DNA of 64,000 nt, from NCBI GenBank assembly GCA_947447525.1, contig CANFJL010000001.1:1-64000 (forward strand), read 5' to 3'. Made by a program: the position numbers and the translations under genes. Below the pieces are notes generated by a model, which did no database searches, was not told the origin of the DNA, and saw nothing but the letters and a program-made list of their open reading frames with translations. This stretch comes from Flavobacteriales bacterium. Its GTDB lineage: Bacteria > Bacteroidota > Bacteroidia > Flavobacteriales_D > Crocinitomicaceae. Positions 1 through 64,000 of this stretch are shown piece by piece (position 1 is the first letter of the stretch; every line of letters starts with the position of its first letter).

Positions 1-418
1 TAGGGGGATGATTAAAAGCGAATTCAACCAGGACATATTGATCTCCAAAACTTAAAATGTTTTTAGCTTTAATTTTGTCAATTAAGGTTTCATCGAAAAA
101 ATATTCTGCTGCTACCTCTATTTCAAGGGTAATTCCGGCTTCCATAGCAGCAGCTTTTAATTGCTTATAACCGTCCAAAATAATTTCCGAAGTATTCGGA
201 TAGGATCCAGGTTTTACATGTGGCGTTGTAATTACCTTTTTAAAACCCAAATTTTCAAACTTTATCAACATCGCAAGACTATGCTCCATACTGGGCGATC
301 CATCGTCAATTCCTGGGATCAAATGACTGTGCATGTCTATTTTGACTTGATTTAAATCTAGGGGCAGATTCAATGATTTCTTTGCCTTGCTCTTAAAAAG
401 TTGCCCCAAAAATCCCAT
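1..418 (-). CDS. CpsB/YwqE-type tyrosine-protein phosphatase (PHP family), partial
   Basis: Only the first 139 codons are in the window; the gene runs off the left edge. The start ATG overlaps the stop of the upstream dTDP-glucose dehydratase gene (TAATG). Residues 26-41 read KIDMHSHLIPGIDDGS, the metal-binding opening of the PHP-fold phosphatases of Gram-positive capsule loci (CpsB, YwqE), with H30 and H32 as expected ligands. Family members are about 240-260 residues, so roughly half is missing. In other bacteria these enzymes dephosphorylate the tyrosine kinase that controls polysaccharide polymerisation and export. Its place at the end of a nucleotide-sugar operon fits that role. The partner kinase is not visible here. 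Confidence 0.85.
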   Translation of the reverse strand, partial: MGFLGQLFKSKAKKSLNLPLDLNQVKIDMHSHLIPGIDDGSPSMEHSLAMLIKFENLGFKKVITTPHVKPGSYPNTSEIILDGYKQLKAAAMEAGITLEIEVAAEYFFDETLIDKIKAKNILSFGDQYVLVEFAFNHPP

Positions 419-1482
419 TATCTTTTTTCGTATTGTTGTTTGTAATAGTCTTGGTAAGCACCAGAGGTAATTTTTTCTACCCAGCTTTTATTTTCTAAAT
501 ACCAATCAATGGTTTTGGACAAACCTTCTTCAAAAGTAATCGATGGTTTCCAATTCAATTCATTTTCTATTTTGCTAGCATCAATGGCATAGCGTTGATC
601 GTGTCCTGCTCTGTCCTTAACATAAGTAATTAATTGCTTGGAACTTCCTTTTGCGCGACCTAGTTTTTGATCCATTAATTCGCATAAATAATGCACCAAG
701 TCAATATTTGTCCATTCGTTAAGTCCGCCAATATTGTAGGATTCACCGATGCGACCAGAATGAAAAATAATATCGATGGCACTCACATGATCTTCTACCC
801 ATAACCAATCTCGAATGTTTAATCCTGCACCATATACGGGCAAGGGCAATTCGTTTAGAATATTATTAATCATCAAAGGGATTAATTTTTCTGGGAAGTG
901 ATGACTGCCATAATTATTCGAACAATTCGAAATTTTAATCGGCAAACCATAAGTATGATAATAAGCATTTACGAAATGATCTGAAGATGCTTTTGAAGCC
1001 GAATAGGGACTTCTTGGATCATAGGGAGTAGTTTCTGTAAAAAAACCATCTGCTTCTAAGCTACCATAAACTTCATCGGTGGATACATGGTGAAAAACAT
1101 GTCCCGCCTCAGTTCCCCAAGCTTGTTTTGCGGCTTCAAGTAAATTAACGGTACCGACAACATTCGTCATCACAAACTCCATAGGTCCTTCAATCGATCG
1201 ATCTACATGAGATTCAGCTGCAAGGTGAATTACATCTGTTACCTTGTGACGGTCAAAAACGGAAACTAAGCCCTCTTTATCACAGATGTCAATTTTTTCA
1301 AAAATATAATTGGGAGCTCGTTCTATATCTTGAAGATTTGCTAAGTTACCTGCATAAGTCAACTTATCTACATTGATAATGAGATAGTCAGGATAAGACT
1401 GCACCATTTTCCGCACCATGTGTGAGCCTATGAATCCAGCTCCACCAGTTATTACAATTCTTTTTTTATAGGTATTTTCCAT
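418..1482 (-). CDS. rfbB: dTDP-glucose 4,6-dehydratase
   Basis: The 354-residue protein is a short-chain dehydrogenase/reductase with the NAD-binding motif GGAGFIG (13-19), the active-site stretch STDEVYG (134-140) containing the T-D-E triad of RfbB/RmlB, and the catalytic pair Y160/K164 in YSASK. It converts dTDP-glucose to dTDP-4-keto-6-deoxyglucose, the branch point to rhamnose, fucosamine-like and other deoxysugars. It follows the WbpA-like gene by one base and overlaps the next gene by one base, so it is part of the polysaccharide operon. No rfbA, rfbC or rfbD lies in the window, so the final deoxysugar cannot be named. Confidence 0.93.
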   Translation of the reverse strand: MENTYKKRIVITGGAGFIGSHMVRKMVQSYPDYLIINVDKLTYAGNLANLQDIERAPNYIFEKIDICDKEGLVSVFDRHKVTDVIHLAAESHVDRSIEGPMEFVMTNVVGTVNLLEAAKQAWGTEAGHVFHHVSTDEVYGSLEADGFFTETTPYDPRSPYSASKASSDHFVNAYYHTYGLPIKISNCSNNYGSHHFPEKLIPLMINNILNELPLPVYGAGLNIRDWLWVEDHVSAIDIIFHSGRIGESYNIGGLNEWTNIDLVHYLCELMDQKLGRAKGSSKQLITYVKDRAGHDQRYAIDASKIENELNWKPSITFEEGLSKTIDWYLENKSWVEKITSGAYQDYYKQQYEKR

Positions 1483-1483
1483 A

Positions 1484-2785
1484 TTACAAACTCCAATAGA
1501 CTAAATCCGTTATTTTTCTGCTGTAAATTCCTTTAACATCAATAAAAACACCTTGCCCATTTTTCATGATACTTTTAAAATAGTTTTCATCCAAGTTGAG
1601 GTATTCCATATGATTTACAGCAACAATAATGGCATCATAATCAGCTCTAATTTTTTCTGTTAATGGAATGCCATATTCATGATTCATTTCCTCTGAACTC
1701 GCGTGAGGATCCACAATGTCCACCTGCATTTGATAGGATTTCAATTCGTTGATGATATCCACCACTTTAGTATTTCTAATATCGCTAACATCTTCTTTGA
1801 AGGTAGCACCCATAATCAACACTCTAGATTCTTGAATGTGTTTTCCTTGCGCGATGACTTTTTTTACCGTTTGTTTGGCAATATAAAATCCCATAGAATC
1901 ATTTACATAGCGTCCGCTTGTAATGACCTTAGAATGATATCCAGCTTGCTGCGCTTTATGGGTAAGGTAGTAGGGATCAACACCAATGCAATGTCCACCC
2001 ACTAAACCTGGAGAAAATTTCAAAAAATTCCATTTGGTTCCTGCAGCAGCCAACACATCGTAGGTATTGATATTCAGTTTATTGAAGATGATGGAGAGCT
2101 CATTCACCAAGGCAATATTGACATCTCTTTGTGTATTTTCTATTATTTTCGCAGCTTCAGCTACTTTAATACTTGGTGCACAATGTACTCCAGCTTGAAC
2201 AACAAGTTCATATACTTTCGCAATTTCCTCAAGGGATTCATCACAACAACCTGAAACCACTTTGATTACATTTTGCAGCGTATGTTCTTTATCTCCTGGA
2301 TTAATTCTTTCTGGAGAGTAACCAACTTTAAAATCATTTTTAAATTTCAGTCCGGTTTCACTTTCTAAAATTGGAATACAATCCTCTTCTGTACAACCTG
2401 GATAAACGGTAGATTCATAGACAACATAATCTCCTTTTTTCAAAACTTGAGCAATTGTTTTTGAAGCCCCAAGAAGCGGTTTTAAATTCGGTAAATTAGC
2501 ATCATCAATTGGGGTAGGTACGGCAATAATAAAAAACTCAACGGACTTCAAGTCCTGAATATTTGATGTAAATTCTATTTGAGAGTTATCAAACACACTA
2601 CCATCAAGTTCCTTACTTGGATCAATTTTTTGCTTCATTAATTGAACGCGATCCTCATTAATATCAAAGCCAATTACTTTTATTTTCTTAGCAAATTCCA
2701 AAGCAATAGGCAGTCCAACATAACCTAATCCAATAACGGCTAGTGTCGCTTCTTTGTCTACTAATTTTTGATATATCTTTTTCAT
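1484..2785 (-). CDS. UDP-N-acetylglucosamine/galactosamine 6-dehydrogenase (WbpA/TviB family)
   Basis: The 433-residue nucleotide-sugar dehydrogenase has the N-terminal Rossmann motif GLGYVG (19-24), the central dimerisation helix region (about 205-300) and the catalytic cysteine C266 in GGHCIGVDP. The GGHC context and the N-terminus match the WbpA/TviB group, which oxidises UDP-GlcNAc or UDP-GalNAc, rather than UDP-glucose dehydrogenases. It is flanked by WbpB- and WbpD-like genes, which supports UDP-GlcNAc as substrate and UDP-N-acetylglucosaminuronate as product. Substrate choice is inferred from context. Confidence 0.88.
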   Translation of the reverse strand: MKKIYQKLVDKEATLAVIGLGYVGLPIALEFAKKIKVIGFDINEDRVQLMKQKIDPSKELDGSVFDNSQIEFTSNIQDLKSVEFFIIAVPTPIDDANLPNLKPLLGASKTIAQVLKKGDYVVYESTVYPGCTEEDCIPILESETGLKFKNDFKVGYSPERINPGDKEHTLQNVIKVVSGCCDESLEEIAKVYELVVQAGVHCAPSIKVAEAAKIIENTQRDVNIALVNELSIIFNKLNINTYDVLAAAGTKWNFLKFSPGLVGGHCIGVDPYYLTHKAQQAGYHSKVITSGRYVNDSMGFYIAKQTVKKVIAQGKHIQESRVLIMGATFKEDVSDIRNTKVVDIINELKSYQMQVDIVDPHASSEEMNHEYGIPLTEKIRADYDAIIVAVNHMEYLNLDENYFKSIMKNGQGVFIDVKGIYSRKITDLVYWSL

Positions 2786-2799
2786 CTAAAACTCCGTTA

Positions 2800-3834
2800 C
2801 TAATATTTTTGTTCGTCCCTTACTTTATAAATTCGCTCTATAATATCTACTACTTTCATTCCTTCTAAGGCATTGGTAGTTGCTGAAGTTCTACCTTTTA
2901 AAGTATCGATTACATTAGCAATTACATAATTATGATTTGCAGCAGATCCTTTGTATAAACCATAATCATTTGCTGGATTAGCAGCTTTTAATTCTGGCAT
3001 TTCATAATCTTTAATATTACAAACTTCTACTTCATTCATGTATTGACCGCCGATTTTCACGGAGCCATTTTTTCCAATAATTGTCATCGAAGACTCCAAG
3101 TTTTGATTGGCTACGGAAGTAGAATAATTTATAGAACCCATTCCACCATTAAGGAAATTAAAGTTCACAAAACCAGAATCTTCAAAATCGGTATAATCTT
3201 TATGGGTAAAGTCAGCAAATTTTCCTTGAATAGCATCTACATCACCAAAGAGCCAATACATGATATCAATAAAATGAGAGAATTGAGTGAATAAAGTCCC
3301 ACCGTCAAGATCAGCAGTACCTTTCCATCCATCTGCTTTATAGTACCTTTCATCTCTATTCCAGTAACAATTCAATTGTACCATAAAGATATCACCTAAT
3401 ACTTTTTCATCAATTATAGATTTAATCCATTCAGAAGGAGGGGAATATCTATTTTGCATAACACAAAAAACTTGCTTTGACATTTGCATGGATTTAAAGA
3501 TCACGCGTTCGCAAGATTCTGTAGTCAATCCCATTGGTTTCTCACATACCACATGCTTATTTGCTTCTAAAGCTGCAATGGCTTGTTCTGCATGTAAACC
3601 ATTTGGCGTACAAATATTGGCCACATCGAAATCTAAATTTGATGCTAAAAGTTCTTCAATACTAGAGAAATGCGGGATGTTAAATTGTTCCACTCCACAA
3701 ACATCAGCAGGTCTAGGATCAACCATAGCGACTAATGTTCCTTCTTCATTTCTTTGTATCATTTCGGCATGCCTTTTTCCTATATGTCCGGCCCCAATGA
3801 CAACAAATTTTACTTTTTGATTTTCTGGCATCAT
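2800..3834 (-). CDS. Gfo/Idh/MocA-family oxidoreductase, WbpB-like
   Basis: The 344-residue protein begins with a Rossmann fold (GAGHIG, 14-19) and carries the family motif EKP (98-100), followed by the C-terminal beta-sheet domain. In the Pseudomonas wbp pathway WbpB oxidises the C3 hydroxyl of UDP-GlcNAcA to the 3-keto sugar that WbpE aminates. The gene overlaps the WbpD-like acetyltransferase gene upstream by 4 bases (ATGA) and is followed after 14 bases by the WbpA-like gene, which makes the same assignment likely here. The assignment rests on family motifs plus neighbourhood. Other sugar dehydrogenases of the same fold cannot be ruled out from sequence alone. Confidence 0.82.
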   Translation of the reverse strand: MMPENQKVKFVVIGAGHIGKRHAEMIQRNEEGTLVAMVDPRPADVCGVEQFNIPHFSSIEELLASNLDFDVANICTPNGLHAEQAIAALEANKHVVCEKPMGLTTESCERVIFKSMQMSKQVFCVMQNRYSPPSEWIKSIIDEKVLGDIFMVQLNCYWNRDERYYKADGWKGTADLDGGTLFTQFSHFIDIMYWLFGDVDAIQGKFADFTHKDYTDFEDSGFVNFNFLNGGMGSINYSTSVANQNLESSMTIIGKNGSVKIGGQYMNEVEVCNIKDYEMPELKAANPANDYGLYKGSAANHNYVIANVIDTLKGRTSATTNALEGMKVVDIIERIYKVRDEQKY

Positions 3835-4409
3835 TTAATTTTTTCTATTTTTTTATCTTCTAATTTATATTCTTCCTGACTTTCCGGGCACTTTGCTATT
3901 CCCTGTTCATCAAAAGTCAATCGATGTCCAAATTCACTTATCCATCCAATTTGTCTGGCTGGATTCCCTACAACAAGTGCGTATGGAAGTACTTCTTTAG
4001 TAACAACAGCACCTGCACCAATAAATGCATATGCACCTATTTCATTCCCACAAACAATGGTAGCGTTGGCGCCAATACTTGCACCTTTTCTTACTGTTGT
4101 TTTAGCGTATTCATTTTTGCGATTTACATGAGATCTAGGATTTATAACATTGGTAAAAACCATTGAAGGTCCTAAAAAAACATCATCTTCACAATTTACT
4201 CCTGTATAAATGGAAACATTATTTTGAACTTTTACATTTTTACCTAAGCGTACCCCTGGAGAAATTACAACATTTTGTCCAATATTACAAGCTTCTCCTA
4301 GTTCACAATCCGCCATAATATGCGAAAAGTGCCAAATTTTGGTTCCTTTTCCAATGCGACATCCTGCATCAATTACTGCTGATTCATGGGCGAAATATTC
4401 TTCCATCAT
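3831..4409 (-). CDS. UDP-sugar N-acetyltransferase, WbpD-like left-handed beta-helix protein
   Basis: The 192-residue protein consists mainly of hexapeptide repeats (I/L/V-G-x4 pattern, about residues 15-150) typical of left-handed beta-helix acyltransferases. It includes the segments [20 protein letters not shown] and [12 protein letters not shown], the latter being the usual end of the helix. WbpD uses acetyl-CoA to acetylate the 3-amino group of UDP-GlcNAc3NA. The gene overlaps its neighbours by 4 bases on both sides. A second Met one codon in (start at 4406) is an alternative start. The enzyme class is secure and the exact substrate is inferred from the WbpA, WbpB and WbpE homologues around it. 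Confidence 0.85.
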
Positions 4410-5392
4410 TTCATATTATAGTGATCAAAATTATTGTGCTCAGTTGCCATAAGTTCTTCTTTCGAACAACTTTTAAAATAGGCATAGGTTCTTTCCAAGC
4501 CTTCTTTTCTGTCAATTTTAGGAGTCCAATTTAACAGTGCAGTAGCTTTACTAATATCTGGTCTTCTTTGTTTCGGGTCATCAACAGGCAAGTCCTTGAA
4601 GACAACTTTTTGAGTAGTTTTTGTTAGGGCAATAATTTCTTCTGCAAATTGAGCGATGGTAATTTCTGAAGGATTTCCGATATTGATCGGGTCGCTGCAA
4701 TTGCTGTGCAACAAGCGCACGATGCCTTCCACTAAATCATCAACATAACAAAAAGAACGGGTTTGCGATCCATCACCAAAGATGGTTAAATCCTCACCTC
4801 TAAGCGCTTGACCTATAAAAGCGGGCAGGACACGTCCATCATTTAAGCGCATTCTTGGTCCATAAGTATTGAATATCCTTACTATTCTGGTAGACAATCC
4901 ATGAAAATTATGGTAGGCCATGGTAATGGCTTCTTGAAATCTTTTTGCTTCATCATATACACCTCGAGGTCCAACAGGATTTACATGTCCCCAATAATCT
5001 TCCGTTTGAGGATGGACTTCTGGGTCTCCGTATACTTCTGAAGTAGATGCAATGAGAATTGTAGCTCCTTTAGCTTTCGCTAAGCCAAGGCAATTATGTA
5101 CTCCAAGTGATCCAACTTTTAAGGTTTGAATTGGAATTTTTAAGTAATCAATGGGACTGGCAGGAGAAGCGAAATGTAAAATATAATCTAAGGGTCCTGG
5201 AATATGAATGAACTTCGAAACATCGTGGTGATAAAATTCAAATTGACTCAATTTGAATAAATGTTCAATGTTTTTTAAACTACCGGTAATTAGATTATCC
5301 ATACCAATAACGCGGTAACCATCTTTGATAAACCGATCGCATAAATGAGATCCTAAAAAACCAGCTGCACCGGTAATTAATACACTTTTCAT
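4406..5392 (-). CDS. UDP-glucuronate decarboxylase (UDP-xylose synthase)
   Basis: The 328-residue extended SDR protein has GAAGFLG (8-14) for NAD, the serine-rich [10 protein letters not shown] segment (115-124) and the catalytic Y146/K150 in YDEAK. The HFASPASP segment and [11 protein letters not shown] are typical of UDP-xylose synthases. It converts UDP-glucuronate to UDP-xylose with NAD recycled internally. The upstream gene encodes UDP-glucose dehydrogenase, which makes its substrate. The two genes overlap by 4 bases, so the UDP-xylose branch sits as a pair inside the wbp-like set. Confidence 0.9.
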
Positions 5393-6708
5393 GCTCCTAT
5401 ATTTTTAGAATTTCGACCGATACTCATGTAGCAAAAACCTTCCTTTTCAATGTCTTCAGTGTCAAACAGGTTACGACCATCAAAAATCACATTCCCTTTC
5501 ATAGTTGATTTCATTAGAGCGAAATTTGGATTTCTAAAAACACTCCATTCCGTACAAATTACCAAAGCATCTACTTGATCAATGGCTTCATACTCACTGG
5601 ATGCATATTCAATCGCGTTTCCTATTTTAGCTTTTACATTTTGCATTGCTTCTGGATCAAAGGCAATCACATGTGCACCCGCTTCTACCAATTTTTCAAT
5701 TAAATATAAGGCTGGCGCTTCACGAATATCATCAGTATCAGGTTTAAAAGCCAAGCCCCAAACCCCAATTTTTTTACCTTTTAATACTCCTCTGAAATAG
5801 TTATTAATTTTTGGAAAAAGTACCGTCTTTTGTTCTTGGTTTACTTTCATCACCGCATTTAAGATTTGAAAAGAAAAATTATTTTCTTTTCCTGCTTGCG
5901 CTAAGGCTTGAACATCTTTTGGAAAACAAGACCCACCATATCCCATTCCTGGAAATAAAAATCTTTTACCAATTCTATCGTCTGAACCAATTCCCATTCG
6001 AACTTCATCAACATTAGCACCGACTAATTCGCAAAAATTAGCAATTTCATTCATAAAAGTAATCTTGGTTGCTAAGAATGCGTTGGCTGCATATTTGGTT
6101 AATTCAGCAGATTTAGAATCCATAAAATAAATCGGATTTCCTTGCCTCACAAATGGTTTATACAAGTTTTCCATTGTTTTTTTAGCCCGATCATCAGAAG
6201 TGCCAATGACCACTCTGTCGGGTTTCATAAAGTCATTTATAGCGAATCCTTCTCGTAAAAATTCAGGATTAGAAACAACACTAAAAGGAACATTAGTTTT
6301 GGCACGAATACAAGACTCCACCAAATCCGCGGTCCCAACAGGCACCGTACTTTTGTCCACAATAACCACATAATTTTTAATCAAGGCACCTATTTGATTG
6401 GCTACCCCTAGAATATAGGATAAATCAGCTGATCCATCTTCATTTGGTGGGGTAGGTAGGGCAAGAAAAATTACTTCGGCATCTTTTATACCTGCTTCCA
6501 AATCGCTTGTAAAATTCAATCTCTTTGCTGCAATATTTCTTTCAAAAAGTGTATCTAAATTGGGCTCGTAAATAGGAACATTTCCCTCTTGCATTGATTT
6601 CACTTTATCTTGATCAATGTCTACACACCAAACTTGATTTCCTGTTTCAGCAAAGCAAGTCCCTGTGACCAAACCAACATATCCAGAACCAATGACTGCT
6701 ATTTTCAT
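5389..6708 (-). CDS. ugd: UDP-glucose 6-dehydrogenase
   Basis: The 439-residue protein starts directly with the Rossmann motif GSGYVG (7-12) and has the catalytic cysteine C261 in GGSCFPKD, the signature of UDP-glucose dehydrogenases. This differs from the GGHC of the second dehydrogenase in this operon. It oxidises UDP-glucose twice with NAD+ to UDP-glucuronate. Start and stop both overlap the neighbouring genes by 4 bases (aminotransferase before, UDP-xylose synthase after), so translation is probably coupled. UDP-glucuronate can be used directly or decarboxylated to UDP-xylose by the next enzyme. Confidence 0.93.
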
Positions 6709-7841
6709 TTGATAGAATTAATATATTCAACAATGGTCGAAGTAATGTATGCCAATTGTTCCTCTTGCATTTCTGTATGGATGGGCAATGATAAAACACA
6801 ATTGGTCAGGTAATCCGTTACTGGAAGTTCCGTTGTTGCACTTCCAAAAGCACTAAACATTTTTTGTCTGTGAGCCGGTACAGGATAATAAATCATGGAA
6901 GGAATTTCTTTGGATGCTAAATGAGCACTTAAGGCATCTCTTTCAATTCCTTCTAATTGCACAGTATATTGATGAAAAACATGCTTAGAATCTTCCGATC
7001 TAAAGGGTATTTTAATCCCTGAAATTGCTCCAAAGACCGTGTCATAATACGTTGCAACATTTCTTCTTGAGTCAATATAATTGTCCAATTGGCGCAACTT
7101 GATGCGCAATACAGCTGCTTGAATACTATCCAAGCGTGAATTACAACCCACTACTTCATGATAATATTTCACTTTTTGACCGTGATTGGCAATCATTCTT
7201 ATTTTTTCAGCAAGCGCATCATCATTGGTATAGAGCGCACCCCCATCACCATAGCACCCTAGATTTTTACTAGGAAAAAAAGAAGTGCAACCGATATTCC
7301 CAAGAGTACCAGTTTTTTCAACTTTGCCATTTTCTAGGTGGTAGATAGATCCTAAAGCCTGAGCATTGTCTTCAACGACTGCAAGATTGTGTTTTTTTGC
7401 GATGGCTAGAATAGCATTCATATTTGCTGCTTGACCGTATAAATGAACCGGAACAATTGCTTTTGTTTTATTGCTTATTGCTGCTTCAATTTTAGTTGCA
7501 TCAATACAAAAAGTTGCAGGGTCTACATCAACAAAAATTGGTTTGAGACCCAGCAAAGCAATTACTTCAGTGGTAGCGATATAGGTAAAAGAGGGAGTAA
7601 TTACTTCATCTCCGGGAACTAAGCCCAAGCTCATCAGAGCAATTTGAAGGGCATCCGTTCCGTTGGCACATGGAATTACATGTTTAACTTCTAAATACTC
7701 TTCTAATTCTTTTTGAAAATTTTGTACTTCAGGGCCATTAATAAATTGAGCATTTTGAATAACCGAAAGGATCGCTTCGTCAATCGCGGGCTTGATTTTT
7801 TCATATTGTGTAATCAAGTCAACCATTTGAATATTTTTCAT
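6705..7841 (-). CDS. DegT/DnrJ/EryC1-family sugar aminotransferase, WbpE-like
   Basis: The 378-residue PLP enzyme has the cofactor-phosphate motif GTDAL (61-65), the PLP-ring aspartate in VEDNAQ (D158) and the Schiff-base lysine K192 in FFPSKNLG. The N-terminus (MVDL...QY) and GDGGA after the lysine match WbpE, which transaminates UDP-3-keto-GlcNAcA with glutamate. It is the first gene of the minus-strand operon. A TATTTTTG box (7875-7868) lies 26 bases before its ATG. Together with the WbpA-, WbpB- and WbpD-like genes it would complete synthesis of UDP-2,3-diacetamido-2,3-dideoxyglucuronate. No epimerase of the WbpI type is seen. Confidence 0.88.
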   Translation of the reverse strand: MKNIQMVDLITQYEKIKPAIDEAILSVIQNAQFINGPEVQNFQKELEEYLEVKHVIPCANGTDALQIALMSLGLVPGDEVITPSFTYIATTEVIALLGLKPIFVDVDPATFCIDATKIEAAISNKTKAIVPVHLYGQAANMNAILAIAKKHNLAVVEDNAQALGSIYHLENGKVEKTGTLGNIGCTSFFPSKNLGCYGDGGALYTNDDALAEKIRMIANHGQKVKYYHEVVGCNSRLDSIQAAVLRIKLRQLDNYIDSRRNVATYYDTVFGAISGIKIPFRSEDSKHVFHQYTVQLEGIERDALSAHLASKEIPSMIYYPVPAHRQKMFSAFGSATTELPVTDYLTNCVLSLPIHTEMQEEQLAYITSTIVEYINSIK

Positions 7842-7867
7842 GCGAAAGAATTGCTTTAATTAAGTGT

Positions 7868-7875
7868 CAAAAATA
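7868..7875 (-). promoter_or_regulatory. Putative -7 promoter box for the polysaccharide operon
   Basis: Read on the minus strand the site is TATTTTTG, matching the Bacteroidota -7 consensus TAnnTTTG. It lies 26 bases upstream of the first gene of the operon. No clear -33 TTTG is seen at the usual distance, so support comes from the box and its position only. Confidence 0.4.
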
Positions 7876-7963
7876 AGGATATTTACTCAGTTTTTTCCTA
7901 TGTTTTGATGTAAAGTACACGCTACTAATTAGAACTTTACGGATAATTAGACAAAAAATCAAT

Positions 7964-7971
7964 TACTTTTG
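7964..7971 (+). promoter_or_regulatory. Putative -7 promoter box, 4 bases before an ATG
   Basis: TACTTTTG matches TAnnTTTG and ends only 4 bases before the ATG at 7976. If transcription starts at the usual distance from this box, the mRNA would have almost no leader. The -33 element is not obvious. Confidence 0.4.
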
Positions 7972-7975
7972 ACAT

Positions 7976-8740
7976 ATGAACAATTGGAAATTTACTTTTT
8001 TAATTTTTATGCTCTTTATTTCTTTGTGCTCCAATGCGCAGAGAAATGTCAAAGATTCAGCAATTTCAACTCCTTGGGTGGGGGTACATTATGGTGCTAA
8101 TCTACCAGGTGCAGACTTATTAGCGCGCTATGGTTTTTTGAATCATGTTGGATTTATGGCGGGATATAAAACTAAAAAACAATGGTATTATGGTCTTGAT
8201 GCAAATTTTATTTTTGGGCGAACGGTTCACATGACCGGACTTTTTGATCATTTGGTTGATGATAAAGGAAACATCACAGATGTCAATGGAGACATTGCAA
8301 AAGTATTTGTAATGCCAAGGGGTTTTAATGCCAATGTGTCCGTGGGAAGATTATTTCCTATATTTGGTTCCAATAAAAGTTCTGGTATTTTCATTCATGG
8401 AGGCCTTGGATATTTATTGCATCATCTTCGAGTAGAAACGCAAGATCAAGTTATTCCTCAATTAGAATTAGATTATAAAAAAGGATATGATCGCTTATCG
8501 ATTGGAATCAATACCCACCAATTTGTTGGTTATGCATTTTTAGCTGATGGTGGATTTTATAATTTTTATGCAGGTTTGTATGCTCAGCAAGGATTTACAA
8601 AAAATCAACGCACCATATATTTTGATCAACCAACGGTTCCTGTCTCTACTGCAACGCGTTTAGACTTACAGTTTGGCTTGCGCGCAGGTTGGTTTATTCC
8701 AATTTACAAGCGTAAACCAAAGGATTACTATTTTAATTGA
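7976..8740 (+). CDS. Predicted outer-membrane or secreted protein of unknown function
   Basis: The 254-residue protein has a signal peptide (hydrophobic residues 7-20, cleavage near CSNAQ, 18-22). The remainder has alternating aromatic/glycine strands such as WVGVHYGANLPG, SVGRLFP, FIHGGLGYLLHH and FGLRAGWFIPIYKR, typical of small outer-membrane beta-barrels in this phylum. It precedes the Kdo transferase gene, whose ATG overlaps its stop (TGATG), so the two are probably co-transcribed. A link to the outer membrane is suggested by that neighbour. No specific function is recognised. Confidence 0.75.
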   Translation: MNNWKFTFLIFMLFISLCSNAQRNVKDSAISTPWVGVHYGANLPGADLLARYGFLNHVGFMAGYKTKKQWYYGLDANFIFGRTVHMTGLFDHLVDDKGNITDVNGDIAKVFVMPRGFNANVSVGRLFPIFGSNKSSGIFIHGGLGYLLHHLRVETQDQVIPQLELDYKKGYDRLSIGINTHQFVGYAFLADGGFYNFYAGLYAQQGFTKNQRTIYFDQPTVPVSTATRLDLQFGLRAGWFIPIYKRKPKDYYFN

Positions 8741-9963
8741 TGGGCTTTCTTTATTCTTTAGCGATTTTATTCTTGCGCATTGTTTTGCGTTTGGGAACTC
8801 TTTTCTCAGAAAAAGCAAAGTTAAGTATTGAAGGTAGGACTAAATGGAAAGAGCAATTACAAAAAATCCCTAAAACAGCGCCTCGAATTTGGATGCATTG
8901 TGCTTCTCTTGGAGAGTTTGATCAAGGACTTCCCGTACTTTTCGCGCTAAAAGAAAAATTCCCAGATCACATAATTGTCGTTACCTTTTTCTCACCCTCA
9001 GGAATGGAGCATTATCAAAAACGAATTCATTGTGTAGATTATGCGCTTTATTTACCATTGGATACCCATAATAATGCAGTTCAATTCGCAGCATTAATAC
9101 AAGCAGATTATGCTCTTTTTGTCAAGTATGAGTTCTGGCGGAATATTATTCGAGAGGTAAAAAAATCAGGAACTAAAATGATTTCTGTTGCAACAATTTT
9201 ACGTCCCAATCAAATTTATTTTAGTTGGTATGGAGGGTTTTTCAAAGCGATATTATTTCAATTTGATTATTATTTTGTTCAGAATAAGGAAACACTTTTA
9301 CTATTAAATAATATTGGAATCACCGAAGCTTTAGAAATAGGCGACCCTAGATTCGACAAAGTTTTAATGCTTCGCGATTCCTTGAAGACCATGCCTGAAG
9401 ATAGTATTTTAAGCTCTTTTTTGAAAGGTCAAAAAGCAGTCATTGTGGGCAGTGCTTGGAAAGAGGAAGTTCGAATTATTTTAGAATATGCGAAAGAAGA
9501 TCCTACTCAAAAAATAATCATAGCACCCCATGACATCTCTTTTAAAAACTGTGAAAGTATTTTGAATCTGTGTGATGGAAAGGCTCAATTTTACACAAAT
9601 TATAAGCATGAGATCGAAAGTTCTATATTAATTTTAGACACGATCGGTCATTTATCTAGTGCCTATAATTATGGCAAATTAGCATTTATAGGAGGGGGTT
9701 TTTCAGGTAAATTGCACAACATTCTTGAGCCAGCAGTTTTTGGTCTTCCGATAATTTTCGGACCTAAGTACAGTCGTTTTCCAGAAGCTGAGGCATTTTT
9801 ATCAAGAGGTTTTGCCAAAAGCATTACAACTTCCCAAGGATTTTTTGAGGCGTGTAAGGTCTTACTAGAAGAAGATCAAGAATTAGAAAGAAAGATAAAA
9901 TTATTTGTAGGGGATCAAAAAGGAGCAGCGAAGAGAATTGTTTCTCATTCGATTTTTAATTAA
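8740..9963 (+). CDS. waaA: 3-deoxy-D-manno-octulosonic acid (Kdo) transferase
   Basis: The 407-residue GT30-family glycosyltransferase transfers Kdo from CMP-Kdo to lipid A precursors at the inner membrane. Recognisable parts are an N-terminal membrane anchor, IWMHCASLGEFDQG with the catalytic-region glutamate, the KYEFWRNI segment, and the C-terminal nucleotide-binding stretch FIGGGFSGKLHNILEPAVFGLPIIFGP. The ATG at 8740 overlaps the preceding stop codon. An in-frame TTG one codon earlier is a less likely start. The gene converges with the PurF-like gene, and the two stops overlap in a TTAATTAA sequence. Confidence 0.92.
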   Translation: MGFLYSLAILFLRIVLRLGTLFSEKAKLSIEGRTKWKEQLQKIPKTAPRIWMHCASLGEFDQGLPVLFALKEKFPDHIIVVTFFSPSGMEHYQKRIHCVDYALYLPLDTHNNAVQFAALIQADYALFVKYEFWRNIIREVKKSGTKMISVATILRPNQIYFSWYGGFFKAILFQFDYYFVQNKETLLLLNNIGITEALEIGDPRFDKVLMLRDSLKTMPEDSILSSFLKGQKAVIVGSAWKEEVRIILEYAKEDPTQKIIIAPHDISFKNCESILNLCDGKAQFYTNYKHEIESSILILDTIGHLSSAYNYGKLAFIGGGFSGKLHNILEPAVFGLPIIFGPKYSRFPEAEAFLSRGFAKSITTSQGFFEACKVLLEEDQELERKIKLFVGDQKGAAKRIVSHSIFN

Positions 9964-11861
9964 TAAGCTCTTTCATTCCGATTTTCCATCCAATTCACAA
10001 AAGCTTTATTTACGACTTTATTTCCTCCTGGCGTTGGATAGTCTCCTGTAAAATACCAATCTCCTTTATGTCCAGGGCAGGCAAGATGTAAATTTTCAAC
10101 AGTTTGAAAAACAATTTTAACTTCAGCTCTTACTGATTCAGGCTTCAATAAAACAGCAATTTTATTGGAAATATCTTCATCTGTAAAAGGAGCGTAAATT
10201 TCCTTAATATAATTTTTTACTTGTTCTTTCGGCAGCTCTAATTGACTTTTACATTTTTGATAAACATCTTCTATTACTTGCTGAAGACCTCGATCTTTCA
10301 ATAATTGAATCGCAGCTTCAAAAGCAATAAAGTCGCCCATTTTGGCCATATCGATTCCATAACAATCAGGATATCTAATTTGAGGCGCTGAGGACACAAC
10401 AATAATTCTTTTTGGTTGCAAACGATCCATCATTCGGAGGATACTTTGCTTTAAAGTGGTACCTCTAACGATGCTATCATCAATAATAACTAAGTTGTCT
10501 TTGCCTGCACGAACGCTGCCGTATGTGATATCATAAACATGCGTTACCAGATCGTCACGAGAAGTATCTTGCGTAATGAAAGTTCTAAGTTTAGCATCTT
10601 TAATGGCAATCTTCTCAATTCTAGTGCGCTGATGAATTATTTTTGAAATGGCTTCAATCGATGGATTTCCCCCTAATTCTTTAATTTGAGTTATTTTTCT
10701 TGCATTCAAGTGATCTTCCAAGCCTTTGATCATTCCATAGAAGGAAACTTCAGCAGTATTTGGAATAAACGAAAAGACAGAATTATCTAAATCACCATCA
10801 ATGGTTTTAATTACTTTTTCTACTACTAAGCGACCAAGTTCTTGTCGTTCCTTATAAATGTCAGCATCTGATCCTCTTGAAAAATAAATTCTTTCGAAAG
10901 AACATTTACTTAGTTTAGTTGGGGTATTGATCAACTCCTCAGATACTTTTCCATTTCTTTTAATGATTAAAGCATGTCCGGGCTGCAATTCTTTAATGTC
11001 ATCAATTTGCAAATTAAAGGCAGTTTGAATAACAGGTCTTTCCGAAGCGACAACACAAATTTCATCATTTTCAAACCAAAAAGCGGGTCTAATTCCTGCT
11101 GGATCACGCAGTACAAATGAATCCCCATTTCCAATTAGTCCAGCCATTGCATAGCCACCATCCCAGTTTTCTGAAGCTTTTTGCAGTATTTTAGCAATAC
11201 TTAATTGCTCGGCAATCATTTTATAGATGGTAGGTTTATCATAACCTAAAGGGCGATAATTTTGATATAATTCATCGTTTTCTATATCTAAATAATGACC
11301 TATTTTTTCTAAAACTGTAACCGTATCTGATTTTTCTTTTGGGTGTTGACCTAATTTAATAAGTGCTTCAAATTGCTCGTCTACATTGGTTAAATTAAAA
11401 TTTCCAGCAACAACAAGATTTCGGGTAATCCAATTATTTTGTCTTAAAAAAGGGTGACAACTTTCGATTGAATTTCTTCCAAAAGTCCCGTATCGAAGGT
11501 GACCTAGAAATAATTCACCTGTAAAACCAGCGTTTTTCTTCAAGTAATCTACATCCTTTAATAAGGCTGGATTTTCATCTTGTATTTGTTCAAAACGAGC
11601 ACTTACTTGCTCAAAAACATCTTGAATTGGATTTTTCTGGATGGATCTAACTCTAGAGATATACCGTTGACCTGGTTCCATGTCAAATTTTATATTGGCA
11701 ATCCCCGCGCCATCTTGACCACGATTATGTTGTTTCTCCATCAGGAGTTGCATCTTATTTATTCCGTAAAATGCAGTCCCGTATTTATCGAGATAATATT
11801 GAAGCGGCTTTTTTAATCTTAAAAGCGCAATTCCACATTCATGTTTAATGGCATCACTCAT
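9960..11861 (-). CDS. Amidophosphoribosyltransferase-like glutamine amidotransferase (long PurF paralogue)
   Basis: The 633-residue protein has an N-terminal class II glutaminase domain with C9 in HECGI as probable catalytic cysteine, RGQDGAG and the LGHLRYGTFG segment. A type I phosphoribosyltransferase domain carries the PRPP loop VIIDDSIVRGTTLKQS. Canonical PurF proteins are about 460-510 residues. This one has extra sequence, including a C-terminal extension ending GDWYFTGDYPTPGGNKVV. From memory, Bacteroidota often carry such a long form in addition to normal PurF. The predicted reaction is 5-phosphoribosylamine formation from PRPP and glutamine, but the long form may have a different role. 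It appears to be transcribed on its own. Confidence 0.82.
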   Translation of the reverse strand: MSDAIKHECGIALLRLKKPLQYYLDKYGTAFYGINKMQLLMEKQHNRGQDGAGIANIKFDMEPGQRYISRVRSIQKNPIQDVFEQVSARFEQIQDENPALLKDVDYLKKNAGFTGELFLGHLRYGTFGRNSIESCHPFLRQNNWITRNLVVAGNFNLTNVDEQFEALIKLGQHPKEKSDTVTVLEKIGHYLDIENDELYQNYRPLGYDKPTIYKMIAEQLSIAKILQKASENWDGGYAMAGLIGNGDSFVLRDPAGIRPAFWFENDEICVVASERPVIQTAFNLQIDDIKELQPGHALIIKRNGKVSEELINTPTKLSKCSFERIYFSRGSDADIYKERQELGRLVVEKVIKTIDGDLDNSVFSFIPNTAEVSFYGMIKGLEDHLNARKITQIKELGGNPSIEAISKIIHQRTRIEKIAIKDAKLRTFITQDTSRDDLVTHVYDITYGSVRAGKDNLVIIDDSIVRGTTLKQSILRMMDRLQPKRIIVVSSAPQIRYPDCYGIDMAKMGDFIAFEAAIQLLKDRGLQQVIEDVYQKCKSQLELPKEQVKNYIKEIYAPFTDEDISNKIAVLLKPESVRAEVKIVFQTVENLHLACPGHKGDWYFTGDYPTPGGNKVVNKAFVNWMENRNERAY

Positions 11862-11882
11862 GATTTATCCAGATATTTCTCG

Positions 11883-11890
11883 CAAAGGTA
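11883..11890 (-). promoter_or_regulatory. Putative -7 promoter box for the PurF-like gene
   Basis: On the minus strand the site reads TACCTTTG, a good match to TAnnTTTG, 21 bases upstream of the ATG at 11861. The -33 element is not clear. Confidence 0.42.
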
Positions 11891-11948
11891 GTTATTGTTC
11901 TTCGAACGAAATAGCGATAAAAAGACTAGTAATCATTTTTTTTCAACA

Positions 11949-12281
11949 TCAATGACCACCCGGCTGACAACATTTAGGAAGTGCTAGCACTGCTTGTTGA
12001 TCTGCTTTTTGATTGTCAGCATCATACCCAATTTTGTTAAGAATTGCTTTGATTTTATCGTAATCGGTTTTCTTGGGGTTGAATTTAATTTCAACCTTTT
12101 TAGTTTCCATATTTAATTCCGCATAACTAATTCCTTTAGTATAATTCAATGCGTTTTCAATTCGATTTTTGCAATCCCCACATTGTGCTGAGGTTTGAAT
12201 TTGAATGGTTTGACTTTTGTTTTTTTGAGCAAACAATTGACTTGATAAGAAGAATATTAAGCAGATCATTAGAGTTTTCAT
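11949..12281 (-). CDS. Secreted heavy-metal-associated (HMA) domain protein
   Basis: The ATG at 12281 gives a 110-residue protein with a clean signal peptide (MKTLMICLIFFLSSQLFAQ). An upstream in-frame ATG (12302) would add seven polar residues before it and is less likely. The mature part is a ferredoxin-like HMA domain with the metal-binding CGDC pair and a typical beta-alpha-beta ending in KIGYDAD. The C-terminal tail PKCCQPGGH adds two cysteines and a histidine. It lies downstream of a TonB receptor and an HYC_CC_PP protein, so a periplasmic copper or other soft-metal carrier is a reasonable guess. The metal is not determined by the sequence. Confidence 0.82.
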   Translation of the reverse strand: MKTLMICLIFFLSSQLFAQKNKSQTIQIQTSAQCGDCKNRIENALNYTKGISYAELNMETKKVEIKFNPKKTDYDKIKAILNKIGYDADNQKADQQAVLALPKCCQPGGH

Positions 12282-12299
12282 GGTGTGTGTTTTTATAAT

Positions 12300-12307
12300 C
12301 AAATGTA
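12300..12307 (-). promoter_or_regulatory. Putative -7 promoter box for the HMA protein gene
   Basis: The minus-strand sequence TACATTTG lies 18 bases before the ATG at 12281, which also supports that start over the upstream one at 12302. The box sits in the 66-base gap after the TonB receptor gene. Confidence 0.4.
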
Positions 12308-12347
12308 GGAATTAATGGATTCAGTAGAGTTTAAAGTACTTCTAAAT

Positions 12348-14546
12348 TTATTTATTTTTTTTGATCTCATAGCGCAGACCAAGATATATATTTCGTCCCA
12401 TAATGGGTCCCCAAATTTTGGTAGCGTCAAAATAAATACTATTTGGATTTTGGGCTGATACTATTGGATTAGCTTGTCTGTAATTACCCAGGTTTTCTCC
12501 TCCAATATAGAAGTTCCATTTTTTGTAAACATGGGTTATCTGACCATTAAATAATCCATATACTGGACTTTTAAAAGTTGGGTAAAAAGTAGGATCAATT
12601 CCATCATTGGGTAAGCGTGCTGACCCAAAAACAGTGCAAGTAAAGTCGAACAACCATCTTTGATTTCTTGTTTTATAAGCGATATTTAAAAATACGCGAT
12701 GTTTAGGAATCATCACCTGCGCTTGTGTTTGTCCTGCAAAAACTGATTTCACATCAAGTAATTTATAGGCCATCCTGATATCTAAATATTTTTTAGGTGA
12801 GAATTGGAGTTCAGTCTGAAAAGCATTGGAGAAGGAAGCGTTACTCAGGTTTTTAAAGGTGATGGCATTACTCGTTTCTTCTCTGTCAACCACCAATTGG
12901 TTGGTGAAATTAGTTCTGTAATAGTCAACACTAATACTTGCTTTATTTTGAAATACTTTAAAATCTTGCACAAGAGAACCACCCACATTCCATGCTATTT
13001 CAGGGCGTATTTGTGTTGGAGCGATCCAAAATTTATTACTTGCTAAAAGTGAAATATTATCTATTATATAGTTGGGTGTTCTCCAACCTTTACCGCCTGT
13101 AAAACGCAAATCAGTATGAGGGGTTAAAGCGTATTTGGCGTGAATTCTCGGAGAAATTTGCCAAGCAAACAAGGAATGATAATCTGCTCTAAGTCCCATT
13201 ACCACACTTGATCTCGAACCTGTATAGGTATATTCCGCGAAACTTCCCATCACTAATTCTTCTCTATTTTGAATCAAGGAATCAACTTTTTGTTGAATGG
13301 ATACGCCTACCAATGTTATTCCCGTTTTGAATTTATGGTCACTGGTTCCAATGATATCGTCATAAATAATATTCATATAGGCTCGTTTTTCAGCTCCTTC
13401 AAAAATCCTTGAACCAAATTGTCCATCCAATTGATGCATTTTGAATTGATAAATGACCCCAAGAGATTGCATAGGTTTTTTTCCAAAGAATCCAGTTTTA
13501 CCAAATAAGTCAAGGTGTTTATTAGCAATGACGACTCCATATCCAATTGGATTATTCTGAGAATAGCTCGTTTGCCCACCAATTTTGTCATCTAGGTTAG
13601 CCGTAATCCCAATTTGGGCTTCCATTTTCTTTCCTTGGTAAAACCAGCGATTATGAAGCGCAAATAATTTACTCATGGGAACATCTCTGAAGCCATCTTT
13701 ATTATGATCAATATTTCCGAACATTCCTGCTGAATGTGCAAACCAAGCGGTACTCCATTTAGTATTAATTTGGTGACTGGCATCAAGATTGAGTTCAGAT
13801 CTTCCCAGTATACTCTGATAAGCATTGACAAAGAATTTCTCCATTTCCTTTGGTTTCTTGATTTCTAAATTCACTAAACCAGCCATAGATTCATAACCGT
13901 TTACAACACTCCCGGTACCTTTTGTGATTTGAATGGATTCTATCCAAGTACCAGGAATGGATTGTAATCCAAAAGAACTTTCGAGCCCTCTTAAATAAGG
14001 AATATTCTCCAATTGTATTTGAGTATATACGCCGTCAATTCCCATCATTTGAATTTTTTTAGCGCCCGATACAGCATCACTAATGGAAACATCTACAGAG
14101 GCATTAGTTTCAAAAGATTCTGATAAATTACAGCAGGCCGCTTTTCTTAATTCACTCGAGGTGAGTTCTTCTACATGTAGTGTTTTCATTTTTGATATGC
14201 CATGACCAATACGATCATGATTCACAACAATTTCTTGAAAGGATTGATTGGTTTGTAGAATCACACTTAAGGCTGTGTATTTATCCTTTTCCATTAATAT
14301 TATAGAATCAGCATAATATCCTTCAGCTAAAATTACAAGGGTGTCAGGAAATGCTCTTGAAAGAAAAATCTCAAAGGTTCCATCTTCAGCGGTAAATACT
14401 ACTCTCTCTGCCACTAGTAATTTCACCTTGGCATTGGATATAGGTTTTAATGAAATTGAATTGGTTCCTTGAACCAATCCTTTTATTTGAGCTGATGCGA
14501 AAATAGGCAAGCAGCAAATTAGAAATAGAATTATTTTTTGATACAT
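12348..14546 (-). CDS. TonB-dependent receptor, probably for metal uptake
   Basis: The 732-residue outer-membrane protein has a signal peptide (1-19), an N-terminal carboxypeptidase-regulatory-like domain (about 20-100) common in Bacteroidota receptors, a plug domain (about 115-230) and a C-terminal beta-barrel ending with an aromatic strand (GRNIYLGLRYEIK). The plug begins with RKAACCNLSESFETN. This paired-cysteine version recurs, as I recall, in receptors that sit beside HYC_CC_PP and HMA proteins. Those two families flank the gene here. Substrate is inferred to be copper or another thiophilic metal, or a chelate of it. A siderophore remains possible. Confidence 0.87.
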   Translation of the reverse strand: MYQKIILFLICCLPIFASAQIKGLVQGTNSISLKPISNAKVKLLVAERVVFTAEDGTFEIFLSRAFPDTLVILAEGYYADSIILMEKDKYTALSVILQTNQSFQEIVVNHDRIGHGISKMKTLHVEELTSSELRKAACCNLSESFETNASVDVSISDAVSGAKKIQMMGIDGVYTQIQLENIPYLRGLESSFGLQSIPGTWIESIQITKGTGSVVNGYESMAGLVNLEIKKPKEMEKFFVNAYQSILGRSELNLDASHQINTKWSTAWFAHSAGMFGNIDHNKDGFRDVPMSKLFALHNRWFYQGKKMEAQIGITANLDDKIGGQTSYSQNNPIGYGVVIANKHLDLFGKTGFFGKKPMQSLGVIYQFKMHQLDGQFGSRIFEGAEKRAYMNIIYDDIIGTSDHKFKTGITLVGVSIQQKVDSLIQNREELVMGSFAEYTYTGSRSSVVMGLRADYHSLFAWQISPRIHAKYALTPHTDLRFTGGKGWRTPNYIIDNISLLASNKFWIAPTQIRPEIAWNVGGSLVQDFKVFQNKASISVDYYRTNFTNQLVVDREETSNAITFKNLSNASFSNAFQTELQFSPKKYLDIRMAYKLLDVKSVFAGQTQAQVMIPKHRVFLNIAYKTRNQRWLFDFTCTVFGSARLPNDGIDPTFYPTFKSPVYGLFNGQITHVYKKWNFYIGGENLGNYRQANPIVSAQNPNSIYFDATKIWGPIMGRNIYLGLRYEIKKNK

Positions 14547-14586
14547 AGCATTGTTATTTGGGTTAAAAAAATTAATTTTTAAACCA

Positions 14587-15009
14587 TTAAATGCGCATGA
14601 TTTGTTGTTGAATTAGTAATGTTCTTCCAAAACATTTGGGAGGTGGTTCCTCTGGGTGACCAACTATTTTTTTAGCTAAAAGTTGAATGCGATTTTCGTG
14701 GGAAGTACATAAAGGAACTGTATTCCAAACGACATCTAGGTTACTTAAATCTACATTACACTTAAGATAATCTAAATCTAATTTATAGAAGTTTATTTCA
14801 TCTTTACAGCAATCTTTTTTTGTAGTTTGAATGTTACGACAGCAAGGTGGTAATTTTTTAGAAGTCTCTTGTTTACAATCATGTTTGCCTTTAAAATAAA
14901 AAGAAATAAAAACGCCTTCTTTCTTACAGGTATGACTAAAAATAGTGAGTCCGATATTACCGAGGAGTAATAAGGTGACAGAAAGAAAGAGTAATATTTT
15001 CTTGTACAT
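14587..15009 (-). CDS. HYC_CC_PP family protein
   Basis: The ATG at 15009 gives a 140-residue protein starting MYKKILLFLSVTLLLLGNIG, a signal peptide or membrane anchor. A TTG start 18 bases upstream is possible but unneeded. The mature part has SHTC, PPCC, DCC and EEPPPKCFGR, the spaced His-Cys, Cys-Cys and Pro-Pro motifs that give the Bacteroidota family HYC_CC_PP its name. Function is unknown. The cysteine pairs and the TonB receptor 40 bases downstream suggest metal handling at the outer membrane or periplasm. It probably forms one unit with that receptor. Confidence 0.72.
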   Translation of the reverse strand: MYKKILLFLSVTLLLLGNIGLTIFSHTCKKEGVFISFYFKGKHDCKQETSKKLPPCCRNIQTTKKDCCKDEINFYKLDLDYLKCNVDLSNLDVVWNTVPLCTSHENRIQLLAKKIVGHPEEPPPKCFGRTLLIQQQIMRI

Positions 15010-15024
15010 AAAAAGTAACTTATT

Positions 15025-15032
15025 CAAATTTA
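15025..15032 (-). promoter_or_regulatory. Putative -7 promoter box for the HYC_CC_PP-TonB receptor pair
   Basis: The minus-strand sequence TAAATTTG lies 15 bases before the ATG at 15009 and overlaps the stop region of the transporter gene. It would allow the metal-related genes to be expressed apart from the operon upstream. Confidence 0.4.
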
Positions 15033-15935
15033 ATCAATTCCTGAATACTTTTCTTTTTTTGAAGTCTCAAAATGTTTTAAGAGCCCATTACCTAATAAAA
15101 CGAAGAGGATTGTTGCAGCTCCCCAATAAAAACTTGGAGAAAGTATCTCATGTTCATGCAGCAATACAATGGCCAAAACTATCGTGTAAATAGGTTCTAG
15201 GTTAATATTAAGTGAAACTGTAAACGCCCCTAATTTTCTCACGATTACAATAGTCGCCAAAAAGGCAAAGGAAGTACAAATAATACCCAAGAATAAGAGC
15301 CAAGCAAAATCAGTTCCGCTTAGTTTAAGGGCTTCTAAATTTAATTTCCCAATATATAATAATACTATAGAGGTGAAAATAAATCCAGTCAAAAGCTCAT
15401 AAAAGGTTAGGTGCTCCGCTGCAATTTTTTGAGATAGTTTACCATTAAAAACAGAGAAAAAAGCGGCGCAGAGTGCTGAGAACAATCCAATAAACAGCGC
15501 GTAATTTTCTTTCATGGTGAAATCTTTAGCAACAAATGCAATTCCAACAATTACAAGAAGTCCCATTATAAATTCACGCCACGAAAACTTCCGTTTCATC
15601 ACCAGTGGTTCCAGCCATGTGACATGTAGGGTAGTGGTAGAAAGACATAAAATTGCTAATGAAGCGGTTGATAATTGAATCGCCCAGTAAAAGCTCATCC
15701 AATGAAGTGCTACAATAATTCCAACTCCAATTATTTTGGGAAGATCTTTTCTTGATACCGATAAACTCTTCGAGGAAAGCAGTAAAAAAATACCGAGTGC
15801 AATACAGGCAATAAGAACTCTATACCAAACAATATGCAGAAAATCCTTATGAATTAATTTACCTAAAATTCCAGTAAATCCCCATAAAAATATGATCACA
15901 TGCATAAGCACATGGTACTTATACCGTTGCCACAT
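15030..15935 (-). CDS. EamA/DMT-family transporter
   Basis: The 301-residue protein is very hydrophobic with about ten transmembrane segments in two EamA repeats. The first repeat opens with IFLWGFTGILGKL and the second contains FYELLTGFIFTS and NINLEPIYTIVLAIVLLHE, the typical second-repeat signature. Members of the drug/metabolite transporter superfamily export amino acids, metabolites or toxic compounds across the inner membrane. The substrate cannot be told from sequence. It follows the DUF2911 gene by two bases, so it is probably the tail of the radA-to-DUF2911 transcription unit. Confidence 0.85.
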   Translation of the reverse strand: MWQRYKYHVLMHVIIFLWGFTGILGKLIHKDFLHIVWYRVLIACIALGIFLLLSSKSLSVSRKDLPKIIGVGIIVALHWMSFYWAIQLSTASLAILCLSTTTLHVTWLEPLVMKRKFSWREFIMGLLVIVGIAFVAKDFTMKENYALFIGLFSALCAAFFSVFNGKLSQKIAAEHLTFYELLTGFIFTSIVLLYIGKLNLEALKLSGTDFAWLLFLGIICTSFAFLATIVIVRKLGAFTVSLNINLEPIYTIVLAIVLLHEHEILSPSFYWGAATILFVLLGNGLLKHFETSKKEKYSGID

Positions 15936-15937
15936 CC

Positions 15938-16786
15938 TTATTTATTTTTACTCCATGTTTCAATTGAAGCTTCATTCATTTTAACATAATTCATGTCGCC
16001 ATCAGCAGTTGCTGCTTTGATAGATAATTTGGCAGTTTCAATAGCACCTTTAAAATCTCCATTTGCAGCCTGTAGTTGTGCTTTTAATCTTGTCATCCAA
16101 TAAGCTGATTCCCCTCTCAATTCCACTGCTTTGGTCGACCAAAGCAAAGCTTGTTTTAAGTCCATATTTTCAGTGAAATAATAATTAGCAGCTTGATGAT
16201 AATCGTTTGCTTGAGGTCCACTCATTGTTTTTTGAATACTTGCTAATACTTTTTCTTTTGTTGCTAATTTAAAAGGAAGTACAATTTTTGCATAAGCCCA
16301 TTCAATTTGGATATTTGCTCCATCATTGGTGATGTTTTCTAGGGTAATACTTAAATTTTCTTGTATATCCTTTTTTTCTTCAAGGGGAATAATGGTTTTA
16401 TAAGCAACTTTGGAATCACTCCAAACTTCAGGCATACCCCAATTATTCGTTTCTGTATAGAAATAAATTTCCCATTGTTTTTTTTCAGGTTTTGCATAGA
16501 GCCCATAAGTTCCAGCAGCTAAAGTATCTTTTCCAAAAATCATAGCATCGGAACTCGTTATTTTTGTATTCTCATTGGCACCTAAACGCCAGATTTCACC
16601 AAACGGAAGAACATCTCCAAAAATAACACGACCTCTAACGCTTGGTCTTGAATAACTGATACTGATATCTGCAAGACCTACTTTCTGTTCAACTTTTGCC
16701 AAAGGACTTGCTTTTGGTGTTTGGATTTGACTCGTAGCAGAATTGATACAAGCACCTATTAATAAGGAAAAAATTAATTTCTTCAT
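15938..16786 (-). CDS. DUF2911 domain-containing secreted protein
   Basis: The 282-residue protein has a signal peptide (1-19). It is followed by a DUF2911 domain (about 25-190) with the characteristic YSRPSVRGRVIFG, PFGEIWRLGANE and AGTYGLYAKP stretches. The last 90 residues are helical and look like two TPR-type repeats (ALLWSTKAVEL, AIETAKLSIKAA). DUF2911 proteins are common in Bacteroidota and have no established function. It lies 11 bases after the DUF6495 gene and 2 bases before the transporter gene. Confidence 0.85.
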   Translation of the reverse strand: MKKLIFSLLIGACINSATSQIQTPKASPLAKVEQKVGLADISISYSRPSVRGRVIFGDVLPFGEIWRLGANENTKITSSDAMIFGKDTLAAGTYGLYAKPEKKQWEIYFYTETNNWGMPEVWSDSKVAYKTIIPLEEKKDIQENLSITLENITNDGANIQIEWAYAKIVLPFKLATKEKVLASIQKTMSGPQANDYHQAANYYFTENMDLKQALLWSTKAVELRGESAYWMTRLKAQLQAANGDFKGAIETAKLSIKAATADGDMNYVKMNEASIETWSKNK

Positions 16787-16797
16787 GTTTTTATATT

Positions 16798-17268
16798 TTA
16801 GTTAATTAATAAACTTAGGATTTCATCCCATTCATTTGATGTTGCTGGTGAAAAGCCATGATTCAGTAACAAGAATACTTCATCAGCTTTATCTTGTTTC
16901 CATTGCTTTTCCCCTTTAAATATTTCAATTGGAGACGGGTTCATAGCCGCAAGTGCTGCATAATCTGCGGGCAAACTTAAATCTAGGGTAGGGTCTTGGG
17001 ATTCAATAGTCAACATATCACCTCTCAATGCATCGAGCTTACAAATTGAAATTTGCTTTGGCAGTTTGCGTTCTAGGAAATCCACTTTGTTGTAAACTTT
17101 TTCTAAAACAAGATCACTAAATAATGCAATCAAGTGTTGCGCTTGGCTTGGATTTTCAGCATTCATTTTTGCCCAATCATCTCCATAAACATGGTTAACC
17201 ACTAAGAATTGAATTAGATCTTCCTCTAGCGATTTTAATTCATCATTGCTTAAGATCCTAAAACGCAT
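16798..17268 (-). CDS. DUF6495 family protein (conserved, unknown function)
   Basis: This is a 156-residue cytoplasmic protein without signal peptide or membrane segment. It begins MRFRILSNDELKSLEEDLIQFLVVNHVYGDDW, which resembles the DUF6495 family of Flavobacteriia; I recall this family next to gldH. It carries an LPKQISICKL stretch. The start codon overlaps the gldH stop by one base, so translation is coupled. No function can be deduced; association with gliding/T9SS genes is positional only. Confidence 0.72.
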   Translation of the reverse strand: MRFRILSNDELKSLEEDLIQFLVVNHVYGDDWAKMNAENPSQAQHLIALFSDLVLEKVYNKVDFLERKLPKQISICKLDALRGDMLTIESQDPTLDLSLPADYAALAAMNPSPIEIFKGEKQWKQDKADEVFLLLNHGFSPATSNEWDEILSLLIN

Positions 17269-17729
17269 TAGTCTTCCGCTTTTGTGACATTAAAACTAAT
17301 ATCCAGTATATCTTCAAGGACTTTTTGGGTAACTCCTTGTTCAATCATGAAAGTGTATTTCCCTTTAGATGGTAATTTCCTTCTTTTGAAGATGAGTTGA
17401 TGTTCTACAATAGTTCCTGTTTTTTTTCCTACCCATGCTCCATTAGGAAAGGTAGTTTTAATTTCATAAGGCTCTCGAACTTCTTGATTAGAAGGAGTTT
17501 TGGTATTCAAAAACAACCAAATATTATTGAATTTATAATCCGTAGTCGTTCGAATGGTCAAAGTAAAGTCGTAAGTATTGACTGTATCAGGAATATAAAC
17601 TACGAAGGTGGGTCTTGTTTTCTGTTTCCATTCATTATTTTCAAATTGAATGGACTTATTATAAAGAGATGTTTTTCCGCAAGAAAAAATGAGTAGACTG
17701 AAGGGTATTAATAAGAGTATTAGCTTCAT
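17268..17729 (-). CDS. gldH: Gliding motility lipoprotein GldH
   Basis: The 153-residue lipoprotein has the lipobox LLIFSCGK, giving a lipidated cysteine at about residue 17. The body has the GldH pattern (FENNEWKQKTRPTF, PDTVNTYDFTLTIRTT, Y-F-NIWLF and a C-terminal MIEQGVTQKVLEDILDISF). GldH was found in Flavobacterium johnsoniae as necessary for gliding and chitin utilisation. It lies two bases after the RicT-like gene, and holB-ricT-gldH is a familiar order in Flavobacteriia. It implies that the type IX secretion/gliding apparatus is encoded elsewhere in the genome. Confidence 0.87.
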   Translation of the reverse strand: MKLILLLIPFSLLIFSCGKTSLYNKSIQFENNEWKQKTRPTFVVYIPDTVNTYDFTLTIRTTTDYKFNNIWLFLNTKTPSNQEVREPYEIKTTFPNGAWVGKKTGTIVEHQLIFKRRKLPSKGKYTFMIEQGVTQKVLEDILDISFNVTKAED

Positions 17730-17731
17730 AA

Positions 17732-18895
17732 CTAGGATGGCTGTTGTGGGGCTGTTTTATTTTTATTTCGGTTCTTATTTCTATTTTTATTCTTGTTTTT
17801 ATTGGTATTTGCAAAACGAGATATACTATCTTGTCCTACAACATTCTCATATCCAATTTCTTTTTCTTTTTCTTTTTCGACCACATAAGTGTAAGCTTTT
17901 AAATCTTTAGGAATTGTTCCTTCTTTATTTAAATCTACTATTTTCTTTACTTGTTCTGGACTTAAAGCAATCAGACCATTTTCTCCTTGTAAGGCATACC
18001 ACATAAGTCTTTTAAAAACATCTGTTTTGATATGCGTTGCATCCCCTTTCTCTGTTTTTAATCGAGCATCTGTTTTTGGGAATGATTTTATGGCATCTAG
18101 ATACATATCTAACTCATAATTCAAACAACACTTCAATTTACCACATTGTCCCGCTAATTTTTGTGGATTTAAGGATAACTGCTGATATCTAGCAGCGGAA
18201 GTTGAAACAGATCTGAAATCAGTCAACCAAGTGGTACAGCACAATTCTCGTCCGCAAGAACCAATGCCACCTAAACGAGATGATTCTTGTCTAGAACCAA
18301 TTTGTCTCATTTCAATTCTAACTTTAAACTTATCGGCTAAATCTTTAATTAATTGTCTAAAATCAATTCTTCCTTCAGCAGTGTAGTAGAAAGTAACTTT
18401 CGTTAAATCTGCTTGATATTCCACATCTGAAATCTTCATCGCTAAGCCCAAGTCAATAGCCATAGTTCTTGAAGCGTACATTGCTTCTTTTTCAAGAGAG
18501 CGACCTTTTATCCAATTATCTATTTCATTTTGCTTCGCAATATGCTGTATTTTTCTTGTCTCCATAGGTTTCAATCCTGGAGATTTTTTCTTAACTTGTA
18601 TTCTTGCCAATTCACCAACAACAGAAACTACACCAATATCATATCCGGGAGCCGTTTCTACTACCACCACATCTCCCACACTTAAAGGCAGATTGGAGGC
18701 ATTTCTATAAAAACTTTTGCGTGAATTTTTGAATCTTACTTCGACAATATCATAGGGTTTTTGACCAGAAGGTAAGGCCACATTAGCCAACCAATCGTAA
18801 ACTTCTAGTTTATTACAACCACCAGAACTGCATGTACCATTGTTTTTACACCCTCTCGGCGTTCCGCCATCCGTTCCACATGAAGCACATCCCAT
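17732..18895 (-). CDS. ricT: RicT/YaaT-like PSP1 domain protein
   Basis: The 387-residue protein has an N-terminal cysteine cluster (GCASCG...GCKNNGTCSSGGCN), then a PSP1 domain (about 45-330) with GIGSCGRELCC and KLAGQCGKLKCCLNYE. These cysteines bind the FeS clusters in the B. subtilis RicAFT complex. In Bacillus, RicT/YaaT acts in RNA maturation with RNase Y; its role in Bacteroidota is not known. The C-terminus is a low-complexity Asn/Lys/Arg tail (about 363-380). It sits between holB and gldH. The symbol is given for homology and not for proven function. Confidence 0.82.
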   Translation of the reverse strand: MGCASCGTDGGTPRGCKNNGTCSSGGCNKLEVYDWLANVALPSGQKPYDIVEVRFKNSRKSFYRNASNLPLSVGDVVVVETAPGYDIGVVSVVGELARIQVKKKSPGLKPMETRKIQHIAKQNEIDNWIKGRSLEKEAMYASRTMAIDLGLAMKISDVEYQADLTKVTFYYTAEGRIDFRQLIKDLADKFKVRIEMRQIGSRQESSRLGGIGSCGRELCCTTWLTDFRSVSTSAARYQQLSLNPQKLAGQCGKLKCCLNYELDMYLDAIKSFPKTDARLKTEKGDATHIKTDVFKRLMWYALQGENGLIALSPEQVKKIVDLNKEGTIPKDLKAYTYVVEKEKEKEIGYENVVGQDSISRFANTNKNKNKNRNKNRNKNKTAPQQPS

Positions 18896-18922
18896 ATTCT
18901 TTTTTTAGGTAAAGTTACAAAA

Positions 18923-20041
18923 TTATGCTTGGTGAATGTACCTCATGGTCTGAAAACTCATTTGAGTGAAAAGAATTTTCGCATTTGCATTGCGTTCAAT
19001 ATGATAATGGGCATCATCAAAGGTGTTCAAGAACGATTGAATATTATTTCCGGAAATATAAGGTGAAAAATTAGTGATAAACGCAGCTTCTTCTGTTGAA
19101 ATGTGCAGCGATTCACTCCCAATGTAATTATTCACCAAACTCTGACGCAGCATATGCAAAGCATATAGAATAAATAGTTTTTGGCGTTCTTTGGTACTAC
19201 TAGAAATACTTTCAGCCCAATCTAACATGCCAATAACATCTTTTTTATAAGACACCCGCATAAGGGCTACAAATTGTTCTCGATAAGAACTATCACCCGC
19301 TTCCTCTTTAATTAAATCTTGCGCAATAATATAATCTCCTTCAGAAAAAGCAGCAATTGTTCCCGCTGATGTGGCGTCAATATTATGATTATGCACCAGA
19401 TGTTGGGATAATTCATTAATTCCTATTCGAGGCACTTGCATCACTTGGGTGCGCGATTGAATGGTAGGCAAAAGCTTTTGTTGATCTTCACAAATGAGCA
19501 GGAACAAAGTTTTGGGAGGTGGTTCCTCTAATATTTTAAGTATTTTATTAGAACAATCCATATTCATTTCTTCAGCATTCCAAATAATCATAATTTTATA
19601 GGAGCCCTGAAATGATTTTAAGCTAATTTTTTTAATAATCTCTTTACTTTCTTCTGTGCTAATAATCGGAGACCTTTCTTTACTGTCCATGATATTTACC
19701 CAATGAAATAGATCAAAATAACTTGATTCTTTTAATTGAGTCCGCCATTCAGGAAGTAAGGCACTTGAAATTTTACTTATAGCTTGTACTACTGGAAAAA
19801 CAAAATGTAAATCTGGATGTTGAGACTCAGAAATTTGCTTGCAGGAGATACAAACTCCGCAACTGTCATCCTCACTTTTGTTTTCACAAAATATATATTG
19901 AGAATAGGCAAGTGCTAAGGCAAGCGTTCCATATCCAGGTTTCCCTAAAAATAATTGCGCGTGACTTATTTTGTCGGACTTAAATGATTGAATTAGGTCG
20001 TGTTTGGTGTCTGCCTGACCTACAATATCCTTGAATTGCAT
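18923..20041 (-). CDS. holB: DNA polymerase III delta-prime subunit
   Basis: The 372-residue AAA+ clamp-loader protein has a degenerate P-loop (GKPGYGTLALA, about 33-43), a four-cysteine zinc module (C-x8-C-x2-C-x2-C, about 52-67), DLHFVFP, and ILEEPPPKTLFLLICEDQQKLLPTIQSR, which is typical of DnaX/HolB proteins. The altered P-loop fits delta-prime, which does not hydrolyse ATP. It lies 22 bases after rsmI and 27 bases before the ricT-like gene. Confidence 0.88.
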   Translation of the reverse strand: MQFKDIVGQADTKHDLIQSFKSDKISHAQLFLGKPGYGTLALALAYSQYIFCENKSEDDSCGVCISCKQISESQHPDLHFVFPVVQAISKISSALLPEWRTQLKESSYFDLFHWVNIMDSKERSPIISTEESKEIIKKISLKSFQGSYKIMIIWNAEEMNMDCSNKILKILEEPPPKTLFLLICEDQQKLLPTIQSRTQVMQVPRIGINELSQHLVHNHNIDATSAGTIAAFSEGDYIIAQDLIKEEAGDSSYREQFVALMRVSYKKDVIGMLDWAESISSSTKERQKLFILYALHMLRQSLVNNYIGSESLHISTEEAAFITNFSPYISGNNIQSFLNTFDDAHYHIERNANAKILFTQMSFQTMRYIHQA

Positions 20042-20063
20042 GTTGTAAAATTAATGCTATTAT

Positions 20064-20798
20064 TTAAGTTATTTCCTTTTTTTCTTTCGGCTTTTTATCT
20101 TTATAGGATTTACTTTTAACGATAATTTCTTCTTTACCATCAACGATAATTACTATTTCACCTTTCACTTCTTTACTTTGAAAATGCAATAACACTTCCT
20201 CTGCTGTTCCTCGAGCAAATTCCTCATAAAATTTAGTTATTTCTCGACAAACACAAACCTTCCTATCCCCCCCAAAGAAGGTGATTAATTCTGCAAGACA
20301 TTTCAATAAGCGATGAGGAGATTCATATAAAACAATCGTTCGAGACTCTTCACTCAACAATTTCAATCTCGTTTGCCTGCCTTTTTTATGTGGCAAAAAC
20401 CCTTCAAATACAAATTTATCACAAGGCAATCCGCTGGCCACCAAAGCTGGAACAAAAGCTGTAGGGCCAGGCAAACATTCTATTGAAATTCCCTCTTGTA
20501 TGCAAGCTCTGACCAATAAAAATCCTGGATCAGAAATTCCAGGTGTTCCTGCATCTGAAACCAAAACGGCATAAGTTACTTCTTGAATTTTTCTAACCAC
20601 TTGATCCAATTGTCGGTGCTCGTTTTGACTGTGAAACGAAATCACAGTATTCTTCAAACCTAAATGATCCAATAATCTTCTGGTTACCCGTGTATCTTCA
20701 GCAAAAATCACTTCTGCTTTTTCCAAAATTTTAATAGAACGCAAGGTGATATCGTCTAAATTGCCGATTGGCGTAGGAACAAGAATTAATTTTGCCAT
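20064..20798 (-). CDS. rsmI: 16S rRNA (cytidine(1402)-2'-O)-methyltransferase
   Basis: The 244-residue tetrapyrrole-methylase-fold protein has LVPTPIGNLDDITLR at the start, AEDTRVTRRLL, VSDAGTPGISDPGFLLV and ECLPGPTAFVPALVASGLP, all RsmI hallmarks. It uses SAM to 2'-O-methylate C1402 of 16S rRNA. The lysine-rich C-terminal tail (SYKDKKPKEKKE) is variable in the family. It lies 27 bases after radA and belongs to the same minus-strand unit. Confidence 0.93.
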   Translation of the reverse strand: MAKLILVPTPIGNLDDITLRSIKILEKAEVIFAEDTRVTRRLLDHLGLKNTVISFHSQNEHRQLDQVVRKIQEVTYAVLVSDAGTPGISDPGFLLVRACIQEGISIECLPGPTAFVPALVASGLPCDKFVFEGFLPHKKGRQTRLKLLSEESRTIVLYESPHRLLKCLAELITFFGGDRKVCVCREITKFYEEFARGTAEEVLLHFQSKEVKGEIVIIVDGKEEIIVKSKSYKDKKPKEKKEIT

Positions 20799-20825
20799 GG
20801 ATTAAATTATATTATTCTACTTCAA

Positions 20826-22181
20826 TTATGAAAAAACTTTACGAACCACATCTTCGATTTTTTCACAAAGCATCACTTTTATTTTAAAATCAGAAATTTT
20901 TATTCCCTTATTAAATTTTGAAATATATATGGCTTCATAACCAAGTTTTTGAGCTTCTAAGATCCTTATTTCTGCGCGATTTACAGGTCTAACTTCACCG
21001 GACAATCCAACCTCTGCAGCAAAAGTAATTCCTCTTGGAATAGCAATATCAGCATTCGATGAAAGAACGGCCATGGTCACAGCCAAATCTACTGCTGGGT
21101 CATCAACTTTTATTCCACCCGCAATATTTAAAAAGACATCTTTTGAGGCCAATTTAAAACCACATCTTTTTTCCATCACCGCAAGAAGCATGTTCAATCT
21201 TTTAGCATCGAATCCAGTTGAGGATCTTTGAGGGGTTCCATAAGCAGCTGAACTTACCAAAGCTTGCACCTCAACTTGTAAAGGTCTTAATCCTTCTATT
21301 GTTGTTGCAATGGCAATACCGCTTAAATTCCCTTCGGTATGGCTGATTAGAATTTCTGATGGATTTTCTACCATGCGCAGTCCTGTACCTTGCATTTCAT
21401 AAATGCCAAGTTCATTGGTGGAACCAAATCTATTTTTAACAGTCCTTAATAACCTATAAACATGATTGCGATCTCCTTCAAATTGAAGAACAGCGTCAAC
21501 CATATGTTCTAATACTTTAGGTCCGGCAATGGAACCATCTTTTGTAATATGACCAATTAAAAATACTGGAACATTAGTTTCTTTTGCAAAACGCAATAGC
21601 TGTGCGGTGCATTCTCGAACTTGAGATACACTACCAGGGGAACTATCGATTGCGGAATAAAACAAGGTTTGAATGGAATCTATAATTAACATTTCAGGCA
21701 TCAAGGCTTTTGCATGATTCAAAATATTAACCAAGTTGGTTTCTGTGAGTAATTGACAGTGATTATTTTTTATACCAATGCGCTCTGCTCTCATTCTTAT
21801 TTGCTGCTCACTTTCTTCACCCGAAACATATAAGATATTTAAGGGTTCTTGAATGGCCATTTGTAACATTAAGGTTGATTTACCAATTCCTGGTTCTCCG
21901 CCAATTAACACAAGTGCCCCTTTAACCAATCCACCTCCCAAAACACGATTTAATTCTACATCAACCAATTGCATCCTGTTTTCTACAAGATTTTCTATTT
22001 CGTTAATTAAAGTTGGTTTTGCATTTCTAGTATCTGTTGAAAAAGAAATAGATGATTTGCCTGAAGCTACAATTTCTTCTACAAAGGTATTCCATGAGGA
22101 ACATGATGGACATTTACCCAACCATTTTGGGGCCTCGTAACCACATTCTTGGCAAAAAAAAGCGCTTTTCTGTTTTGACAT
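20826..22181 (-). CDS. radA: DNA repair protein RadA
   Basis: The 451-residue protein has an N-terminal C4 zinc finger (CQECG...CPSC), a RecA-like ATPase with Walker A GGEPGIGKS, the RadA-specific KNRFGS motif in VKNRFGSTNELG, and a C-terminal Lon-protease-like domain. RadA is a DnaB-like branch-migration helicase working with RecA in recombination. It is the first gene of the long minus-strand series ending near the EamA transporter. A TATCTTTG box lies 10 bases upstream of its ATG. Confidence 0.95.
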   Translation of the reverse strand: MSKQKSAFFCQECGYEAPKWLGKCPSCSSWNTFVEEIVASGKSSISFSTDTRNAKPTLINEIENLVENRMQLVDVELNRVLGGGLVKGALVLIGGEPGIGKSTLMLQMAIQEPLNILYVSGEESEQQIRMRAERIGIKNNHCQLLTETNLVNILNHAKALMPEMLIIDSIQTLFYSAIDSSPGSVSQVRECTAQLLRFAKETNVPVFLIGHITKDGSIAGPKVLEHMVDAVLQFEGDRNHVYRLLRTVKNRFGSTNELGIYEMQGTGLRMVENPSEILISHTEGNLSGIAIATTIEGLRPLQVEVQALVSSAAYGTPQRSSTGFDAKRLNMLLAVMEKRCGFKLASKDVFLNIAGGIKVDDPAVDLAVTMAVLSSNADIAIPRGITFAAEVGLSGEVRPVNRAEIRILEAQKLGYEAIYISKFNKGIKISDFKIKVMLCEKIEDVVRKVFS

Positions 22182-22191
22182 AATATAAATT

Positions 22192-22199
22192 CAAAGATA
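22192..22199 (-). promoter_or_regulatory. Putative -7 promoter box for radA
   Basis: The minus-strand sequence TATCTTTG matches TAnnTTTG and ends 10 bases before the radA ATG, so the leader would be very short. A -33 TTTG at the usual spacing is not seen. Confidence 0.4.
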
Positions 22200-22327
22200 A
22201 GATTATTGCCTTAATAATGATAGATTAAATACAAGTCAAATGACTATAAAAAAGTAACTCACTTTTAATGGTTAATAATTTTTTAAAGATTCTCAGACAA
22301 TATAGTGACATTGAAAAACAAAAAATA

Positions 22328-22335
22328 TAAATTTG
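22328..22335 (+). promoter_or_regulatory. Putative -7 promoter box for the acidic protein gene
   Basis: TAAATTTG matches the consensus and lies 28 bases before the ATG at 22364. A TTG 14 bases upstream (22311) is nearer than a normal -33 element. The 182-base gap between radA and this gene otherwise shows only AT-rich sequence and the radA box. Confidence 0.4.
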
Positions 22336-22363
22336 CGACAACTAGAATCAACAATTATAAAGT

Positions 22364-22705
22364 ATGTCAAAGAGAAGGTCAATAATTAGTTACGATAAAC
22401 TCACCCTTGAACAAAAGAAACAAATCTTAAGGGAATTCCCTGACGGTTACATTAATCATTTGACAACAATTAAAACGCCTAAAGGCGAGGTACTTGACGC
22501 CTTGATTTGGGATACTGAAGAAGTTATTTATTTGGTTAAGATCACAAAGCCGAAAGTTAAAGTCAAAGCAATTGCGGATGAAGATGAGGATTTTGAAGAA
22601 GATCCAGCTTTGAAAGACGATGAATTGGAAAGTGATTCAGATGATGAAGAGTCTGATGATTATGACAAACCGGACAAAGATGACGAAGACGATACTGAAG
22701 ATTAA
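22364..22705 (+). CDS. Small protein with very acidic C-terminal tail, unknown function
   Basis: The 113-residue protein has two parts. Residues 1-75 form a small basic/hydrophobic domain (ILREFPDGYINHLTTIKTPKGEVLDALIWDTEEVIYLVKI). Residues 76-113 consist almost entirely of Asp, Glu, Ser and Lys. It has no signal peptide. Similar short proteins with acidic tails occur in Bacteroidota, but I do not recognise a named family. It is followed after 57 bases by deoC, which has its own promoter box. Confidence 0.7.
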   Translation: MSKRRSIISYDKLTLEQKKQILREFPDGYINHLTTIKTPKGEVLDALIWDTEEVIYLVKITKPKVKVKAIADEDEDFEEDPALKDDELESDSDDEESDDYDKPDKDDEDDTED

Positions 22706-22737
22706 TTAATTATCGGTTTTCTATAACTTTCTTTAAT

Positions 22738-22745
22738 TATCTTTG
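22738..22745 (+). promoter_or_regulatory. Putative -7 promoter box for the deoC cluster
   Basis: TATCTTTG matches TAnnTTTG, 17 bases before the deoC ATG. It would drive deoC and the aldehyde dehydrogenase genes after it. No clear -33 box. Confidence 0.42.
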
Positions 22746-22762
22746 AGCTAGAACCTAGAGAT

Positions 22763-23683
22763 ATGCTTGAAAGTAACCAACATTCCATTTTTCAAACTAT
22801 AAATGCAGCCTCTCCTATTGATAAAGTTGGAGTGGAAGAACGCGTCGCCCGTTTTCAAACGCGTAGCATTAAAGATGATGCGAAGGCTCAAGGTTTGAAG
22901 ATGGTGTTAAGCATGATTGATTTAACGACACTTGAAGGAAAGGATACTCCAGGTAAAGTAAAGCAAATGTGTTTTAAAGCACATCATCTTCACGACCTTC
23001 ACCCCAATTTACCCCAAGTAGCAGCAGTATGTGTTTATCCTTCTATGGTTGCAATTGCAAAACAAGCTCTTAAAGGCACTTCTGTTAAAATTGCATCTGT
23101 TGCAACTGCATTTCCTTCAGGTCAATCTAATTTGGAAATAAAATTAGCGGATGTAAAATTAGCTGTTGACTCAGGGGCAGATGAAATTGACATGGTGATT
23201 TCAAGAGGAAAATTTTTGTCAGGAGAATATAACTTTGTTTTTGATGAAATTGCGATGATTAAAGAAGCTTGTGGAGTTGCTCGTTTAAAAGTAATTCTTG
23301 AAACAGGGGAGCTTTGCACCTTAGATAATGTTAGAAAGGCAAGCGATATCGCTATGTATGCAGGTGCAGATTTTATCAAAACATCAACAGGGAAAATTCA
23401 ACCTGCCGCCACCATGCAAGTCACTTATACGATGCTACTGGCCATTAAAGATTATTTCGAAGCTACTGGAAAAATGATTGGAATGAAACCTGCAGGCGGA
23501 ATTTCTACTTCTAAGTTGGCACTGCATAATTTAGTGATGGTCAATGAAATTCTAGGACCAAATTGGTTGCATAATAAATGGTTCCGATTTGGCGCAAGTA
23601 GTTTAGCGAATGATGTGTTGATGCAATTATTAAAATTAGAATCAGGGTCCTACCAATCTCCTAATTATTTTACTTTAGATTAA
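22763..23683 (+). CDS. deoC: Deoxyribose-phosphate aldolase
   Basis: The 306-residue class I aldolase has MIDLTTLEGKDTP near the start, KVILETGEL, and the Schiff-base lysine in FIKTSTGK followed by GMKPAGGIST. It cleaves 2-deoxyribose 5-phosphate to acetaldehyde and glyceraldehyde 3-phosphate. It is longer than the 220-260-residue bacterial form because of an N-terminal extension of about 50 residues, like the long DeoC group. One base separates it from an aldehyde dehydrogenase gene, whose product could remove the acetaldehyde. Confidence 0.92.
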   Translation: MLESNQHSIFQTINAASPIDKVGVEERVARFQTRSIKDDAKAQGLKMVLSMIDLTTLEGKDTPGKVKQMCFKAHHLHDLHPNLPQVAAVCVYPSMVAIAKQALKGTSVKIASVATAFPSGQSNLEIKLADVKLAVDSGADEIDMVISRGKFLSGEYNFVFDEIAMIKEACGVARLKVILETGELCTLDNVRKASDIAMYAGADFIKTSTGKIQPAATMQVTYTMLLAIKDYFEATGKMIGMKPAGGISTSKLALHNLVMVNEILGPNWLHNKWFRFGASSLANDVLMQLLKLESGSYQSPNYFTLD

Positions 23684-23684
23684 G

Positions 23685-25154
23685 ATGGAAAACAAAAAAA
23701 ACACTTCCAAAGATCATCAGTGGTTGTATTCACCTTCTTTGGAAAGCACCTCTCATATTGAGATAAAAGATAAATATGAACTTTTTATTAATAATGAATG
23801 GATAGCTCCTACTTCTAATAAATATTTCGATACCATAAATCCAGCGGATGAAAAAGTACTTTCAAAAATCGCATGGGCAAATGCTCAAGATGTTGACAAA
23901 GCAGTGAAAGCTGCACGAAAAGCATATGATGAGGTTTGGTCGAAAATTAGTGCGGGTGATCGTTCAAAATATATTTTTCGATTGGCCCGGATGATGCAAG
24001 AAAAGGCAAGGGAATTAGCGGTTATCGAAACTTTGGATGCAGGAAAGCCAATTCGTGAGTCGCGAGATATTGATGTGCCCTTAGCATGCAATCATTTTTT
24101 TTATTACGCAGGTTGGGCAGATAAACTAGACTATGCATTTCCCAATCAAAAGACTGAGTCACTTGGTGTTGTTGGCCAAATAATCCCTTGGAACTTCCCT
24201 TTAATGATGGCGGCTTGGAAGATCGCTCCAGCTTTAGTCGCAGGAAATACGGTTGTTCTTAAGCCAGCTGAAACTACTTCTTTAACGGCGCTCAAATTGG
24301 CAGAAATCATTAAGGAAGCAGGAATTCCACCAGGAGTTATCAATATAATCACTGGCCATGGTGACACAGGCGAGGCACTTGTTAAGCATCCAGACATTAA
24401 TAAAATTGCATTTACTGGTTCTACTCAAGTTGGAAAAGCCATTCAGAAAGCATTGGTTGGAACAGGCAAACGATCAACGCTGGAGTTGGGAGGAAAGTCT
24501 GCAAATATTATTTTTGATGATGCGCCAATAGATCAAGCAGTAGAAGGAATTGTAAATGGTATCTTCTTTAATCAAGGACATGTTTGCTGTGCTGGCTCTC
24601 GACTATATGTTCAAGAAAATATTGCAGAAAAACTAGTTGAGAAACTCAAACAGCGAATGAAAAGTTTGATTTTGGGTAATCCATTAGATAAGAATACAGA
24701 CATCGGAGCCATTAATTCTAAGGAACAACTGCAGACCATTGAAAAATATATTCAAATAGGCATTCAAGAAGGGTCTGAAATTTTTCAATGTGAAGGTGCA
24801 CTTCCTGCGAATGGATTTTATTGTAAACCTACGATTTTTACTAATGTTTCTCAATCTAGTGTTCTATCACAAGAGGAAATTTTTGGACCGGTATTGACCA
24901 TTCAAACTTTTCGAACCATTGATGAGGTAATTCAAAAAGCAAACAATTCACCTTACGGATTAGCGGCTGGTGTATGGACGGATAAAGGTTCCAAAATATT
25001 CAATTTGACCAGTAAGTTAAAGGCAGGTGTAGTTTGGGCGAATACCTATAATAAGTTCGACCCAGCGTCTCCATTTGGTGGTTATAAAGAAAGTGGCTTT
25101 GGTCGTGAAGGCGGAATGCATGGTTTGGGAGCTTATTTGAAAATAATTAAATAA
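23685..25154 (+). CDS. NAD(P)-dependent aldehyde dehydrogenase
   Basis: This is a full-length 489-residue ALDH with IIPWNFPLMM (oxyanion asparagine), FTGSTQVGKAI (cofactor), LELGGKSANI (general-base glutamate) and NQGHVCCAGSR, where C301 is the likely nucleophile. It oxidises an aldehyde to the acid. Coupling to deoC with a one-base gap makes acetaldehyde the probable substrate. A second, catalytically incomplete ALDH gene follows after 6 bases. Confidence 0.9.
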   Translation: MENKKNTSKDHQWLYSPSLESTSHIEIKDKYELFINNEWIAPTSNKYFDTINPADEKVLSKIAWANAQDVDKAVKAARKAYDEVWSKISAGDRSKYIFRLARMMQEKARELAVIETLDAGKPIRESRDIDVPLACNHFFYYAGWADKLDYAFPNQKTESLGVVGQIIPWNFPLMMAAWKIAPALVAGNTVVLKPAETTSLTALKLAEIIKEAGIPPGVINIITGHGDTGEALVKHPDINKIAFTGSTQVGKAIQKALVGTGKRSTLELGGKSANIIFDDAPIDQAVEGIVNGIFFNQGHVCCAGSRLYVQENIAEKLVEKLKQRMKSLILGNPLDKNTDIGAINSKEQLQTIEKYIQIGIQEGSEIFQCEGALPANGFYCKPTIFTNVSQSSVLSQEEIFGPVLTIQTFRTIDEVIQKANNSPYGLAAGVWTDKGSKIFNLTSKLKAGVVWANTYNKFDPASPFGGYKESGFGREGGMHGLGAYLKIIK

Positions 25155-25160
25155 TGAGTT

Positions 25161-26039
25161 ATGAGTAATTTGGAAGTTTTAAAAACCTACAAGCTATATA
25201 TTGGAGGAGCATTTCCTAGAACTGAATCTGGAAGGTTCTATGCTCCAGTTTCAAATCAAGGAGAAGTTTTAGGAAATATTTGTCTGTCATCTCGAAAGGA
25301 TTTGAGAAATGCTGTAGTTGCTGCAAGGAAGGCACAAGGACCTTGGGAGGAACGAAGCGCATTTAATCGTTCCCAAATTTTATACCGTATTGCCGAGCTA
25401 TTTTCAGATAGAAAAGAAATATTTTTAAAGGAATTTCAAAAACAAGGTAGTTCTCCGGAAGAAGCAGTGCTTGAATTTTCAACAACACTGGATCGCATCG
25501 TGTATTACGCAGGTTGGTGCGACAAGTACAATCAAGTGTTGAGTTCAGTGAATTCAGTAAATTCTTCTCATTTTAATTTTTCTACTTGCGAACCTATGGG
25601 AATTGTGGCGCTTATTGCCCCTCAAAATACTGCATTAATAGGTCTCGTTTCTTTAATTCTACCAGCATTAGCAGGAGGGAATACCCTTGTTGCTCTTGCC
25701 TCAGAAACTCTTCCAATCAGTGCTATTTCATTTGCGGAAGTATTAAATGATTCGGATGTGCCAGCAGGTGTGATCAACATTCTAACAGGTAAACAGGACG
25801 AGATTGCTCCAATTATGGCTTCACACATGGACATAAACGCATTAATTTCAAGTGATTTAGGATCAATTGAAAATCAAATTGCTGAGGCTTGTATTGATAA
25901 TTTAAAAAGAAAATTCACTTATACGGAAGACTTCAATCAGCCGGAATCTCAAGGATTAACTTTTATAGCGGATTTACAGGAAATCAAAACTACTTGGCAT
26001 CCGATTGAAAATATTGGTGGAAGCACCAGCACCTATTAA
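25161..26039 (+). CDS. Truncated aldehyde dehydrogenase-like protein without catalytic cysteine domain
   Basis: The 292-residue protein is homologous to the N-terminal cofactor-binding half of ALDHs. It has LYIGGAFPRTESGRFY, a degenerate IAPQNTALIG in place of IPWNFP, LPALAGGNTLV and VPAGVINILTG. The FTGS motif is replaced by ISSD. It ends before the position of the catalytic cysteine. Nothing resembling the missing half follows, since the DUF2480 gene starts 11 bases later. The frame is intact and the gene sits directly behind a complete ALDH. It may be a non-catalytic partner of that enzyme, but its function is unproven. Confidence 0.82.
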   Translation: MSNLEVLKTYKLYIGGAFPRTESGRFYAPVSNQGEVLGNICLSSRKDLRNAVVAARKAQGPWEERSAFNRSQILYRIAELFSDRKEIFLKEFQKQGSSPEEAVLEFSTTLDRIVYYAGWCDKYNQVLSSVNSVNSSHFNFSTCEPMGIVALIAPQNTALIGLVSLILPALAGGNTLVALASETLPISAISFAEVLNDSDVPAGVINILTGKQDEIAPIMASHMDINALISSDLGSIENQIAEACIDNLKRKFTYTEDFNQPESQGLTFIADLQEIKTTWHPIENIGGSTSTY

Positions 26040-26050
26040 TTTTAAATATA

Positions 26051-26554
26051 ATGACTGATATTGTCAATAAAATAAAAGATAGCGGTCTAATTCAATTGGA
26101 CATGGCAGATTTTAAGCCCTCTGTTCCCATATTAGGAATTGATTTAACAGAGCAATTATGGCAAGGTTTGGTTCTCAGAGAAAAAGATTTTCGTTCCTGG
26201 ATTTCGACTCAAGATTGGTCAGTATATGAAAATACAGCTGTTTATTTATTCTGTTCTTCTGATGCTATTATTCCAACATGGGCATACATGCTTATTGGCA
26301 GTGAGCTTTCTAAGTTTTCCGTTTATTTTTTAGTAGGTTCAAAAATTGATTTAGAGAAAAGACTCATCGAAAGGGAGATTCAAAATTTAGACCTATCCAA
26401 GTTTAAAGATCAAAGAGTCATTGTAAAAGGATGTTCAGATATCCCTAATCCGGATTTTGCAAGCACGGCTCTTGTTTCTCATATTAGACCTGTTGTTAAA
26501 TCCTTGATGTATGGAGAACCTTGTTCTACCGTCCCGATTTATAAAAAACGATGA
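26051..26554 (+). CDS. DUF2480 family protein
   Basis: The 167-residue cytoplasmic protein has the family pattern IVNKIKDSGLIQLDM, LREKDFRSWISTQDW and LFCSSDAIIPTWAYMLI. It is widespread in Bacteroidota with no established function. It is the last gene of the deoC-ALDH series, 11 bases after the truncated ALDH. The 43 bases after it lead into the transposase-like reading frame. Confidence 0.85.
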   Translation: MTDIVNKIKDSGLIQLDMADFKPSVPILGIDLTEQLWQGLVLREKDFRSWISTQDWSVYENTAVYLFCSSDAIIPTWAYMLIGSELSKFSVYFLVGSKIDLEKRLIEREIQNLDLSKFKDQRVIVKGCSDIPNPDFASTALVSHIRPVVKSLMYGEPCSTVPIYKKR

Positions 26555-26597
26555 ATATAAATTGATTTATTTCGTTCATAGAAGCAACTTCTAATTA

Positions 26598-27122
26598 CTG
26601 ACGAAAAAAATAACAATCACAAAATTTCAAAATAAATATCGTTCCGAATCTACCCGACTTCAAGGATATGATTATGGATCTCATGGATATTATTTCGTTA
26701 CCATTTGCACTAAAAATCGTATAAATTATTTTGGTGAAATCTCAGGTTTTTCTGAAATTGGTAAAATTGCTAATGAATTTTGGAAAGAAATTCCCGCGCA
26801 TTATCCCTTTGTCGAAATAGATCAATTTGTAGTAATGCCCAATCATATTCATGGGATTTTATTTTTCAATAGACCAGATAAAAAAGATTGGACTCCAAAT
26901 AAATTTGGTGTGCAATCACAAAATTTAGGGGCAGTGATTCGGGCATTCAAATCATCGTTAAAACGATATGCCAACCAAAATAATATTGAATTTGAATGGC
27001 AATCGCTTTATCATGATCGTATTATTCGAAACGAAAAGGCCTTAAATGCTATTCGGCGATATATTATTAATAATCCATTGAAATGGATTAATGATTCATT
27101 TAATGAGAATGATCATCGTTGA
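26598..27122 (+). CDS. REP-associated tyrosine transposase (RAYT / IS200-like Y1 family), no ATG start
   Basis: The frame is open from 26595 (after a TAA at 26592) to the TGA at 27120. It encodes about 174 residues with the conserved order ESTRLQGYDYGSHGYYFVTICTKNR, the metal-binding HUH motif in MPNHIHGI, AVIRAFKSSLKRYA and LYHDRIIRNEKALNAIRRYI, whose tyrosine is the probable catalytic residue. The first ATG (26835) would remove the N-terminal third, so the real start must be non-ATG. CTG at 26598, before ACG-AAA-AAA, looks like a mutated ATG. Next to it lies an array of palindromic repeats, as expected for RAYTs, which act on REP sequences. Confidence 0.75.
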   Translation: MTKKITITKFQNKYRSESTRLQGYDYGSHGYYFVTICTKNRINYFGEISGFSEIGKIANEFWKEIPAHYPFVEIDQFVVMPNHIHGILFFNRPDKKDWTPNKFGVQSQNLGAVIRAFKSSLKRYANQNNIEFEWQSLYHDRIIRNEKALNAIRRYIINNPLKWINDSFNENDHR

Positions 27123-27133
27123 TACGTTGATTA

Positions 27134-27291
27134 GGGTAATCGTTTATATGGGTAATCGTTGATTCGGGTAATCGTTGATACGGGCAATTGCCCGTATCAA
27201 ATGGTTTATATGGGTAATGGTTGATATGGGTAATGGTTTATATGGGTAATGGTTGATATGGGTAATGGTTGATTCGGGTAATCGTTGATTC
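27134..27291. repeat. 16-bp tandem repeat array, REP-like
   Basis: Eight full copies of a 16-bp unit, GGGTAATSGTTKAT plus AT, TC or AC, occur at 27134-27181 (three copies) and 27212-27291 (five copies). A palindromic variant that turns GGGTAAT into GGGCAAT separates the two groups. The array begins 12 bases after the transposase stop and fills most of the gap to the hydrolase gene. Copies differ at only a few positions, so the expansion looks recent. It has no unique spacers, so it is not a CRISPR. Confidence 0.88.
27175..27200. repeat. Perfect 26-bp palindrome inside the repeat array
   Basis: The left arm TTGATACGGGCAA is followed directly by its exact reverse complement. It carries the same GGGCAAT core as the 16-bp units and would extrude as a cruciform or fold as a hairpin in RNA or single-stranded DNA. 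Confidence 0.92.
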
Positions 27292-27311
27292 GGGCAATTG
27301 CCCGTATCAAC
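27284..27311. repeat. 28-bp palindrome with one mismatch
   Basis: The left arm GTTGATTCGGGCAA faces TTGCCCGTATCAAC; the arms are complementary except for one T:T pair. It is a second copy of the palindrome at 27175, in the same relation to the 16-bp units. Confidence 0.9.
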
Positions 27312-27316
27312 AACTC

Positions 27317-27383
27317 GTTTGCGTGGATATGGGCAATTGCCTGTTTGCGTGGATATGGGCAATTGCCCATATCTAACGCAAAC
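27317..27383. repeat. Direct repeat (26-bp period) ending in a 41-bp nested palindrome
   Basis: A 25-base sequence starting GTTTGCGTGGATATGGGC occurs at 27317-27341 and again at 27343-27367. The second copy continues into a large palindrome. Its inner 22-bp core (27352-27373) is perfect. Outer arms GTTTGCGT (27343-27350) and ACGCAAAC (27376-27383) add eight pairs across a small 1/2-base internal loop. The right arm overlaps the last codons and stop of the hydrolase gene. Confidence 0.9.
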
Positions 27384-28134
27384 AAAACCCTAAAACGATT
27401 GAAATAAATTCATCTGGCGCCTCGGCATGTACCCAATGTCCTGCCGTTTCGATGGTTTCAAATTGACTGTCAGGAAAATTATTTTCCAGATCAGGAATAT
27501 CATCATCTAAAATATAATTCGATAAACCTCCTCGAATAAATAAGGTCTGTATCATGACTTCTTTTTCTGGAATAGCCTCAAGAATTTCATCCATGTGAAT
27601 TTCCAAAGCTTTAAAGTTCATTCGCCAGGCCAATGATCCTTTATTCTTCCAATATAAGTTTTTGAGGAGAAATTGCAAAACTCCCTCAGAGTTTATGTGT
27701 TCTCTGAGAATCAAGTCAACTTCAGACCTAGATGAAATTGAATTTAGATCAACAGCATTTAATCCTCCCAATATATGTTGATGATGCAATGGATATTGTT
27801 TCATGCCCATATCTACAACGATTAATTTCTCTACCAAACCAATCGTATTTTGAGCTAGGGTCATGGCTACTTTCCCTCCCATAGAATGTCCCAAGACAAT
27901 TGCGTTTTCTACTTTCTGCTCCTCAAGTAGCTTCTGTACATCTTCTGCAAGTATGGTATAATTGTGCTCATCACTCCAAGGTGAATGGCCGTGATTCCGT
28001 AAATCGATGAGGTAAACTTGAAAGTAAGTAGCGAATATTTTGGCTTGACTTTGCCAATTGTCGGCTGATCCAAATAGACCATGTAAAATTACAAGTGGTT
28101 TACCACTCCCTAAAGTTCTGAAATTTAGCTGCAT
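27373..28134 (-). CDS. Alpha/beta-fold hydrolase, YbfF-like
   Basis: The 253-residue protein has the oxyanion segment LHGLFGSADNW, DLRNHGHSPW, the nucleophile elbow GHSMGGK (serine) and the C-terminal ETAGHWVHAEAP histidine, completing a Ser-Asp/Glu-His triad. It resembles the YbfF esterase/thioesterase group; the substrate is unknown. It lies 5 bases after the HMA lipoprotein gene. Its last codons (FCLR-stop) are formed by the right arm of the 41-bp palindrome, so the repeat element abuts or has shaped the C-terminus. Confidence 0.87.
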   Translation of the reverse strand: MQLNFRTLGSGKPLVILHGLFGSADNWQSQAKIFATYFQVYLIDLRNHGHSPWSDEHNYTILAEDVQKLLEEQKVENAIVLGHSMGGKVAMTLAQNTIGLVEKLIVVDMGMKQYPLHHQHILGGLNAVDLNSISSRSEVDLILREHINSEGVLQFLLKNLYWKNKGSLAWRMNFKALEIHMDEILEAIPEKEVMIQTLFIRGGLSNYILDDDIPDLENNFPDSQFETIETAGHWVHAEAPDEFISIVLGFCLR

Positions 28135-28139
28135 GCTAT

Positions 28140-28523
28140 TTACTTCCCTTTAGCTGGAGTTTTTGCTGCCATTGCTTGCTCGTCTAATACTGCAATTTTA
28201 AATTGCTTGTCGTTGATTGTCTCCAAGAGGTTCACGATGGCACTTTTATTTATTTGACTTTTATTGTAGAAGACACTCACTATTTGCTTAGTACGATCGT
28301 CTTGATAATCAACATCAACTTGACTGACAGATTTAGTCTCTAAAAGTGCTTTTCTAATGGAACCTCCACAACCCATTTTACAAACCATTCCTTCTACTTC
28401 AAGTGTAATTTTTTGATTGGCAACACTAATTTTTTTAGGTGTATTCACTTCATTTTTAGCGCTTTCACTACATGATAAAAGTAAAAAATTTAATGATGTT
28501 ATTATAATAAGCAACTTTTTCAT
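28140..28523 (-). CDS. HMA-domain lipoprotein
   Basis: The ATG at 28523 gives 127 residues with a lipoprotein signal (MKKLLIIITSLNFLLLSCS). An upstream start at 28550 would put nine extra residues before it. The mature protein holds one heavy-metal-associated domain with the motif GMVCKMGCGG, a C-x3-C spacing instead of the usual C-x2-C, then an SIRKALLETKSVSQVDVDYQ helix-strand. A periplasmic or outer-membrane-anchored metal carrier is likely. It is the second HMA protein in the window and is co-directional with the hydrolase gene. Confidence 0.8.
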   Translation of the reverse strand: MKKLLIIITSLNFLLLSCSESAKNEVNTPKKISVANQKITLEVEGMVCKMGCGGSIRKALLETKSVSQVDVDYQDDRTKQIVSVFYNKSQINKSAIVNLLETINDKQFKIAVLDEQAMAAKTPAKGK

Positions 28524-28547
28524 ATTCGTTCCGTATTTATACTGCAA

Positions 28548-28555
28548 CAAAGGTA
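28548..28555 (-). promoter_or_regulatory. Putative -7 promoter box for the HMA lipoprotein gene
   Basis: The minus-strand sequence TACCTTTG lies 24 bases before the ATG at 28523. It overlaps the region just upstream of the alternative start at 28550, which makes that longer start improbable. Confidence 0.4.
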
Positions 28556-28622
28556 AAGTCTTTTTGACGGGTAAAAAGCTTTTCTTTGGATAAATTTTTT
28601 AATTAATTTCTAAAAAACATTT

Positions 28623-29063
28623 ATGAAAAAATTATTTTTAATTGGATTTGTAGCAGCTTTGGCTACTAGTACAATGATGACATCGTGTAGTAAGTATGAC
28701 GAAGGATCAAAATTCACTTTGTTAACTAAAAAATCACGCGTGATCAATGAGTGGAACCTGGTATCCATGACTCAAGATGGTACAGCATTAAACATGACAG
28801 GTTTGGTTGTTACTTCAAAATTCTCAAAAGATGGAACCTATTCTACCACAACAGCATATACTTTGTTAGGTCAAACTTATACGGATACTGTTACAGGAAC
28901 ATGGTCTTTTAGTGATGACAAAACGAAATTACTTACTATTGAGACAGGAACAACTGTAACTGGTGAATGGACTATAATTCAATTGGCTAAGGACGATATG
29001 AAATTATCTCAGTTCGATGCAGCAAATAATTCAACTACGATAACTGTTTGGGCAACTAAATAA
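28623..29063 (+). CDS. Lipocalin-like small lipoprotein (copy 1)
   Basis: The 146-residue protein has a lipoprotein signal ending at MMTSCSK. The mature part begins KYDEGSKFTLLTKKSRVINEWNLVSM and continues as alternating strands (GTWSFSDDKTKL, GEWTIIQLAKDDMKLSQ), as in lipocalin-like domains of Bacteroidota. It is a paralogue of the next gene: both share the K-Y-x2-G-x-KF-x2-LTK-x2-R-x2-N-W-x-LVS start and similar length. No function is known. A strong terminator follows directly. Confidence 0.75.
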   Translation: MKKLFLIGFVAALATSTMMTSCSKYDEGSKFTLLTKKSRVINEWNLVSMTQDGTALNMTGLVVTSKFSKDGTYSTTTAYTLLGQTYTDTVTGTWSFSDDKTKLLTIETGTTVTGEWTIIQLAKDDMKLSQFDAANNSTTITVWATK

Positions 29064-29080
29064 GTTTTAAAAATTTTAAA

Positions 29081-29107
29081 AAGCCATCTTCGGATGGCTT
29101 TTTTTTT
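29081..29107 (+). terminator. Intrinsic terminator with TTCG loop
   Basis: The stem AAGCCATC / GATGGCTT closes a TTCG tetraloop and is followed by seven further T residues. It ends transcription of the first small lipoprotein gene, 17 bases after its stop. Confidence 0.93.
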
Positions 29108-29135
29108 GCATTCAAAATAGAAAGTAGTACATTTG
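29105..29135 (+). promoter_or_regulatory. Bacteroidota promoter for lipoprotein copy 2
   Basis: A -33 TTTG (29105-29108), 19 bases, then the -7 box TACATTTG (29128-29135) match the Bacteroidota consensus fully. The ATG follows 13 bases later at 29149. The -33 element is made from the T-run of the preceding terminator. Confidence 0.7.
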
Positions 29136-29148
29136 ATAAAAATAGTTT

Positions 29149-29586
29149 ATGAAAAAATTCATCTTTTCTTTGGCGCTTATTGTTACAACAATGGTTGTAT
29201 TAAATTCTTGTGATAAATATCCTAACGGTCCGAAATTTTCAATTTTGACGAAAACTGCACGTTTGTGTAACAATTGGGAGTTGGTAAGTATCTTAAAAGA
29301 TGGGAATGAAGTAATTACAAAAGTTCCTTCAAAAACGCTTTCTATTGATAAAGATGGAACCTTTTCTATGGCTGACTCTCAAACTGCATTGGGTCAAATC
29401 ACTACAAGCTATATTCATGGTGATTGGACCCTAGAGACAGAGAAAACTACCTTATCATTATTGCAAGTAGGATTAGACATTCCGGTAACTTATACCATTA
29501 AAGAGTTGAAAAACAAAACTTTGGTTTTGGAGCAATATACTTCTCAAGGAGTGTATTTAATGACCTTTGCACCACAGAATAACTAA
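29149..29586 (+). CDS. Lipocalin-like small lipoprotein (copy 2)
   Basis: The 145-residue lipoprotein has the signal and lipobox VLNSCDK, then KYPNGPKFSILTKTARLCNNWELVSI, aligned with copy 1 upstream. It also shares GDWTLETEKTTLSL and a closing LVLEQY strand. The two genes look like an old tandem duplication, each with its own transcription signals. The stop overlaps the stop of the converging dioxygenase gene by 4 bases. Function unknown. Confidence 0.75.
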   Translation: MKKFIFSLALIVTTMVVLNSCDKYPNGPKFSILTKTARLCNNWELVSILKDGNEVITKVPSKTLSIDKDGTFSMADSQTALGQITTSYIHGDWTLETEKTTLSLLQVGLDIPVTYTIKELKNKTLVLEQYTSQGVYLMTFAPQNN

Positions 29587-30107
29587 GAGAACTTAGGGTC
29601 TGTTTCCATTATCGTACCGCATTTATTACAAGTCCTCATCTCTAAAGAAGCATAGAATTCTTTAAATCGAGATAAGAAATCTACTTCGATATTATTTAAT
29701 TTGAATCGGTAAGATTTCAATTCGTTATTGCAGTTCTCGCAAAACCAAAACAAACCATCTTCTAAATCGCTTCCTATTCTAACACGTTCAATAACTAATC
29801 CAACGGTATTTGCTCCACGGATAGGAGAGTGGGGAGTATTTCCAGGCAATAAAAATATATCTCCTTCCTTCACCTCGATGTCCATAGGCTTGCCTTCATG
29901 CTGAATTCTTACCGTAATATCTCCTTCAATTTGATAAAAAAGTTCTTCACTTTCATTGTAATGATAATCTTTTCGCGCATTCGGTCCGCCTACCACCATT
30001 ACGATGAAGTCACCTGCTTCGATGTACAAATTTTTATTTGAAATAGGGGGCTTTAATAAATCTCTGTTGTCTGAAATCCATTTTTTTAGGTTGAAAGGAG
30101 CTAACAT
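29583..30107 (-). CDS. nbaC: 3-hydroxyanthranilate 3,4-dioxygenase
   Basis: The 174-residue cupin has H49, E55 and H93 at the 6- and 38-residue spacing of the known catalytic iron ligands. These lie in YHYNESEELFYQ and LPGNTPHSP. A C-terminal rubredoxin-like site is formed by CENC and CNKC, the second iron site of the bacterial enzymes. It opens the ring of 3-hydroxyanthranilate on the way to quinolinate, in tryptophan breakdown or NAD synthesis. No other kynurenine-pathway gene is in the window. Confidence 0.93.
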   Translation of the reverse strand: MLAPFNLKKWISDNRDLLKPPISNKNLYIEAGDFIVMVVGGPNARKDYHYNESEELFYQIEGDITVRIQHEGKPMDIEVKEGDIFLLPGNTPHSPIRGANTVGLVIERVRIGSDLEDGLFWFCENCNNELKSYRFKLNNIEVDFLSRFKEFYASLEMRTCNKCGTIMETDPKFS

Positions 30108-30139
30108 ATGCTTGTATTTTATTTAGTAAATATAATATA

Positions 30140-30652
30140 TTACCGTTTAATCTGCTTGTAATATTTAATTGCAAAAGAATAAGCATGTTTTTCATCTTTA
30201 GGATAATCTTGAAGGGTCTTGATCTCCCAATGCTGTTCGTCGATTATTGGAAAGAAAGTATCGGCATCAAGTTCACAATCCACATGGCTGATATACATTT
30301 CTTCAACAAGGTCCAATTCAAGCGCTTGCTTATAGATTTCACCACCGCCAATAATATAAATTTTCTCTTCTCTATTACTCAAAGTTGAGATACAATCTGC
30401 CATGTCATTAAAAACAAGACAACCATCGGCTTCAAAATCCTTGTTTCGGGTCAAGATAACATTTAATCTATTGGAAAGTGGACGAAAGCGTTCTGGAATT
30501 GATTCAAAGTTTTTCCTTCCCATCACAACAATTTCATTTTCTGTTTGGGATTTAAAAAACTTCATGTCGATCGGCAAGTGCCACATCAAATCATTGTCTT
30601 TTCCAATGCCATTTTTGGCATCCATTGCTACAATAATACTGGTCTTTTTCAA
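30140..30652 (-). CDS. folA: Dihydrofolate reductase
   Basis: The 170-residue protein has [28 protein letters not shown] with D29 as the substrate-binding acid, [12 protein letters not shown] and [12 protein letters not shown]. It reduces dihydrofolate with NADPH and so regenerates the folate consumed by thymidylate synthase. The thyA stop overlaps the folA start by 4 bases (ATGA), so the pair is translationally coupled. Confidence 0.96.
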
Positions 30653-31443
30653 ACGGCTACTACTCCTTTAATATGTGGATGCGGATCATAATTGATCAAT
30701 TCAAAATCATCTATCGTGAAGTCAAAAATATCCTTAACATTAGCATTAAGTTTCATAGTAGGTAAGTCTCGAAAATCTCTGGTCAATTGCAATTGCGCTT
30801 GATCCAGATGATTAGTATACAAATGCGTATCTCCTAAAGTATGAATAAATTCTCCTAATTTTAAATCACAAACTTGCGCAATCATCATTGTTAATAAAGC
30901 GTAAGAAGCAATATTAAAAGGCACTCCTAAGAAAGTGTCAGCGCTTCTTTGGTACAATTGACAGCTTAACTTTCCATCTGCTACATAAAATTGAAAAAAA
31001 CAATGACAAGGAGGAAGTGCCATTTCATTTACATCAGCAACATTCCATGCAGAGACGATAAGTCTTCTAGAATTGGGATTGTTTTTAATTTGATCAATTA
31101 CTTGCGATATCTGATCAATAGTTCCACCATCTTTAGCAGGCCAACTTCTCCATTGATGTCCATAAACAGGACCAAGTTCACCATTTTCATCCGCCCATTC
31201 ATCCCAAATACGAACATTATGTTCTTTAAGATAACCAATATTCGTATCACCTTTCAAAAACCAAAGTAATTCATGAATAATGGAACGCAAGTGTAATTTT
31301 TTAGTGGTCAAGCAAGGGAAACCCTCATTTAAATCGTAGCGCATTTGATATCCAAAAACAGATAGCGTACCAGTTCCCGTTCTATCTTCCTTGCGCACAC
31401 CTTCCTTTAAAATATGCTGTAATAAATCGTGATATTGTTTCAT
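30649..31443 (-). CDS. thyA: Thymidylate synthase
   Basis: Starting at the ATG at 31443 (MKQYHDLL) gives 264 residues, the E. coli ThyA length, with the catalytic cysteine at position 146 in [12 protein letters not shown] as in E. coli. DRTGTGT, the [17 protein letters not shown] and HIYTNH-like ([10 protein letters not shown]) stretches are also conserved. A longer frame starting at 31488 adds 15 residues outside the family and is rejected. It makes dTMP from dUMP and methylene-tetrahydrofolate. Confidence 0.96.
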
Positions 31444-31599
31444 GTTCTTTAAGAAAATTCCTTCTGCGAATTTACTTGAAATCAGCAATTAAGAACTCGA
31501 ATTTATTTTTGTTTTTTGAACAAGTTAATAACCAATGTGAAAGGTCAATTTTTTTTTCAAAGAAAGCCCCTTATTTTCCTTATAATTTATTGAAAAGTG

Positions 31600-31607
31600 T
31601 AACTTCG
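31600..31607 (+). promoter_or_regulatory. Weak -7-like box 4 bases before an ATG
   Basis: TAACTTCG differs from TAnnTTTG at one position and sits 4 bases before the ATG at 31612, the same spacing as at 7964, 37438 and 57874. Support is weak on its own. The rest of the 168-base gap is AT-rich without other clear signals. Confidence 0.25.
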
Positions 31608-31611
31608 TTTT

Positions 31612-32001
31612 ATGAAAAACATAGGTGTTTTAATTATTTTTTTGATTTGCTGTTTTATTTCTTCGGCTCAGGACATTAAAGTAAAAAGAAAATTCAGAGG
31701 AATTTACACGGGAATAATCCCTCCTTATGAATTCAATTCAGGGGAAGAATTATTTAGAGTGTCTTCGGCTCCGATTTCAATTACCATTAGCAAAACAGGA
31801 TACTTATTAACTATTGGCGACTTGAATTATGAAGGAGAAATCATTGCACTAAGCGTCAAGAAAAAACAAGCGTATTTCACCATTAAGATTCCGGAGTATT
31901 CTTTAGAAGAGAAGGTTCAAGTAGATGCTAAAAAAAAGATTTTACTTAGAGATGGCATTCGACCTCAACCCATCTTGCAACTGAGAAAAATTAAGGAATA
32001 A
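31612..32001 (+). CDS. Small secreted protein of unknown function
   Basis: The 129-residue protein has a signal peptide (MKNIGVLIIFLICCFISSAQ) and a mature part rich in beta-strand pattern (FRGIYTGIIPPYEFN, ISITISKTGYLLTIGDL). No cysteine lipobox and no known domain are seen. Its last 11 bases overlap the 3' end of the converging histidine kinase gene. Conserved small exported proteins of this kind are common in Flavobacteriales. Confidence 0.65.
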   Translation: MKNIGVLIIFLICCFISSAQDIKVKRKFRGIYTGIIPPYEFNSGEELFRVSSAPISITISKTGYLLTIGDLNYEGEIIALSVKKKQAYFTIKIPEYSLEEKVQVDAKKKILLRDGIRPQPILQLRKIKE

Positions 32002-33325
32002 ACAGTGTAATTTGTGTTCCTTTTCCAAAATTGCTTTTGACTTCAATCTTACCGTGATGCGCGTCAACAATTAGTTTTACATAGTAAAGTCCCAATCCAA
32101 ATCCTTTCACGTCATGTAAATTTCCGGTGGGTACACGATAGAATTTCTCAAAAATTGATTTTAAATTTTCTCTTTTGATTCCAATGCCATTATCCACTAT
32201 TTCAATGCTAATGCCACCTCTTTCATTCTTCGTTCTAATTTCGATTTGAGGACTTGTTTCACAATATTTACAAGCATTGTCTAATAAATTATAGATGACA
32301 TTGGTAATATGAACTGGGTCAGCTTGAATTTCAAATTGGGTAGCCGCCAAAAATAGCGATATATTGCCTCCTTTTTCAAGATGATGTAATTCAAAATTCT
32401 CTTTTACTTCTTCTAGTAATTCATGAACATCAAACAATTCTTTGTTCAGCACCACTTGATCTTTATCTAACTTTGCGACATTTAATACACGCTCCACTTG
32501 ATTTTCTAGGCGTTTATTTTCTTTAAAAATAATTCCAGCATATTTATTTACTTTATCAAAATCCGAATCTTTATCCAATCTCATTAGAAGTTCGCTCGAT
32601 AAACTAATAGTTGAAATGGGCGTTTTTAATTCGTGCGTCATGTTATTAATAAAGTCTGTTTTAATTTCAGATAGCCGATTTTGCCTTAATATTATCGCTA
32701 GACTAAAACCAAAAAACACAAGAACTAAAACAACGATAACAATTATATAAATCCAAGGAGAGATAAATACTTGTGCTTCGATGGAACTTGCTTTTAAATT
32801 TGGAAAAAACACTGTGAAATAATGTCCGTCTTTCTTTAGGTTTAAAGTTTCTGGTGTAATGCCAATGAGCGAATCTGATACTGGAGCATAAAGCGAATCT
32901 TTACTAAATTTTATCAAGCTTCCAAAAACAATCGAATCAGTAAAGCAGTCATAGATTCCGTAAACGAAATCTTGATGAATATTTTGGTTGTAAAGTGCTT
33001 TTTTTAATAAGGTTTCTAGATAATAAGGCTGTAGTTCTTCATTGATATCAACTGTAAAATGATTGCTCCTTATTTGTTTAACAGCTCCGTATAAGTCCAG
33101 ATTATTATCCGTGTTTTCATTAATTTCTTCTAATACATTACGGAGTGCTACATGTACTTGTTGTCCAAACTCTTTGATATTTAAACTATCTTCTTTTGCT
33201 TGAATTGCAATGCTTGTTTCTTGGATATCAATAGTTTTTTTCATCCAAAGCAACTGAACCATTAGAATGGTTACTAAGGATAGTATCCCAAGTATTACAA
33301 CAGCATTTATAGTTCTATTCTTCAT
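31991..33325 (-). CDS. Membrane sensor histidine kinase
   Basis: The 444-residue protein has two transmembrane helices (about 8-28 and 195-217) enclosing a periplasmic sensor region, then a HisKA domain with H231 in NNMTHELKTPIS and a HATPase_c domain with LLDNACKYC (N box), IVDNGIGI (G1) and KGFGLGLYYVKLIV (G2). No response regulator gene adjoins it, as the gene downstream is on the other strand, so its partner is elsewhere. The signal is unknown. A CAAATATA (minus-strand TATATTTG) box lies 13 bases before the ATG. Confidence 0.9.
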   Translation of the reverse strand: MKNRTINAVVILGILSLVTILMVQLLWMKKTIDIQETSIAIQAKEDSLNIKEFGQQVHVALRNVLEEINENTDNNLDLYGAVKQIRSNHFTVDINEELQPYYLETLLKKALYNQNIHQDFVYGIYDCFTDSIVFGSLIKFSKDSLYAPVSDSLIGITPETLNLKKDGHYFTVFFPNLKASSIEAQVFISPWIYIIVIVVLVLVFFGFSLAIILRQNRLSEIKTDFINNMTHELKTPISTISLSSELLMRLDKDSDFDKVNKYAGIIFKENKRLENQVERVLNVAKLDKDQVVLNKELFDVHELLEEVKENFELHHLEKGGNISLFLAATQFEIQADPVHITNVIYNLLDNACKYCETSPQIEIRTKNERGGISIEIVDNGIGIKRENLKSIFEKFYRVPTGNLHDVKGFGLGLYYVKLIVDAHHGKIEVKSNFGKGTQITLFIP

Positions 33326-33338
33326 ATGGCTAAGCTAC

Positions 33339-33346
33339 CAAATATA
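33339..33346 (-). promoter_or_regulatory. Putative -7 promoter box for the histidine kinase gene
   Basis: The minus-strand sequence TATATTTG matches TAnnTTTG, 13 bases before the ATG at 33325, in the 41-base gap after the ferredoxin-NADP reductase gene. Confidence 0.38.
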
Positions 33347-33366
33347 AGCTGAAAAGTTAGCGAATG

Positions 33367-34374
33367 CTAAAATCCTTGTACACCATTTACCGTTGTATAC
33401 TTGAGTATATTTTTTTTATCTGGGAAAATTCTTGCAAATGCTGATTGTACCGCTAATGTTCCTTCATGGAACCCACATAAAATTAGTTTTAATTTATTCT
33501 CGTAAGTATTAACATCTCCAATGGCATAGATACCTGGGATATTTGTAGAATAATCTAAAGTTGTTACCTTAATGGCATTCTTTTCAATTTCTAAACCCCA
33601 ATCTGCAATGGGACCCAAACTTGGTTTCAATCCAAATAGAGGGATAAAATGATCTGCCTTGATAGTAATTTCACCGTCTTTTTGATGGCTTACAATTACA
33701 TTTTCCAAGTGATCATCGCCTTGTAATCCTGTTACTTCTGCTTCTGTTATTAATTCAATCTCACCTTTTTCAGCCAGATCAATAACTTTTTGTACAGAAT
33801 CAAGATGTCCACGGAAAGAACTATTTCGATGTACTAAAGTTACTTTCGATGCGATTTTTTGCTCTACTAAAAAGATAGACCAATCTAAAGCTGAATCACC
33901 ACCTCCTGCTATTACACATCTTTTTCCTTTGTAAAAATTCGGGTCTTTTATGATGTATTCAACTCCCTTATCTTCAAAGGATGTGAGGGTATCAATAGGT
34001 GGTTTGCGTGGTTCAAAAACGCCTAGTCCACCAGCAATCATAACAATTGGAGCTTTGTGTTGGGTTCCTTTTACAGTAGTCACAATAAAATCATTACCCT
34101 CTTTATCAATTTTCATTGCTGCTTCGCCTAGTGTAAATCCAGGTTTAAAGGGTGCCGCTTGTTTCATTAAATTATCTATCAATTCACCCGCTAATATCGT
34201 TGGAAATCCAGGGATATCATAAATTGGTTTTTTGGGATATATCTCTGAACATTGCCCCCCCGGTTCCGGTAAAGAATCAATTAAATGACATTTTAATTTT
34301 AAAAGTCCTGCTTCAAATACAGTAAATAAACCTACTGGACCAGCGCCTATAATTATTATATCTGTTTCAATCAT
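33367..34374 (-). CDS. Ferredoxin/flavodoxin--NADP+ reductase, thioredoxin-reductase-like type
   Basis: The 335-residue FAD protein has IIGAGPVGLFTVF at the N-terminus, EPGGQCSEIYPKKPIYDIPG, the NADP-binding GGGDSALDW and the C-terminal FAD motif YAIGDVNTYENKLKLI. The overall plan is that of thioredoxin reductase, but the redox-active CxxC is absent. This defines the YumC-type ferredoxin-NADP reductases. It transfers electrons between NADPH and ferredoxin or flavodoxin. It lies 56 bases after the aldo/keto reductase gene. Confidence 0.9.
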   Translation of the reverse strand: MIETDIIIIGAGPVGLFTVFEAGLLKLKCHLIDSLPEPGGQCSEIYPKKPIYDIPGFPTILAGELIDNLMKQAAPFKPGFTLGEAAMKIDKEGNDFIVTTVKGTQHKAPIVMIAGGLGVFEPRKPPIDTLTSFEDKGVEYIIKDPNFYKGKRCVIAGGGDSALDWSIFLVEQKIASKVTLVHRNSSFRGHLDSVQKVIDLAEKGEIELITEAEVTGLQGDDHLENVIVSHQKDGEITIKADHFIPLFGLKPSLGPIADWGLEIEKNAIKVTTLDYSTNIPGIYAIGDVNTYENKLKLILCGFHEGTLAVQSAFARIFPDKKNILKYTTVNGVQGF

Positions 34375-34430
34375 TTTTCTATTTTTAACTTATTGGAACA
34401 CTTCAATTGAATTGATGTTCAATTTTTAAT

Positions 34431-35414
34431 TTAATAATCTGCTCTTGGAGGAACATTTTCTAATATAGCATCAATATTCATTAATATTTCTGGAGTTAGT
34501 AAATGTTGCGCTTCAATTGCTTTAAGATTTTCTTTAAGCTGCTCAACTTTGCTTGCGCCAAGAATAACTGTGCTGACATTCTTATTAGATAGACACCATG
34601 ATAATCCTAATACAGGTAATGAAATTCCTAAATCTCCCGCTAAAACAGAAAGCTCTTTAACTTTCTCTATCCTTTCCTCTGTAAGATTTTTATCCTTTAA
34701 CCACTCTAAACCATCAAGTCCTAATCTAGTTTCTTTTGGGAATCCGTTATTGTATTTACCTGTCAAAATACCACTTGCTAATGGAGACCAAACAGTTGTT
34801 CCTAATCCAACAGTTTTGTACAATTGATCAAACTCAACTTCTACCTTGGCTCGCGTAAACATGTTGTATTCTGGTTGTTCGACAACAGGACCAATCAAAT
34901 GATTTTGTTTGGCAAAAAGGTGAGCCTCCATAATCTCTTGAGCACTCCATTCACTGGTTCCCCAGTATAATATTTTCCCTTGAGCAATTAAATGGTGCAT
35001 TGCCCAAACCGTTTCCTCAATTGGAGTGTTTTTGTCGGGTCTGTGACAAAGATATAGATCTAAATAATCTACTTGTAATCTTTTTAATGCTTGGTCGCAC
35101 GCTTCGAAAACATGCTTTCTATTCAATCCTTTTTGTGTTGGTAATTGTCCACCATTACCAAAGAAAACTTTGCTGCTCACAATAAAACTATCGCGAGACC
35201 ATGCCTGTTTCTTTAATATTTCTCCCATGACAATTTCACTCATTCCTCTAGAATAAATCTCAGCGTTGTCAAAAAAGTTGATTCCATTTTCGTAGGCTAA
35301 GACCATTAAATCTTCTGCCGTGGAAGATTCGATTTGTTTTCCAAAAGTCAACCAAGACCCGAGTGACAAACGACTAATTTGAAGCCCTGTTTTACCTAGA
35401 TTATTATATTCCAT
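34431..35414 (-). CDS. Aldo/keto reductase (Kv-beta-like group)
   Basis: The 327-residue TIM-barrel reductase has the tetrad residues in FFDNAEIYSRG (Asp, Tyr), VSSKVF (Lys) and YLCHRPD (His). SPLASGILTGKY and VILGASKVEQLKENLKAIE bind the NADP. The pattern LGKTGLQISRLSLGSW at the start and the GASK end place it with the voltage-gated-potassium-channel beta-subunit-like reductases (YghZ type). The natural substrate is unknown. A TACTTTTG box precedes it. Confidence 0.9.
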   Translation of the reverse strand: MEYNNLGKTGLQISRLSLGSWLTFGKQIESSTAEDLMVLAYENGINFFDNAEIYSRGMSEIVMGEILKKQAWSRDSFIVSSKVFFGNGGQLPTQKGLNRKHVFEACDQALKRLQVDYLDLYLCHRPDKNTPIEETVWAMHHLIAQGKILYWGTSEWSAQEIMEAHLFAKQNHLIGPVVEQPEYNMFTRAKVEVEFDQLYKTVGLGTTVWSPLASGILTGKYNNGFPKETRLGLDGLEWLKDKNLTEERIEKVKELSVLAGDLGISLPVLGLSWCLSNKNVSTVILGASKVEQLKENLKAIEAQHLLTPEILMNIDAILENVPPRADY

Positions 35415-35432
35415 TTTGTATAAAATTATTTG

Positions 35433-35440
35433 TGCAAAAG
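35433..35440 (-). promoter_or_regulatory. Putative -7 promoter box for the aldo/keto reductase gene
   Basis: The minus-strand sequence TACTTTTG lies 18 bases before the ATG at 35414. It sits in the 148-base divergent region shared with the histidine kinase promoter at 35479-35507. Confidence 0.4.
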
Positions 35441-35478
35441 TAGTTAATCTTCTTTAAATTAATTAAATAATAAGAAAG

Positions 35479-35507
35479 TTTGAGGGCACAATTTTTTATT
35501 AAATTTG
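35479..35507 (+). promoter_or_regulatory. Bacteroidota promoter for the PAS histidine kinase operon
   Basis: TTTG (35479-35482), 17 bases, then TAAATTTG (35500-35507) form a complete -33/-7 pair. The ATG follows at 35563, giving a leader of about 50 bases. Confidence 0.65.
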
Positions 35508-35562
35508 TTATGGTTATTTCGCTTAAAAACAGCAATTGAATTTAAGGGAATATTATTAATTA

Positions 35563-37389
35563 TTGAATATGCAAAATAACATTTCCGCTTCATCTTTAGA
35601 TTTAGTCTTCGAATCTCTCAGATTTTCACATGTATATTGTGCCTTACTTAAAGCAGACGGAACCATTATTTATGTAAGTGATGTATTAGCGGAGCAACCC
35701 ATATCCTTAATAGGCAAGTCAATTTCATTAGTTTTTGATTTTGACATCCAAAAGGATCTTTCCAACTGTTTGGATTCAAATACCAAGGAGTTTAAGACTT
35801 TTTCTTGTAGGTATTTAAATCAAAAATTTAGACTTAGTCTCAAAGTCACTGACTTTGGATTTACTTTGTTAGCCTACCCAGAGGCGCACCTCACAGAAAA
35901 AAAAGATTCTATTGACGATTTAAAAGCACTAAATAAAAAATTAGAAAGTCAAAGTGCTTTTTTTGAATATATATTAAATAATATACCGTCTGATATTGCA
36001 GTTTTTAGTCCAGATCACCGATATCTTTTTGTCAATCCACAAGGCATAAAAGACGATAAAATCCGCAAGTTCATTATTGGTAAAGATGACTTTGATTATT
36101 GTGAATTTAAAGGCTTGCCAACAACCGTCGCAGAAAAAAGAAGAGCACTATTTGATAAGGTTATGCAATCAAAAGAGGAAATTGAATGGGAGGAAGAAAT
36201 TAAAGATGCTGTAGGAAATCGAAAAGTAATTCTTCGAAAAATGGGTCCTGTTTTTGATGAGAATGGAAAGGTAAATTTTGTTATTGGTTATGGAATGGAT
36301 ATCAGCTCTCGAAAATTAATAGAGGAAAAATTATCCATCGCTAAAAAAGAAATTGAAATGATCAACTTAGATCTGGAAGAAATTGTAATTGAAAAAACAC
36401 AACGAAATTTAGACCTAGCAAAATCTATATCTGAACAAGAAAAATTGGTTACCATTGGAGAATTATCCTCAGGTGTTGCTCATGATTTAAACACCCCAAT
36501 TGGTGCCATTAAAATTGGAGCTGAAAGTATAAAGTATTCGTTTGAAAATTTATTAAGGAACACTATTTCAGAATGCAGTCAAGATCAAATCATAAAAGCT
36601 TGCGAATTAGCAGAGAGCACAAATCGAGTATTGTATGTTGGCGGTCTTCAACAAAGAAGAGAAATTAAAGAATTCGAAAAATATTTACTGGATTATTTTC
36701 CAGGCATTGAATCTTCTGATATTAATCAAATCGCCAGTATGTTGGTAAAATCCAATATAAGCATAACGGATACTGATTTAATTCAATCAATTATTAGCTC
36801 AAGTAATCCTATTGCATTTCTCTCCTTGATTTTTAATTTACATACGATTAAAAGTTTTTTAACAACCATTCTAAGCGCAAGCGAAAGAGCAGCAAAAGTA
36901 GTTAGTGATCTAAGTGCATTCAGTAAGGATCATCGAAATGATGAAAAGTCTGTAGTTGTTTTACATAATAATATTGCTTCGGTTCTCAATATATTTAATT
37001 TCGCTTTAAGGAAAAATGTGGAAGTTTATTTTGATGTAGATCCATCTTTAGAAATTATTGGCCTAGAAATTAAATTATTTCAATTGTGGTCTAATTTATT
37101 AAAGAATGCAATAGAGTCTATCGAAGAAACAGAAACTAAGGGAGTCTTAAAAATATATAGTGAAGAGCGGCAAGGTGCAATCTGCATTTACTTTGAGAAT
37201 AATGGTCCTTATATTCCTGAAGAGACTCAGAAGCTTATCTTTGAAAAGTTTTATACCACTAAAGCAAAAAAGAACGGTTCTGGATTGGGCTTAAGTATTG
37301 TGAAAAGTGTCCTTGAAGAACATAATGCCTCCATTTCACTAAGCTCTGATAAAGAAAAAACTGTTTTTCAATTGACTTTTACACGATAG
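35563..37389 (+). CDS. Soluble PAS-domain sensor histidine kinase
   Basis: The 608-residue protein has no transmembrane segment. It has a PAS-like region (about 15-110), a PAS domain (about 130-255, ending FVIGYGMDISSRK), a coiled coil (about 258-300), the phosphoacceptor H307 in SSGVAHDLNTPIG, and a HATPase domain (N box WSNLLKNAIESIEE, G2 GSGLGLSIVKSVLEEHN). Between H307 and the ATPase domain lie about 165 residues, far more than the usual 60-70, forming an inserted helical region (about 325-465). The response regulator gene follows after 60 bases. Confidence 0.88.
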   Translation: MNMQNNISASSLDLVFESLRFSHVYCALLKADGTIIYVSDVLAEQPISLIGKSISLVFDFDIQKDLSNCLDSNTKEFKTFSCRYLNQKFRLSLKVTDFGFTLLAYPEAHLTEKKDSIDDLKALNKKLESQSAFFEYILNNIPSDIAVFSPDHRYLFVNPQGIKDDKIRKFIIGKDDFDYCEFKGLPTTVAEKRRALFDKVMQSKEEIEWEEEIKDAVGNRKVILRKMGPVFDENGKVNFVIGYGMDISSRKLIEEKLSIAKKEIEMINLDLEEIVIEKTQRNLDLAKSISEQEKLVTIGELSSGVAHDLNTPIGAIKIGAESIKYSFENLLRNTISECSQDQIIKACELAESTNRVLYVGGLQQRREIKEFEKYLLDYFPGIESSDINQIASMLVKSNISITDTDLIQSIISSSNPIAFLSLIFNLHTIKSFLTTILSASERAAKVVSDLSAFSKDHRNDEKSVVVLHNNIASVLNIFNFALRKNVEVYFDVDPSLEIIGLEIKLFQLWSNLLKNAIESIEETETKGVLKIYSEERQGAICIYFENNGPYIPEETQKLIFEKFYTTKAKKNGSGLGLSIVKSVLEEHNASISLSSDKEKTVFQLTFTR

Positions 37390-37437
37390 GTAGTTAAAAC
37401 AAAATTAATAGCATGATTCTTCACTTATTTAATTAAT

Positions 37438-37445
37438 TAAATTTG
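37438..37445 (+). promoter_or_regulatory. Putative -7 promoter box, 4 bases before an ATG
   Basis: TAAATTTG matches the consensus and ends 4 bases before the response regulator ATG at 37450. It would give a leaderless or nearly leaderless mRNA, independent of the kinase gene upstream. Confidence 0.42.
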
Positions 37446-37449
37446 CGCC

Positions 37450-37860
37450 ATGGATTCTATAAAATATGCTGTTGTTTGTGTCGATGATGACCCATTTATT
37501 CTTCAAATGCTATCCTTTCAACTCACTAAAGTTGTTAATCAAAAGCATACCCTTATTGAATATTTCACGGATCCTTCTGAAGCCTTTATCAACATAGATG
37601 CGCTTGTAGAAGAAAAGATTGATATCATATTTATTATTGTAGATTATCAAATGCCAGAAATGACTGGAGCCCAATTAATCCGTGCCATAAAATTGAAACA
37701 TCCTAATCTTAAATGCATAATGCTTTCTGGACAAGCTAATCCGATTTCTGTAGAAGAATTATTGCAGGATGAAATGTTAGAAAGTTTTATTGCAAAGCCT
37801 TGGAATGAAGAAGTCTTGTTTCAAGCCATACAACCCATAATAGAATCTTTAGAAGCTTAA
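37450..37860 (+). CDS. Single-domain response regulator
   Basis: The 136-residue protein is a receiver domain only, with the acidic pocket VCVDDDPF (13-20), the phosphoacceptor D65 in IVDYQMPEMTG, the conserved serine of CIMLSG and the lysine of FIAKPW. There is no output domain, so it probably acts by protein contact or as a phosphate relay. Its position behind the PAS kinase gene makes that kinase the likely partner. Confidence 0.9.
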   Translation: MDSIKYAVVCVDDDPFILQMLSFQLTKVVNQKHTLIEYFTDPSEAFINIDALVEEKIDIIFIIVDYQMPEMTGAQLIRAIKLKHPNLKCIMLSGQANPISVEELLQDEMLESFIAKPWNEEVLFQAIQPIIESLEA

Positions 37861-37872
37861 AATTCTTACAAC

Positions 37873-39210
37873 ATGAAAATTATTTTACTTCTAGGTGCAG
37901 GTTTGTCTTCTTCCTCATTGATTCGTTATCTATTGGACCATGCAGAACAAGAAGATTGGTTCGTAAATGTAGTTGATCAAGATTTATCTTTAGCGCAACG
38001 AAAAATAGGCAATCACCCTAGAGCAGCAGCGCTAAGTTTTAATGCATTAGACCCAGCTGAGCGCAAGCCAATGATTGGTCACGCAGATATTGTTATTTCT
38101 ATGCTTCCCGCTAGATTTCATGCTGAAGTAGCAGTTGATTGTATTGAACTTAAAACGCATTTAATCACGCCTTCTTATGTCTCTCCAGAAATGAAGGCAC
38201 TGGCTGAACATGCAGTTAAAGCGGGAATTGTCATCATGAATGAGATAGGAGTCGACCCTGGAATTGATCACATGAGTGCTATGCAAATTATCCATGATAT
38301 TCAGGCGAAAGGTGGAAAAATGGATAGTTTTAAATCTTTTTGCGGCGGTCTAATGGCTCCAGAAAGTGATGACAATCCCTGGCATTTTAAATTCACTTGG
38401 AACCCACGCAATGTTGTTTTAGCTGGACAAGGTGGTGCAGCAGCATTCATTCAAAATAATGAGAATAAATACATTCCCTATTCTCAGCTCTTTAAAAGAA
38501 CAGAGCGCTTTGAGATTTCTACTTATGGTGAATTTGATGGTTATGCCAATAGAGATTCATTTGCCTATAGAAAAACCTATGGTTTATTAGACATCCCAAC
38601 TTTATATAGAGGAACACTTAGACGCCCAGATTTTTGCCAAGGTTGGAATGTTTTTATTGAACTAGGAATGACTGATGATTCCTACAAATTAAGCGATTCC
38701 AATTTAATGACACCTAGGCGATTTATTAATTCCTTTCTTCCTTATTATCCTAGTAAATCAGTGGAGGAGAAATTCATGGAATTTTTAGGCCCTGAAAGAA
38801 TTCAATTATTCGATCAATTCAATTGGTTAGGGATATTTAATAATGAGGAATTTATAGGGTTAGAAAATGCCTCACCTGCAAAATTATTGGAAGAGTTTTT
38901 AATAAAAAAATTAATCTTGTCTCCCAATGATAAGGATATGATCGTGATGTATCATGAATTTGAATATTCAATCGAGAACAAAAAGAAAAAGGTGATTGCC
39001 TCTATGGTAAATATAGGGGAGGACCCTATGTACACTTCTATGGCTAATACGGTTGGTTTGCCTGTAGCAATAATGGCAAAATTGATCTTACAAGAAAAAT
39101 TTAATACTCCGGGGGTTCACATACCTATTCAACCAGAAGTATACAATCCTATAATGGAAGAACTTAAATCCTTTGGAATTCTATTTCACGAAGTGGAAAA
39201 TGATTTGTAA
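37873..39210 (+). CDS. Saccharopine dehydrogenase family protein (saccharopine reductase-like)
   Basis: The 445-residue protein has an N-terminal Rossmann domain (LLLGAGLSSSSLIRYL), ISMLPARFHAEVAVDCIE, THLITPSYVSPEMKAL and NEIGVDPGIDHMSAMQIIHD, closely following the Lys9 (glutamate-forming) saccharopine reductase pattern. The C-terminal half contains the FCGGLMAPESDDNPWHFKFTWNP substrate-binding segment. It could act in lysine breakdown or synthesis, or as a carboxynorspermidine-type enzyme. Neighbours do not decide. It lies 12 bases after the response regulator gene. Confidence 0.86.
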   Translation: MKIILLLGAGLSSSSLIRYLLDHAEQEDWFVNVVDQDLSLAQRKIGNHPRAAALSFNALDPAERKPMIGHADIVISMLPARFHAEVAVDCIELKTHLITPSYVSPEMKALAEHAVKAGIVIMNEIGVDPGIDHMSAMQIIHDIQAKGGKMDSFKSFCGGLMAPESDDNPWHFKFTWNPRNVVLAGQGGAAAFIQNNENKYIPYSQLFKRTERFEISTYGEFDGYANRDSFAYRKTYGLLDIPTLYRGTLRRPDFCQGWNVFIELGMTDDSYKLSDSNLMTPRRFINSFLPYYPSKSVEEKFMEFLGPERIQLFDQFNWLGIFNNEEFIGLENASPAKLLEEFLIKKLILSPNDKDMIVMYHEFEYSIENKKKKVIASMVNIGEDPMYTSMANTVGLPVAIMAKLILQEKFNTPGVHIPIQPEVYNPIMEELKSFGILFHEVENDL

Positions 39211-39231
39211 ATTAGCATTATTAAGGAAATT

Positions 39232-39537
39232 ATGGAAAACGAAGAAAATCAAATGAATATTGAACTCTCTGAAGATATTGCTTTAGGGGTTTATTCAAAT
39301 TTAGCGGTAATTACACATTCGCCCGCTGAGGTGGTTTGTGATTTCATTCAACTAATGCCTGGAATGCCCAAAGGAAAAGTTAGATCTAGGGTATTGATGA
39401 CACCGCAAAACGCCAAAAGATTTATGCAGGCATTGTCGGATAACATTGCAAAATATGAGCAACAATTTGGTGCTTTAGATGAGCCTGTAACCGGGATGCC
39501 TCCAATGAATTTTGGGACACCAAATACGATGGCATAA
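39232..39537 (+). CDS. DUF3467 domain-containing protein
   Basis: The 101-residue protein matches DUF3467 with GVYSNLAVITHSPAEVVCDF, MPGMPKGKVRSRVLMTPQNAKRF and ALSDNIAKYEQQFG. The family is small, cytoplasmic and of unknown function. As I recall it often lies beside rpoC in Bacteroidota; here it is about 15 kb from rpoC, between a saccharopine reductase gene and a glycosyltransferase gene. Confidence 0.85.
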   Translation: MENEENQMNIELSEDIALGVYSNLAVITHSPAEVVCDFIQLMPGMPKGKVRSRVLMTPQNAKRFMQALSDNIAKYEQQFGALDEPVTGMPPMNFGTPNTMA

Positions 39538-39557
39538 TTTATCTTTCTCAAATCAAT

Positions 39558-40466
39558 ATGCTGTACGTCTGTCTTCCCGTTTACAATACGGATGTCACTC
39601 GCTTGGCAAATGAACTTTTAATACAGTCAAAGAATTTTCCTGTAGAATTATTGATTGTAGACGATTGCTCCAGCAATCATTTCAAGCAAATTAATAGCGA
39701 ATTCTGCAAGGATAAAAATCAAATTACTTATATTTCTTTACCGAATAATATAGGAAGATCTGCCATTAGGAATTATTTTCTTGGGTTAAAATCAAAAGGA
39801 TATTTCTTATTCTTAGACGGCGATTCAATTATTTATCGTCCCAATTTTATTTCAACTTATCTAGAACTTATTGAGCAAACGAATCCGGATTTGGCATTTG
39901 GAGGATCTTGCTACCAAAAAAACCGTCCCTCTAGAAATTTTATGCTGAGGTGGAAGTATTCTACTTCGCGTGAAAGCAAGTCATTAGAGGTGCGATTGAA
40001 AAATTCCTTTGGTTTTAAAACAAATAATTTTTTAATCAACATCGAGGTTTTTAATCAGTTCCCCTTTAATGAAAATATTAAAGGTTATGGTCATGAAGAT
40101 ACTTTATTTGGTTTTCAATTAATTCAAAAAGACTTCTTTCCCTTACAGATTGACAATCCAGTTCTGAATGAGGTGCTAGATGAAAATCTTGAATTCTTGG
40201 TAAAAACTAATAATGCAATAGATAATTTAGTGATGATCAATTTAGATATAGAAAAATCACCCGAGTTTGTTGCTCATGTTAGACTATTGTCTTCTTATCA
40301 TACCTTAAAGAAAAAAAAGCTACTTCCTTTATTTAACGCTTGTTACTTTTTAGTTTCGGGAATGAATAATTTCCTTTTAGAAAAAGGGTATTTTTTCCTT
40401 TGGATGTTCGACGCCTATAAATTACAACGAATCTCAAAATCTTTTAAGGCTAAAGCTTTAGTTTAA
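39558..40466 (+). CDS. Glycosyltransferase family 2
   Basis: The 302-residue GT-A protein has the N-terminal nucleotide-sugar site VELLIVDDCSS, NNIGRSAIRN, the metal-binding FLFLDGDSI (DxD-like) and the acceptor-side GYGHEDTLFGFQLIQ. It transfers a sugar from an activated donor, probably onto a surface glycan or lipid. Donor and acceptor are not predictable. It converges with a GT4 gene; the two overlap by 9 bases at their 3' ends. Confidence 0.88.
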   Translation: MLYVCLPVYNTDVTRLANELLIQSKNFPVELLIVDDCSSNHFKQINSEFCKDKNQITYISLPNNIGRSAIRNYFLGLKSKGYFLFLDGDSIIYRPNFISTYLELIEQTNPDLAFGGSCYQKNRPSRNFMLRWKYSTSRESKSLEVRLKNSFGFKTNNFLINIEVFNQFPFNENIKGYGHEDTLFGFQLIQKDFFPLQIDNPVLNEVLDENLEFLVKTNNAIDNLVMINLDIEKSPEFVAHVRLLSSYHTLKKKKLLPLFNACYFLVSGMNNFLLEKGYFFLWMFDAYKLQRISKSFKAKALV

Positions 40467-41573
40467 GGATTTAATTAATGTTTCAAGTACCACTTGCTCA
40501 TTTTCCCAATGCTCAATTTGCGCAGCCTTCTTGCAGTTTTCCTTAAATAGCGCCAGTTGAGATGGATCATTTTGTAAGGTTCTAATGGCGTCTGCAATTA
40601 ATTTAGGTGTGGTCTCTTCAAGTGATATTCCAATATTATATTTTGAAACGAGCGATTTTATTTCCTTTAAGTTACCGCAAATGATGGGGGTATTTGCTTG
40701 AATATAATCAAAAACCTTATTGGGTAATGCATATTCATAATTGAGATTTGTCGGCTTGTCCAATGCAAGACCGCAGTCTGCCAAAAGAGTAAACTGCATC
40801 ATTTCTTTATAGGGACGCTTATCAAAAAATAACACTTTGTCTGTTAACCCAGCTTCTTGAACCATTATTTTTGCTGTAGGAATTAAGTCCCCATTTCCTA
40901 CTAAAAGAAGTTGCACATTTTCAAGTTCTTTCATTGCTAGGATTGCCTCTTCAATTCCACGATCAACATTTAATCCTGAACCTTGAATAATAACTGTAAA
41001 TACATTTTGTTTAATATTGACTGATAATGGAGTTGCATTTATTTGTGGCACTAATTGGAAAGGCACATTGCGAATTACATGAATGGGCACCTTGTATTTT
41101 TGCTCATAAATTGAAGCTATAGATGTATTGACAGTAACCACATGTTTAAGCCTAGGAAATATAAATTTTTCTAATGCTGACCAAATACCTTTTTTAATAG
41201 GATGATTTTGCAATTCAGGCACTTCAGTAAAAAGCTCATGCGTATCATAAATCAAAGGAATCCCCTTTAATTTCGAAATCAAATAATTAGGCAAAAGCGT
41301 ATCTAAGTCATTTGAATATAATAGAGATGATTTTGTGAATAGTAATTTTATAAAAAGTCTACAATTCAATTCTAAATAAAAACACACACCTTTATTAAAG
41401 AGTAAGTTCATCCGATGTGTTTGATGATCATTTTCGGGTAGCGGGAGACTGTCTTTAAGTTTTCTACCTATTAATAAGACGCGGTAGCCTTGAGAAATAA
41501 AAACAGAACAGGTTCTATTCACCCTATTGTCTGTGGCCAAATCATTACTTACACTTATCGTTATTCGCTTCAT
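40458..41573 (-). CDS. Glycosyltransferase family 4-like
   Basis: The 371-residue GT-B protein has the N-terminal RVNRTCSVFISQGYRVLLIGR, the linker VIRNVP, VIIQGSGLNVDRGIEEAILAM and the donor-site segment NYEYALPNKVFDYIQANTPII, the E-x7-E-like region of GT4 enzymes. It is predicted to add a sugar in polysaccharide or glycolipid synthesis. It is transcribed alone from a TACTTTTG box 10 bases upstream of the ATG. Confidence 0.86.
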   Translation of the reverse strand: MKRITISVSNDLATDNRVNRTCSVFISQGYRVLLIGRKLKDSLPLPENDHQTHRMNLLFNKGVCFYLELNCRLFIKLLFTKSSLLYSNDLDTLLPNYLISKLKGIPLIYDTHELFTEVPELQNHPIKKGIWSALEKFIFPRLKHVVTVNTSIASIYEQKYKVPIHVIRNVPFQLVPQINATPLSVNIKQNVFTVIIQGSGLNVDRGIEEAILAMKELENVQLLLVGNGDLIPTAKIMVQEAGLTDKVLFFDKRPYKEMMQFTLLADCGLALDKPTNLNYEYALPNKVFDYIQANTPIICGNLKEIKSLVSKYNIGISLEETTPKLIADAIRTLQNDPSQLALFKENCKKAAQIEHWENEQVVLETLIKSLN

Positions 41574-41583
41574 CTGTATAGGT

Positions 41584-41591
41584 CAAAAGTA
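41584..41591 (-). promoter_or_regulatory. Putative -7 promoter box for the GT4 gene
   Basis: The minus-strand sequence TACTTTTG matches TAnnTTTG, 10 bases before the ATG at 41573. The divergent tRNA operon promoter lies about 60 bases further on. Confidence 0.4.
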
Positions 41592-41650
41592 GCTAATTGT
41601 CCTTGAAGAAAAATATATCATAAAGAATTTTAAAAAAATCTCTAAAAAAC

Positions 41651-41680
41651 TTTGTGATAAAAAAAACTTTCGTACATTTG
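41651..41680 (+). promoter_or_regulatory. Promoter of the tRNA-tuf-rpl-rpo superoperon
   Basis: TTTG (41651-41654), 18 bases, then TACATTTG (41673-41680) form an exact Bacteroidota -33/-7 promoter. The first tRNA starts about 60 bases downstream. It is the only convincing promoter seen between here and rpoC. Confidence 0.8.
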
Positions 41681-41739
41681 CAGTCCAAAAATAGGGGAAA
41701 AAACGTTTTTTCGTTCTTTAATTTATTGCACCAACATTC

Positions 41740-41813
41740 GCCGATGTAGCTCAGTTGGCCAGAGCAGCTGATTTGTAATCAGCATGTCGGGGGTTCGAAT
41801 CCCTCCATCGGCT
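41740..41813 (+). tRNA. tRNA-Thr (anticodon TGT)
   Basis: A complete 74-base cloverleaf: acceptor GCCGATG/CATCGGC, anticodon stem GCTGA/TCAGC around TTTGTAA with anticodon TGT, T loop TTCGAAT. The 3' CCA is not encoded. It is the first tRNA of the operon. Confidence 0.97.
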
Positions 41814-41823
41814 CATGAAATTG

Positions 41824-41906
41824 GGGGAGATACTCAAGTGGCTAACGAGGACAGACTGTAAATCTGTTGGTTTATACCTTCGCAGGTTCGAATCCTGCTC
41901 TCCCCA
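41824..41906 (+). tRNA. tRNA-Tyr (anticodon GTA)
   Basis: An 83-base class II tRNA with acceptor GGGGAGA/TCTCCCC, anticodon loop CTGTAAA (GTA), a long variable arm and T arm GCAGG/CCTGC. CCA is not encoded. Confidence 0.97.
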
Positions 41907-41921
41907 CAGAAAAGTATATAA

Positions 41922-41994
41922 GCGGGAGTAGCTCAGTTGGTAGAGCTTCAGCCTTCCAAGCTGAACGTCGCGAGTTCGAGTCTCGTCTCCCGCT
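41922..41994 (+). tRNA. tRNA-Gly (anticodon TCC)
   Basis: A 73-base cloverleaf with acceptor GCGGGAG/CTCCCGC, anticodon stem TCAGC/GCTGA around CTTCCAA (TCC) and T loop TTCGAGT. Confidence 0.97.
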
Positions 41995-42010
41995 CACTTT
42001 TACTTTCTGC

Positions 42011-42082
42011 GCCGGTGTAGCTCAGGGGTAGAGCGCTTCCTTGGTAAGGAAGAGGTCACGAGTTCAATTCTCGTCATTGGCT
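42011..42082 (+). tRNA. tRNA-Thr (anticodon GGT)
   Basis: A 72-base tRNA with acceptor GCCGGTG/CATTGGC (two adjacent G-T wobble pairs), anticodon stem CTTCC/GGAAG around TTGGTAA (GGT) and T loop TTCAATT. All arms pair despite the wobbles. Confidence 0.95.
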
Positions 42083-42165
42083 CGAATAAAAAGAAAAAAA
42101 AGATATGGATTACACGAGGTAATCCTTTTATAGGTTGTATTTATTAACAAGTAACAAATAGAAAA

Positions 42166-43353
42166 ATGGCTAAGGAAAATTTTGATCGTTCCAAACCGCA
42201 CGTGAACATTGGTACCATTGGACACGTTGACCACGGCAAGACTACGTTGACTGCTGCAATTTCAAGTGTATTAGCATCTAAGGGATTAGCTCAAGTAAGA
42301 GACTTCTCTTCGATTGACAATGCTCCTGAAGAGAAAGAGCGTGGTATTACAATTAACACGTCTCATATTGAGTACGAAACTACCAAGCGTCACTACGCAC
42401 ACGTTGACTGTCCAGGTCACGCGGATTACGTAAAGAACATGGTAACAGGTGCTGCTCAAATGGACGGTGCAATCTTGGTTGTTGCTGCAACTGATGGCCC
42501 AATGCCTCAGACTCGTGAGCACATCCTTTTAGGTCGTCAAGTAGGTGTTCCTCGTTTAGTTGTATTCATGAATAAAGTGGATATGGTTGATGATGAAGAA
42601 TTACTAGAATTAGTTGAAATGGAAGTAAGAGAATTATTATCATTCTACAAGTATGATGGTGATAACGCTCCAGTAATTCAAGGTTCAGCTTTAGGTGCAC
42701 TTAATGGTGAAGCTAAATGGGTTGAAGCTGTTGAAGCTTTAATGGATGCAGTTGATACTTATATTGAACTTCCTCCTCGTGATGTTGATAAGCCTTTCTT
42801 AATGCCAGTTGAAGATGTATTTACGATTACAGGTCGTGGTACTGTTGCAACAGGTCGTATTGAAACAGGTGTTATTAATTCAGGTGAAGGGGTAGATATC
42901 CTAGGAATGGGTGATTTGAAATTGACTTCAACTGTAACAGGTGTTGAGATGTTCCGCAAAATCTTGGATAGAGGTGAAGCTGGTGATAACGTTGGTCTTT
43001 TATTAAGAGGTATTGAAAAGTCTCAAATCAAAAGAGGAATGGTTATTTGTAAGCCAGGATCTACAACTCCTCACCATGAGTTTAAAGCTGAAATTTATGT
43101 ATTGAAGAAAGAAGAAGGTGGTCGCCACACTCCTTTCCATAATAAATACCGTCCACAATTTTATTTCCGTACAACAGATGTAACGGGTGAAATTACACTT
43201 TTAGACGGTCGTGAAATGGTTATGCCAGGTGATAACGTTACCATTAACGTTAAGCTTATCGTTCCAATTGCGATGGATAAAGGTCTACGTTTCGCTATCC
43301 GTGAGGGTGGTAGAACTGTAGGTGCTGGACAAGTTACTGAGATAGTAGCTTAA
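42166..43353 (+). CDS. tuf: Elongation factor Tu
   Basis: The 395-residue GTPase has GHVDHGKTT (P-loop), the switch I region [30 protein letters not shown] for guanine, and beta-barrel domains 2 and 3 through to [11 protein letters not shown]. It delivers aminoacyl-tRNA to the ribosome. It lies directly behind four tRNA genes in the order Thr-Tyr-Gly-Thr, as in front of tufB in E. coli. The first third uses mostly C-ending codons (CAC, GAC, TAC), while the rest uses more T-ending ones. Confidence 0.98.
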
Positions 43354-43377
43354 TAAAGTTTGAGTTAGAGTTTAGTT

Positions 43378-43402
43378 AAGGGGAGTTAAAGCTCCCCTTT
43401 TT
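43378..43402 (+). terminator. Terminator-like hairpin between tuf and tRNA-Trp
   Basis: The stem AAGGGGAG / CTCCCCTT with loop TTAAAG is followed by three more T residues (five-T run 43398-43402). The tRNA-Trp gene starts only two bases after it, so downstream genes need read-through, processing at this hairpin or an unseen promoter. It may set the ratio of EF-Tu to the genes after it. Confidence 0.75.
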
Positions 43403-43404
43403 AA

Positions 43405-43477
43405 ACGGGTGTAGCTCAGCTGGTAGAGTGGTGGTCTCCAAAACCATTGGTCGTGGGTTCGAATCCTACCGCCCGTG
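43405..43477 (+). tRNA. tRNA-Trp (anticodon CCA)
   Basis: A 73-base cloverleaf with acceptor ACGGGTG/CGCCCGT, anticodon loop CTCCAAA (CCA), T stem GTGGG/CCTAC and discriminator G. It lies between tuf and secE, a familiar position for this tRNA in several phyla. Confidence 0.97.
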
Positions 43478-43497
43478 CAACATTTAAATTAGGTTCA

Positions 43498-43716
43498 GTG
43501 TCGAAAATAAGAACATATTTTAGTGAAACATACGATGAGATGCTTCACAATGTAACTTGGCCCACTTGGAAAGAGTTGCAAAACAACACGATAATAGTCG
43601 TTGTTGCATCCATATTAATTTCAGTTTTAATATTCCTGATGGATTATCTATTTGGAATAACTGGATCGGCTGACTCAACCTGGAGAGGATTACTCGGTTT
43701 TATCTACAAATTTTGA
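43498..43716 (+). CDS. secE: Preprotein translocase subunit SecE
   Basis: The 72-residue protein starts at a GTG (43498), giving MSKIRTYFSETYDEML. A longer in-frame start at 43447 lies inside the tRNA-Trp gene and is rejected. The protein has the conserved NVTWPTWKELQNNT amphipathic helix followed by a single membrane helix (VVVASILISVLIFLMDYLFG). It stabilises SecY in the Sec translocon. nusG follows after 9 bases. Confidence 0.9.
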   Translation: MSKIRTYFSETYDEMLHNVTWPTWKELQNNTIIVVVASILISVLIFLMDYLFGITGSADSTWRGLLGFIYKF

Positions 43717-43725
43717 AGCTAGAAC

Positions 43726-44277
43726 ATGGCAGAAATAACTAAAAAGTGGTACGTTGTCCGCGCCGTGAGTGGCAAGGAAAAAAAGGTCAAGGAATATCTT
43801 GAGCTTGAAATAGCGCGTCATAAATTGACAGATTATGTCAGTCAAGTACTCATCCCAACTGAAAAGGTTTTTCAAATCAGAAACGGAAAAAAAATTAATA
43901 AGGAAAAAGCATATTTACCAGGATATGTGTTATTAGAAGCTGCATTAGTTGGTGAGGTAACACATGTTATTAAAAGTATTCCAAATGTAATTGGATTTTT
44001 AGGTGGTGTGAAAGGTGGAGAACCTGTTGCAATGCGTTTATCAGAAGTTAATAGAATTTTAGGTAAAGTAGATGAACTTGCTGTTACCGAAGAAGAATTA
44101 AAAATACCATTTGTTATCGGTGAATCTGTAAAGGTGATCGATGGTCCTTTCAATAACTTTAGCGGAATCGTTGATGAAATTAATGAAGACAAGAAGAAGT
44201 TGAAAGTAATGGTTAAAATATTTGGTAGAAAGAATTTGCTGGAGCTTAGCTACATGCAAGTTGAAAAAGATATTTAA
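43726..44277 (+). CDS. nusG: Transcription termination/antitermination factor NusG
   Basis: The 183-residue protein has the NGN domain opening with KWYVVRAVSGKEKKVKEYLE and containing YLPGYVLLEA, and a C-terminal KOW domain (VKVIDGPFNNFSGIVDEINEDKKKLKV). It binds RNA polymerase and couples it to the ribosome or Rho. An 82-base gap with a structured leader separates it from rplK. Confidence 0.96.
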   Translation: MAEITKKWYVVRAVSGKEKKVKEYLELEIARHKLTDYVSQVLIPTEKVFQIRNGKKINKEKAYLPGYVLLEAALVGEVTHVIKSIPNVIGFLGGVKGGEPVAMRLSEVNRILGKVDELAVTEEELKIPFVIGESVKVIDGPFNNFSGIVDEINEDKKKLKVMVKIFGRKNLLELSYMQVEKDI

Positions 44278-44297
44278 AGAGTTTATTAACCGCAGGA

Positions 44298-44334
44298 GTG
44301 GGGAAATCGATTAAAGCTTCCCGATAGGATCCAC
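44298..44334 (+). promoter_or_regulatory. Possible L1-type autoregulatory leader of rplKA
   Basis: In the nusG-rplK gap the RNA can fold as GTGG/CCAC plus GGGAA/TTCCC (sharing one G), with a one-sided internal loop GATAGGAT. Such a helix with an asymmetric purine-rich loop resembles the 23S rRNA site bound by ribosomal protein L1, which represses the L11-L1 mRNA in other bacteria. Assignment is by eye from structure and position. Confidence 0.4.
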
Positions 44335-44359
44335 GTTTGACTGCATAATTTGTATACAT

Positions 44360-44806
44360 ATGGCTAAAGAAGTAGCAGCGTTAATCAAGCTACAAATCAA
44401 AGGCGGGGCGGCCAACCCTTCACCTCCAATCGGACCGGCATTAGGTGCGAAAGGTGTGAATATCATGGAGTTTTGTAAGCAGTTTAATGCTAGAACGCAA
44501 GACAAACCAGGTAAAGTTGTGCCAGTCGTTATCACTGTTTACGGTGATAAGTCTTTTGATTTTGTACTAAAAACTCCCCCAGCAGCAGTGCAAATCGTGG
44601 AGCATTCTAAAATCAAAAAAGGTTCGTCTGAACCAAATCGTGTTAAAGTTGGTTCTGTTACGTGGGATCAAGTACGCATGATTGCGGAAGACAAATTACC
44701 AGATTTAAATTGCTTTACAGTTGATTCAGCTATGAAAATGGTTGCAGGTACTGCAAGAAGTATGGGAGTAACAGTTAAAGGTGGTGAAGCACCAAAATCC
44801 AAATAA
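44360..44806 (+). CDS. rplK: 50S ribosomal protein L11
   Basis: The 148-residue protein has [33 protein letters not shown] and the C-terminal RNA-binding domain with [10 protein letters not shown]. It binds the GTPase-associated centre of 23S rRNA. It is the first ribosomal gene of the L11-L1-L10-L7/L12 cluster, 11 bases before rplA. Confidence 0.98.
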
Positions 44807-44817
44807 ATCGATAAGAC

Positions 44818-45513
44818 ATGAAAAGAGTTTCTAAAAAAAGAAAGGAGATTTTGTCTAAATTCGATTTAGCAAAATCATATTCACTGGCTGATGCCTGTGA
44901 TTTGGTAAAGGATATCACTACTTCTAAATTCGATGCATCTGTTGATATTTGTGTTCGTCTTGGTGTTGACCCTCGTAAAGCTAACCAAATGGTTAGAGGT
45001 ACAGTGGCCCTACCGCACGGAACAGGTAAAGATGTTCGCGTATTAGTTCTATGTACACCAGACAAAGAAGCCGAAGCAAAAGCTGCTGGAGCTGATCATG
45101 TTGGTTTGGACGATTATATCGAAAAAATCAAAGGCGGATGGACGGATATTGATGTAATTATTACGATGCCTTCAGTTATGGGTAAGGTTGGAGCACTTGG
45201 ACGAATTTTAGGTCCTCGTAGCTTAATGCCAAATCCTAAGACAGGTACAGTTACATTAGATGTAGCAAAAGCTGTACAAGAAGTGAAAGCTGGAAAGATT
45301 GACTTTAAAGTTGATAAATACGGTATCATTCACTCTTCAGTTGGAAAAGTAAGTTTTGAAGGAGAAAAAATTCGCGACAATGCGAATGAATTGATCACAA
45401 CACTTTTAAAATTGAAGCCGTCGGCAGCAAAAGGTACTTACATTAAAAGTATTTACTTGAGTTCTACGATGAGTGCAGGAATACAAATTGACCCTAAATC
45501 TGTAACAGCTTAA
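44818..45513 (+). CDS. rplA: 50S ribosomal protein L1
   Basis: The 231-residue protein has [58 protein letters not shown] and the C-terminal [10 protein letters not shown]. It forms the L1 stalk and, in other bacteria, represses its own operon by binding the leader mRNA, for which a candidate site lies before rplK. Confidence 0.98.
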
Positions 45514-45523
45514 AACTTACAAA

Positions 45524-46045
45524 ATGACAAGAGAAGAAAAAGCAAAGTATATTGAAGATTTAGCATCGGATTTAGCAGGCGCAAATGTCTTTTATTTAAC
45601 CGACACGGCAGAATTAACAGTGGATGCTGTTAATAATCTACGCAGAAGATGTTTTCAAACAAACATCAGTCTACGCGTAGTTAAAAATGCCTTGTTGTCT
45701 AAAGCAATGGACAAGGTCGAAGGAAAAGATTATGGACAATTGAAAGATATCCTTAAAGGGTCTACATCAATCATGATCAGTACTGAAGCAAATGCACCCG
45801 CTAGACTTATCCAAGAATTCCGTAAGAAAAACCCTAAACCGATTCTTAAAGGAGCCTACATTGATGAAGCTATATTTATTGGCGATAATCAATTGGTGGT
45901 TTTAGAATCGTTGAAGAGCAAGGAAGAATTGGTTGGTGAAATCATCGGATTGTTACTAAGCCCTGCTAAAAATGTGATGTCAGGTTTGACAGGCGCAGGT
46001 GGTAAAATTGCAGGCATATTGAAAACGCTCGAAACAAGAGCATAG
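45524..46045 (+). CDS. rplJ: 50S ribosomal protein L10
   Basis: The 173-residue protein opens with TREEKAKYIEDLASDLAGANVFYLTD and contains LRVVKNALLSKAMD and the C-terminal L7/L12-binding helix region. It anchors L7/L12 dimers to the ribosome. It starts 10 bases after rplA, so there is no room for a separate L10 leader of the E. coli type. Confidence 0.97.
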   Translation: MTREEKAKYIEDLASDLAGANVFYLTDTAELTVDAVNNLRRRCFQTNISLRVVKNALLSKAMDKVEGKDYGQLKDILKGSTSIMISTEANAPARLIQEFRKKNPKPILKGAYIDEAIFIGDNQLVVLESLKSKEELVGEIIGLLLSPAKNVMSGLTGAGGKIAGILKTLETRA

Positions 46046-46082
46046 TTAATTAATTATTAAACCTTTTTTAAATTTAAATAAA

Positions 46083-46460
46083 ATGGCTGATTTAAAGCAA
46101 ATTGCAGAAACACTAGTTAACCTTACAGTAAAAGAAGTTAGCGAGTTAGCAACAATATTGAAAGACGAGTATGGAATCGAACCAGCTGCTGCTGCACCAG
46201 TAATGATGGCAGGCGGATCAGGTGGAAGCGAAGTAGCTGCTGAAGAGAAAACAGAATTTGATGTGATCTTGAAAGCAGGTGGTCCTAACAAACTTGCAGT
46301 TGTTAAACTTGTAAAAGAGTTAACAGGAAATGGATTGAAAGAGTCTAAAGACTTAGTTGATGCAGCTCCATCTACCTTGAAAGAAGGAATTTCTAAAGAC
46401 GAAGCAGAAGGTCTTAAGAAATCTCTTGAAGAGGCTGGTGCTGAAGTTGAAGTTAAATAA
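46083..46460 (+). CDS. rplL: 50S ribosomal protein L7/L12
   Basis: The 125-residue protein has the N-terminal dimerisation helices, the Ala/Gly-rich hinge ([20 protein letters not shown]) and the C-terminal domain with [38 protein letters not shown] and [10 protein letters not shown]. It recruits translation GTPases. A long hairpin follows in the gap before rpoB. Confidence 0.98.
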
Positions 46461-46476
46461 TATTTTAGCTCAAAAT

Positions 46477-46515
46477 ACAGAACAGGCACCCGATTTATCG
46501 GTTGCCTTGTTCTGT
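46477..46515 (+). promoter_or_regulatory. Hairpin between rplL and rpoB (attenuator or processing site)
   Basis: ACAGAACA (46477-46484) pairs with TGTTCTGT (46508-46515). Inside it GGCA pairs with TGCC and CCGAT with ATCGG, giving about 17 pairs. The T-run after it is poor, so full termination is unlikely. Position and shape recall the E. coli rplL-rpoB attenuator and RNase III region. Confidence 0.65.
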
Positions 46516-46558
46516 TTATAATTAAGATTTTTCTTTCTACACTTAAAAATAATAAGCC

Positions 46559-49500
46559 TTGGCAACAACGAATAATTCAACGAGAATTAATTTTGCTTCA
46601 AGCAAAAATCAATTTGATTATCCAGATTTTCTGGAAATCCAATTAAAATCATTTAAGGAGTTTTTCCAATTGGAAACAACACCTGAAAATAGAGATAGTG
46701 AAGGTCTATTCAAAGTTTTTGCTGAAAACTTTCCTATCACTGATACGCGCAACCAGTTCGTATTAGAATTTTTGGATTACTTTATCGATCCCCCTCGTTA
46801 CACTATTGAAGAGTGTATCGAAAGAGGATTGACGTATAGTGTTCCTCTAAAAGCAAAATTAAAATTGTATTGTACTGATCCTGAACATGAGGATTTCGAA
46901 ACTATCGTTCAAGATGTTTATCTAGGTACAATTCCTTATATGACTCCTAAAGGATCTTTTGTAGTCAATGGCGCTGAACGCGTTATTGTTTCGCAATTGC
47001 ATCGCTCTCCAGGAGTTTTCTTTGGTCAAAGTCGTCACGCAAATGGTACAAAATTGTACTCCGCTCGTGTAATTCCTTTCAAGGGATCTTGGATTGAATT
47101 CGCTACGGATATCAATAGTATTATGTATGCTTACATTGATCGTAAGAAAAAATTACCTGTTACAACACTTTTCCGCGCAATTGGTTATGAAACTGATCGT
47201 GACATCTTAGAGATCTTTGGTCTTGCTGATGAAGTGAAAGTGAATAAAGCAAATATGAAAAAATTGGTAGGACGCCGTCTTGCCGCTAGAGTTTTGAAAA
47301 CTTGGATCGAAGATTTTGTTGATGAAGATACTGGAGAAGTTGTTTCTATTGAAAGAAATGAAGTAATTCTTGATAGAGAATTGACAGTAGAAGAAGAGCA
47401 CTTAGATCAAATTCTTAATTCTGGTACTAAGTCTGTTATCTTGCACAAAGAAAATGCAAATTCAACAGATTATACTATTATTTATAATACACTTCAAAAA
47501 GATACTTCTAATTCTGAAAAAGAAGCAATCGAACACATCTATCGTCAGTTGAGGAATGCAGATCCGCCCGACTTTGAAACAGCGAAAAGTGTATTTGAAA
47601 AATTATTCTTCTCTGATACAAGATATGACTTAGGTGAGGTTGGAAGATACCGCCTAAATAAAAAATTGAAAATTGATGCTACTGAAGCGTCAAGAGTTCT
47701 TACGAAAAATGATATTATTCAAATCGTTAAGTATTTGATCGAATTGATCAATTCAAAAGCAGATGTGGATGATATTGACCATTTATCTAATAGAAGGGTA
47801 AGAACAGTTGGTGAACAATTATATGCTCAATTTGGTGTTGGTTTAGCCCGTATGGCAAGAACTATTCGTGAGCGTATGAATGTACGTGATAATGAAGTCT
47901 TTACTCCTATTGACTTGATTAACGCTAAAACATTGTCTTCTGTAATTAACTCTTTCTTTGGAACGAATCAGCTTTCTCAGTTTATGGATCAAACGAATCC
48001 GCTTTCTGAGGTTACGCACAAAAGAAGGCTGTCTGCCCTAGGACCAGGCGGTTTATCGCGTGAAAGAGCTGGATTTGAGGTTCGTGATGTTCACTATACG
48101 CACTATGGTCGTTTGTGTACTATCGAAACTCCTGAAGGACCAAATATTGGATTGATTTCTTCTCTTTGTGTATTCGCGAAAGTTAATAAATTAGGTTTCA
48201 TTGAAACACCTTATAGAAGAGTTGAAAAAGGTAAAGTGATCTTTAATGAAGAGCCAATTTATCTTGCAGCTGAAGAAGAGGATACTAAAACTATCGCTCA
48301 AGCAAATGCTGTAATTGATGATAAAGGTAATTTCTTATCTAATCTTGTTAAAGCTAGATATGAAGGTGATTTCCCAGTAGTTACTCCAGACAAATTAACT
48401 TTGATGGATGTAGGTGCTAATCAAATTGCTTCTATTGCAGCATCTTCTATTCCATTTTTGGAGCATGATGATGCCAACCGTGCTTTGATGGGATCTAACA
48501 TGCAACGTCAAGCGGTTCCGCTTTTACGTCCAAATTCTCCTATTGTTGGTACTGGTATCGAAAGGCTTGTTGCCCGTGATTCTCGTGTATTGATCAATGC
48601 AGAAGGAAATGGAGTAGTGGAATATGTTGACGCAGATGAGATTGTTATTCGTTACGATTGGACTAAAGAAGATAAATTAGTGAGCTTTGAAAGTGAAGTA
48701 ATTCGTTATTCTTTAACTAAATTTAGAAAAACAAATCAAGGAACTTGTATCAATCTAAAGCCGATTGTTCAAAAAGGTGACAGAGTTGAAAGAGGTCAAG
48801 TTTTATGTGAAGGTTTTGCTACTCAAAGTGGTGAATTAGCCCTTGGACAAAATTTAAAAGTAGCTTTCATGCCTTGGAAAGGGTACAATTTTGAGGATGC
48901 GATTGTTATTTCTGAAAAGGTTGTTCGTGAGGATATCTTTACTTCAATTCATATTGATGAATATTCTTTAGAGGTTCGTGATACTAAAAGAGGAATGGAA
49001 GAATTAACTTCTGATATTCCTAATGTTAGCGAAGAAGCTACTAAAGATCTTGATGATAACGGTTTGATTCGTATTGGTGCTGATATCAAAGAAGGTGACA
49101 TCCTAATTGGTAAAATCACTCCAAAAGGTGAAACAGATCCGTCTCCTGAAGAAAAATTATTGCGTGCTATCTTTGGTGACAAAGCTGGTGATGTGAAAGA
49201 TGCTTCTTTAAAAGCTGGTCCTTCTTTAAGAGGTACTGTTATCGAGAAAAAATTGTTCTCAAGAGCTATAAAAGATAGAAAGTCTAAAAATCAAGATAAA
49301 TCAGTTCTTGAAACTATTGATGCTGAATACCAACGCGAATTTGCTGAAGTAAAAGAAAAGTTAGTTGAAAAATTAATGATGATTTTAGGAGAGCATAAAG
49401 CTGCTGGTGTATTCAATAACTTTAAAGAGGAATTGATTAAGAAAGGAACTAAGTTTAATGCTAAGTCTTTGATGGCAATTGATTATACCATCATCAATCC

Positions 49501-50368
49501 TTTGAACTGGACTGCTGAAGCTGAAATTAATCAGTTGATCAGTCGTGTGATTCATAACTTTAGTATTAAAGCGAATGACTTACTTGGAAATTATAAGCGT
49601 AGAAAATTCCATATTTCTGTTGGTGATGAATTGCCTGCTGGAATCGTGAAATTGGCTAAGGTTTATGTTGCTAAGAAGCGTAAGTTGAAAGTAGGTGATA
49701 AAATGGCAGGTCGTCACGGAAATAAAGGTATTGTTGCGAATATTGTTCGACAAGAAGATATGCCTTTCCTTGCGGATGGAACTCCTGTAGATATCGTTTT
49801 AAATCCACTTGGTGTACCTTCTAGGATGAACTTAGGTCAAATTTATGAAACTGTTCTTGGTTGGGCAGGTGAAAAAATGGGCGTTAAGTTTGCTACTCCA
49901 ATTTTTGATGGTGCAACTCCTGACGAAATAAATGAATTAACGGATAAAGCAGGTGTGCCAAGATCAGGTAAAACTTATTTATACGATGGTGGAACAGGGG
50001 AGCGTTTCCATCAACCAGCAACGGTTGGTGTGATTTACATGCTGAAATTATCTCACATGGTTGATGATAAGATGCATGCACGTTCTATCGGACCTTACTC
50101 ATTAATTACGCAACAACCACTTGGTGGTAAAGCGCAGTTCGGAGGCCAAAGATTCGGTGAGATGGAGGTATGGGCTATTGAAGCCTTTGGTGCAGCGAAT
50201 ATTCTTCAAGAAATCTTGACTGTTAAGTCGGATGACGTAACAGGCCGTGCGAAAGCATATGAGGCGATTGTTAAAGGAGATAATATTCCTGAACCTGGAA
50301 TACCTGAATCTTTCAATGTACTCCTTCATGAATTGAGAGGATTATGTTTGAATGTGAGCATGGATTAA
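46559..50368 (+). CDS. rpoB: DNA-directed RNA polymerase subunit beta
   Basis: The 1269-residue protein starts at a TTG (46559), giving [19 protein letters not shown], the N-terminus usual for Bacteroidota RpoB. No ATG gives that end. It includes [12 protein letters not shown], the rifampicin region [50 protein letters not shown] and the C-terminal [18 protein letters not shown]. The residues at the rifampicin pocket are of the sensitive type. rpoC follows after 34 bases. Confidence 0.98.
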
Positions 50369-50402
50369 TTTGAATTTTTAACGAAATCATTAAGCGATAA
50401 AA

Positions 50403-53400
50403 ATGGCGTTCAAAAAAGACACCCAAAAAAAACAAAGTAGTTTTAATAAAATTACGATTTCACTTGCTTCTCCAGAAAAAATTCTGGAGCATTCAAGTGG
50501 TGAGGTATTAAAGCCTGAAACAATTAATTACCGAACGTATAAGCCTGAAAGAGATGGTTTATTCTGTGAGCGTATTTTCGGACCAGTTAAGGACTACGAA
50601 TGTCACTGTGGTAAATATAAGCGTATCCGATATAAAGGTATCGTTTGTGACCGTTGTGGTGTGGAAGTTACTGAAAAGAAAGTTCGTAGAGAGCGTATGG
50701 GTCACATTTCATTGGTGGTTCCTGTTGCTCATATTTGGTATTTCCGTTCTCTTCCTAATAAAATTGGATACCTTTTAGGCTTGCCTACTAAGAAATTGGA
50801 TCAAATTATTTATTACGAAAGATATGTCGTAATTCAAGCAGGTGATTCTTTAACTTTGGAAGGTGTTGAATTGAAGAAATTTGATTTCTTGTCTGAAGAA
50901 GAATATTTAGATATTTTAGAGGCTTTACCTCCTACTAATCAACATTTAGATGATACCGATCCTAATAAATTTATAGCGAAAATGGGTGCTGAAGCACTTT
51001 ATGATCTATTGAAAGGATTGGATTTGGAAACTATGTCTTATGAACTTCGCGATAAAGCGGAACATGAAACATCTGTTCAAAGAAAAAATGAAGCGCTTAA
51101 GCGTCTTCAAGTGGTGGAGTCTATGCGCGATTCTCAGAAACGAATTGATAACCGTCCAGAATGGATGATTGTTAAGGTTGTTCCTGTAATTCCACCAGAA
51201 TTAAGACCTTTAGTTCCTTTAGATGGTGGTCGTTTTGCGACTTCAGATTTAAATGACCTTTACCGTCGTGTGATTATTAGAAATAATCGTCTAAAAAGAT
51301 TGATCGAAATTAAAGCGCCAGAAGTAATTCTTCGCAATGAGAAAAGAATGTTACAGGAATCTGTAGATTCATTATTCGATAACTCTAGAAAATCAAGCGC
51401 TGTTAAAACGGAATCAAATCGTGCTTTGAAATCTCTTTCTGATTCATTGAAAGGTAAACAAGGTCGTTTCCGTCAAAACTTATTGGGTAAAAGGGTTGAT
51501 TATTCAGCTCGTTCAGTTATTGTTGTTGGACCTGATTTGAAATTGCATGAATGTGGTTTGCCTAAAAATATGGCAGCTGAATTATACAAGCCGTTTATCA
51601 TTAGAAAAATGATTGAACGAGGTATCGTTAAAACAGTAAAATCAGCAAAGAAAATAGTTGACAAGAAAGAACCAATTGTTTGGGATATCTTAGAAAATGT
51701 ACTAAAAGGTCACCCGGTTCTATTGAATCGTGCCCCTACATTACACAGACTAGGTATTCAAGCTTTCCAACCAAAATTAATCGAAGGAAAAGCAATTCGT
51801 TTGCATCCATTGGTTACAACGGCATTCAACGCCGATTTTGATGGTGACCAAATGGCCGTGCATTTACCGCTTGGTAATGCTGCAATTTTGGAAGCTCAAA
51901 TGTTGATGTTGGCTTCTCATAATATTCTTAATCCTGCTAATGGTGCTCCAATTGCTGTACCATCACAAGATATGGTCTTGGGTCTTTACTATATTACCAA
52001 AGGTAAAGTCTCTACTCCAGAAGATATCGTGAAAGGTGAAGGTGGTACTTTCTATTCTCCAAAAGAAGTAAATATTGCTTTTAATGAAAGAAAATTAGAC
52101 CTACACGCTCATATCAAAGTGAAAACTTTTGATTTAAATGCTGCTGGTGTTCCTGAATTGAGAATTCTTGAAACTACTTGTGGTCGTGTATTGTTTAATG
52201 AAAAAGTTCCAAGAGAAGTTGGTTACATCAATGATGTATTAACTAAAAAAGCGCTAAGAGATATTATTGGTGAAGTATTGAAAATTTCTGGAACATCTAG
52301 AACTGCTCAATTCTTAGATGATATTAAAGAACTTGGTTATGAAATGGCCTTTAGAGGTGGACTTTCTTTCAATTTAGATGATATTATCATTCCAAAAGAA
52401 AAAGAGGAATTGGTATTGAAAGCTGAAAATGATGTGAAAGAAGTCATGATGAATTATAACATGGGTCTTATCACTAATAATGAGCGATACAATCAAATTA
52501 TTGATATCTGGACGCATACAAACTCTCGTTTGACTGCAACCTTGATGGATCAATTGAAAACAGACAGACAAGGATTTAACTCTATTTACATGATGTTTGA
52601 TTCTGGTGCACGTGGTTCGAAAGAACAAATCCGCCAGTTATCAGGTATGCGTGGTTTGATGGCGAAACCTCAAAAGTCTGGAGCTAGTGTTCAAGAAATT
52701 ATTGAAAATCCAATTTTATCTAACTTTAAAGAAGGATTGTCCATTCTTGAATATTTTATCTCTACTCACGGTGCTCGTAAAGGTCTTGCCGATACAGCCT
52801 TGAAAACAGCCGATGCTGGTTATTTGACAAGAAGATTGGTAGATGTAGCTCAAGATGTTGTTATTAATTCTAATGATTGTGGAACTTTACGCGGTATTGT
52901 TGCTACTTCATTGAAGAAAAATGATGAGATAGTTGAACCATTGTACGATCGTATTCTTGGTAGAACTTCTGTTCATAATATCTATTTACCTGAATCAGAT
53001 GATGTTATCGTCTTGGCAGGTGAATTGATTTCTGAAGATGTTGCAAAAGAAATAGAAAAAGCAGGAATTGAAGAGGTTGAAATTAGATCTGTTCTTACCT
53101 GTGAGATGAGAAGAGGTGTTTGTTCTAAATGTTATGGACGCAATCTTTCTAATCACCGACTTGCTCAATTAGGTGATGCTGTTGGTGTAGTTGCTGCTCA
53201 GTCAATTGGTGAGCCTGGAACACAGTTAACACTTCGTACTTTCCACGTGGGTGGTACCGCTTCTAATATTGCTGACATATCTGATATGAAAGCAAAAGCA
53301 AATGGTAAATTGGAAATTGACGAATTACGCACAATCGAAAAGAAAAATGCTGATGGATCAATGAAAATTATTGTTGTTGGACGTTCTGCGGAATTGAGAA

Positions 53401-54695
53401 TAACAGATGAGAAAACAGGTATTGCTGTGATGACTGCAAATGTCCCTTATGGTTCTGAATTATTAGTGTCTAATAATATTAAAATCAAGAAAGGTGATGT
53501 AATTTGTAAGTGGGATCCATATAATGCACTTATTATTTCTGAAGTTGCAGGTAAGGTTGTCTTTGATAGTATCATTGAAGGAATTACTTTCCGTGAAGAA
53601 GTCGATGAGCAAACTGGATTTACTGAAAAAGTAATTACTGAATCTCGTGATAAAAAGAAAAGTCCTGCAATTCATATTATTGATCCAAAAACTAAAGAAG
53701 TATTAAGAGAGTATTCGCTTCCAGTGAATGCACATATTTCTGTTAATGTTGGAGATAAAATTGAAGCAGGAGATACCATGGTGAAAATCCCTAGATTAGC
53801 TGGTAAAACAGGTGATATTACAGGTGGTCTTCCTCGTGTAACAGAATTATTCGAAGCAAGAAATCCTTCTAATCCAGCAGTTGTTGCTGAAATTGATGGA
53901 ACGGCTACTTTCGGTAATATTAAGAGAGGAAATAGAGAAATTGTAATCACCTCTAAATTAGGTGAAGTAAGAAAATATTTAGTGCCTCTTTCTAAACATA
54001 TTTTGGTTCAACAAAATGACTTCGTTCGTGCTGGTCAACCTCTTTCAGATGGTGCTATCACTCCGAATGATATCTTGAATATTGAAGGACCTACCAAAGT
54101 ACAAGAGTATATCGTGAATGAAATTCAAGAGGTATACCGTTTACAAGGTGTGAAAATTAATGACAAACATTTCGAAGTTATCGTGCGTCAAATGATGCTA
54201 AAAGCGGAGATCATGGATTCTGGAGATACCCGTTTCCTTGAAGGTCAATCGGTTCATAAAGCTGACATTATGGAAGCTAACGATGAATTGTATGGTATGA
54301 TGTTGGTTAAAGATGGTGGTGAATCTTCTGAAATCAAAAACGGACAATTAATTTCTGTTCGTAAGTTGAGAGATGAAAATTCTAAACTCAAAAGAGAGGA
54401 TAAAAAATTGATCGAAGCTCGTGAAGCAGTTCCGGCAACATCAACTCCTTTATTGCAAGGTATCACCCGTGCTTCTCTTCAAACGCAATCGTTCATCTCT
54501 GCTGCTTCCTTCCAGGAAACAACGAAGGTGCTTAACGAAGCTGCAATCTCAGGAAAAGAAGATCATTTATTAGGATTGAAAGAAAATGTAATTGTTGGTC
54601 ACTTAATACCAGCAGGAACAGGAGTAAGAAACTTCCAAAAAATGATTGTAGGTTCTCAAGATGCTTATGAAGCGCTTGTTGAAGATGCTGAATAA
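50403..54695 (+). CDS. rpoC: DNA-directed RNA polymerase subunit beta'
   Basis: The 1430-residue protein has the N-terminal zinc ribbon ([20 protein letters not shown]), [16 protein letters not shown], the catalytic Mg site [12 protein letters not shown], the trigger-loop/bridge-helix region and the second zinc site ([16 protein letters not shown]). It ends at 54695, 17 bases before a strong terminator that closes the superoperon. Confidence 0.98.
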
Positions 54696-54710
54696 TATTA
54701 TATTTAACAA

Positions 54711-54743
54711 AAAAAAGGGCTACATTTTTGTAGCCCTTTTTTT
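54711..54743. terminator. Bidirectional terminator between rpoC and recG
   Basis: A perfect stem GGGCTACA/TGTAGCCC with loop TTTT is flanked by an A-run before (54711-54716) and a T-run after (54737-54743), so it can stop transcription from both strands. It sits between the convergent stops of rpoC and recG. Confidence 0.93.
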
Positions 54744-54754
54744 ATGTCTAATTT

Positions 54755-56851
54755 TTATCCGATGGTGCTCCAATTGGGGCGTGATTTTAATAATACCAAT
54801 ACTCTTTCTCGCAACGCTTGATGTTCTGGTTTTACTAATTCTGGGTCATCTTCTGTTAGCATTCGTGCAGCATCTCTTGCCATTACAACGATTTGTCCGT
54901 CCTTGGATAAGTCCGCTATTTTCAGGTCTAAAACCCCACTTTGTTGCGTCCCCAATAAATCACCCGGTCCTCTCAATTGTAAATCTACTTCCGCAATTTC
55001 AAATCCATCTGTTGTTCTTACCATGGTTTCCATTCTCTTCTTAGCTTCTTTTGAAAGTTCGGCACCAGTCATTAATACGCAATAAGATTTTTCAGCCCCT
55101 CTACCAACTCTTCCTCGCAATTGATGTAATTGGGCCAATCCAAATCTTTCAGCGCTTTCAATGATCATGACAGAGGCATTAGGAACATTAACACCAACCT
55201 CTATAACGGTCGTTGCTACCATAATGTGCGTTTCACCTTTAATGAAGCGTTGCATTTCGTATTCTTTATCCTCGGCTTTCATCTTACCATGAACAATGCT
55301 CAGTTGGTATTCTGGCATTGGAAAGGAACGAGAAATGGCTTCGTATCCATCCATTAAATTATTAAAATCAAGTTTTTCACTTTCTTTTATTAATGGATAA
55401 ACCAAGTAGATTTGTCTTCCTAATGCGATTTCTTTTCGCATGAATCCAAATAATGCAACACGATGACTCTCAAATCGGTGTATGGTTTGAATGGGTTTTC
55501 TTCCTGGTGGTAATTCATCAATCACAGAAACATCTAAATCTCCATAAAATGTCATGGCTAAGGTTCTTGGAATCGGGGTTGCCGTCATGACTAAAATGTG
55601 AGGTGGAATCTTGTTTTTTCGCCACATTTTTGCTCTTTGTGCAACACCAAATCTATGTTGTTCATCAATAACAACCAATCCTAATGACTTAAATTGCACT
55701 GGATCTTCTAGTAAGGCATGTGTACCAATGAGCAATTGAATTTCTCCACTTAATAGTTCTTCAAACAATAATGTTCTTGCTGCTTTTTTAGTCGAACCTG
55801 TTAGAAGTCCAACTTTTATCGGCATCTGTTTGAGTAATTCTTTGATCGTTTCAAAGTGCTGTGAGGCAAGTATTTCAGTGGGAGCCATCAGTGCAGCTTG
55901 GTGTTTATTTCCGATTGTAATTAGCATTGCCACTAATGCCACCAAGGTTTTTCCGCTTCCTACATCTCCTTGTAATAATCTGTTCATGTGATTTCCGGTC
56001 AAGAAATCTTTTCTAATTTCCTTTAATACTCTTTTTTGAGCTCCCGTTAATTCGAAAGGTAAATGATTATTGTAAAAGTCTAACATTGGTGTTCCAGCCT
56101 GCTCAAATCGAAATCCTTGAATTTGCTTAATGCGCACTCCTTTTCGAATCAGCATTTCTAACTGCAAATAAAATAATTCTTCAAATTTTAATCGAAGTCG
56201 GGCTTGTTTGATCTCTAATTCATTCTGCGGTAAGTGTATTTTTCGCATCGCTTCTGTTCGCGATATCAATTGATTTTCTTTTTTAATTTTTTCAGGCAAA
56301 CACTCGGGTAAAATTATTTGATGTTGCGCGAAGATGGTTTGAATTAATTTTTCAATTCCTCTTGAATGTAATCCCTTAGAATTTAATTTCTCAGTACTCG
56401 AGTAAAAGGGCTGGAATCCAGCGCGAAGGGTTAATTCTTTAATTGGTGTCAATTCTGGGTGCGGTATGGTCCAAACACCAGACATTAATTTAGGCTTTCC
56501 GAATATTTGATAACTTAATCCAACTATGATGCTTTGTTTTATCCATGACGCACCTTGAAACCAAATCAGCTCGACACTTCCTGTTTCATCTGTAAAACGA
56601 GCACTAAGTCTTTTAATGCGTCCACTTCCAATTTCTTTGACATGAGAAATGGTTCCAATAAGTTGTAAATAATTATCAGTGTAGGAAATCTGATTGCATT
56701 TATGGTAAATCGATCGATCTAGGTATCTAAAGGGATAGGTGTTTAATAAATCTCCAAAAGTAAAAATGCCTAATTCTTTTTGTAAAAGTTGCGCCTTTTG
56801 AGGTCCAACTCCTTTTAAAAATTCGATAGGGGTACTTAAGAGTTCATTCAT
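54755..56851 (-). CDS. recG: ATP-dependent DNA helicase RecG
   Basis: The 698-residue protein has an N-terminal wedge (OB-fold) domain and a superfamily 2 helicase core with GDVGSGKT (Walker A), MAPTEILASQH, VIDEQHRFG, TATPIPRTLAM and HQLRGRVGRG. It remodels stalled forks and Holliday junctions. It lies 24 bases after accA, so the two are probably co-transcribed. Confidence 0.96.
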   Translation of the reverse strand: MNELLSTPIEFLKGVGPQKAQLLQKELGIFTFGDLLNTYPFRYLDRSIYHKCNQISYTDNYLQLIGTISHVKEIGSGRIKRLSARFTDETGSVELIWFQGASWIKQSIIVGLSYQIFGKPKLMSGVWTIPHPELTPIKELTLRAGFQPFYSSTEKLNSKGLHSRGIEKLIQTIFAQHQIILPECLPEKIKKENQLISRTEAMRKIHLPQNELEIKQARLRLKFEELFYLQLEMLIRKGVRIKQIQGFRFEQAGTPMLDFYNNHLPFELTGAQKRVLKEIRKDFLTGNHMNRLLQGDVGSGKTLVALVAMLITIGNKHQAALMAPTEILASQHFETIKELLKQMPIKVGLLTGSTKKAARTLLFEELLSGEIQLLIGTHALLEDPVQFKSLGLVVIDEQHRFGVAQRAKMWRKNKIPPHILVMTATPIPRTLAMTFYGDLDVSVIDELPPGRKPIQTIHRFESHRVALFGFMRKEIALGRQIYLVYPLIKESEKLDFNNLMDGYEAISRSFPMPEYQLSIVHGKMKAEDKEYEMQRFIKGETHIMVATTVIEVGVNVPNASVMIIESAERFGLAQLHQLRGRVGRGAEKSYCVLMTGAELSKEAKKRMETMVRTTDGFEIAEVDLQLRGPGDLLGTQQSGVLDLKIADLSKDGQIVVMARDAARMLTEDDPELVKPEHQALRERVLVLLKSRPNWSTIG

Positions 56852-56875
56852 GGGTTGGAAAATTAAGCATAAATC

Positions 56876-57829
56876 TTATTCCCAAACACCCATTTTATTA
56901 AATTTATCGATTCTTTGATTGATGCGTTCATCTGGCTTAATAGCATCTAGTTCCTTAAGATATTTTAAGATGTATTTTTTAACGGTGGCAAAGTTTTCAG
57001 ACTGCGATCGATGCGCTCCATTAATGGGTTCAGGAATTACCTCATCAACTAAACCAAATTTTTTCATGTCTGTTGACGTTAATTTTAAGGCATCTGCAGC
57101 GGTTTCTTTGAATTCCCAAGACCTCCATAAAATAGACGAACATGATTCAGGTGAGATCACAGAGTACCAAGTATTTTCTAGCATAACTACCTTGTCTCCA
57201 ACACCAATTCCTAATGCTCCTCCTGATGCTCCTTCTCCAATTATAATGCAAATGACAGGTACCTTTAAGCGCATCATTTCGTATATATTTCTCGCAATCG
57301 CTTCCCCTTGACCTCTTTCTTCAGCCTCTAAACCTGGATATGCTCCTGGAGTGTCAATAAAGGTTACGATAGGTTTATTAAATTTTTCTGCAAGCTTCAT
57401 CAAACGCAAAGCCTTTCTGTATCCTTCTGGATTGGGCATTCCAAAATTTCTGTATTGACGCATCTTGGTATTGATTCCTTTTTGTTGACCGATAAACATC
57501 ACTGTTCTTCCGTCAATGGCACCAAAACCACCTACCATTGCTTTATCGTCCTTAACGCCCCTATCGCCATGCAACTCTAAAAAATCACCATCACTAACGG
57601 CATCAATATAAGCTAGAGTATAGGGTCTGTCTGGGTGTCTAGACAATTGAACACGCTGCCAAGGACTTAGTTTTCCAAATATTTCTTTAGAAGTTGTTTT
57701 TAATAAGTCCTCTAATTCTTTTATTTTATCAGACATGTCTACTTCCGTAGAGATTCCAATTTCCTTGGTTTGTGCTATTTGTTCTTCTAAGGCACGAAGC
57801 GGTTCTTCAAAATCAAGATAGGTTGACAT
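56876..57829 (-). CDS. accA: Acetyl-CoA carboxylase carboxyltransferase subunit alpha
   Basis: The 317-residue protein has [73 protein letters not shown] and [17 protein letters not shown], all diagnostic for AccA. It transfers the carboxyl group from carboxybiotin to acetyl-CoA together with AccD, which is not in the window. Confidence 0.97.
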
Positions 57830-57845
57830 AGTATTTATTTTACTG

Positions 57846-57853
57846 CAAAATTA
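57846..57853 (-). promoter_or_regulatory. Putative -7 promoter box for accA-recG
   Basis: The minus-strand sequence TAATTTTG lies 16 bases before the accA ATG. It is followed closely by the divergent box for ispE at 57874, so both promoters share a 56-base gap. Confidence 0.38.
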
Positions 57854-57873
57854 CAAAAATTGCTTTGTTCTTC

Positions 57874-57881
57874 TAATTTTG
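57874..57881 (+). promoter_or_regulatory. Putative -7 promoter box, 4 bases before the ispE ATG
   Basis: TAATTTTG matches TAnnTTTG and ends 4 bases before the ATG at 57886, pointing to a leaderless or nearly leaderless mRNA. No clear -33 TTTG at 17-20 bases. Confidence 0.4.
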
Positions 57882-57885
57882 TACT

Positions 57886-58701
57886 ATGATCTTATACCCT
57901 CCGGCTAAAATAAATTTAGGACTGCATGTACTGCGCAAGCGCTCAGATGGTTTTCATGAAATTGAATCAGTAATGTATCCTGTGCCTTTTTATGATATTT
58001 TGGAGATTTTACCCGCTCCAATAAATTCATTTCATCAATCAGGAATTATTTTCGCTGATACCCATGAGAAGAATTTATGTGAACAAGCAGTGGATCTTAT
58101 GCAGTCAAAATTTAATACTCCTCCTGTTTCCATTCACTTGCGCAAACAAATTCCAGTAGGGGCAGGCCTAGGTGGTGGATCCGCTGATGCAGCTTATGTT
58201 ATCTTAGGACTAAATCAACTTTTTAACTTGGGATTATCGCATGTAGAAATGGAAGAAATAGTTGCTATATTAGGAAGCGATTGTCCATTCTTTATTCAAA
58301 ATAAGGTTAGAATGATCTCTGGGAGAGGTGAAATATTGAATGAGGTTAAATGTGATTTATCCGAGTATTATTTAGTGCTATTAAATCCAAAAATTCATGT
58401 CAGTACTAAAGAGGCGTATAGTAATGTTACGCCTAAAGAAAATCAAATCAGCATCGCTTCTATTCTTCAAAAAAATATTTCTTCATGGCAATCTTCTTTG
58501 AAAAATGACTTCGAAAGTCCTATCTGTAATCAATATCCCTTGATACAAGATTGTATTGATCAATTGAAAATAGCAGGTGCAATTTATACCGCTATGTCTG
58601 GAAGTGGCTCAACAGTTTTTGGGATATTCTCAAGAAATGATTGTACCCTTCCTAGCTTATTTAATGATTATATTATTTTCCAAGGAAAATTAATGCTGTA
58701 G
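57886..58701 (+). CDS. ispE: 4-diphosphocytidyl-2-C-methyl-D-erythritol kinase
   Basis: The 271-residue GHMP kinase starts PPAKINLGLHVLRKRSDGFHEIESVM (substrate site), has the ATP loop PVGAGLGGGSADAA and ends with AMSGSGSTVFGIF. It phosphorylates CDP-ME in the non-mevalonate isoprenoid pathway, so the organism appears to use the MEP route. It is transcribed divergently from accA. Confidence 0.95.
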   Translation: MILYPPAKINLGLHVLRKRSDGFHEIESVMYPVPFYDILEILPAPINSFHQSGIIFADTHEKNLCEQAVDLMQSKFNTPPVSIHLRKQIPVGAGLGGGSADAAYVILGLNQLFNLGLSHVEMEEIVAILGSDCPFFIQNKVRMISGRGEILNEVKCDLSEYYLVLLNPKIHVSTKEAYSNVTPKENQISIASILQKNISSWQSSLKNDFESPICNQYPLIQDCIDQLKIAGAIYTAMSGSGSTVFGIFSRNDCTLPSLFNDYIIFQGKLML

Positions 58702-58764
58702 TATAATTAAAAGTTTATTGTTTAAAAATATTTCTATAATTATATCTTTTAAATTATAATTCTT

Positions 58765-58772
58765 TATATTTG
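58765..58772 (+). promoter_or_regulatory. Putative -7 promoter box for the T9SS protein gene
   Basis: TATATTTG matches TAnnTTTG, 48 bases before the ATG at 58821, in the 119-base gap after ispE. The -33 region is only T-rich. This is the probable promoter of the glucan-related locus or at least its first gene. Confidence 0.45.
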
Positions 58773-58820
58773 AATTGTCATTTTGACACTAAGTATTTTT
58801 TAACCTTTAAATCTTTTATT

Positions 58821-59555
58821 ATGAAAAGAACTTTTACATTATGTGCTGCTCTATTTATCGGAGCTGTGGCTATGGCCCAATCAACTGTAACTTTTAAAGT
58901 TGATATTACAAATTACATTGCTGGTGGAGCTGTTATTGATCCAACTGGTATTCGTGTTGCTGGTACATTTTCTACCAATGGTGGAACTGTTACTGCTGGT
59001 GCAATGGCGGATTGGTCACCAACAACAGCAACTTCAGGTATGACAGATTTAGGAAACAACATCTGGTCAATTGATGTTACATTCCCTTCAACTGCTGTTG
59101 ATGCAACTTTGCTTTACAAATTTGTTAATGGTAACTGGGGATCAAATGAAGGAACTGATCCTGCAAACACTATCGGTGCTGGCGGATGTGGTTTAGATGA
59201 TGGCGCTGGAAATGTTAACAGAACTTTAGTTATTCCTGCTGCTTCAACAACCCTTACTTATTGTTGGGATAATTGTACAGCTCTTTGTGCTTCAGGTTTA
59301 GTTGAAAATGCAATTTCAAATGTTGTTGTTTCTCCTAACCCAACTACAGATGTTGCTACAGTTAAATTTGATTTGAACAATGCTTCAGATGCAATCTTTA
59401 CATTATTTGACCTTACAGGTAAAGTGGTAATGACAAAAACTGTTACTGCTGGAGTTTCTAATGCAATTGAAGTAGCTTCAATTAACGCTGGAACTTATTT
59501 TTACAATGTAAAAGCTGGTGACAATGTTGCAACTGGAAAATTAATCAAAAGATAA
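58821..59555 (+). CDS. Secreted protein with T9SS type A sorting domain, starch-binding-like module
   Basis: The ATG at 58821 gives 244 residues with a signal peptide (MKRTFTLCAALFIGAVAMAQ). A longer frame from 58770 adds 17 residues ahead of it and is rejected. Residues 20-150 form a beta-sandwich-like module (STVTFKVDITNYI, GIRVAGTFSTNGG, GNNIWSIDVTFPS, LLYKFVNGNWG) resembling starch-binding or CBM48-type folds. Residues 170-244 are a T9SS C-terminal domain (SPNPTTDVATVKFDL, AGTYFYNVKAGDNVATGKLIKR) for export and surface attachment. A terminator follows. Confidence 0.85.
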   Translation: MKRTFTLCAALFIGAVAMAQSTVTFKVDITNYIAGGAVIDPTGIRVAGTFSTNGGTVTAGAMADWSPTTATSGMTDLGNNIWSIDVTFPSTAVDATLLYKFVNGNWGSNEGTDPANTIGAGGCGLDDGAGNVNRTLVIPAASTTLTYCWDNCTALCASGLVENAISNVVVSPNPTTDVATVKFDLNNASDAIFTLFDLTGKVVMTKTVTAGVSNAIEVASINAGTYFYNVKAGDNVATGKLIKR

Positions 59556-59574
59556 TTTTTCAATTTGATTTTCG

Positions 59575-59606
59575 AAAAAGCCTAAGTTTTCACTTAGGCT
59601 TTTTTT
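59575..59606 (+). terminator. Intrinsic terminator after the T9SS protein gene
   Basis: A stem AGCCTAAGT / ACTTAGGCT with loop TTTC is preceded by A residues and followed by six T residues. It ends 25 bases before the amylase ATG, so the amylase needs read-through or its own promoter. Confidence 0.92.
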
Positions 59607-59631
59607 AGTTAATAATTTTTAATTTTCTCAA

Positions 59632-62409
59632 ATGAAATATCTTAGTCATGCTATTGTAACCGCTTTTATATTCTCATTTGCTGGTTCAGCTTTTTCACAA
59701 ATTTTAGATGTCAGTCCCGCGTTTCCAACAAGTGCTGATGTGGTTACAGTGGTTTATGATGCAAGTGAAGGAAACGCTGCATTAGTGGGTGTGGGTCCTG
59801 TATATTGTCATGCAGGTTTGATCACAAGCGCAAGTACCTCTCCTAGCAATTGGCTTTATGTTCAAGGTGTTTGGGGAACCGCAGATCCAAATGTTTTAAT
59901 GACTTCTCTTGGAAATAATAAACATTCTATTACCATTAATATCCCTCAGTTTTATGGTTTTCCCAATGGGACCAACGTATTAAAACTTGCCTTTGTATTT
60001 CGCAATGCAGCAGGCACTATTGTCGGGAGAAGTTCAGATGGAAGTGATATTTATTATGATGTCTATCCATCCAATGCTGGTTTATTAGCCGCGATTTTCA
60101 GTCCAGGTTCTTCCTCACTTTTAGATTTAGGACAAACGCTTTCTATTCAAACAGAGGCCAACTCAAATTGTACCCTAAGCTTATATGATAATGGAACACT
60201 ACTTTCCACCTTATCTAATGCAACGATATTAAATTATTCACTTACAGCAACTTTACCAGGAAATCACTGTGTAAAATTGATTGCTTCTAATGGAGCTTCT
60301 ACTGTGAGCGATAGTGTTTATTATACTGTGAATCCCACCATTAATTATCAAAATCCTCCCAATGGGATGAAGAATGGTATAAATTATTTAAATGATTCAA
60401 CTGTGCTGCTTCAATTGTATGCACCAGATAAAAATAATGTTTATGTACTTGGTGATTTTAATTCCTGGCAAACGGATGTAAATTATTATATGAATTGTAC
60501 TACAGATTCCTTGCGCAGATGGCTTATCATCGGCGGATTAACTCCCGGACAAAAATATGGCTATCAATATTATATTGATGGTATATTAAAAATTGCAGAT
60601 CCAATGAGTCCACTAATTTTAGACCCAAATAATGACCCGAATATAAATGCTCTTACTTATCCAAATCCCCATCCTTATCCAACTGGTTTGACAACTGGAT
60701 TGCTTACCATCATGCAACCAGGCGCTCCTAATTTTTCTTGGCAAAATGATAATTTTATTCCCGCACCCAAAAAAGATTTGTTGATATATGAGTTGCTTGT
60801 GCGAGATTTTGTTGCAAAACATAACTATCAAACCATCATAGACACCCTTGATTATTTTTCGTCGCTTGGAATAAATTCCATCGAATTAATGCCTCCAGGT
60901 GAATTTGAAAACAATGAAAGTTGGGGGTATAATCCATCTTTCCACATGGCATTGGATAAATATTATGGTTCACCAGAAAAATTTAAAGAACTTGTAGACG
61001 CTTGTCATGGAAGAGGAATTGCCGTTATTGTTGACAATGTATTAAATCATGCCTTTGGACAAAATTCAATGGTAAATATGTATTGGGATGCAGTTAATGC
61101 TAGACCAGCTGCGAATAATCCTTGGTTTAATACAGTTTGTCCACATCCTCCATATTGCTGGGGAAATGATTTTAATCACTCCTCTCTTGCTACTCAAGAA
61201 TATATAGATCAAGTGAATCGATATTGGTTGAGTGAGTATCATGTAGATGGATTTCGTTTTGATTTTACGCGTGGTTTCGTTAATGCTTCAGCAAATTATA
61301 GTACAGATCGCATTAATATTTTAAAGAGAATGGCGGATAGTATCTGGGCATTTAAACCGAATGCCTATATTATTCTAGAACATTGGTGTGATAATAATGA
61401 GGAAAAAATATTAGCTGAATATGGCATGATGCTTTGGGGAAATGTAGTTTCTGGTTATCAAAATGCCCACAAAGGTTTTATTGGAAATTCTAATATAAAT
61501 AATGGTATCTATAGTTTTCGCAACTGGACGGTCCCTCATCTGATTACTTTTATGGAAAGTCACGATGAACAAAGATTGATGTATGAAAGCATAACGAATG
61601 GTAATAGTACCAACCCCGCACACAATGCAAAGGACCCCTACACTGCTTTGGGTAGATTGCAAACCGCTGCCGTTGCTTTCTTAACGCAACCTGGCCCCCG
61701 CATGATCTGGCAATTTGGAGAATATGGTTATGATATTAATATTGATTACCCATGTCGAATTTGTAATAAGCCTATTCTTTGGAATTATTTGCAACAAGGC
61801 AGAAGACAACAAATTGTGGATGTGTATTCAGCTACGCTTAAACTGAGAAAAGACTACGCTACTTTTAGATCTCTTGATTTTGAATATAGTTTGGCGGGAG
61901 GAATTAAACGTGTAAAATTAAATGATCCAACAATGAATGCTTTGGTCTTGACAAATTTCGATGTCAATACAACGAATGCTATTCCTTCTTTTCAACATAC
62001 AGGATGGTGGTATGAGTATTTTACCCACGATAGTTTGTATGTCTCAGACGTGAACAGTTCACTTACCTTGACTGCAGCAGAATATAGAATTTACACAGAT
62101 ATTCGCTTGAATCAACCCTTCATTACTTCAGTGGCGTCGCTTGAAGCACTTGAGAATCCTTCGTTTGAAATTAATTTATTCCCAGTGCCAAGCACAGAAT
62201 TTTTAAATGTAAGTCTTCAATGTTCTAATATAGAACCTCTAGAAATTAATATTTATGATGCTTTAGGACATTTACTTCTTTCTAAAAAGTCAATTTCCTT
62301 TATCGGTACCAATGAAATAAAACTTCCAGTGGATGACCTCGCTAATGGAACATATCTTCTTGTTCTTAAAAAAGGCTCAAGCTACTCCGCTAAACAATTT
62401 GTAAAATGA
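59632..62409 (+). CDS. Secreted GH13 alpha-amylase-family enzyme with T9SS sorting domain
   Basis: The 925-residue protein has a signal peptide (1-22), an N-terminal beta module (about 25-145), an Ig-like stretch (150-235), a CBM48-like domain (about 255-330, VYVLGDFNSWQ), a GH13 barrel (about 380-760) and a C-terminal T9SS domain (about 850-925, FPVPSTEFLNVSL...NGTYLLVLKKG). The GH13 regions are complete: DNVLNHA (region I), DGFRFDFTRG with nucleophile D544, ILEHWCD with acid/base E583, and ESHDEQ with D645. It should cleave alpha-glucans outside the cell. Its stop overlaps the CotH gene start (ATGA). Confidence 0.92.
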   Translation: MKYLSHAIVTAFIFSFAGSAFSQILDVSPAFPTSADVVTVVYDASEGNAALVGVGPVYCHAGLITSASTSPSNWLYVQGVWGTADPNVLMTSLGNNKHSITINIPQFYGFPNGTNVLKLAFVFRNAAGTIVGRSSDGSDIYYDVYPSNAGLLAAIFSPGSSSLLDLGQTLSIQTEANSNCTLSLYDNGTLLSTLSNATILNYSLTATLPGNHCVKLIASNGASTVSDSVYYTVNPTINYQNPPNGMKNGINYLNDSTVLLQLYAPDKNNVYVLGDFNSWQTDVNYYMNCTTDSLRRWLIIGGLTPGQKYGYQYYIDGILKIADPMSPLILDPNNDPNINALTYPNPHPYPTGLTTGLLTIMQPGAPNFSWQNDNFIPAPKKDLLIYELLVRDFVAKHNYQTIIDTLDYFSSLGINSIELMPPGEFENNESWGYNPSFHMALDKYYGSPEKFKELVDACHGRGIAVIVDNVLNHAFGQNSMVNMYWDAVNARPAANNPWFNTVCPHPPYCWGNDFNHSSLATQEYIDQVNRYWLSEYHVDGFRFDFTRGFVNASANYSTDRINILKRMADSIWAFKPNAYIILEHWCDNNEEKILAEYGMMLWGNVVSGYQNAHKGFIGNSNINNGIYSFRNWTVPHLITFMESHDEQRLMYESITNGNSTNPAHNAKDPYTALGRLQTAAVAFLTQPGPRMIWQFGEYGYDINIDYPCRICNKPILWNYLQQGRRQQIVDVYSATLKLRKDYATFRSLDFEYSLAGGIKRVKLNDPTMNALVLTNFDVNTTNAIPSFQHTGWWYEYFTHDSLYVSDVNSSLTLTAAEYRIYTDIRLNQPFITSVASLEALENPSFEINLFPVPSTEFLNVSLQCSNIEPLEINIYDALGHLLLSKKSISFIGTNEIKLPVDDLANGTYLLVLKKGSSYSAKQFVK

Positions 62410-63821
62410 GATTAATTATCTGCTCCTTCTTCATTGTTTTATTAGGCTCTGTTAATGCACAATTAGTGCATCCAGCCAATACCAGTGCTTTCCTTCAAGA
62501 TGAAGTAGCTGAAGTTCGCATAACGATTAACCCTCAAGCTTTAAATTCAATCTTAGTAGATAGTGTGGACGCTAATTATGAGTATCCAGCTACTTTTGTT
62601 TATCACAGTTCAGTTTGGAACGATTCGATTACTAATGTAGGGTTCAGACTTAGAGGTAACACTTCAAGACATGCCGCTAAAAAATCTTTTAAAATTGATT
62701 TTAATGTGTATCAGCCAGGTTTTAAATGGATGAATTTGAAATGTATGAATTTGAATGGGGAGCATAATGATGTATCTATTATGCGATCTAGAACTTGTAA
62801 CGAATTACTTCGTGAAGCAGGCCTTCCCTGTTCAAGGACAAGTTATATTAAACTTTTTATCAATAATGAATATCGGGGACTGTATATAAATGTCGAGCAT
62901 ATTGACGATCAATTTTTGGAAGCTCGTTTTCTGAATAATGACACCGGGGATTTGTATAAATGTGCATGGGGTTCTAATTTAACTTATTTAGGTGCAAATG
63001 CTAACAATTATTCCACCTATGAGCTGAAGACCAATACAGCATTAAACGATAAATCGGCTTTAATCAATTTTATTAATGTTTTAAATAATGCATCAAACGC
63101 CGAATTTCCTTGCGCCATTCAAGAACTTTTAGATGTGGATTCATATTTAAACACCTTGGCTCTAGAAATATTGATGGGTCAATGGGATGGATATGCTTTT
63201 AATAAGAATAATTATTACCTATATCGTAGACCTTCTGATGGTAAATTTGTTTTTATAGAATATGATTTAGACAATACCTTTGGAGTGGATTGGTTCAATA
63301 TTAATTGGTCCATGAGAAATGTATATGCTTGGCAAAATTCCACTGAACCCCGCCCTTTATATACACGACTGATGGCTGTTCCCTATTTTAAAGACAGATT
63401 CTCCTTTTACATGGAACAACATCTTGCTAATTTTTTTAATATAAATTACCTTTCTCCATTGTGGGAATCTACTCAATTGCTCATTCAAGATGCTGCACTA
63501 GCTGACGATTATAAAGGCTACGATTATGGCTTCACTGATCAAGATTTCTTGGATGCCATACAATCTCCTTGGGGTTCCCATCTTCCGACATCTCTTTCTA
63601 GTTATGCCATTAACCGATACAATACTGCAAATAATCAATTGGTGTATAATCAACTTATTAATCCGTGTTCAGTGGGAATTTCTGAAATGGAATCTAAATC
63701 ACCGTTTCCTACTGCAGCATTTGATTTGATGGGTCGTGAAATCCCGATTGAAACTAAGAATAGCCCTATTCTTCTTTTATTTTCAGACGGTTCAACTCAA
63801 TTTATTTTTCATCAAGATTAA
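62406..63821 (+). CDS. CotH kinase family protein, secreted
   Basis: The 471-residue protein has a signal peptide (MRLIICSFFIVLLGSVNAQ) and a CotH domain (about 40-400) with VGFRLRGNTSRH, KCMNLNGEHNDVSIMRSR, LFINNEYRGLYINVEHID and the metal/ATP-region motif IEYDLDNTFG. CotH is a spore-coat protein kinase in Bacillus; secreted homologues in Bacteroidota have unknown targets. The last 50 residues (AAFDLMGREIPIE...LLLFSDGSTQFIFHQD) look like a worn T9SS sorting domain. It overlaps the amylase stop by 4 bases and is followed after 4 bases by a second amylase-type gene. Confidence 0.88.
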   Translation: MRLIICSFFIVLLGSVNAQLVHPANTSAFLQDEVAEVRITINPQALNSILVDSVDANYEYPATFVYHSSVWNDSITNVGFRLRGNTSRHAAKKSFKIDFNVYQPGFKWMNLKCMNLNGEHNDVSIMRSRTCNELLREAGLPCSRTSYIKLFINNEYRGLYINVEHIDDQFLEARFLNNDTGDLYKCAWGSNLTYLGANANNYSTYELKTNTALNDKSALINFINVLNNASNAEFPCAIQELLDVDSYLNTLALEILMGQWDGYAFNKNNYYLYRRPSDGKFVFIEYDLDNTFGVDWFNINWSMRNVYAWQNSTEPRPLYTRLMAVPYFKDRFSFYMEQHLANFFNINYLSPLWESTQLLIQDAALADDYKGYDYGFTDQDFLDAIQSPWGSHLPTSLSSYAINRYNTANNQLVYNQLINPCSVGISEMESKSPFPTAAFDLMGREIPIETKNSPILLLFSDGSTQFIFHQD

Positions 63822-63825
63822 TTCT

Positions 63826-64000
63826 ATGAAGTGTTTCATTATTTTAATTTTAATTACTTTTTCGCTCTCAAATGCCTATGGGCAGAAAGTTCAATTTAAA
63901 CATGTTGAGCCTGCTAATTGGTGGGTAAATATGGAGCATAGTAAAGTAGAAGTTATGCTACACGGCGACAATATCGCAAAATATGCCGTGAAAGCCTTAG
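63826..64000 (+). CDS. Cyclomaltodextrinase/neopullulanase-like GH13 enzyme, N-terminal part
   Basis: This 58-codon partial frame runs off the right edge. It starts MKCFIILILITFSLSNAYGQ (signal peptide), followed by VQFKHVEPANWWVNMEHSKVEVMLHGDNIAKYAVK. This matches the start of the cyclomaltodextrinase N-terminal domain found in SusA-like neopullulanases of Bacteroidota. These enzymes degrade maltodextrins in the periplasm. It is 4 bases after the CotH gene, so three genes form one unit. Confidence 0.82.
   Translation, partial: MKCFIILILITFSLSNAYGQKVQFKHVEPANWWVNMEHSKVEVMLHGDNIAKYAVKAL

Follow-up and report, generated by a model that had tools for sequence, protein, structure and literature searches.

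Leaderless mRNAs are known in Bacteroidota, where they have been termed a small minority (PMC6847099, PMC9723704, PMC7366714). Leaderless mRNAs account for 5.5% in Flavobacterium psychrophilum (PMC9723704), leaders under 10 nt for 3.7% in B. thetaiotaomicron (PMC7366714) and leaders of at most 10 nt for 13% in Flavobacterium johnsoniae (PMC6847099). These three species are among the closest described systems: they belong to the same phylum as the genome studied here, use the same −7 box, TAnnTTTG, and have a leaderless or very-short-leader minority too. Whereas their minorities were mapped, the class described below is predicted from sequence; in two sampled genomes of one genus it accounts for 20% and 29% of the starts linked to a box, and its spacing sets it apart from the leadered class.

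A similar arrangement is described for Deinococcus-Thermus, where a −10 motif, TANNNT, adjoining the open frame gives rise to leaderless mRNA, in D. radiodurans for about one third of the genes (PMC12340547). There, as here, a core promoter element is fixed a few bases before the ATG (PMC12340547). In contrast, the phylum and the sigma factor differ, the element here is the 8-base sigma-ABfr box, and the proof there is experimental while the case here is made from sequence. Leaderless genes had also been sought in silico, via a promoter signal near the start codon, by Zheng et al. in 2011 (PMC3160421), and recognition by a start-proximal promoter signal is common to both studies. That study looked for Pribnow-like signals, found leaderless genes in 1/37 Bacteroidetes/Chlorobi genomes and stated that other boxes can be missed (PMC3160421). 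Nakagawa et al. suspected leaderless mRNAs from base biases (PMC5397173).

The literature covered, which includes PMC3155529 and PMC10783764 and represents the journals in part, contained no Bacteroidota lineage with so large a class, with two-peaked spacing or with a conserved ispE arrangement. Within the same partial coverage, no papers were found that link the term leaderless with Bacteroidota or with Crocinitomicaceae.

Candidate boxes in the window

The window, the whole 64-kb stretch of DNA analysed, had been annotated in a first pass with five start codons that follow TAnnTTTG, or a close version of it, by exactly 4 bases (N4). The pattern check found all five in place: exact TAnnTTTG-N4-ATG stands before open frames at 7964, 37438 and 57874, and the sites at 31600 (TAACTTCG-N4) and 59620 (TAATTTTC-N4) are one-mismatch versions (Table 1). 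A fourth exact match, at 48396, was absent from the earlier list. Two of the gene labels given at the time were borne out, namely response regulator for the gene behind 37438 (Response_reg PF00072, E 2e-16) and ispE for the gene behind 57874 (TIGR00154, E 5.6e-58). The gene at 7976 had been called an outer-membrane protein and the one at 31612 a small secreted protein, and neither label found backing: the former matched no Pfam family at E ≤0.001 (best hit E 0.3) and no NCBIfam family at 1e-10, and the latter no Pfam family at E up to 0.001. The 7976 gene was matched in 37/40 genomes, its own included.

On its own, the window lies barely above chance, with 4 exact matches versus 1.79 expected and 11/100 shuffles reaching 4, which is weak. 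Matches with at most one mismatch are below expectation (28 versus 42.9 from shuffles), and such matches therefore carry no weight by themselves.

Table 1 Boxes, downstream genes and related matches in the 64-kb window
Feature	Position	Strand	Remarks
Box TACTTTTG	7964..7971	+	4 bases 5′ of ATG at 7976
Open frame, 254 aa, signal-peptide-like start (by eye), predicted leaderless	7976..8740	+	No family match in Pfam (E ≤0.001) or NCBIfam (1e-10)
Variant box TAACTTCG	31600..31607	+	4 bases 5′ of ATG at 31612; suggestive only
Short open frame of 129 aa downstream of variant box	31612..32001	+	Open reading frame
Box TAAATTTG	37438..37445	+	4 bases 5′ of ATG at 37450; site of the first-pass annotation
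Single-domain response regulator, 136 aa, predicted leaderless here	37450..37860	+	PF00072
Exact pattern match within rpoB, no gene start	48396..48410	+	TIGR02013; ATG meets stop after one codon
Divergent box TAATTTTG	57846..57853	−	16 bases 5′ of accA-type gene that starts at 57829; illustrates the leadered class; PF03255, E 9.7e-143
Box TAATTTTG	57874..57881	+	Predicted promoter −7 box, 4 bases 5′ of ispE ATG; strongest case
ispE, predicted leaderless mRNA, RNA +1 at or next to A of ATG	57886..58701	+	TIGR00154; box-to-TSS distance from PMC6847099
TAATTTTC	59620..59627	+	4 bases 5′ of amylase ATG; probably a chance match, outside the class

Two-peaked spacing between box and start codon

The source genome (G000) comprises 2.66 Mb in 22 contigs, of which the window and 40 further stretches, 864 kb (32%), were sampled. 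We counted ATGs that lie at a distance d of 0–60 bases from each TAnnTTTG and open frames of at least 60 codons, and used 29 permuted boxes as the control. The counts at d = 2–9 were 5, 11, 26, 14, 9, 9, 6 and 1, and those at d = 10–18 were 8, 11, 2, 6, 17, 6, 16, 25 and 15, compared with about 4 per distance for the permuted boxes; at d = 4, 26 were observed where 3.4 were expected. The spacing thus has two peaks, a sharp one at 4–5 (26 and 14) and a hump at 14–18. A second genome of the same genus (G186, 400 kb) has 18 starts at d = 4, 8 at d = 5, zero at d = 6–9 and a hump at 14–20, against a background of 1.4. The peak at 4 that the first-pass annotation had proposed to look for in the genome-wide distribution of box-to-ATG distances is therefore present in both.

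The gap between the peaks is empty in G186 (6–9) and thin in G000 (9 and 12). Leaders of only a few bases may thus suit neither mode of initiation, although the G000 starts at d = 6–8 argue against a strict rule. At d = 3, 6 and 7, G000 has 6, 7 and 6 called starts and the related G186 has 0, 0 and 0, which indicates looser spacing in G000. Both classes of box, near and leadered, occur together in one gap of the window: at 57830–57885, back-to-back promoters are packed into 56 bp, with the ispE box at N4 on the plus strand and the box of the accA-type gene at N16 on the minus strand.

Gene-level counts were made on called genes, leaving out those less than 25 bases from the next gene and those preceded by little upstream sequence. 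For the position-specific background, base frequencies were taken at every upstream position separately, and positions were treated as independent. Boxes at d = 4 and 5 together number 19 versus 1.05 expected in G000 and 19 versus 0.35 in G186. Other genera of the family gave 7 versus 0.31 (G205) and 0 versus 0.46 (G151), and two genomes from other families 1 each versus about 0.1. Most box-linked starts sit farther from the box, and near genes form a distinct, large minority beside a class with short leaders of about 9–14 nt: d = 3–6 accounts for 33/161 box-linked starts in G000 and 19/65 in G186, the 20% and 29% given above. Outside the genus the corresponding shares are 1/46 (G151), 9/54 (G205, nearest to the genus), 1/35 (G017) and 2/47 (G021), and the genus differs from these four outsiders with a Fisher P of 9.9e-6.

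Across the whole genome, TAnnTTTG-N4-ATG occurs 123 times and its reversed form, the control, 43 times. From this excess of 80, one would expect 26 in a sample of the present size, and 26 were observed, some 23 of which exceed background. Raw counts at N9 are also raised (93 versus 40 reversed), yet the sample holds 1 open-frame start at 9, and the N9 excess probably stems from coding-frame effects; the analysis was therefore based on open-frame-filtered distances. Scaled to the genome, the excess over background corresponds to about 150 genes at d = 3–7 and about 99 at d = 4–5, both being estimates from the 32% sample.

The peak is specific to the box. At d = 4, TAnnTTTA is weakly enriched at best (9 versus a mean of 6.2 in G000, 4 versus 1.7 in G186), and TAnnTTTC, TAnnTTTT, TGnnTTTG and TTnnTTTG lack a peak at d = 4 among the called genes of both genomes (for TAnnTTTC, 3 versus 2.8 and 1 versus 1.1). 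TAnnTTCG at d = 4, 5 and 6 gave 4, 4 and 4 versus 1.2 in G000, and 1, 1 and 1 versus 0.6 in G186. Membership in the TANNNT class of Deinococcus-Thermus, whose motif is recognized by the RpoD of that phylum, was considered and rejected: TAnnTTTC and TAnnTTTT contain TANNNT and yet show no peak at d = 4, and the phylum is a different one. The two systems work alike, but this one does not belong to that class.

To see which genes carry near boxes, we listed 59 (d = 3–8, G000 and G186) and searched 19 of them, mostly recognizable enzymes, against NCBIfam. The curated cut-off was reached by 14/19: ispE, ruvX, mnmA, dnaX, menA, pyrR and purK in G000, and dxr, mnmE, aroC, cysS, nadC, rsgA and apt in G186. 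The five that fell short are the 7976 gene, a helicase, an aminotransferase, an aroE-like protein and an ogt-like protein. The term housekeeping therefore fits the 14 named genes and not the whole list, which also includes unnamed and secreted-looking proteins.

Among 120 genomes of the family, the 16 that belong to the genus of the window have an N4 excess for the TAHHTTTG pattern of 31 per Mb, or 79 per genome, and the other 104 have one of 17 per Mb, or 59 per genome. The excess per genome is independent of genome size (Spearman 0.00), and the difference per Mb therefore partly reflects small genomes. A count over 148 phylum genomes put N4 at about three times its control in the families labelled f1 and f22 and at over twice the control in f2, f5, f20 and some others; f14, f15 and f21 show little or no excess. 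Raw N4 counts are only a rough guide here, as the N9 counts illustrate. The distant family f22 (for example G144, with 56 at N4 versus a control of 8, and 10 versus 7 at N9) may have a near-box class of its own.

Conservation at ispE and at other genes

The family set for ispE consists of the 30 best-scoring loci (own included) of 55 matching among 60 genomes. The near spacing is conserved: TAnnTTT[GA] precedes ispE at N4 in 24 loci and at N5 in 3, that is in 27/30, covering 12/15 genera, and the box ends in TTTG in 21/27. Of the remaining three, one lacks a box and two carry it at 28 or 35. The 24 N4 loci were chosen by their box, which fixes its letters except the last; that letter is G in 18 and A in 6. 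Between box and start, the four bases are free to vary (1.3–1.9 bits). ATG is the start codon of 22 loci and GTG that of 2, and 22/24 have a pyrimidine at −1. The ispE of G000 is 92–94% identical to that of two Flavobacteriales bacterium MAGs, and upstream of ispE these two loci are identical in sequence to the window. For this gene, the conserved spacing speaks in favour of the leaderless mRNA that the first-pass annotation had proposed. Beyond the family, 28 loci, the best-scoring of 87 matching genomes, contained no TAnnTTT[GA]-N4 before ispE: L188 has a box at N6, and the others have one at 10–29, depending on the start chosen, or none, with an ambiguous start in many distant loci. A leaderless arrangement of ispE across the phylum was thus not found in these loci.

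The 7976 gene has a box (TTTG or TTTA) at N4 in 9/15 loci of the genus and at N3, N5 or N6 in 3 more, a count that takes in its own copy and a 98% identical one, with some starts picked among several candidates. TTTA is present in 4/9 of the N4 loci, and one has a GTG start. A spacing of N3–N6 in 12/15 loci likewise favours a leaderless reading of this gene. TAnnTTTA at exactly N4 was seen in 6/24 ispE loci (L073–L102) and in 4/9 loci of the 7976 gene (L211–L225), a hint that the final G matters less at these loci.

The other sites of the window are kept less well or not at all. Seven other homologues of the response regulator have a box at d = 4 (one), at d = 21–22 (three) or none (three). 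A loosened box precedes the 31612 gene at N3–N5 in 7/12 genus loci, own included, and conservation of this variant may be called suggestive. Its homologues (L248–L259) keep boxes of the TAnnTTCG or TAnnTTTA type by the start, which may represent a weaker box or the site of another sigma factor. The amylase site at 59620, counted as a class member in the first pass, was rejected: its box, TAnnTTTC, is a variant without a peak at d = 4, the site is kept in 0/11 other loci, and chance is the best reading.

We also compared reciprocal-best pairs with a TTTG box at d = 3–6 on at least one side, a set that includes distant pairs and pairs whose starts are mis-called or differ. Both sides are boxed in 3/7 pairs with G186 of the same genus (ispE, dxr and the pair L036/L117), in 0/10 pairs with G205 (where two, including ispE, have TTTA at N4) and in 1/4 with G151. 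Gene-by-gene conservation beyond ispE is thus modest, and with the exception of ispE and the 7976 gene, membership of the near class seems to turn over. The box of dxr, another gene of the ispE pathway, stands at 6 in G000 and at 4 in G186 (L023 and L103).

Predicted RNA starts and translation

Near boxes carry the hallmarks of promoters. G is found at the nn positions in 2% of near boxes (d = 3–7, n = 59) and 3% of leadered boxes (d = 10–30, n = 115), compared with 17% of boxes within genes (n = 494). Near boxes thereby follow the TAHHTTTG rule, in which G is avoided at nn and which is known from F. johnsoniae (PMC6847099). A run of A and then T, 4–8 bases 5′ of the box, and a T after the box are common to near and leadered boxes and absent from boxes within genes. 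The base profiles 5′ of near and leadered boxes are without a clear −33 TTTG motif, an element that is hardly visible in F. johnsoniae too (PMC6847099).

In the mapped promoters of F. johnsoniae, RNA starts 4–5 nt after the box (PMC6847099), and in F. psychrophilum the box is placed at −12 to −5 (PMC9723704). The peak at d = 4–5, combined with the published distance of 4–5 nt from box to TSS, would put +1 on the A of the ATG. By this analogy with mapped Flavobacterium promoters, the spacing peak coincides with the expected RNA start and lends support to the idea of the first-pass annotation that these mRNAs begin at, or within 1–3 bases of, the start codon.

The bases around the predicted start agree with it. 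A pyrimidine stands at −1 in about 85% of 27 starts at d = 4, compared with 69% of 95 leadered starts; transcription generally starts at a pyrimidine/purine step, and the bias at −1 fits this rule. In leadered genes, the fifth base past the box brings a rise in A from 37% to 57%, although their leaders are generally A-rich. ATG is the start codon in 51/52 called starts at d = 3–6 (G000 and G186), where the caller favours ATG and leadered genes mostly have ATG too. There is some excess of GTG at d = 4 (5 versus 1.6), which indicates that AUG is not a strict requirement.

Very probably, then, the sites are ordinary −7 boxes from which the start falls on the A of the ATG, and the leaderless class is a real, large minority. 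The boxes would act as sigma-A-type (sigma-ABfr) −7 elements, with the sigma-A holoenzyme probably initiating 4–5 bases downstream, at the A of the start codon. The leader would be absent or 1–3 bases long, and ribosomes would initiate at a 5′-terminal AUG. The promoter part of this scheme draws on strong sequence evidence and published offsets, and the translation mode is what we infer from it. A second, upstream promoter could also yield leadered mRNAs from the same genes.

Three other readings were weighed. Near boxes could be promoters of genes that really start at an in-frame ATG farther downstream; the mRNAs would then have ordinary leaders and the near ATG would go unused. The start codons here are computed, and some NCBIfam alignments open 10–12 residues in (AroC 10–12, PurK 11 and CysS 12), as such later starts would allow. 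However, a later start would explain neither the pile-up of ATGs at d = 4–5 nor the empty d = 6–9 in G186. Other profile matches open at residues 1–5 (ispE 5, MnmA 2–3, DnaX 1, RuvX 3–5, Dxr 5 and Apt 4), and the 30 ispE loci align from query residue 1, with the initiation codon exactly N4 from the box in 24. We regard later starts as an improbable explanation of the class.

It is very improbable that TAnnTTTG-N4 lies within the mRNA and acts in translation through an A at −11 and A/U-rich surroundings, with transcription coming from farther upstream. A Kozak-like preference is the topic of PMC6847099, and leadered genes here also favour A at −11 (78% of 95), the position of the box's A in d = 4 genes. 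Yet a background that includes this preference predicts just 1.05 and 0.35 boxes at d = 4–5 in G000 and G186, and a ribosome site would need neither the avoidance of G at nn nor the upstream promoter pattern. Chance, which would hold that TAnnTTTG is common in AT-rich upstream regions and that four matches per 64 kb mean nothing, agrees with the window counts (not significant for exact matches, below expectation with one mismatch allowed) but is contradicted for the class by the sample peak against both the permuted-box and the position-specific controls and by the conservation at ispE, and is hardly credible.

Translation in Bacteroidota generally does without Shine-Dalgarno sites. From the data on F. 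johnsoniae it was argued that leaderless mRNAs are no explanation for this (PMC6847099). In our set, the anti-Shine-Dalgarno core GGCTGGAACACCTCC was found in 6/37 genomes of the genus and 12/60 overall; the remaining genomes, including G000, gave no match, presumably because the rRNA is missing or unassembled. A lost anti-Shine-Dalgarno as the cause of leaderlessness is unsupported, the core being present wherever a 16S end was found.

Returning to the reading of near boxes as promoters that start on the ATG, their spacing offers a cheap and direct prediction on RNA 5′ ends, and in gene calling a box 4–5 bases upstream flags a likely start codon. If +1 is the A of the AUG, a one-base shift of the TSS removes the start codon, and TSS choice could therefore switch translation. 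We consider it possible, tentatively, that leaderless initiation is a second regular mode in the family: it would serve about 100–150 genes per genome of the genus, many of them housekeeping, and ispE across at least 12 genera, with leaders of a few bases avoided and the anti-Shine-Dalgarno core retained. A genus in which 20–29% of box-linked starts look leaderless, alongside a short-leader class, would provide a natural comparison of two initiation modes in one cell.
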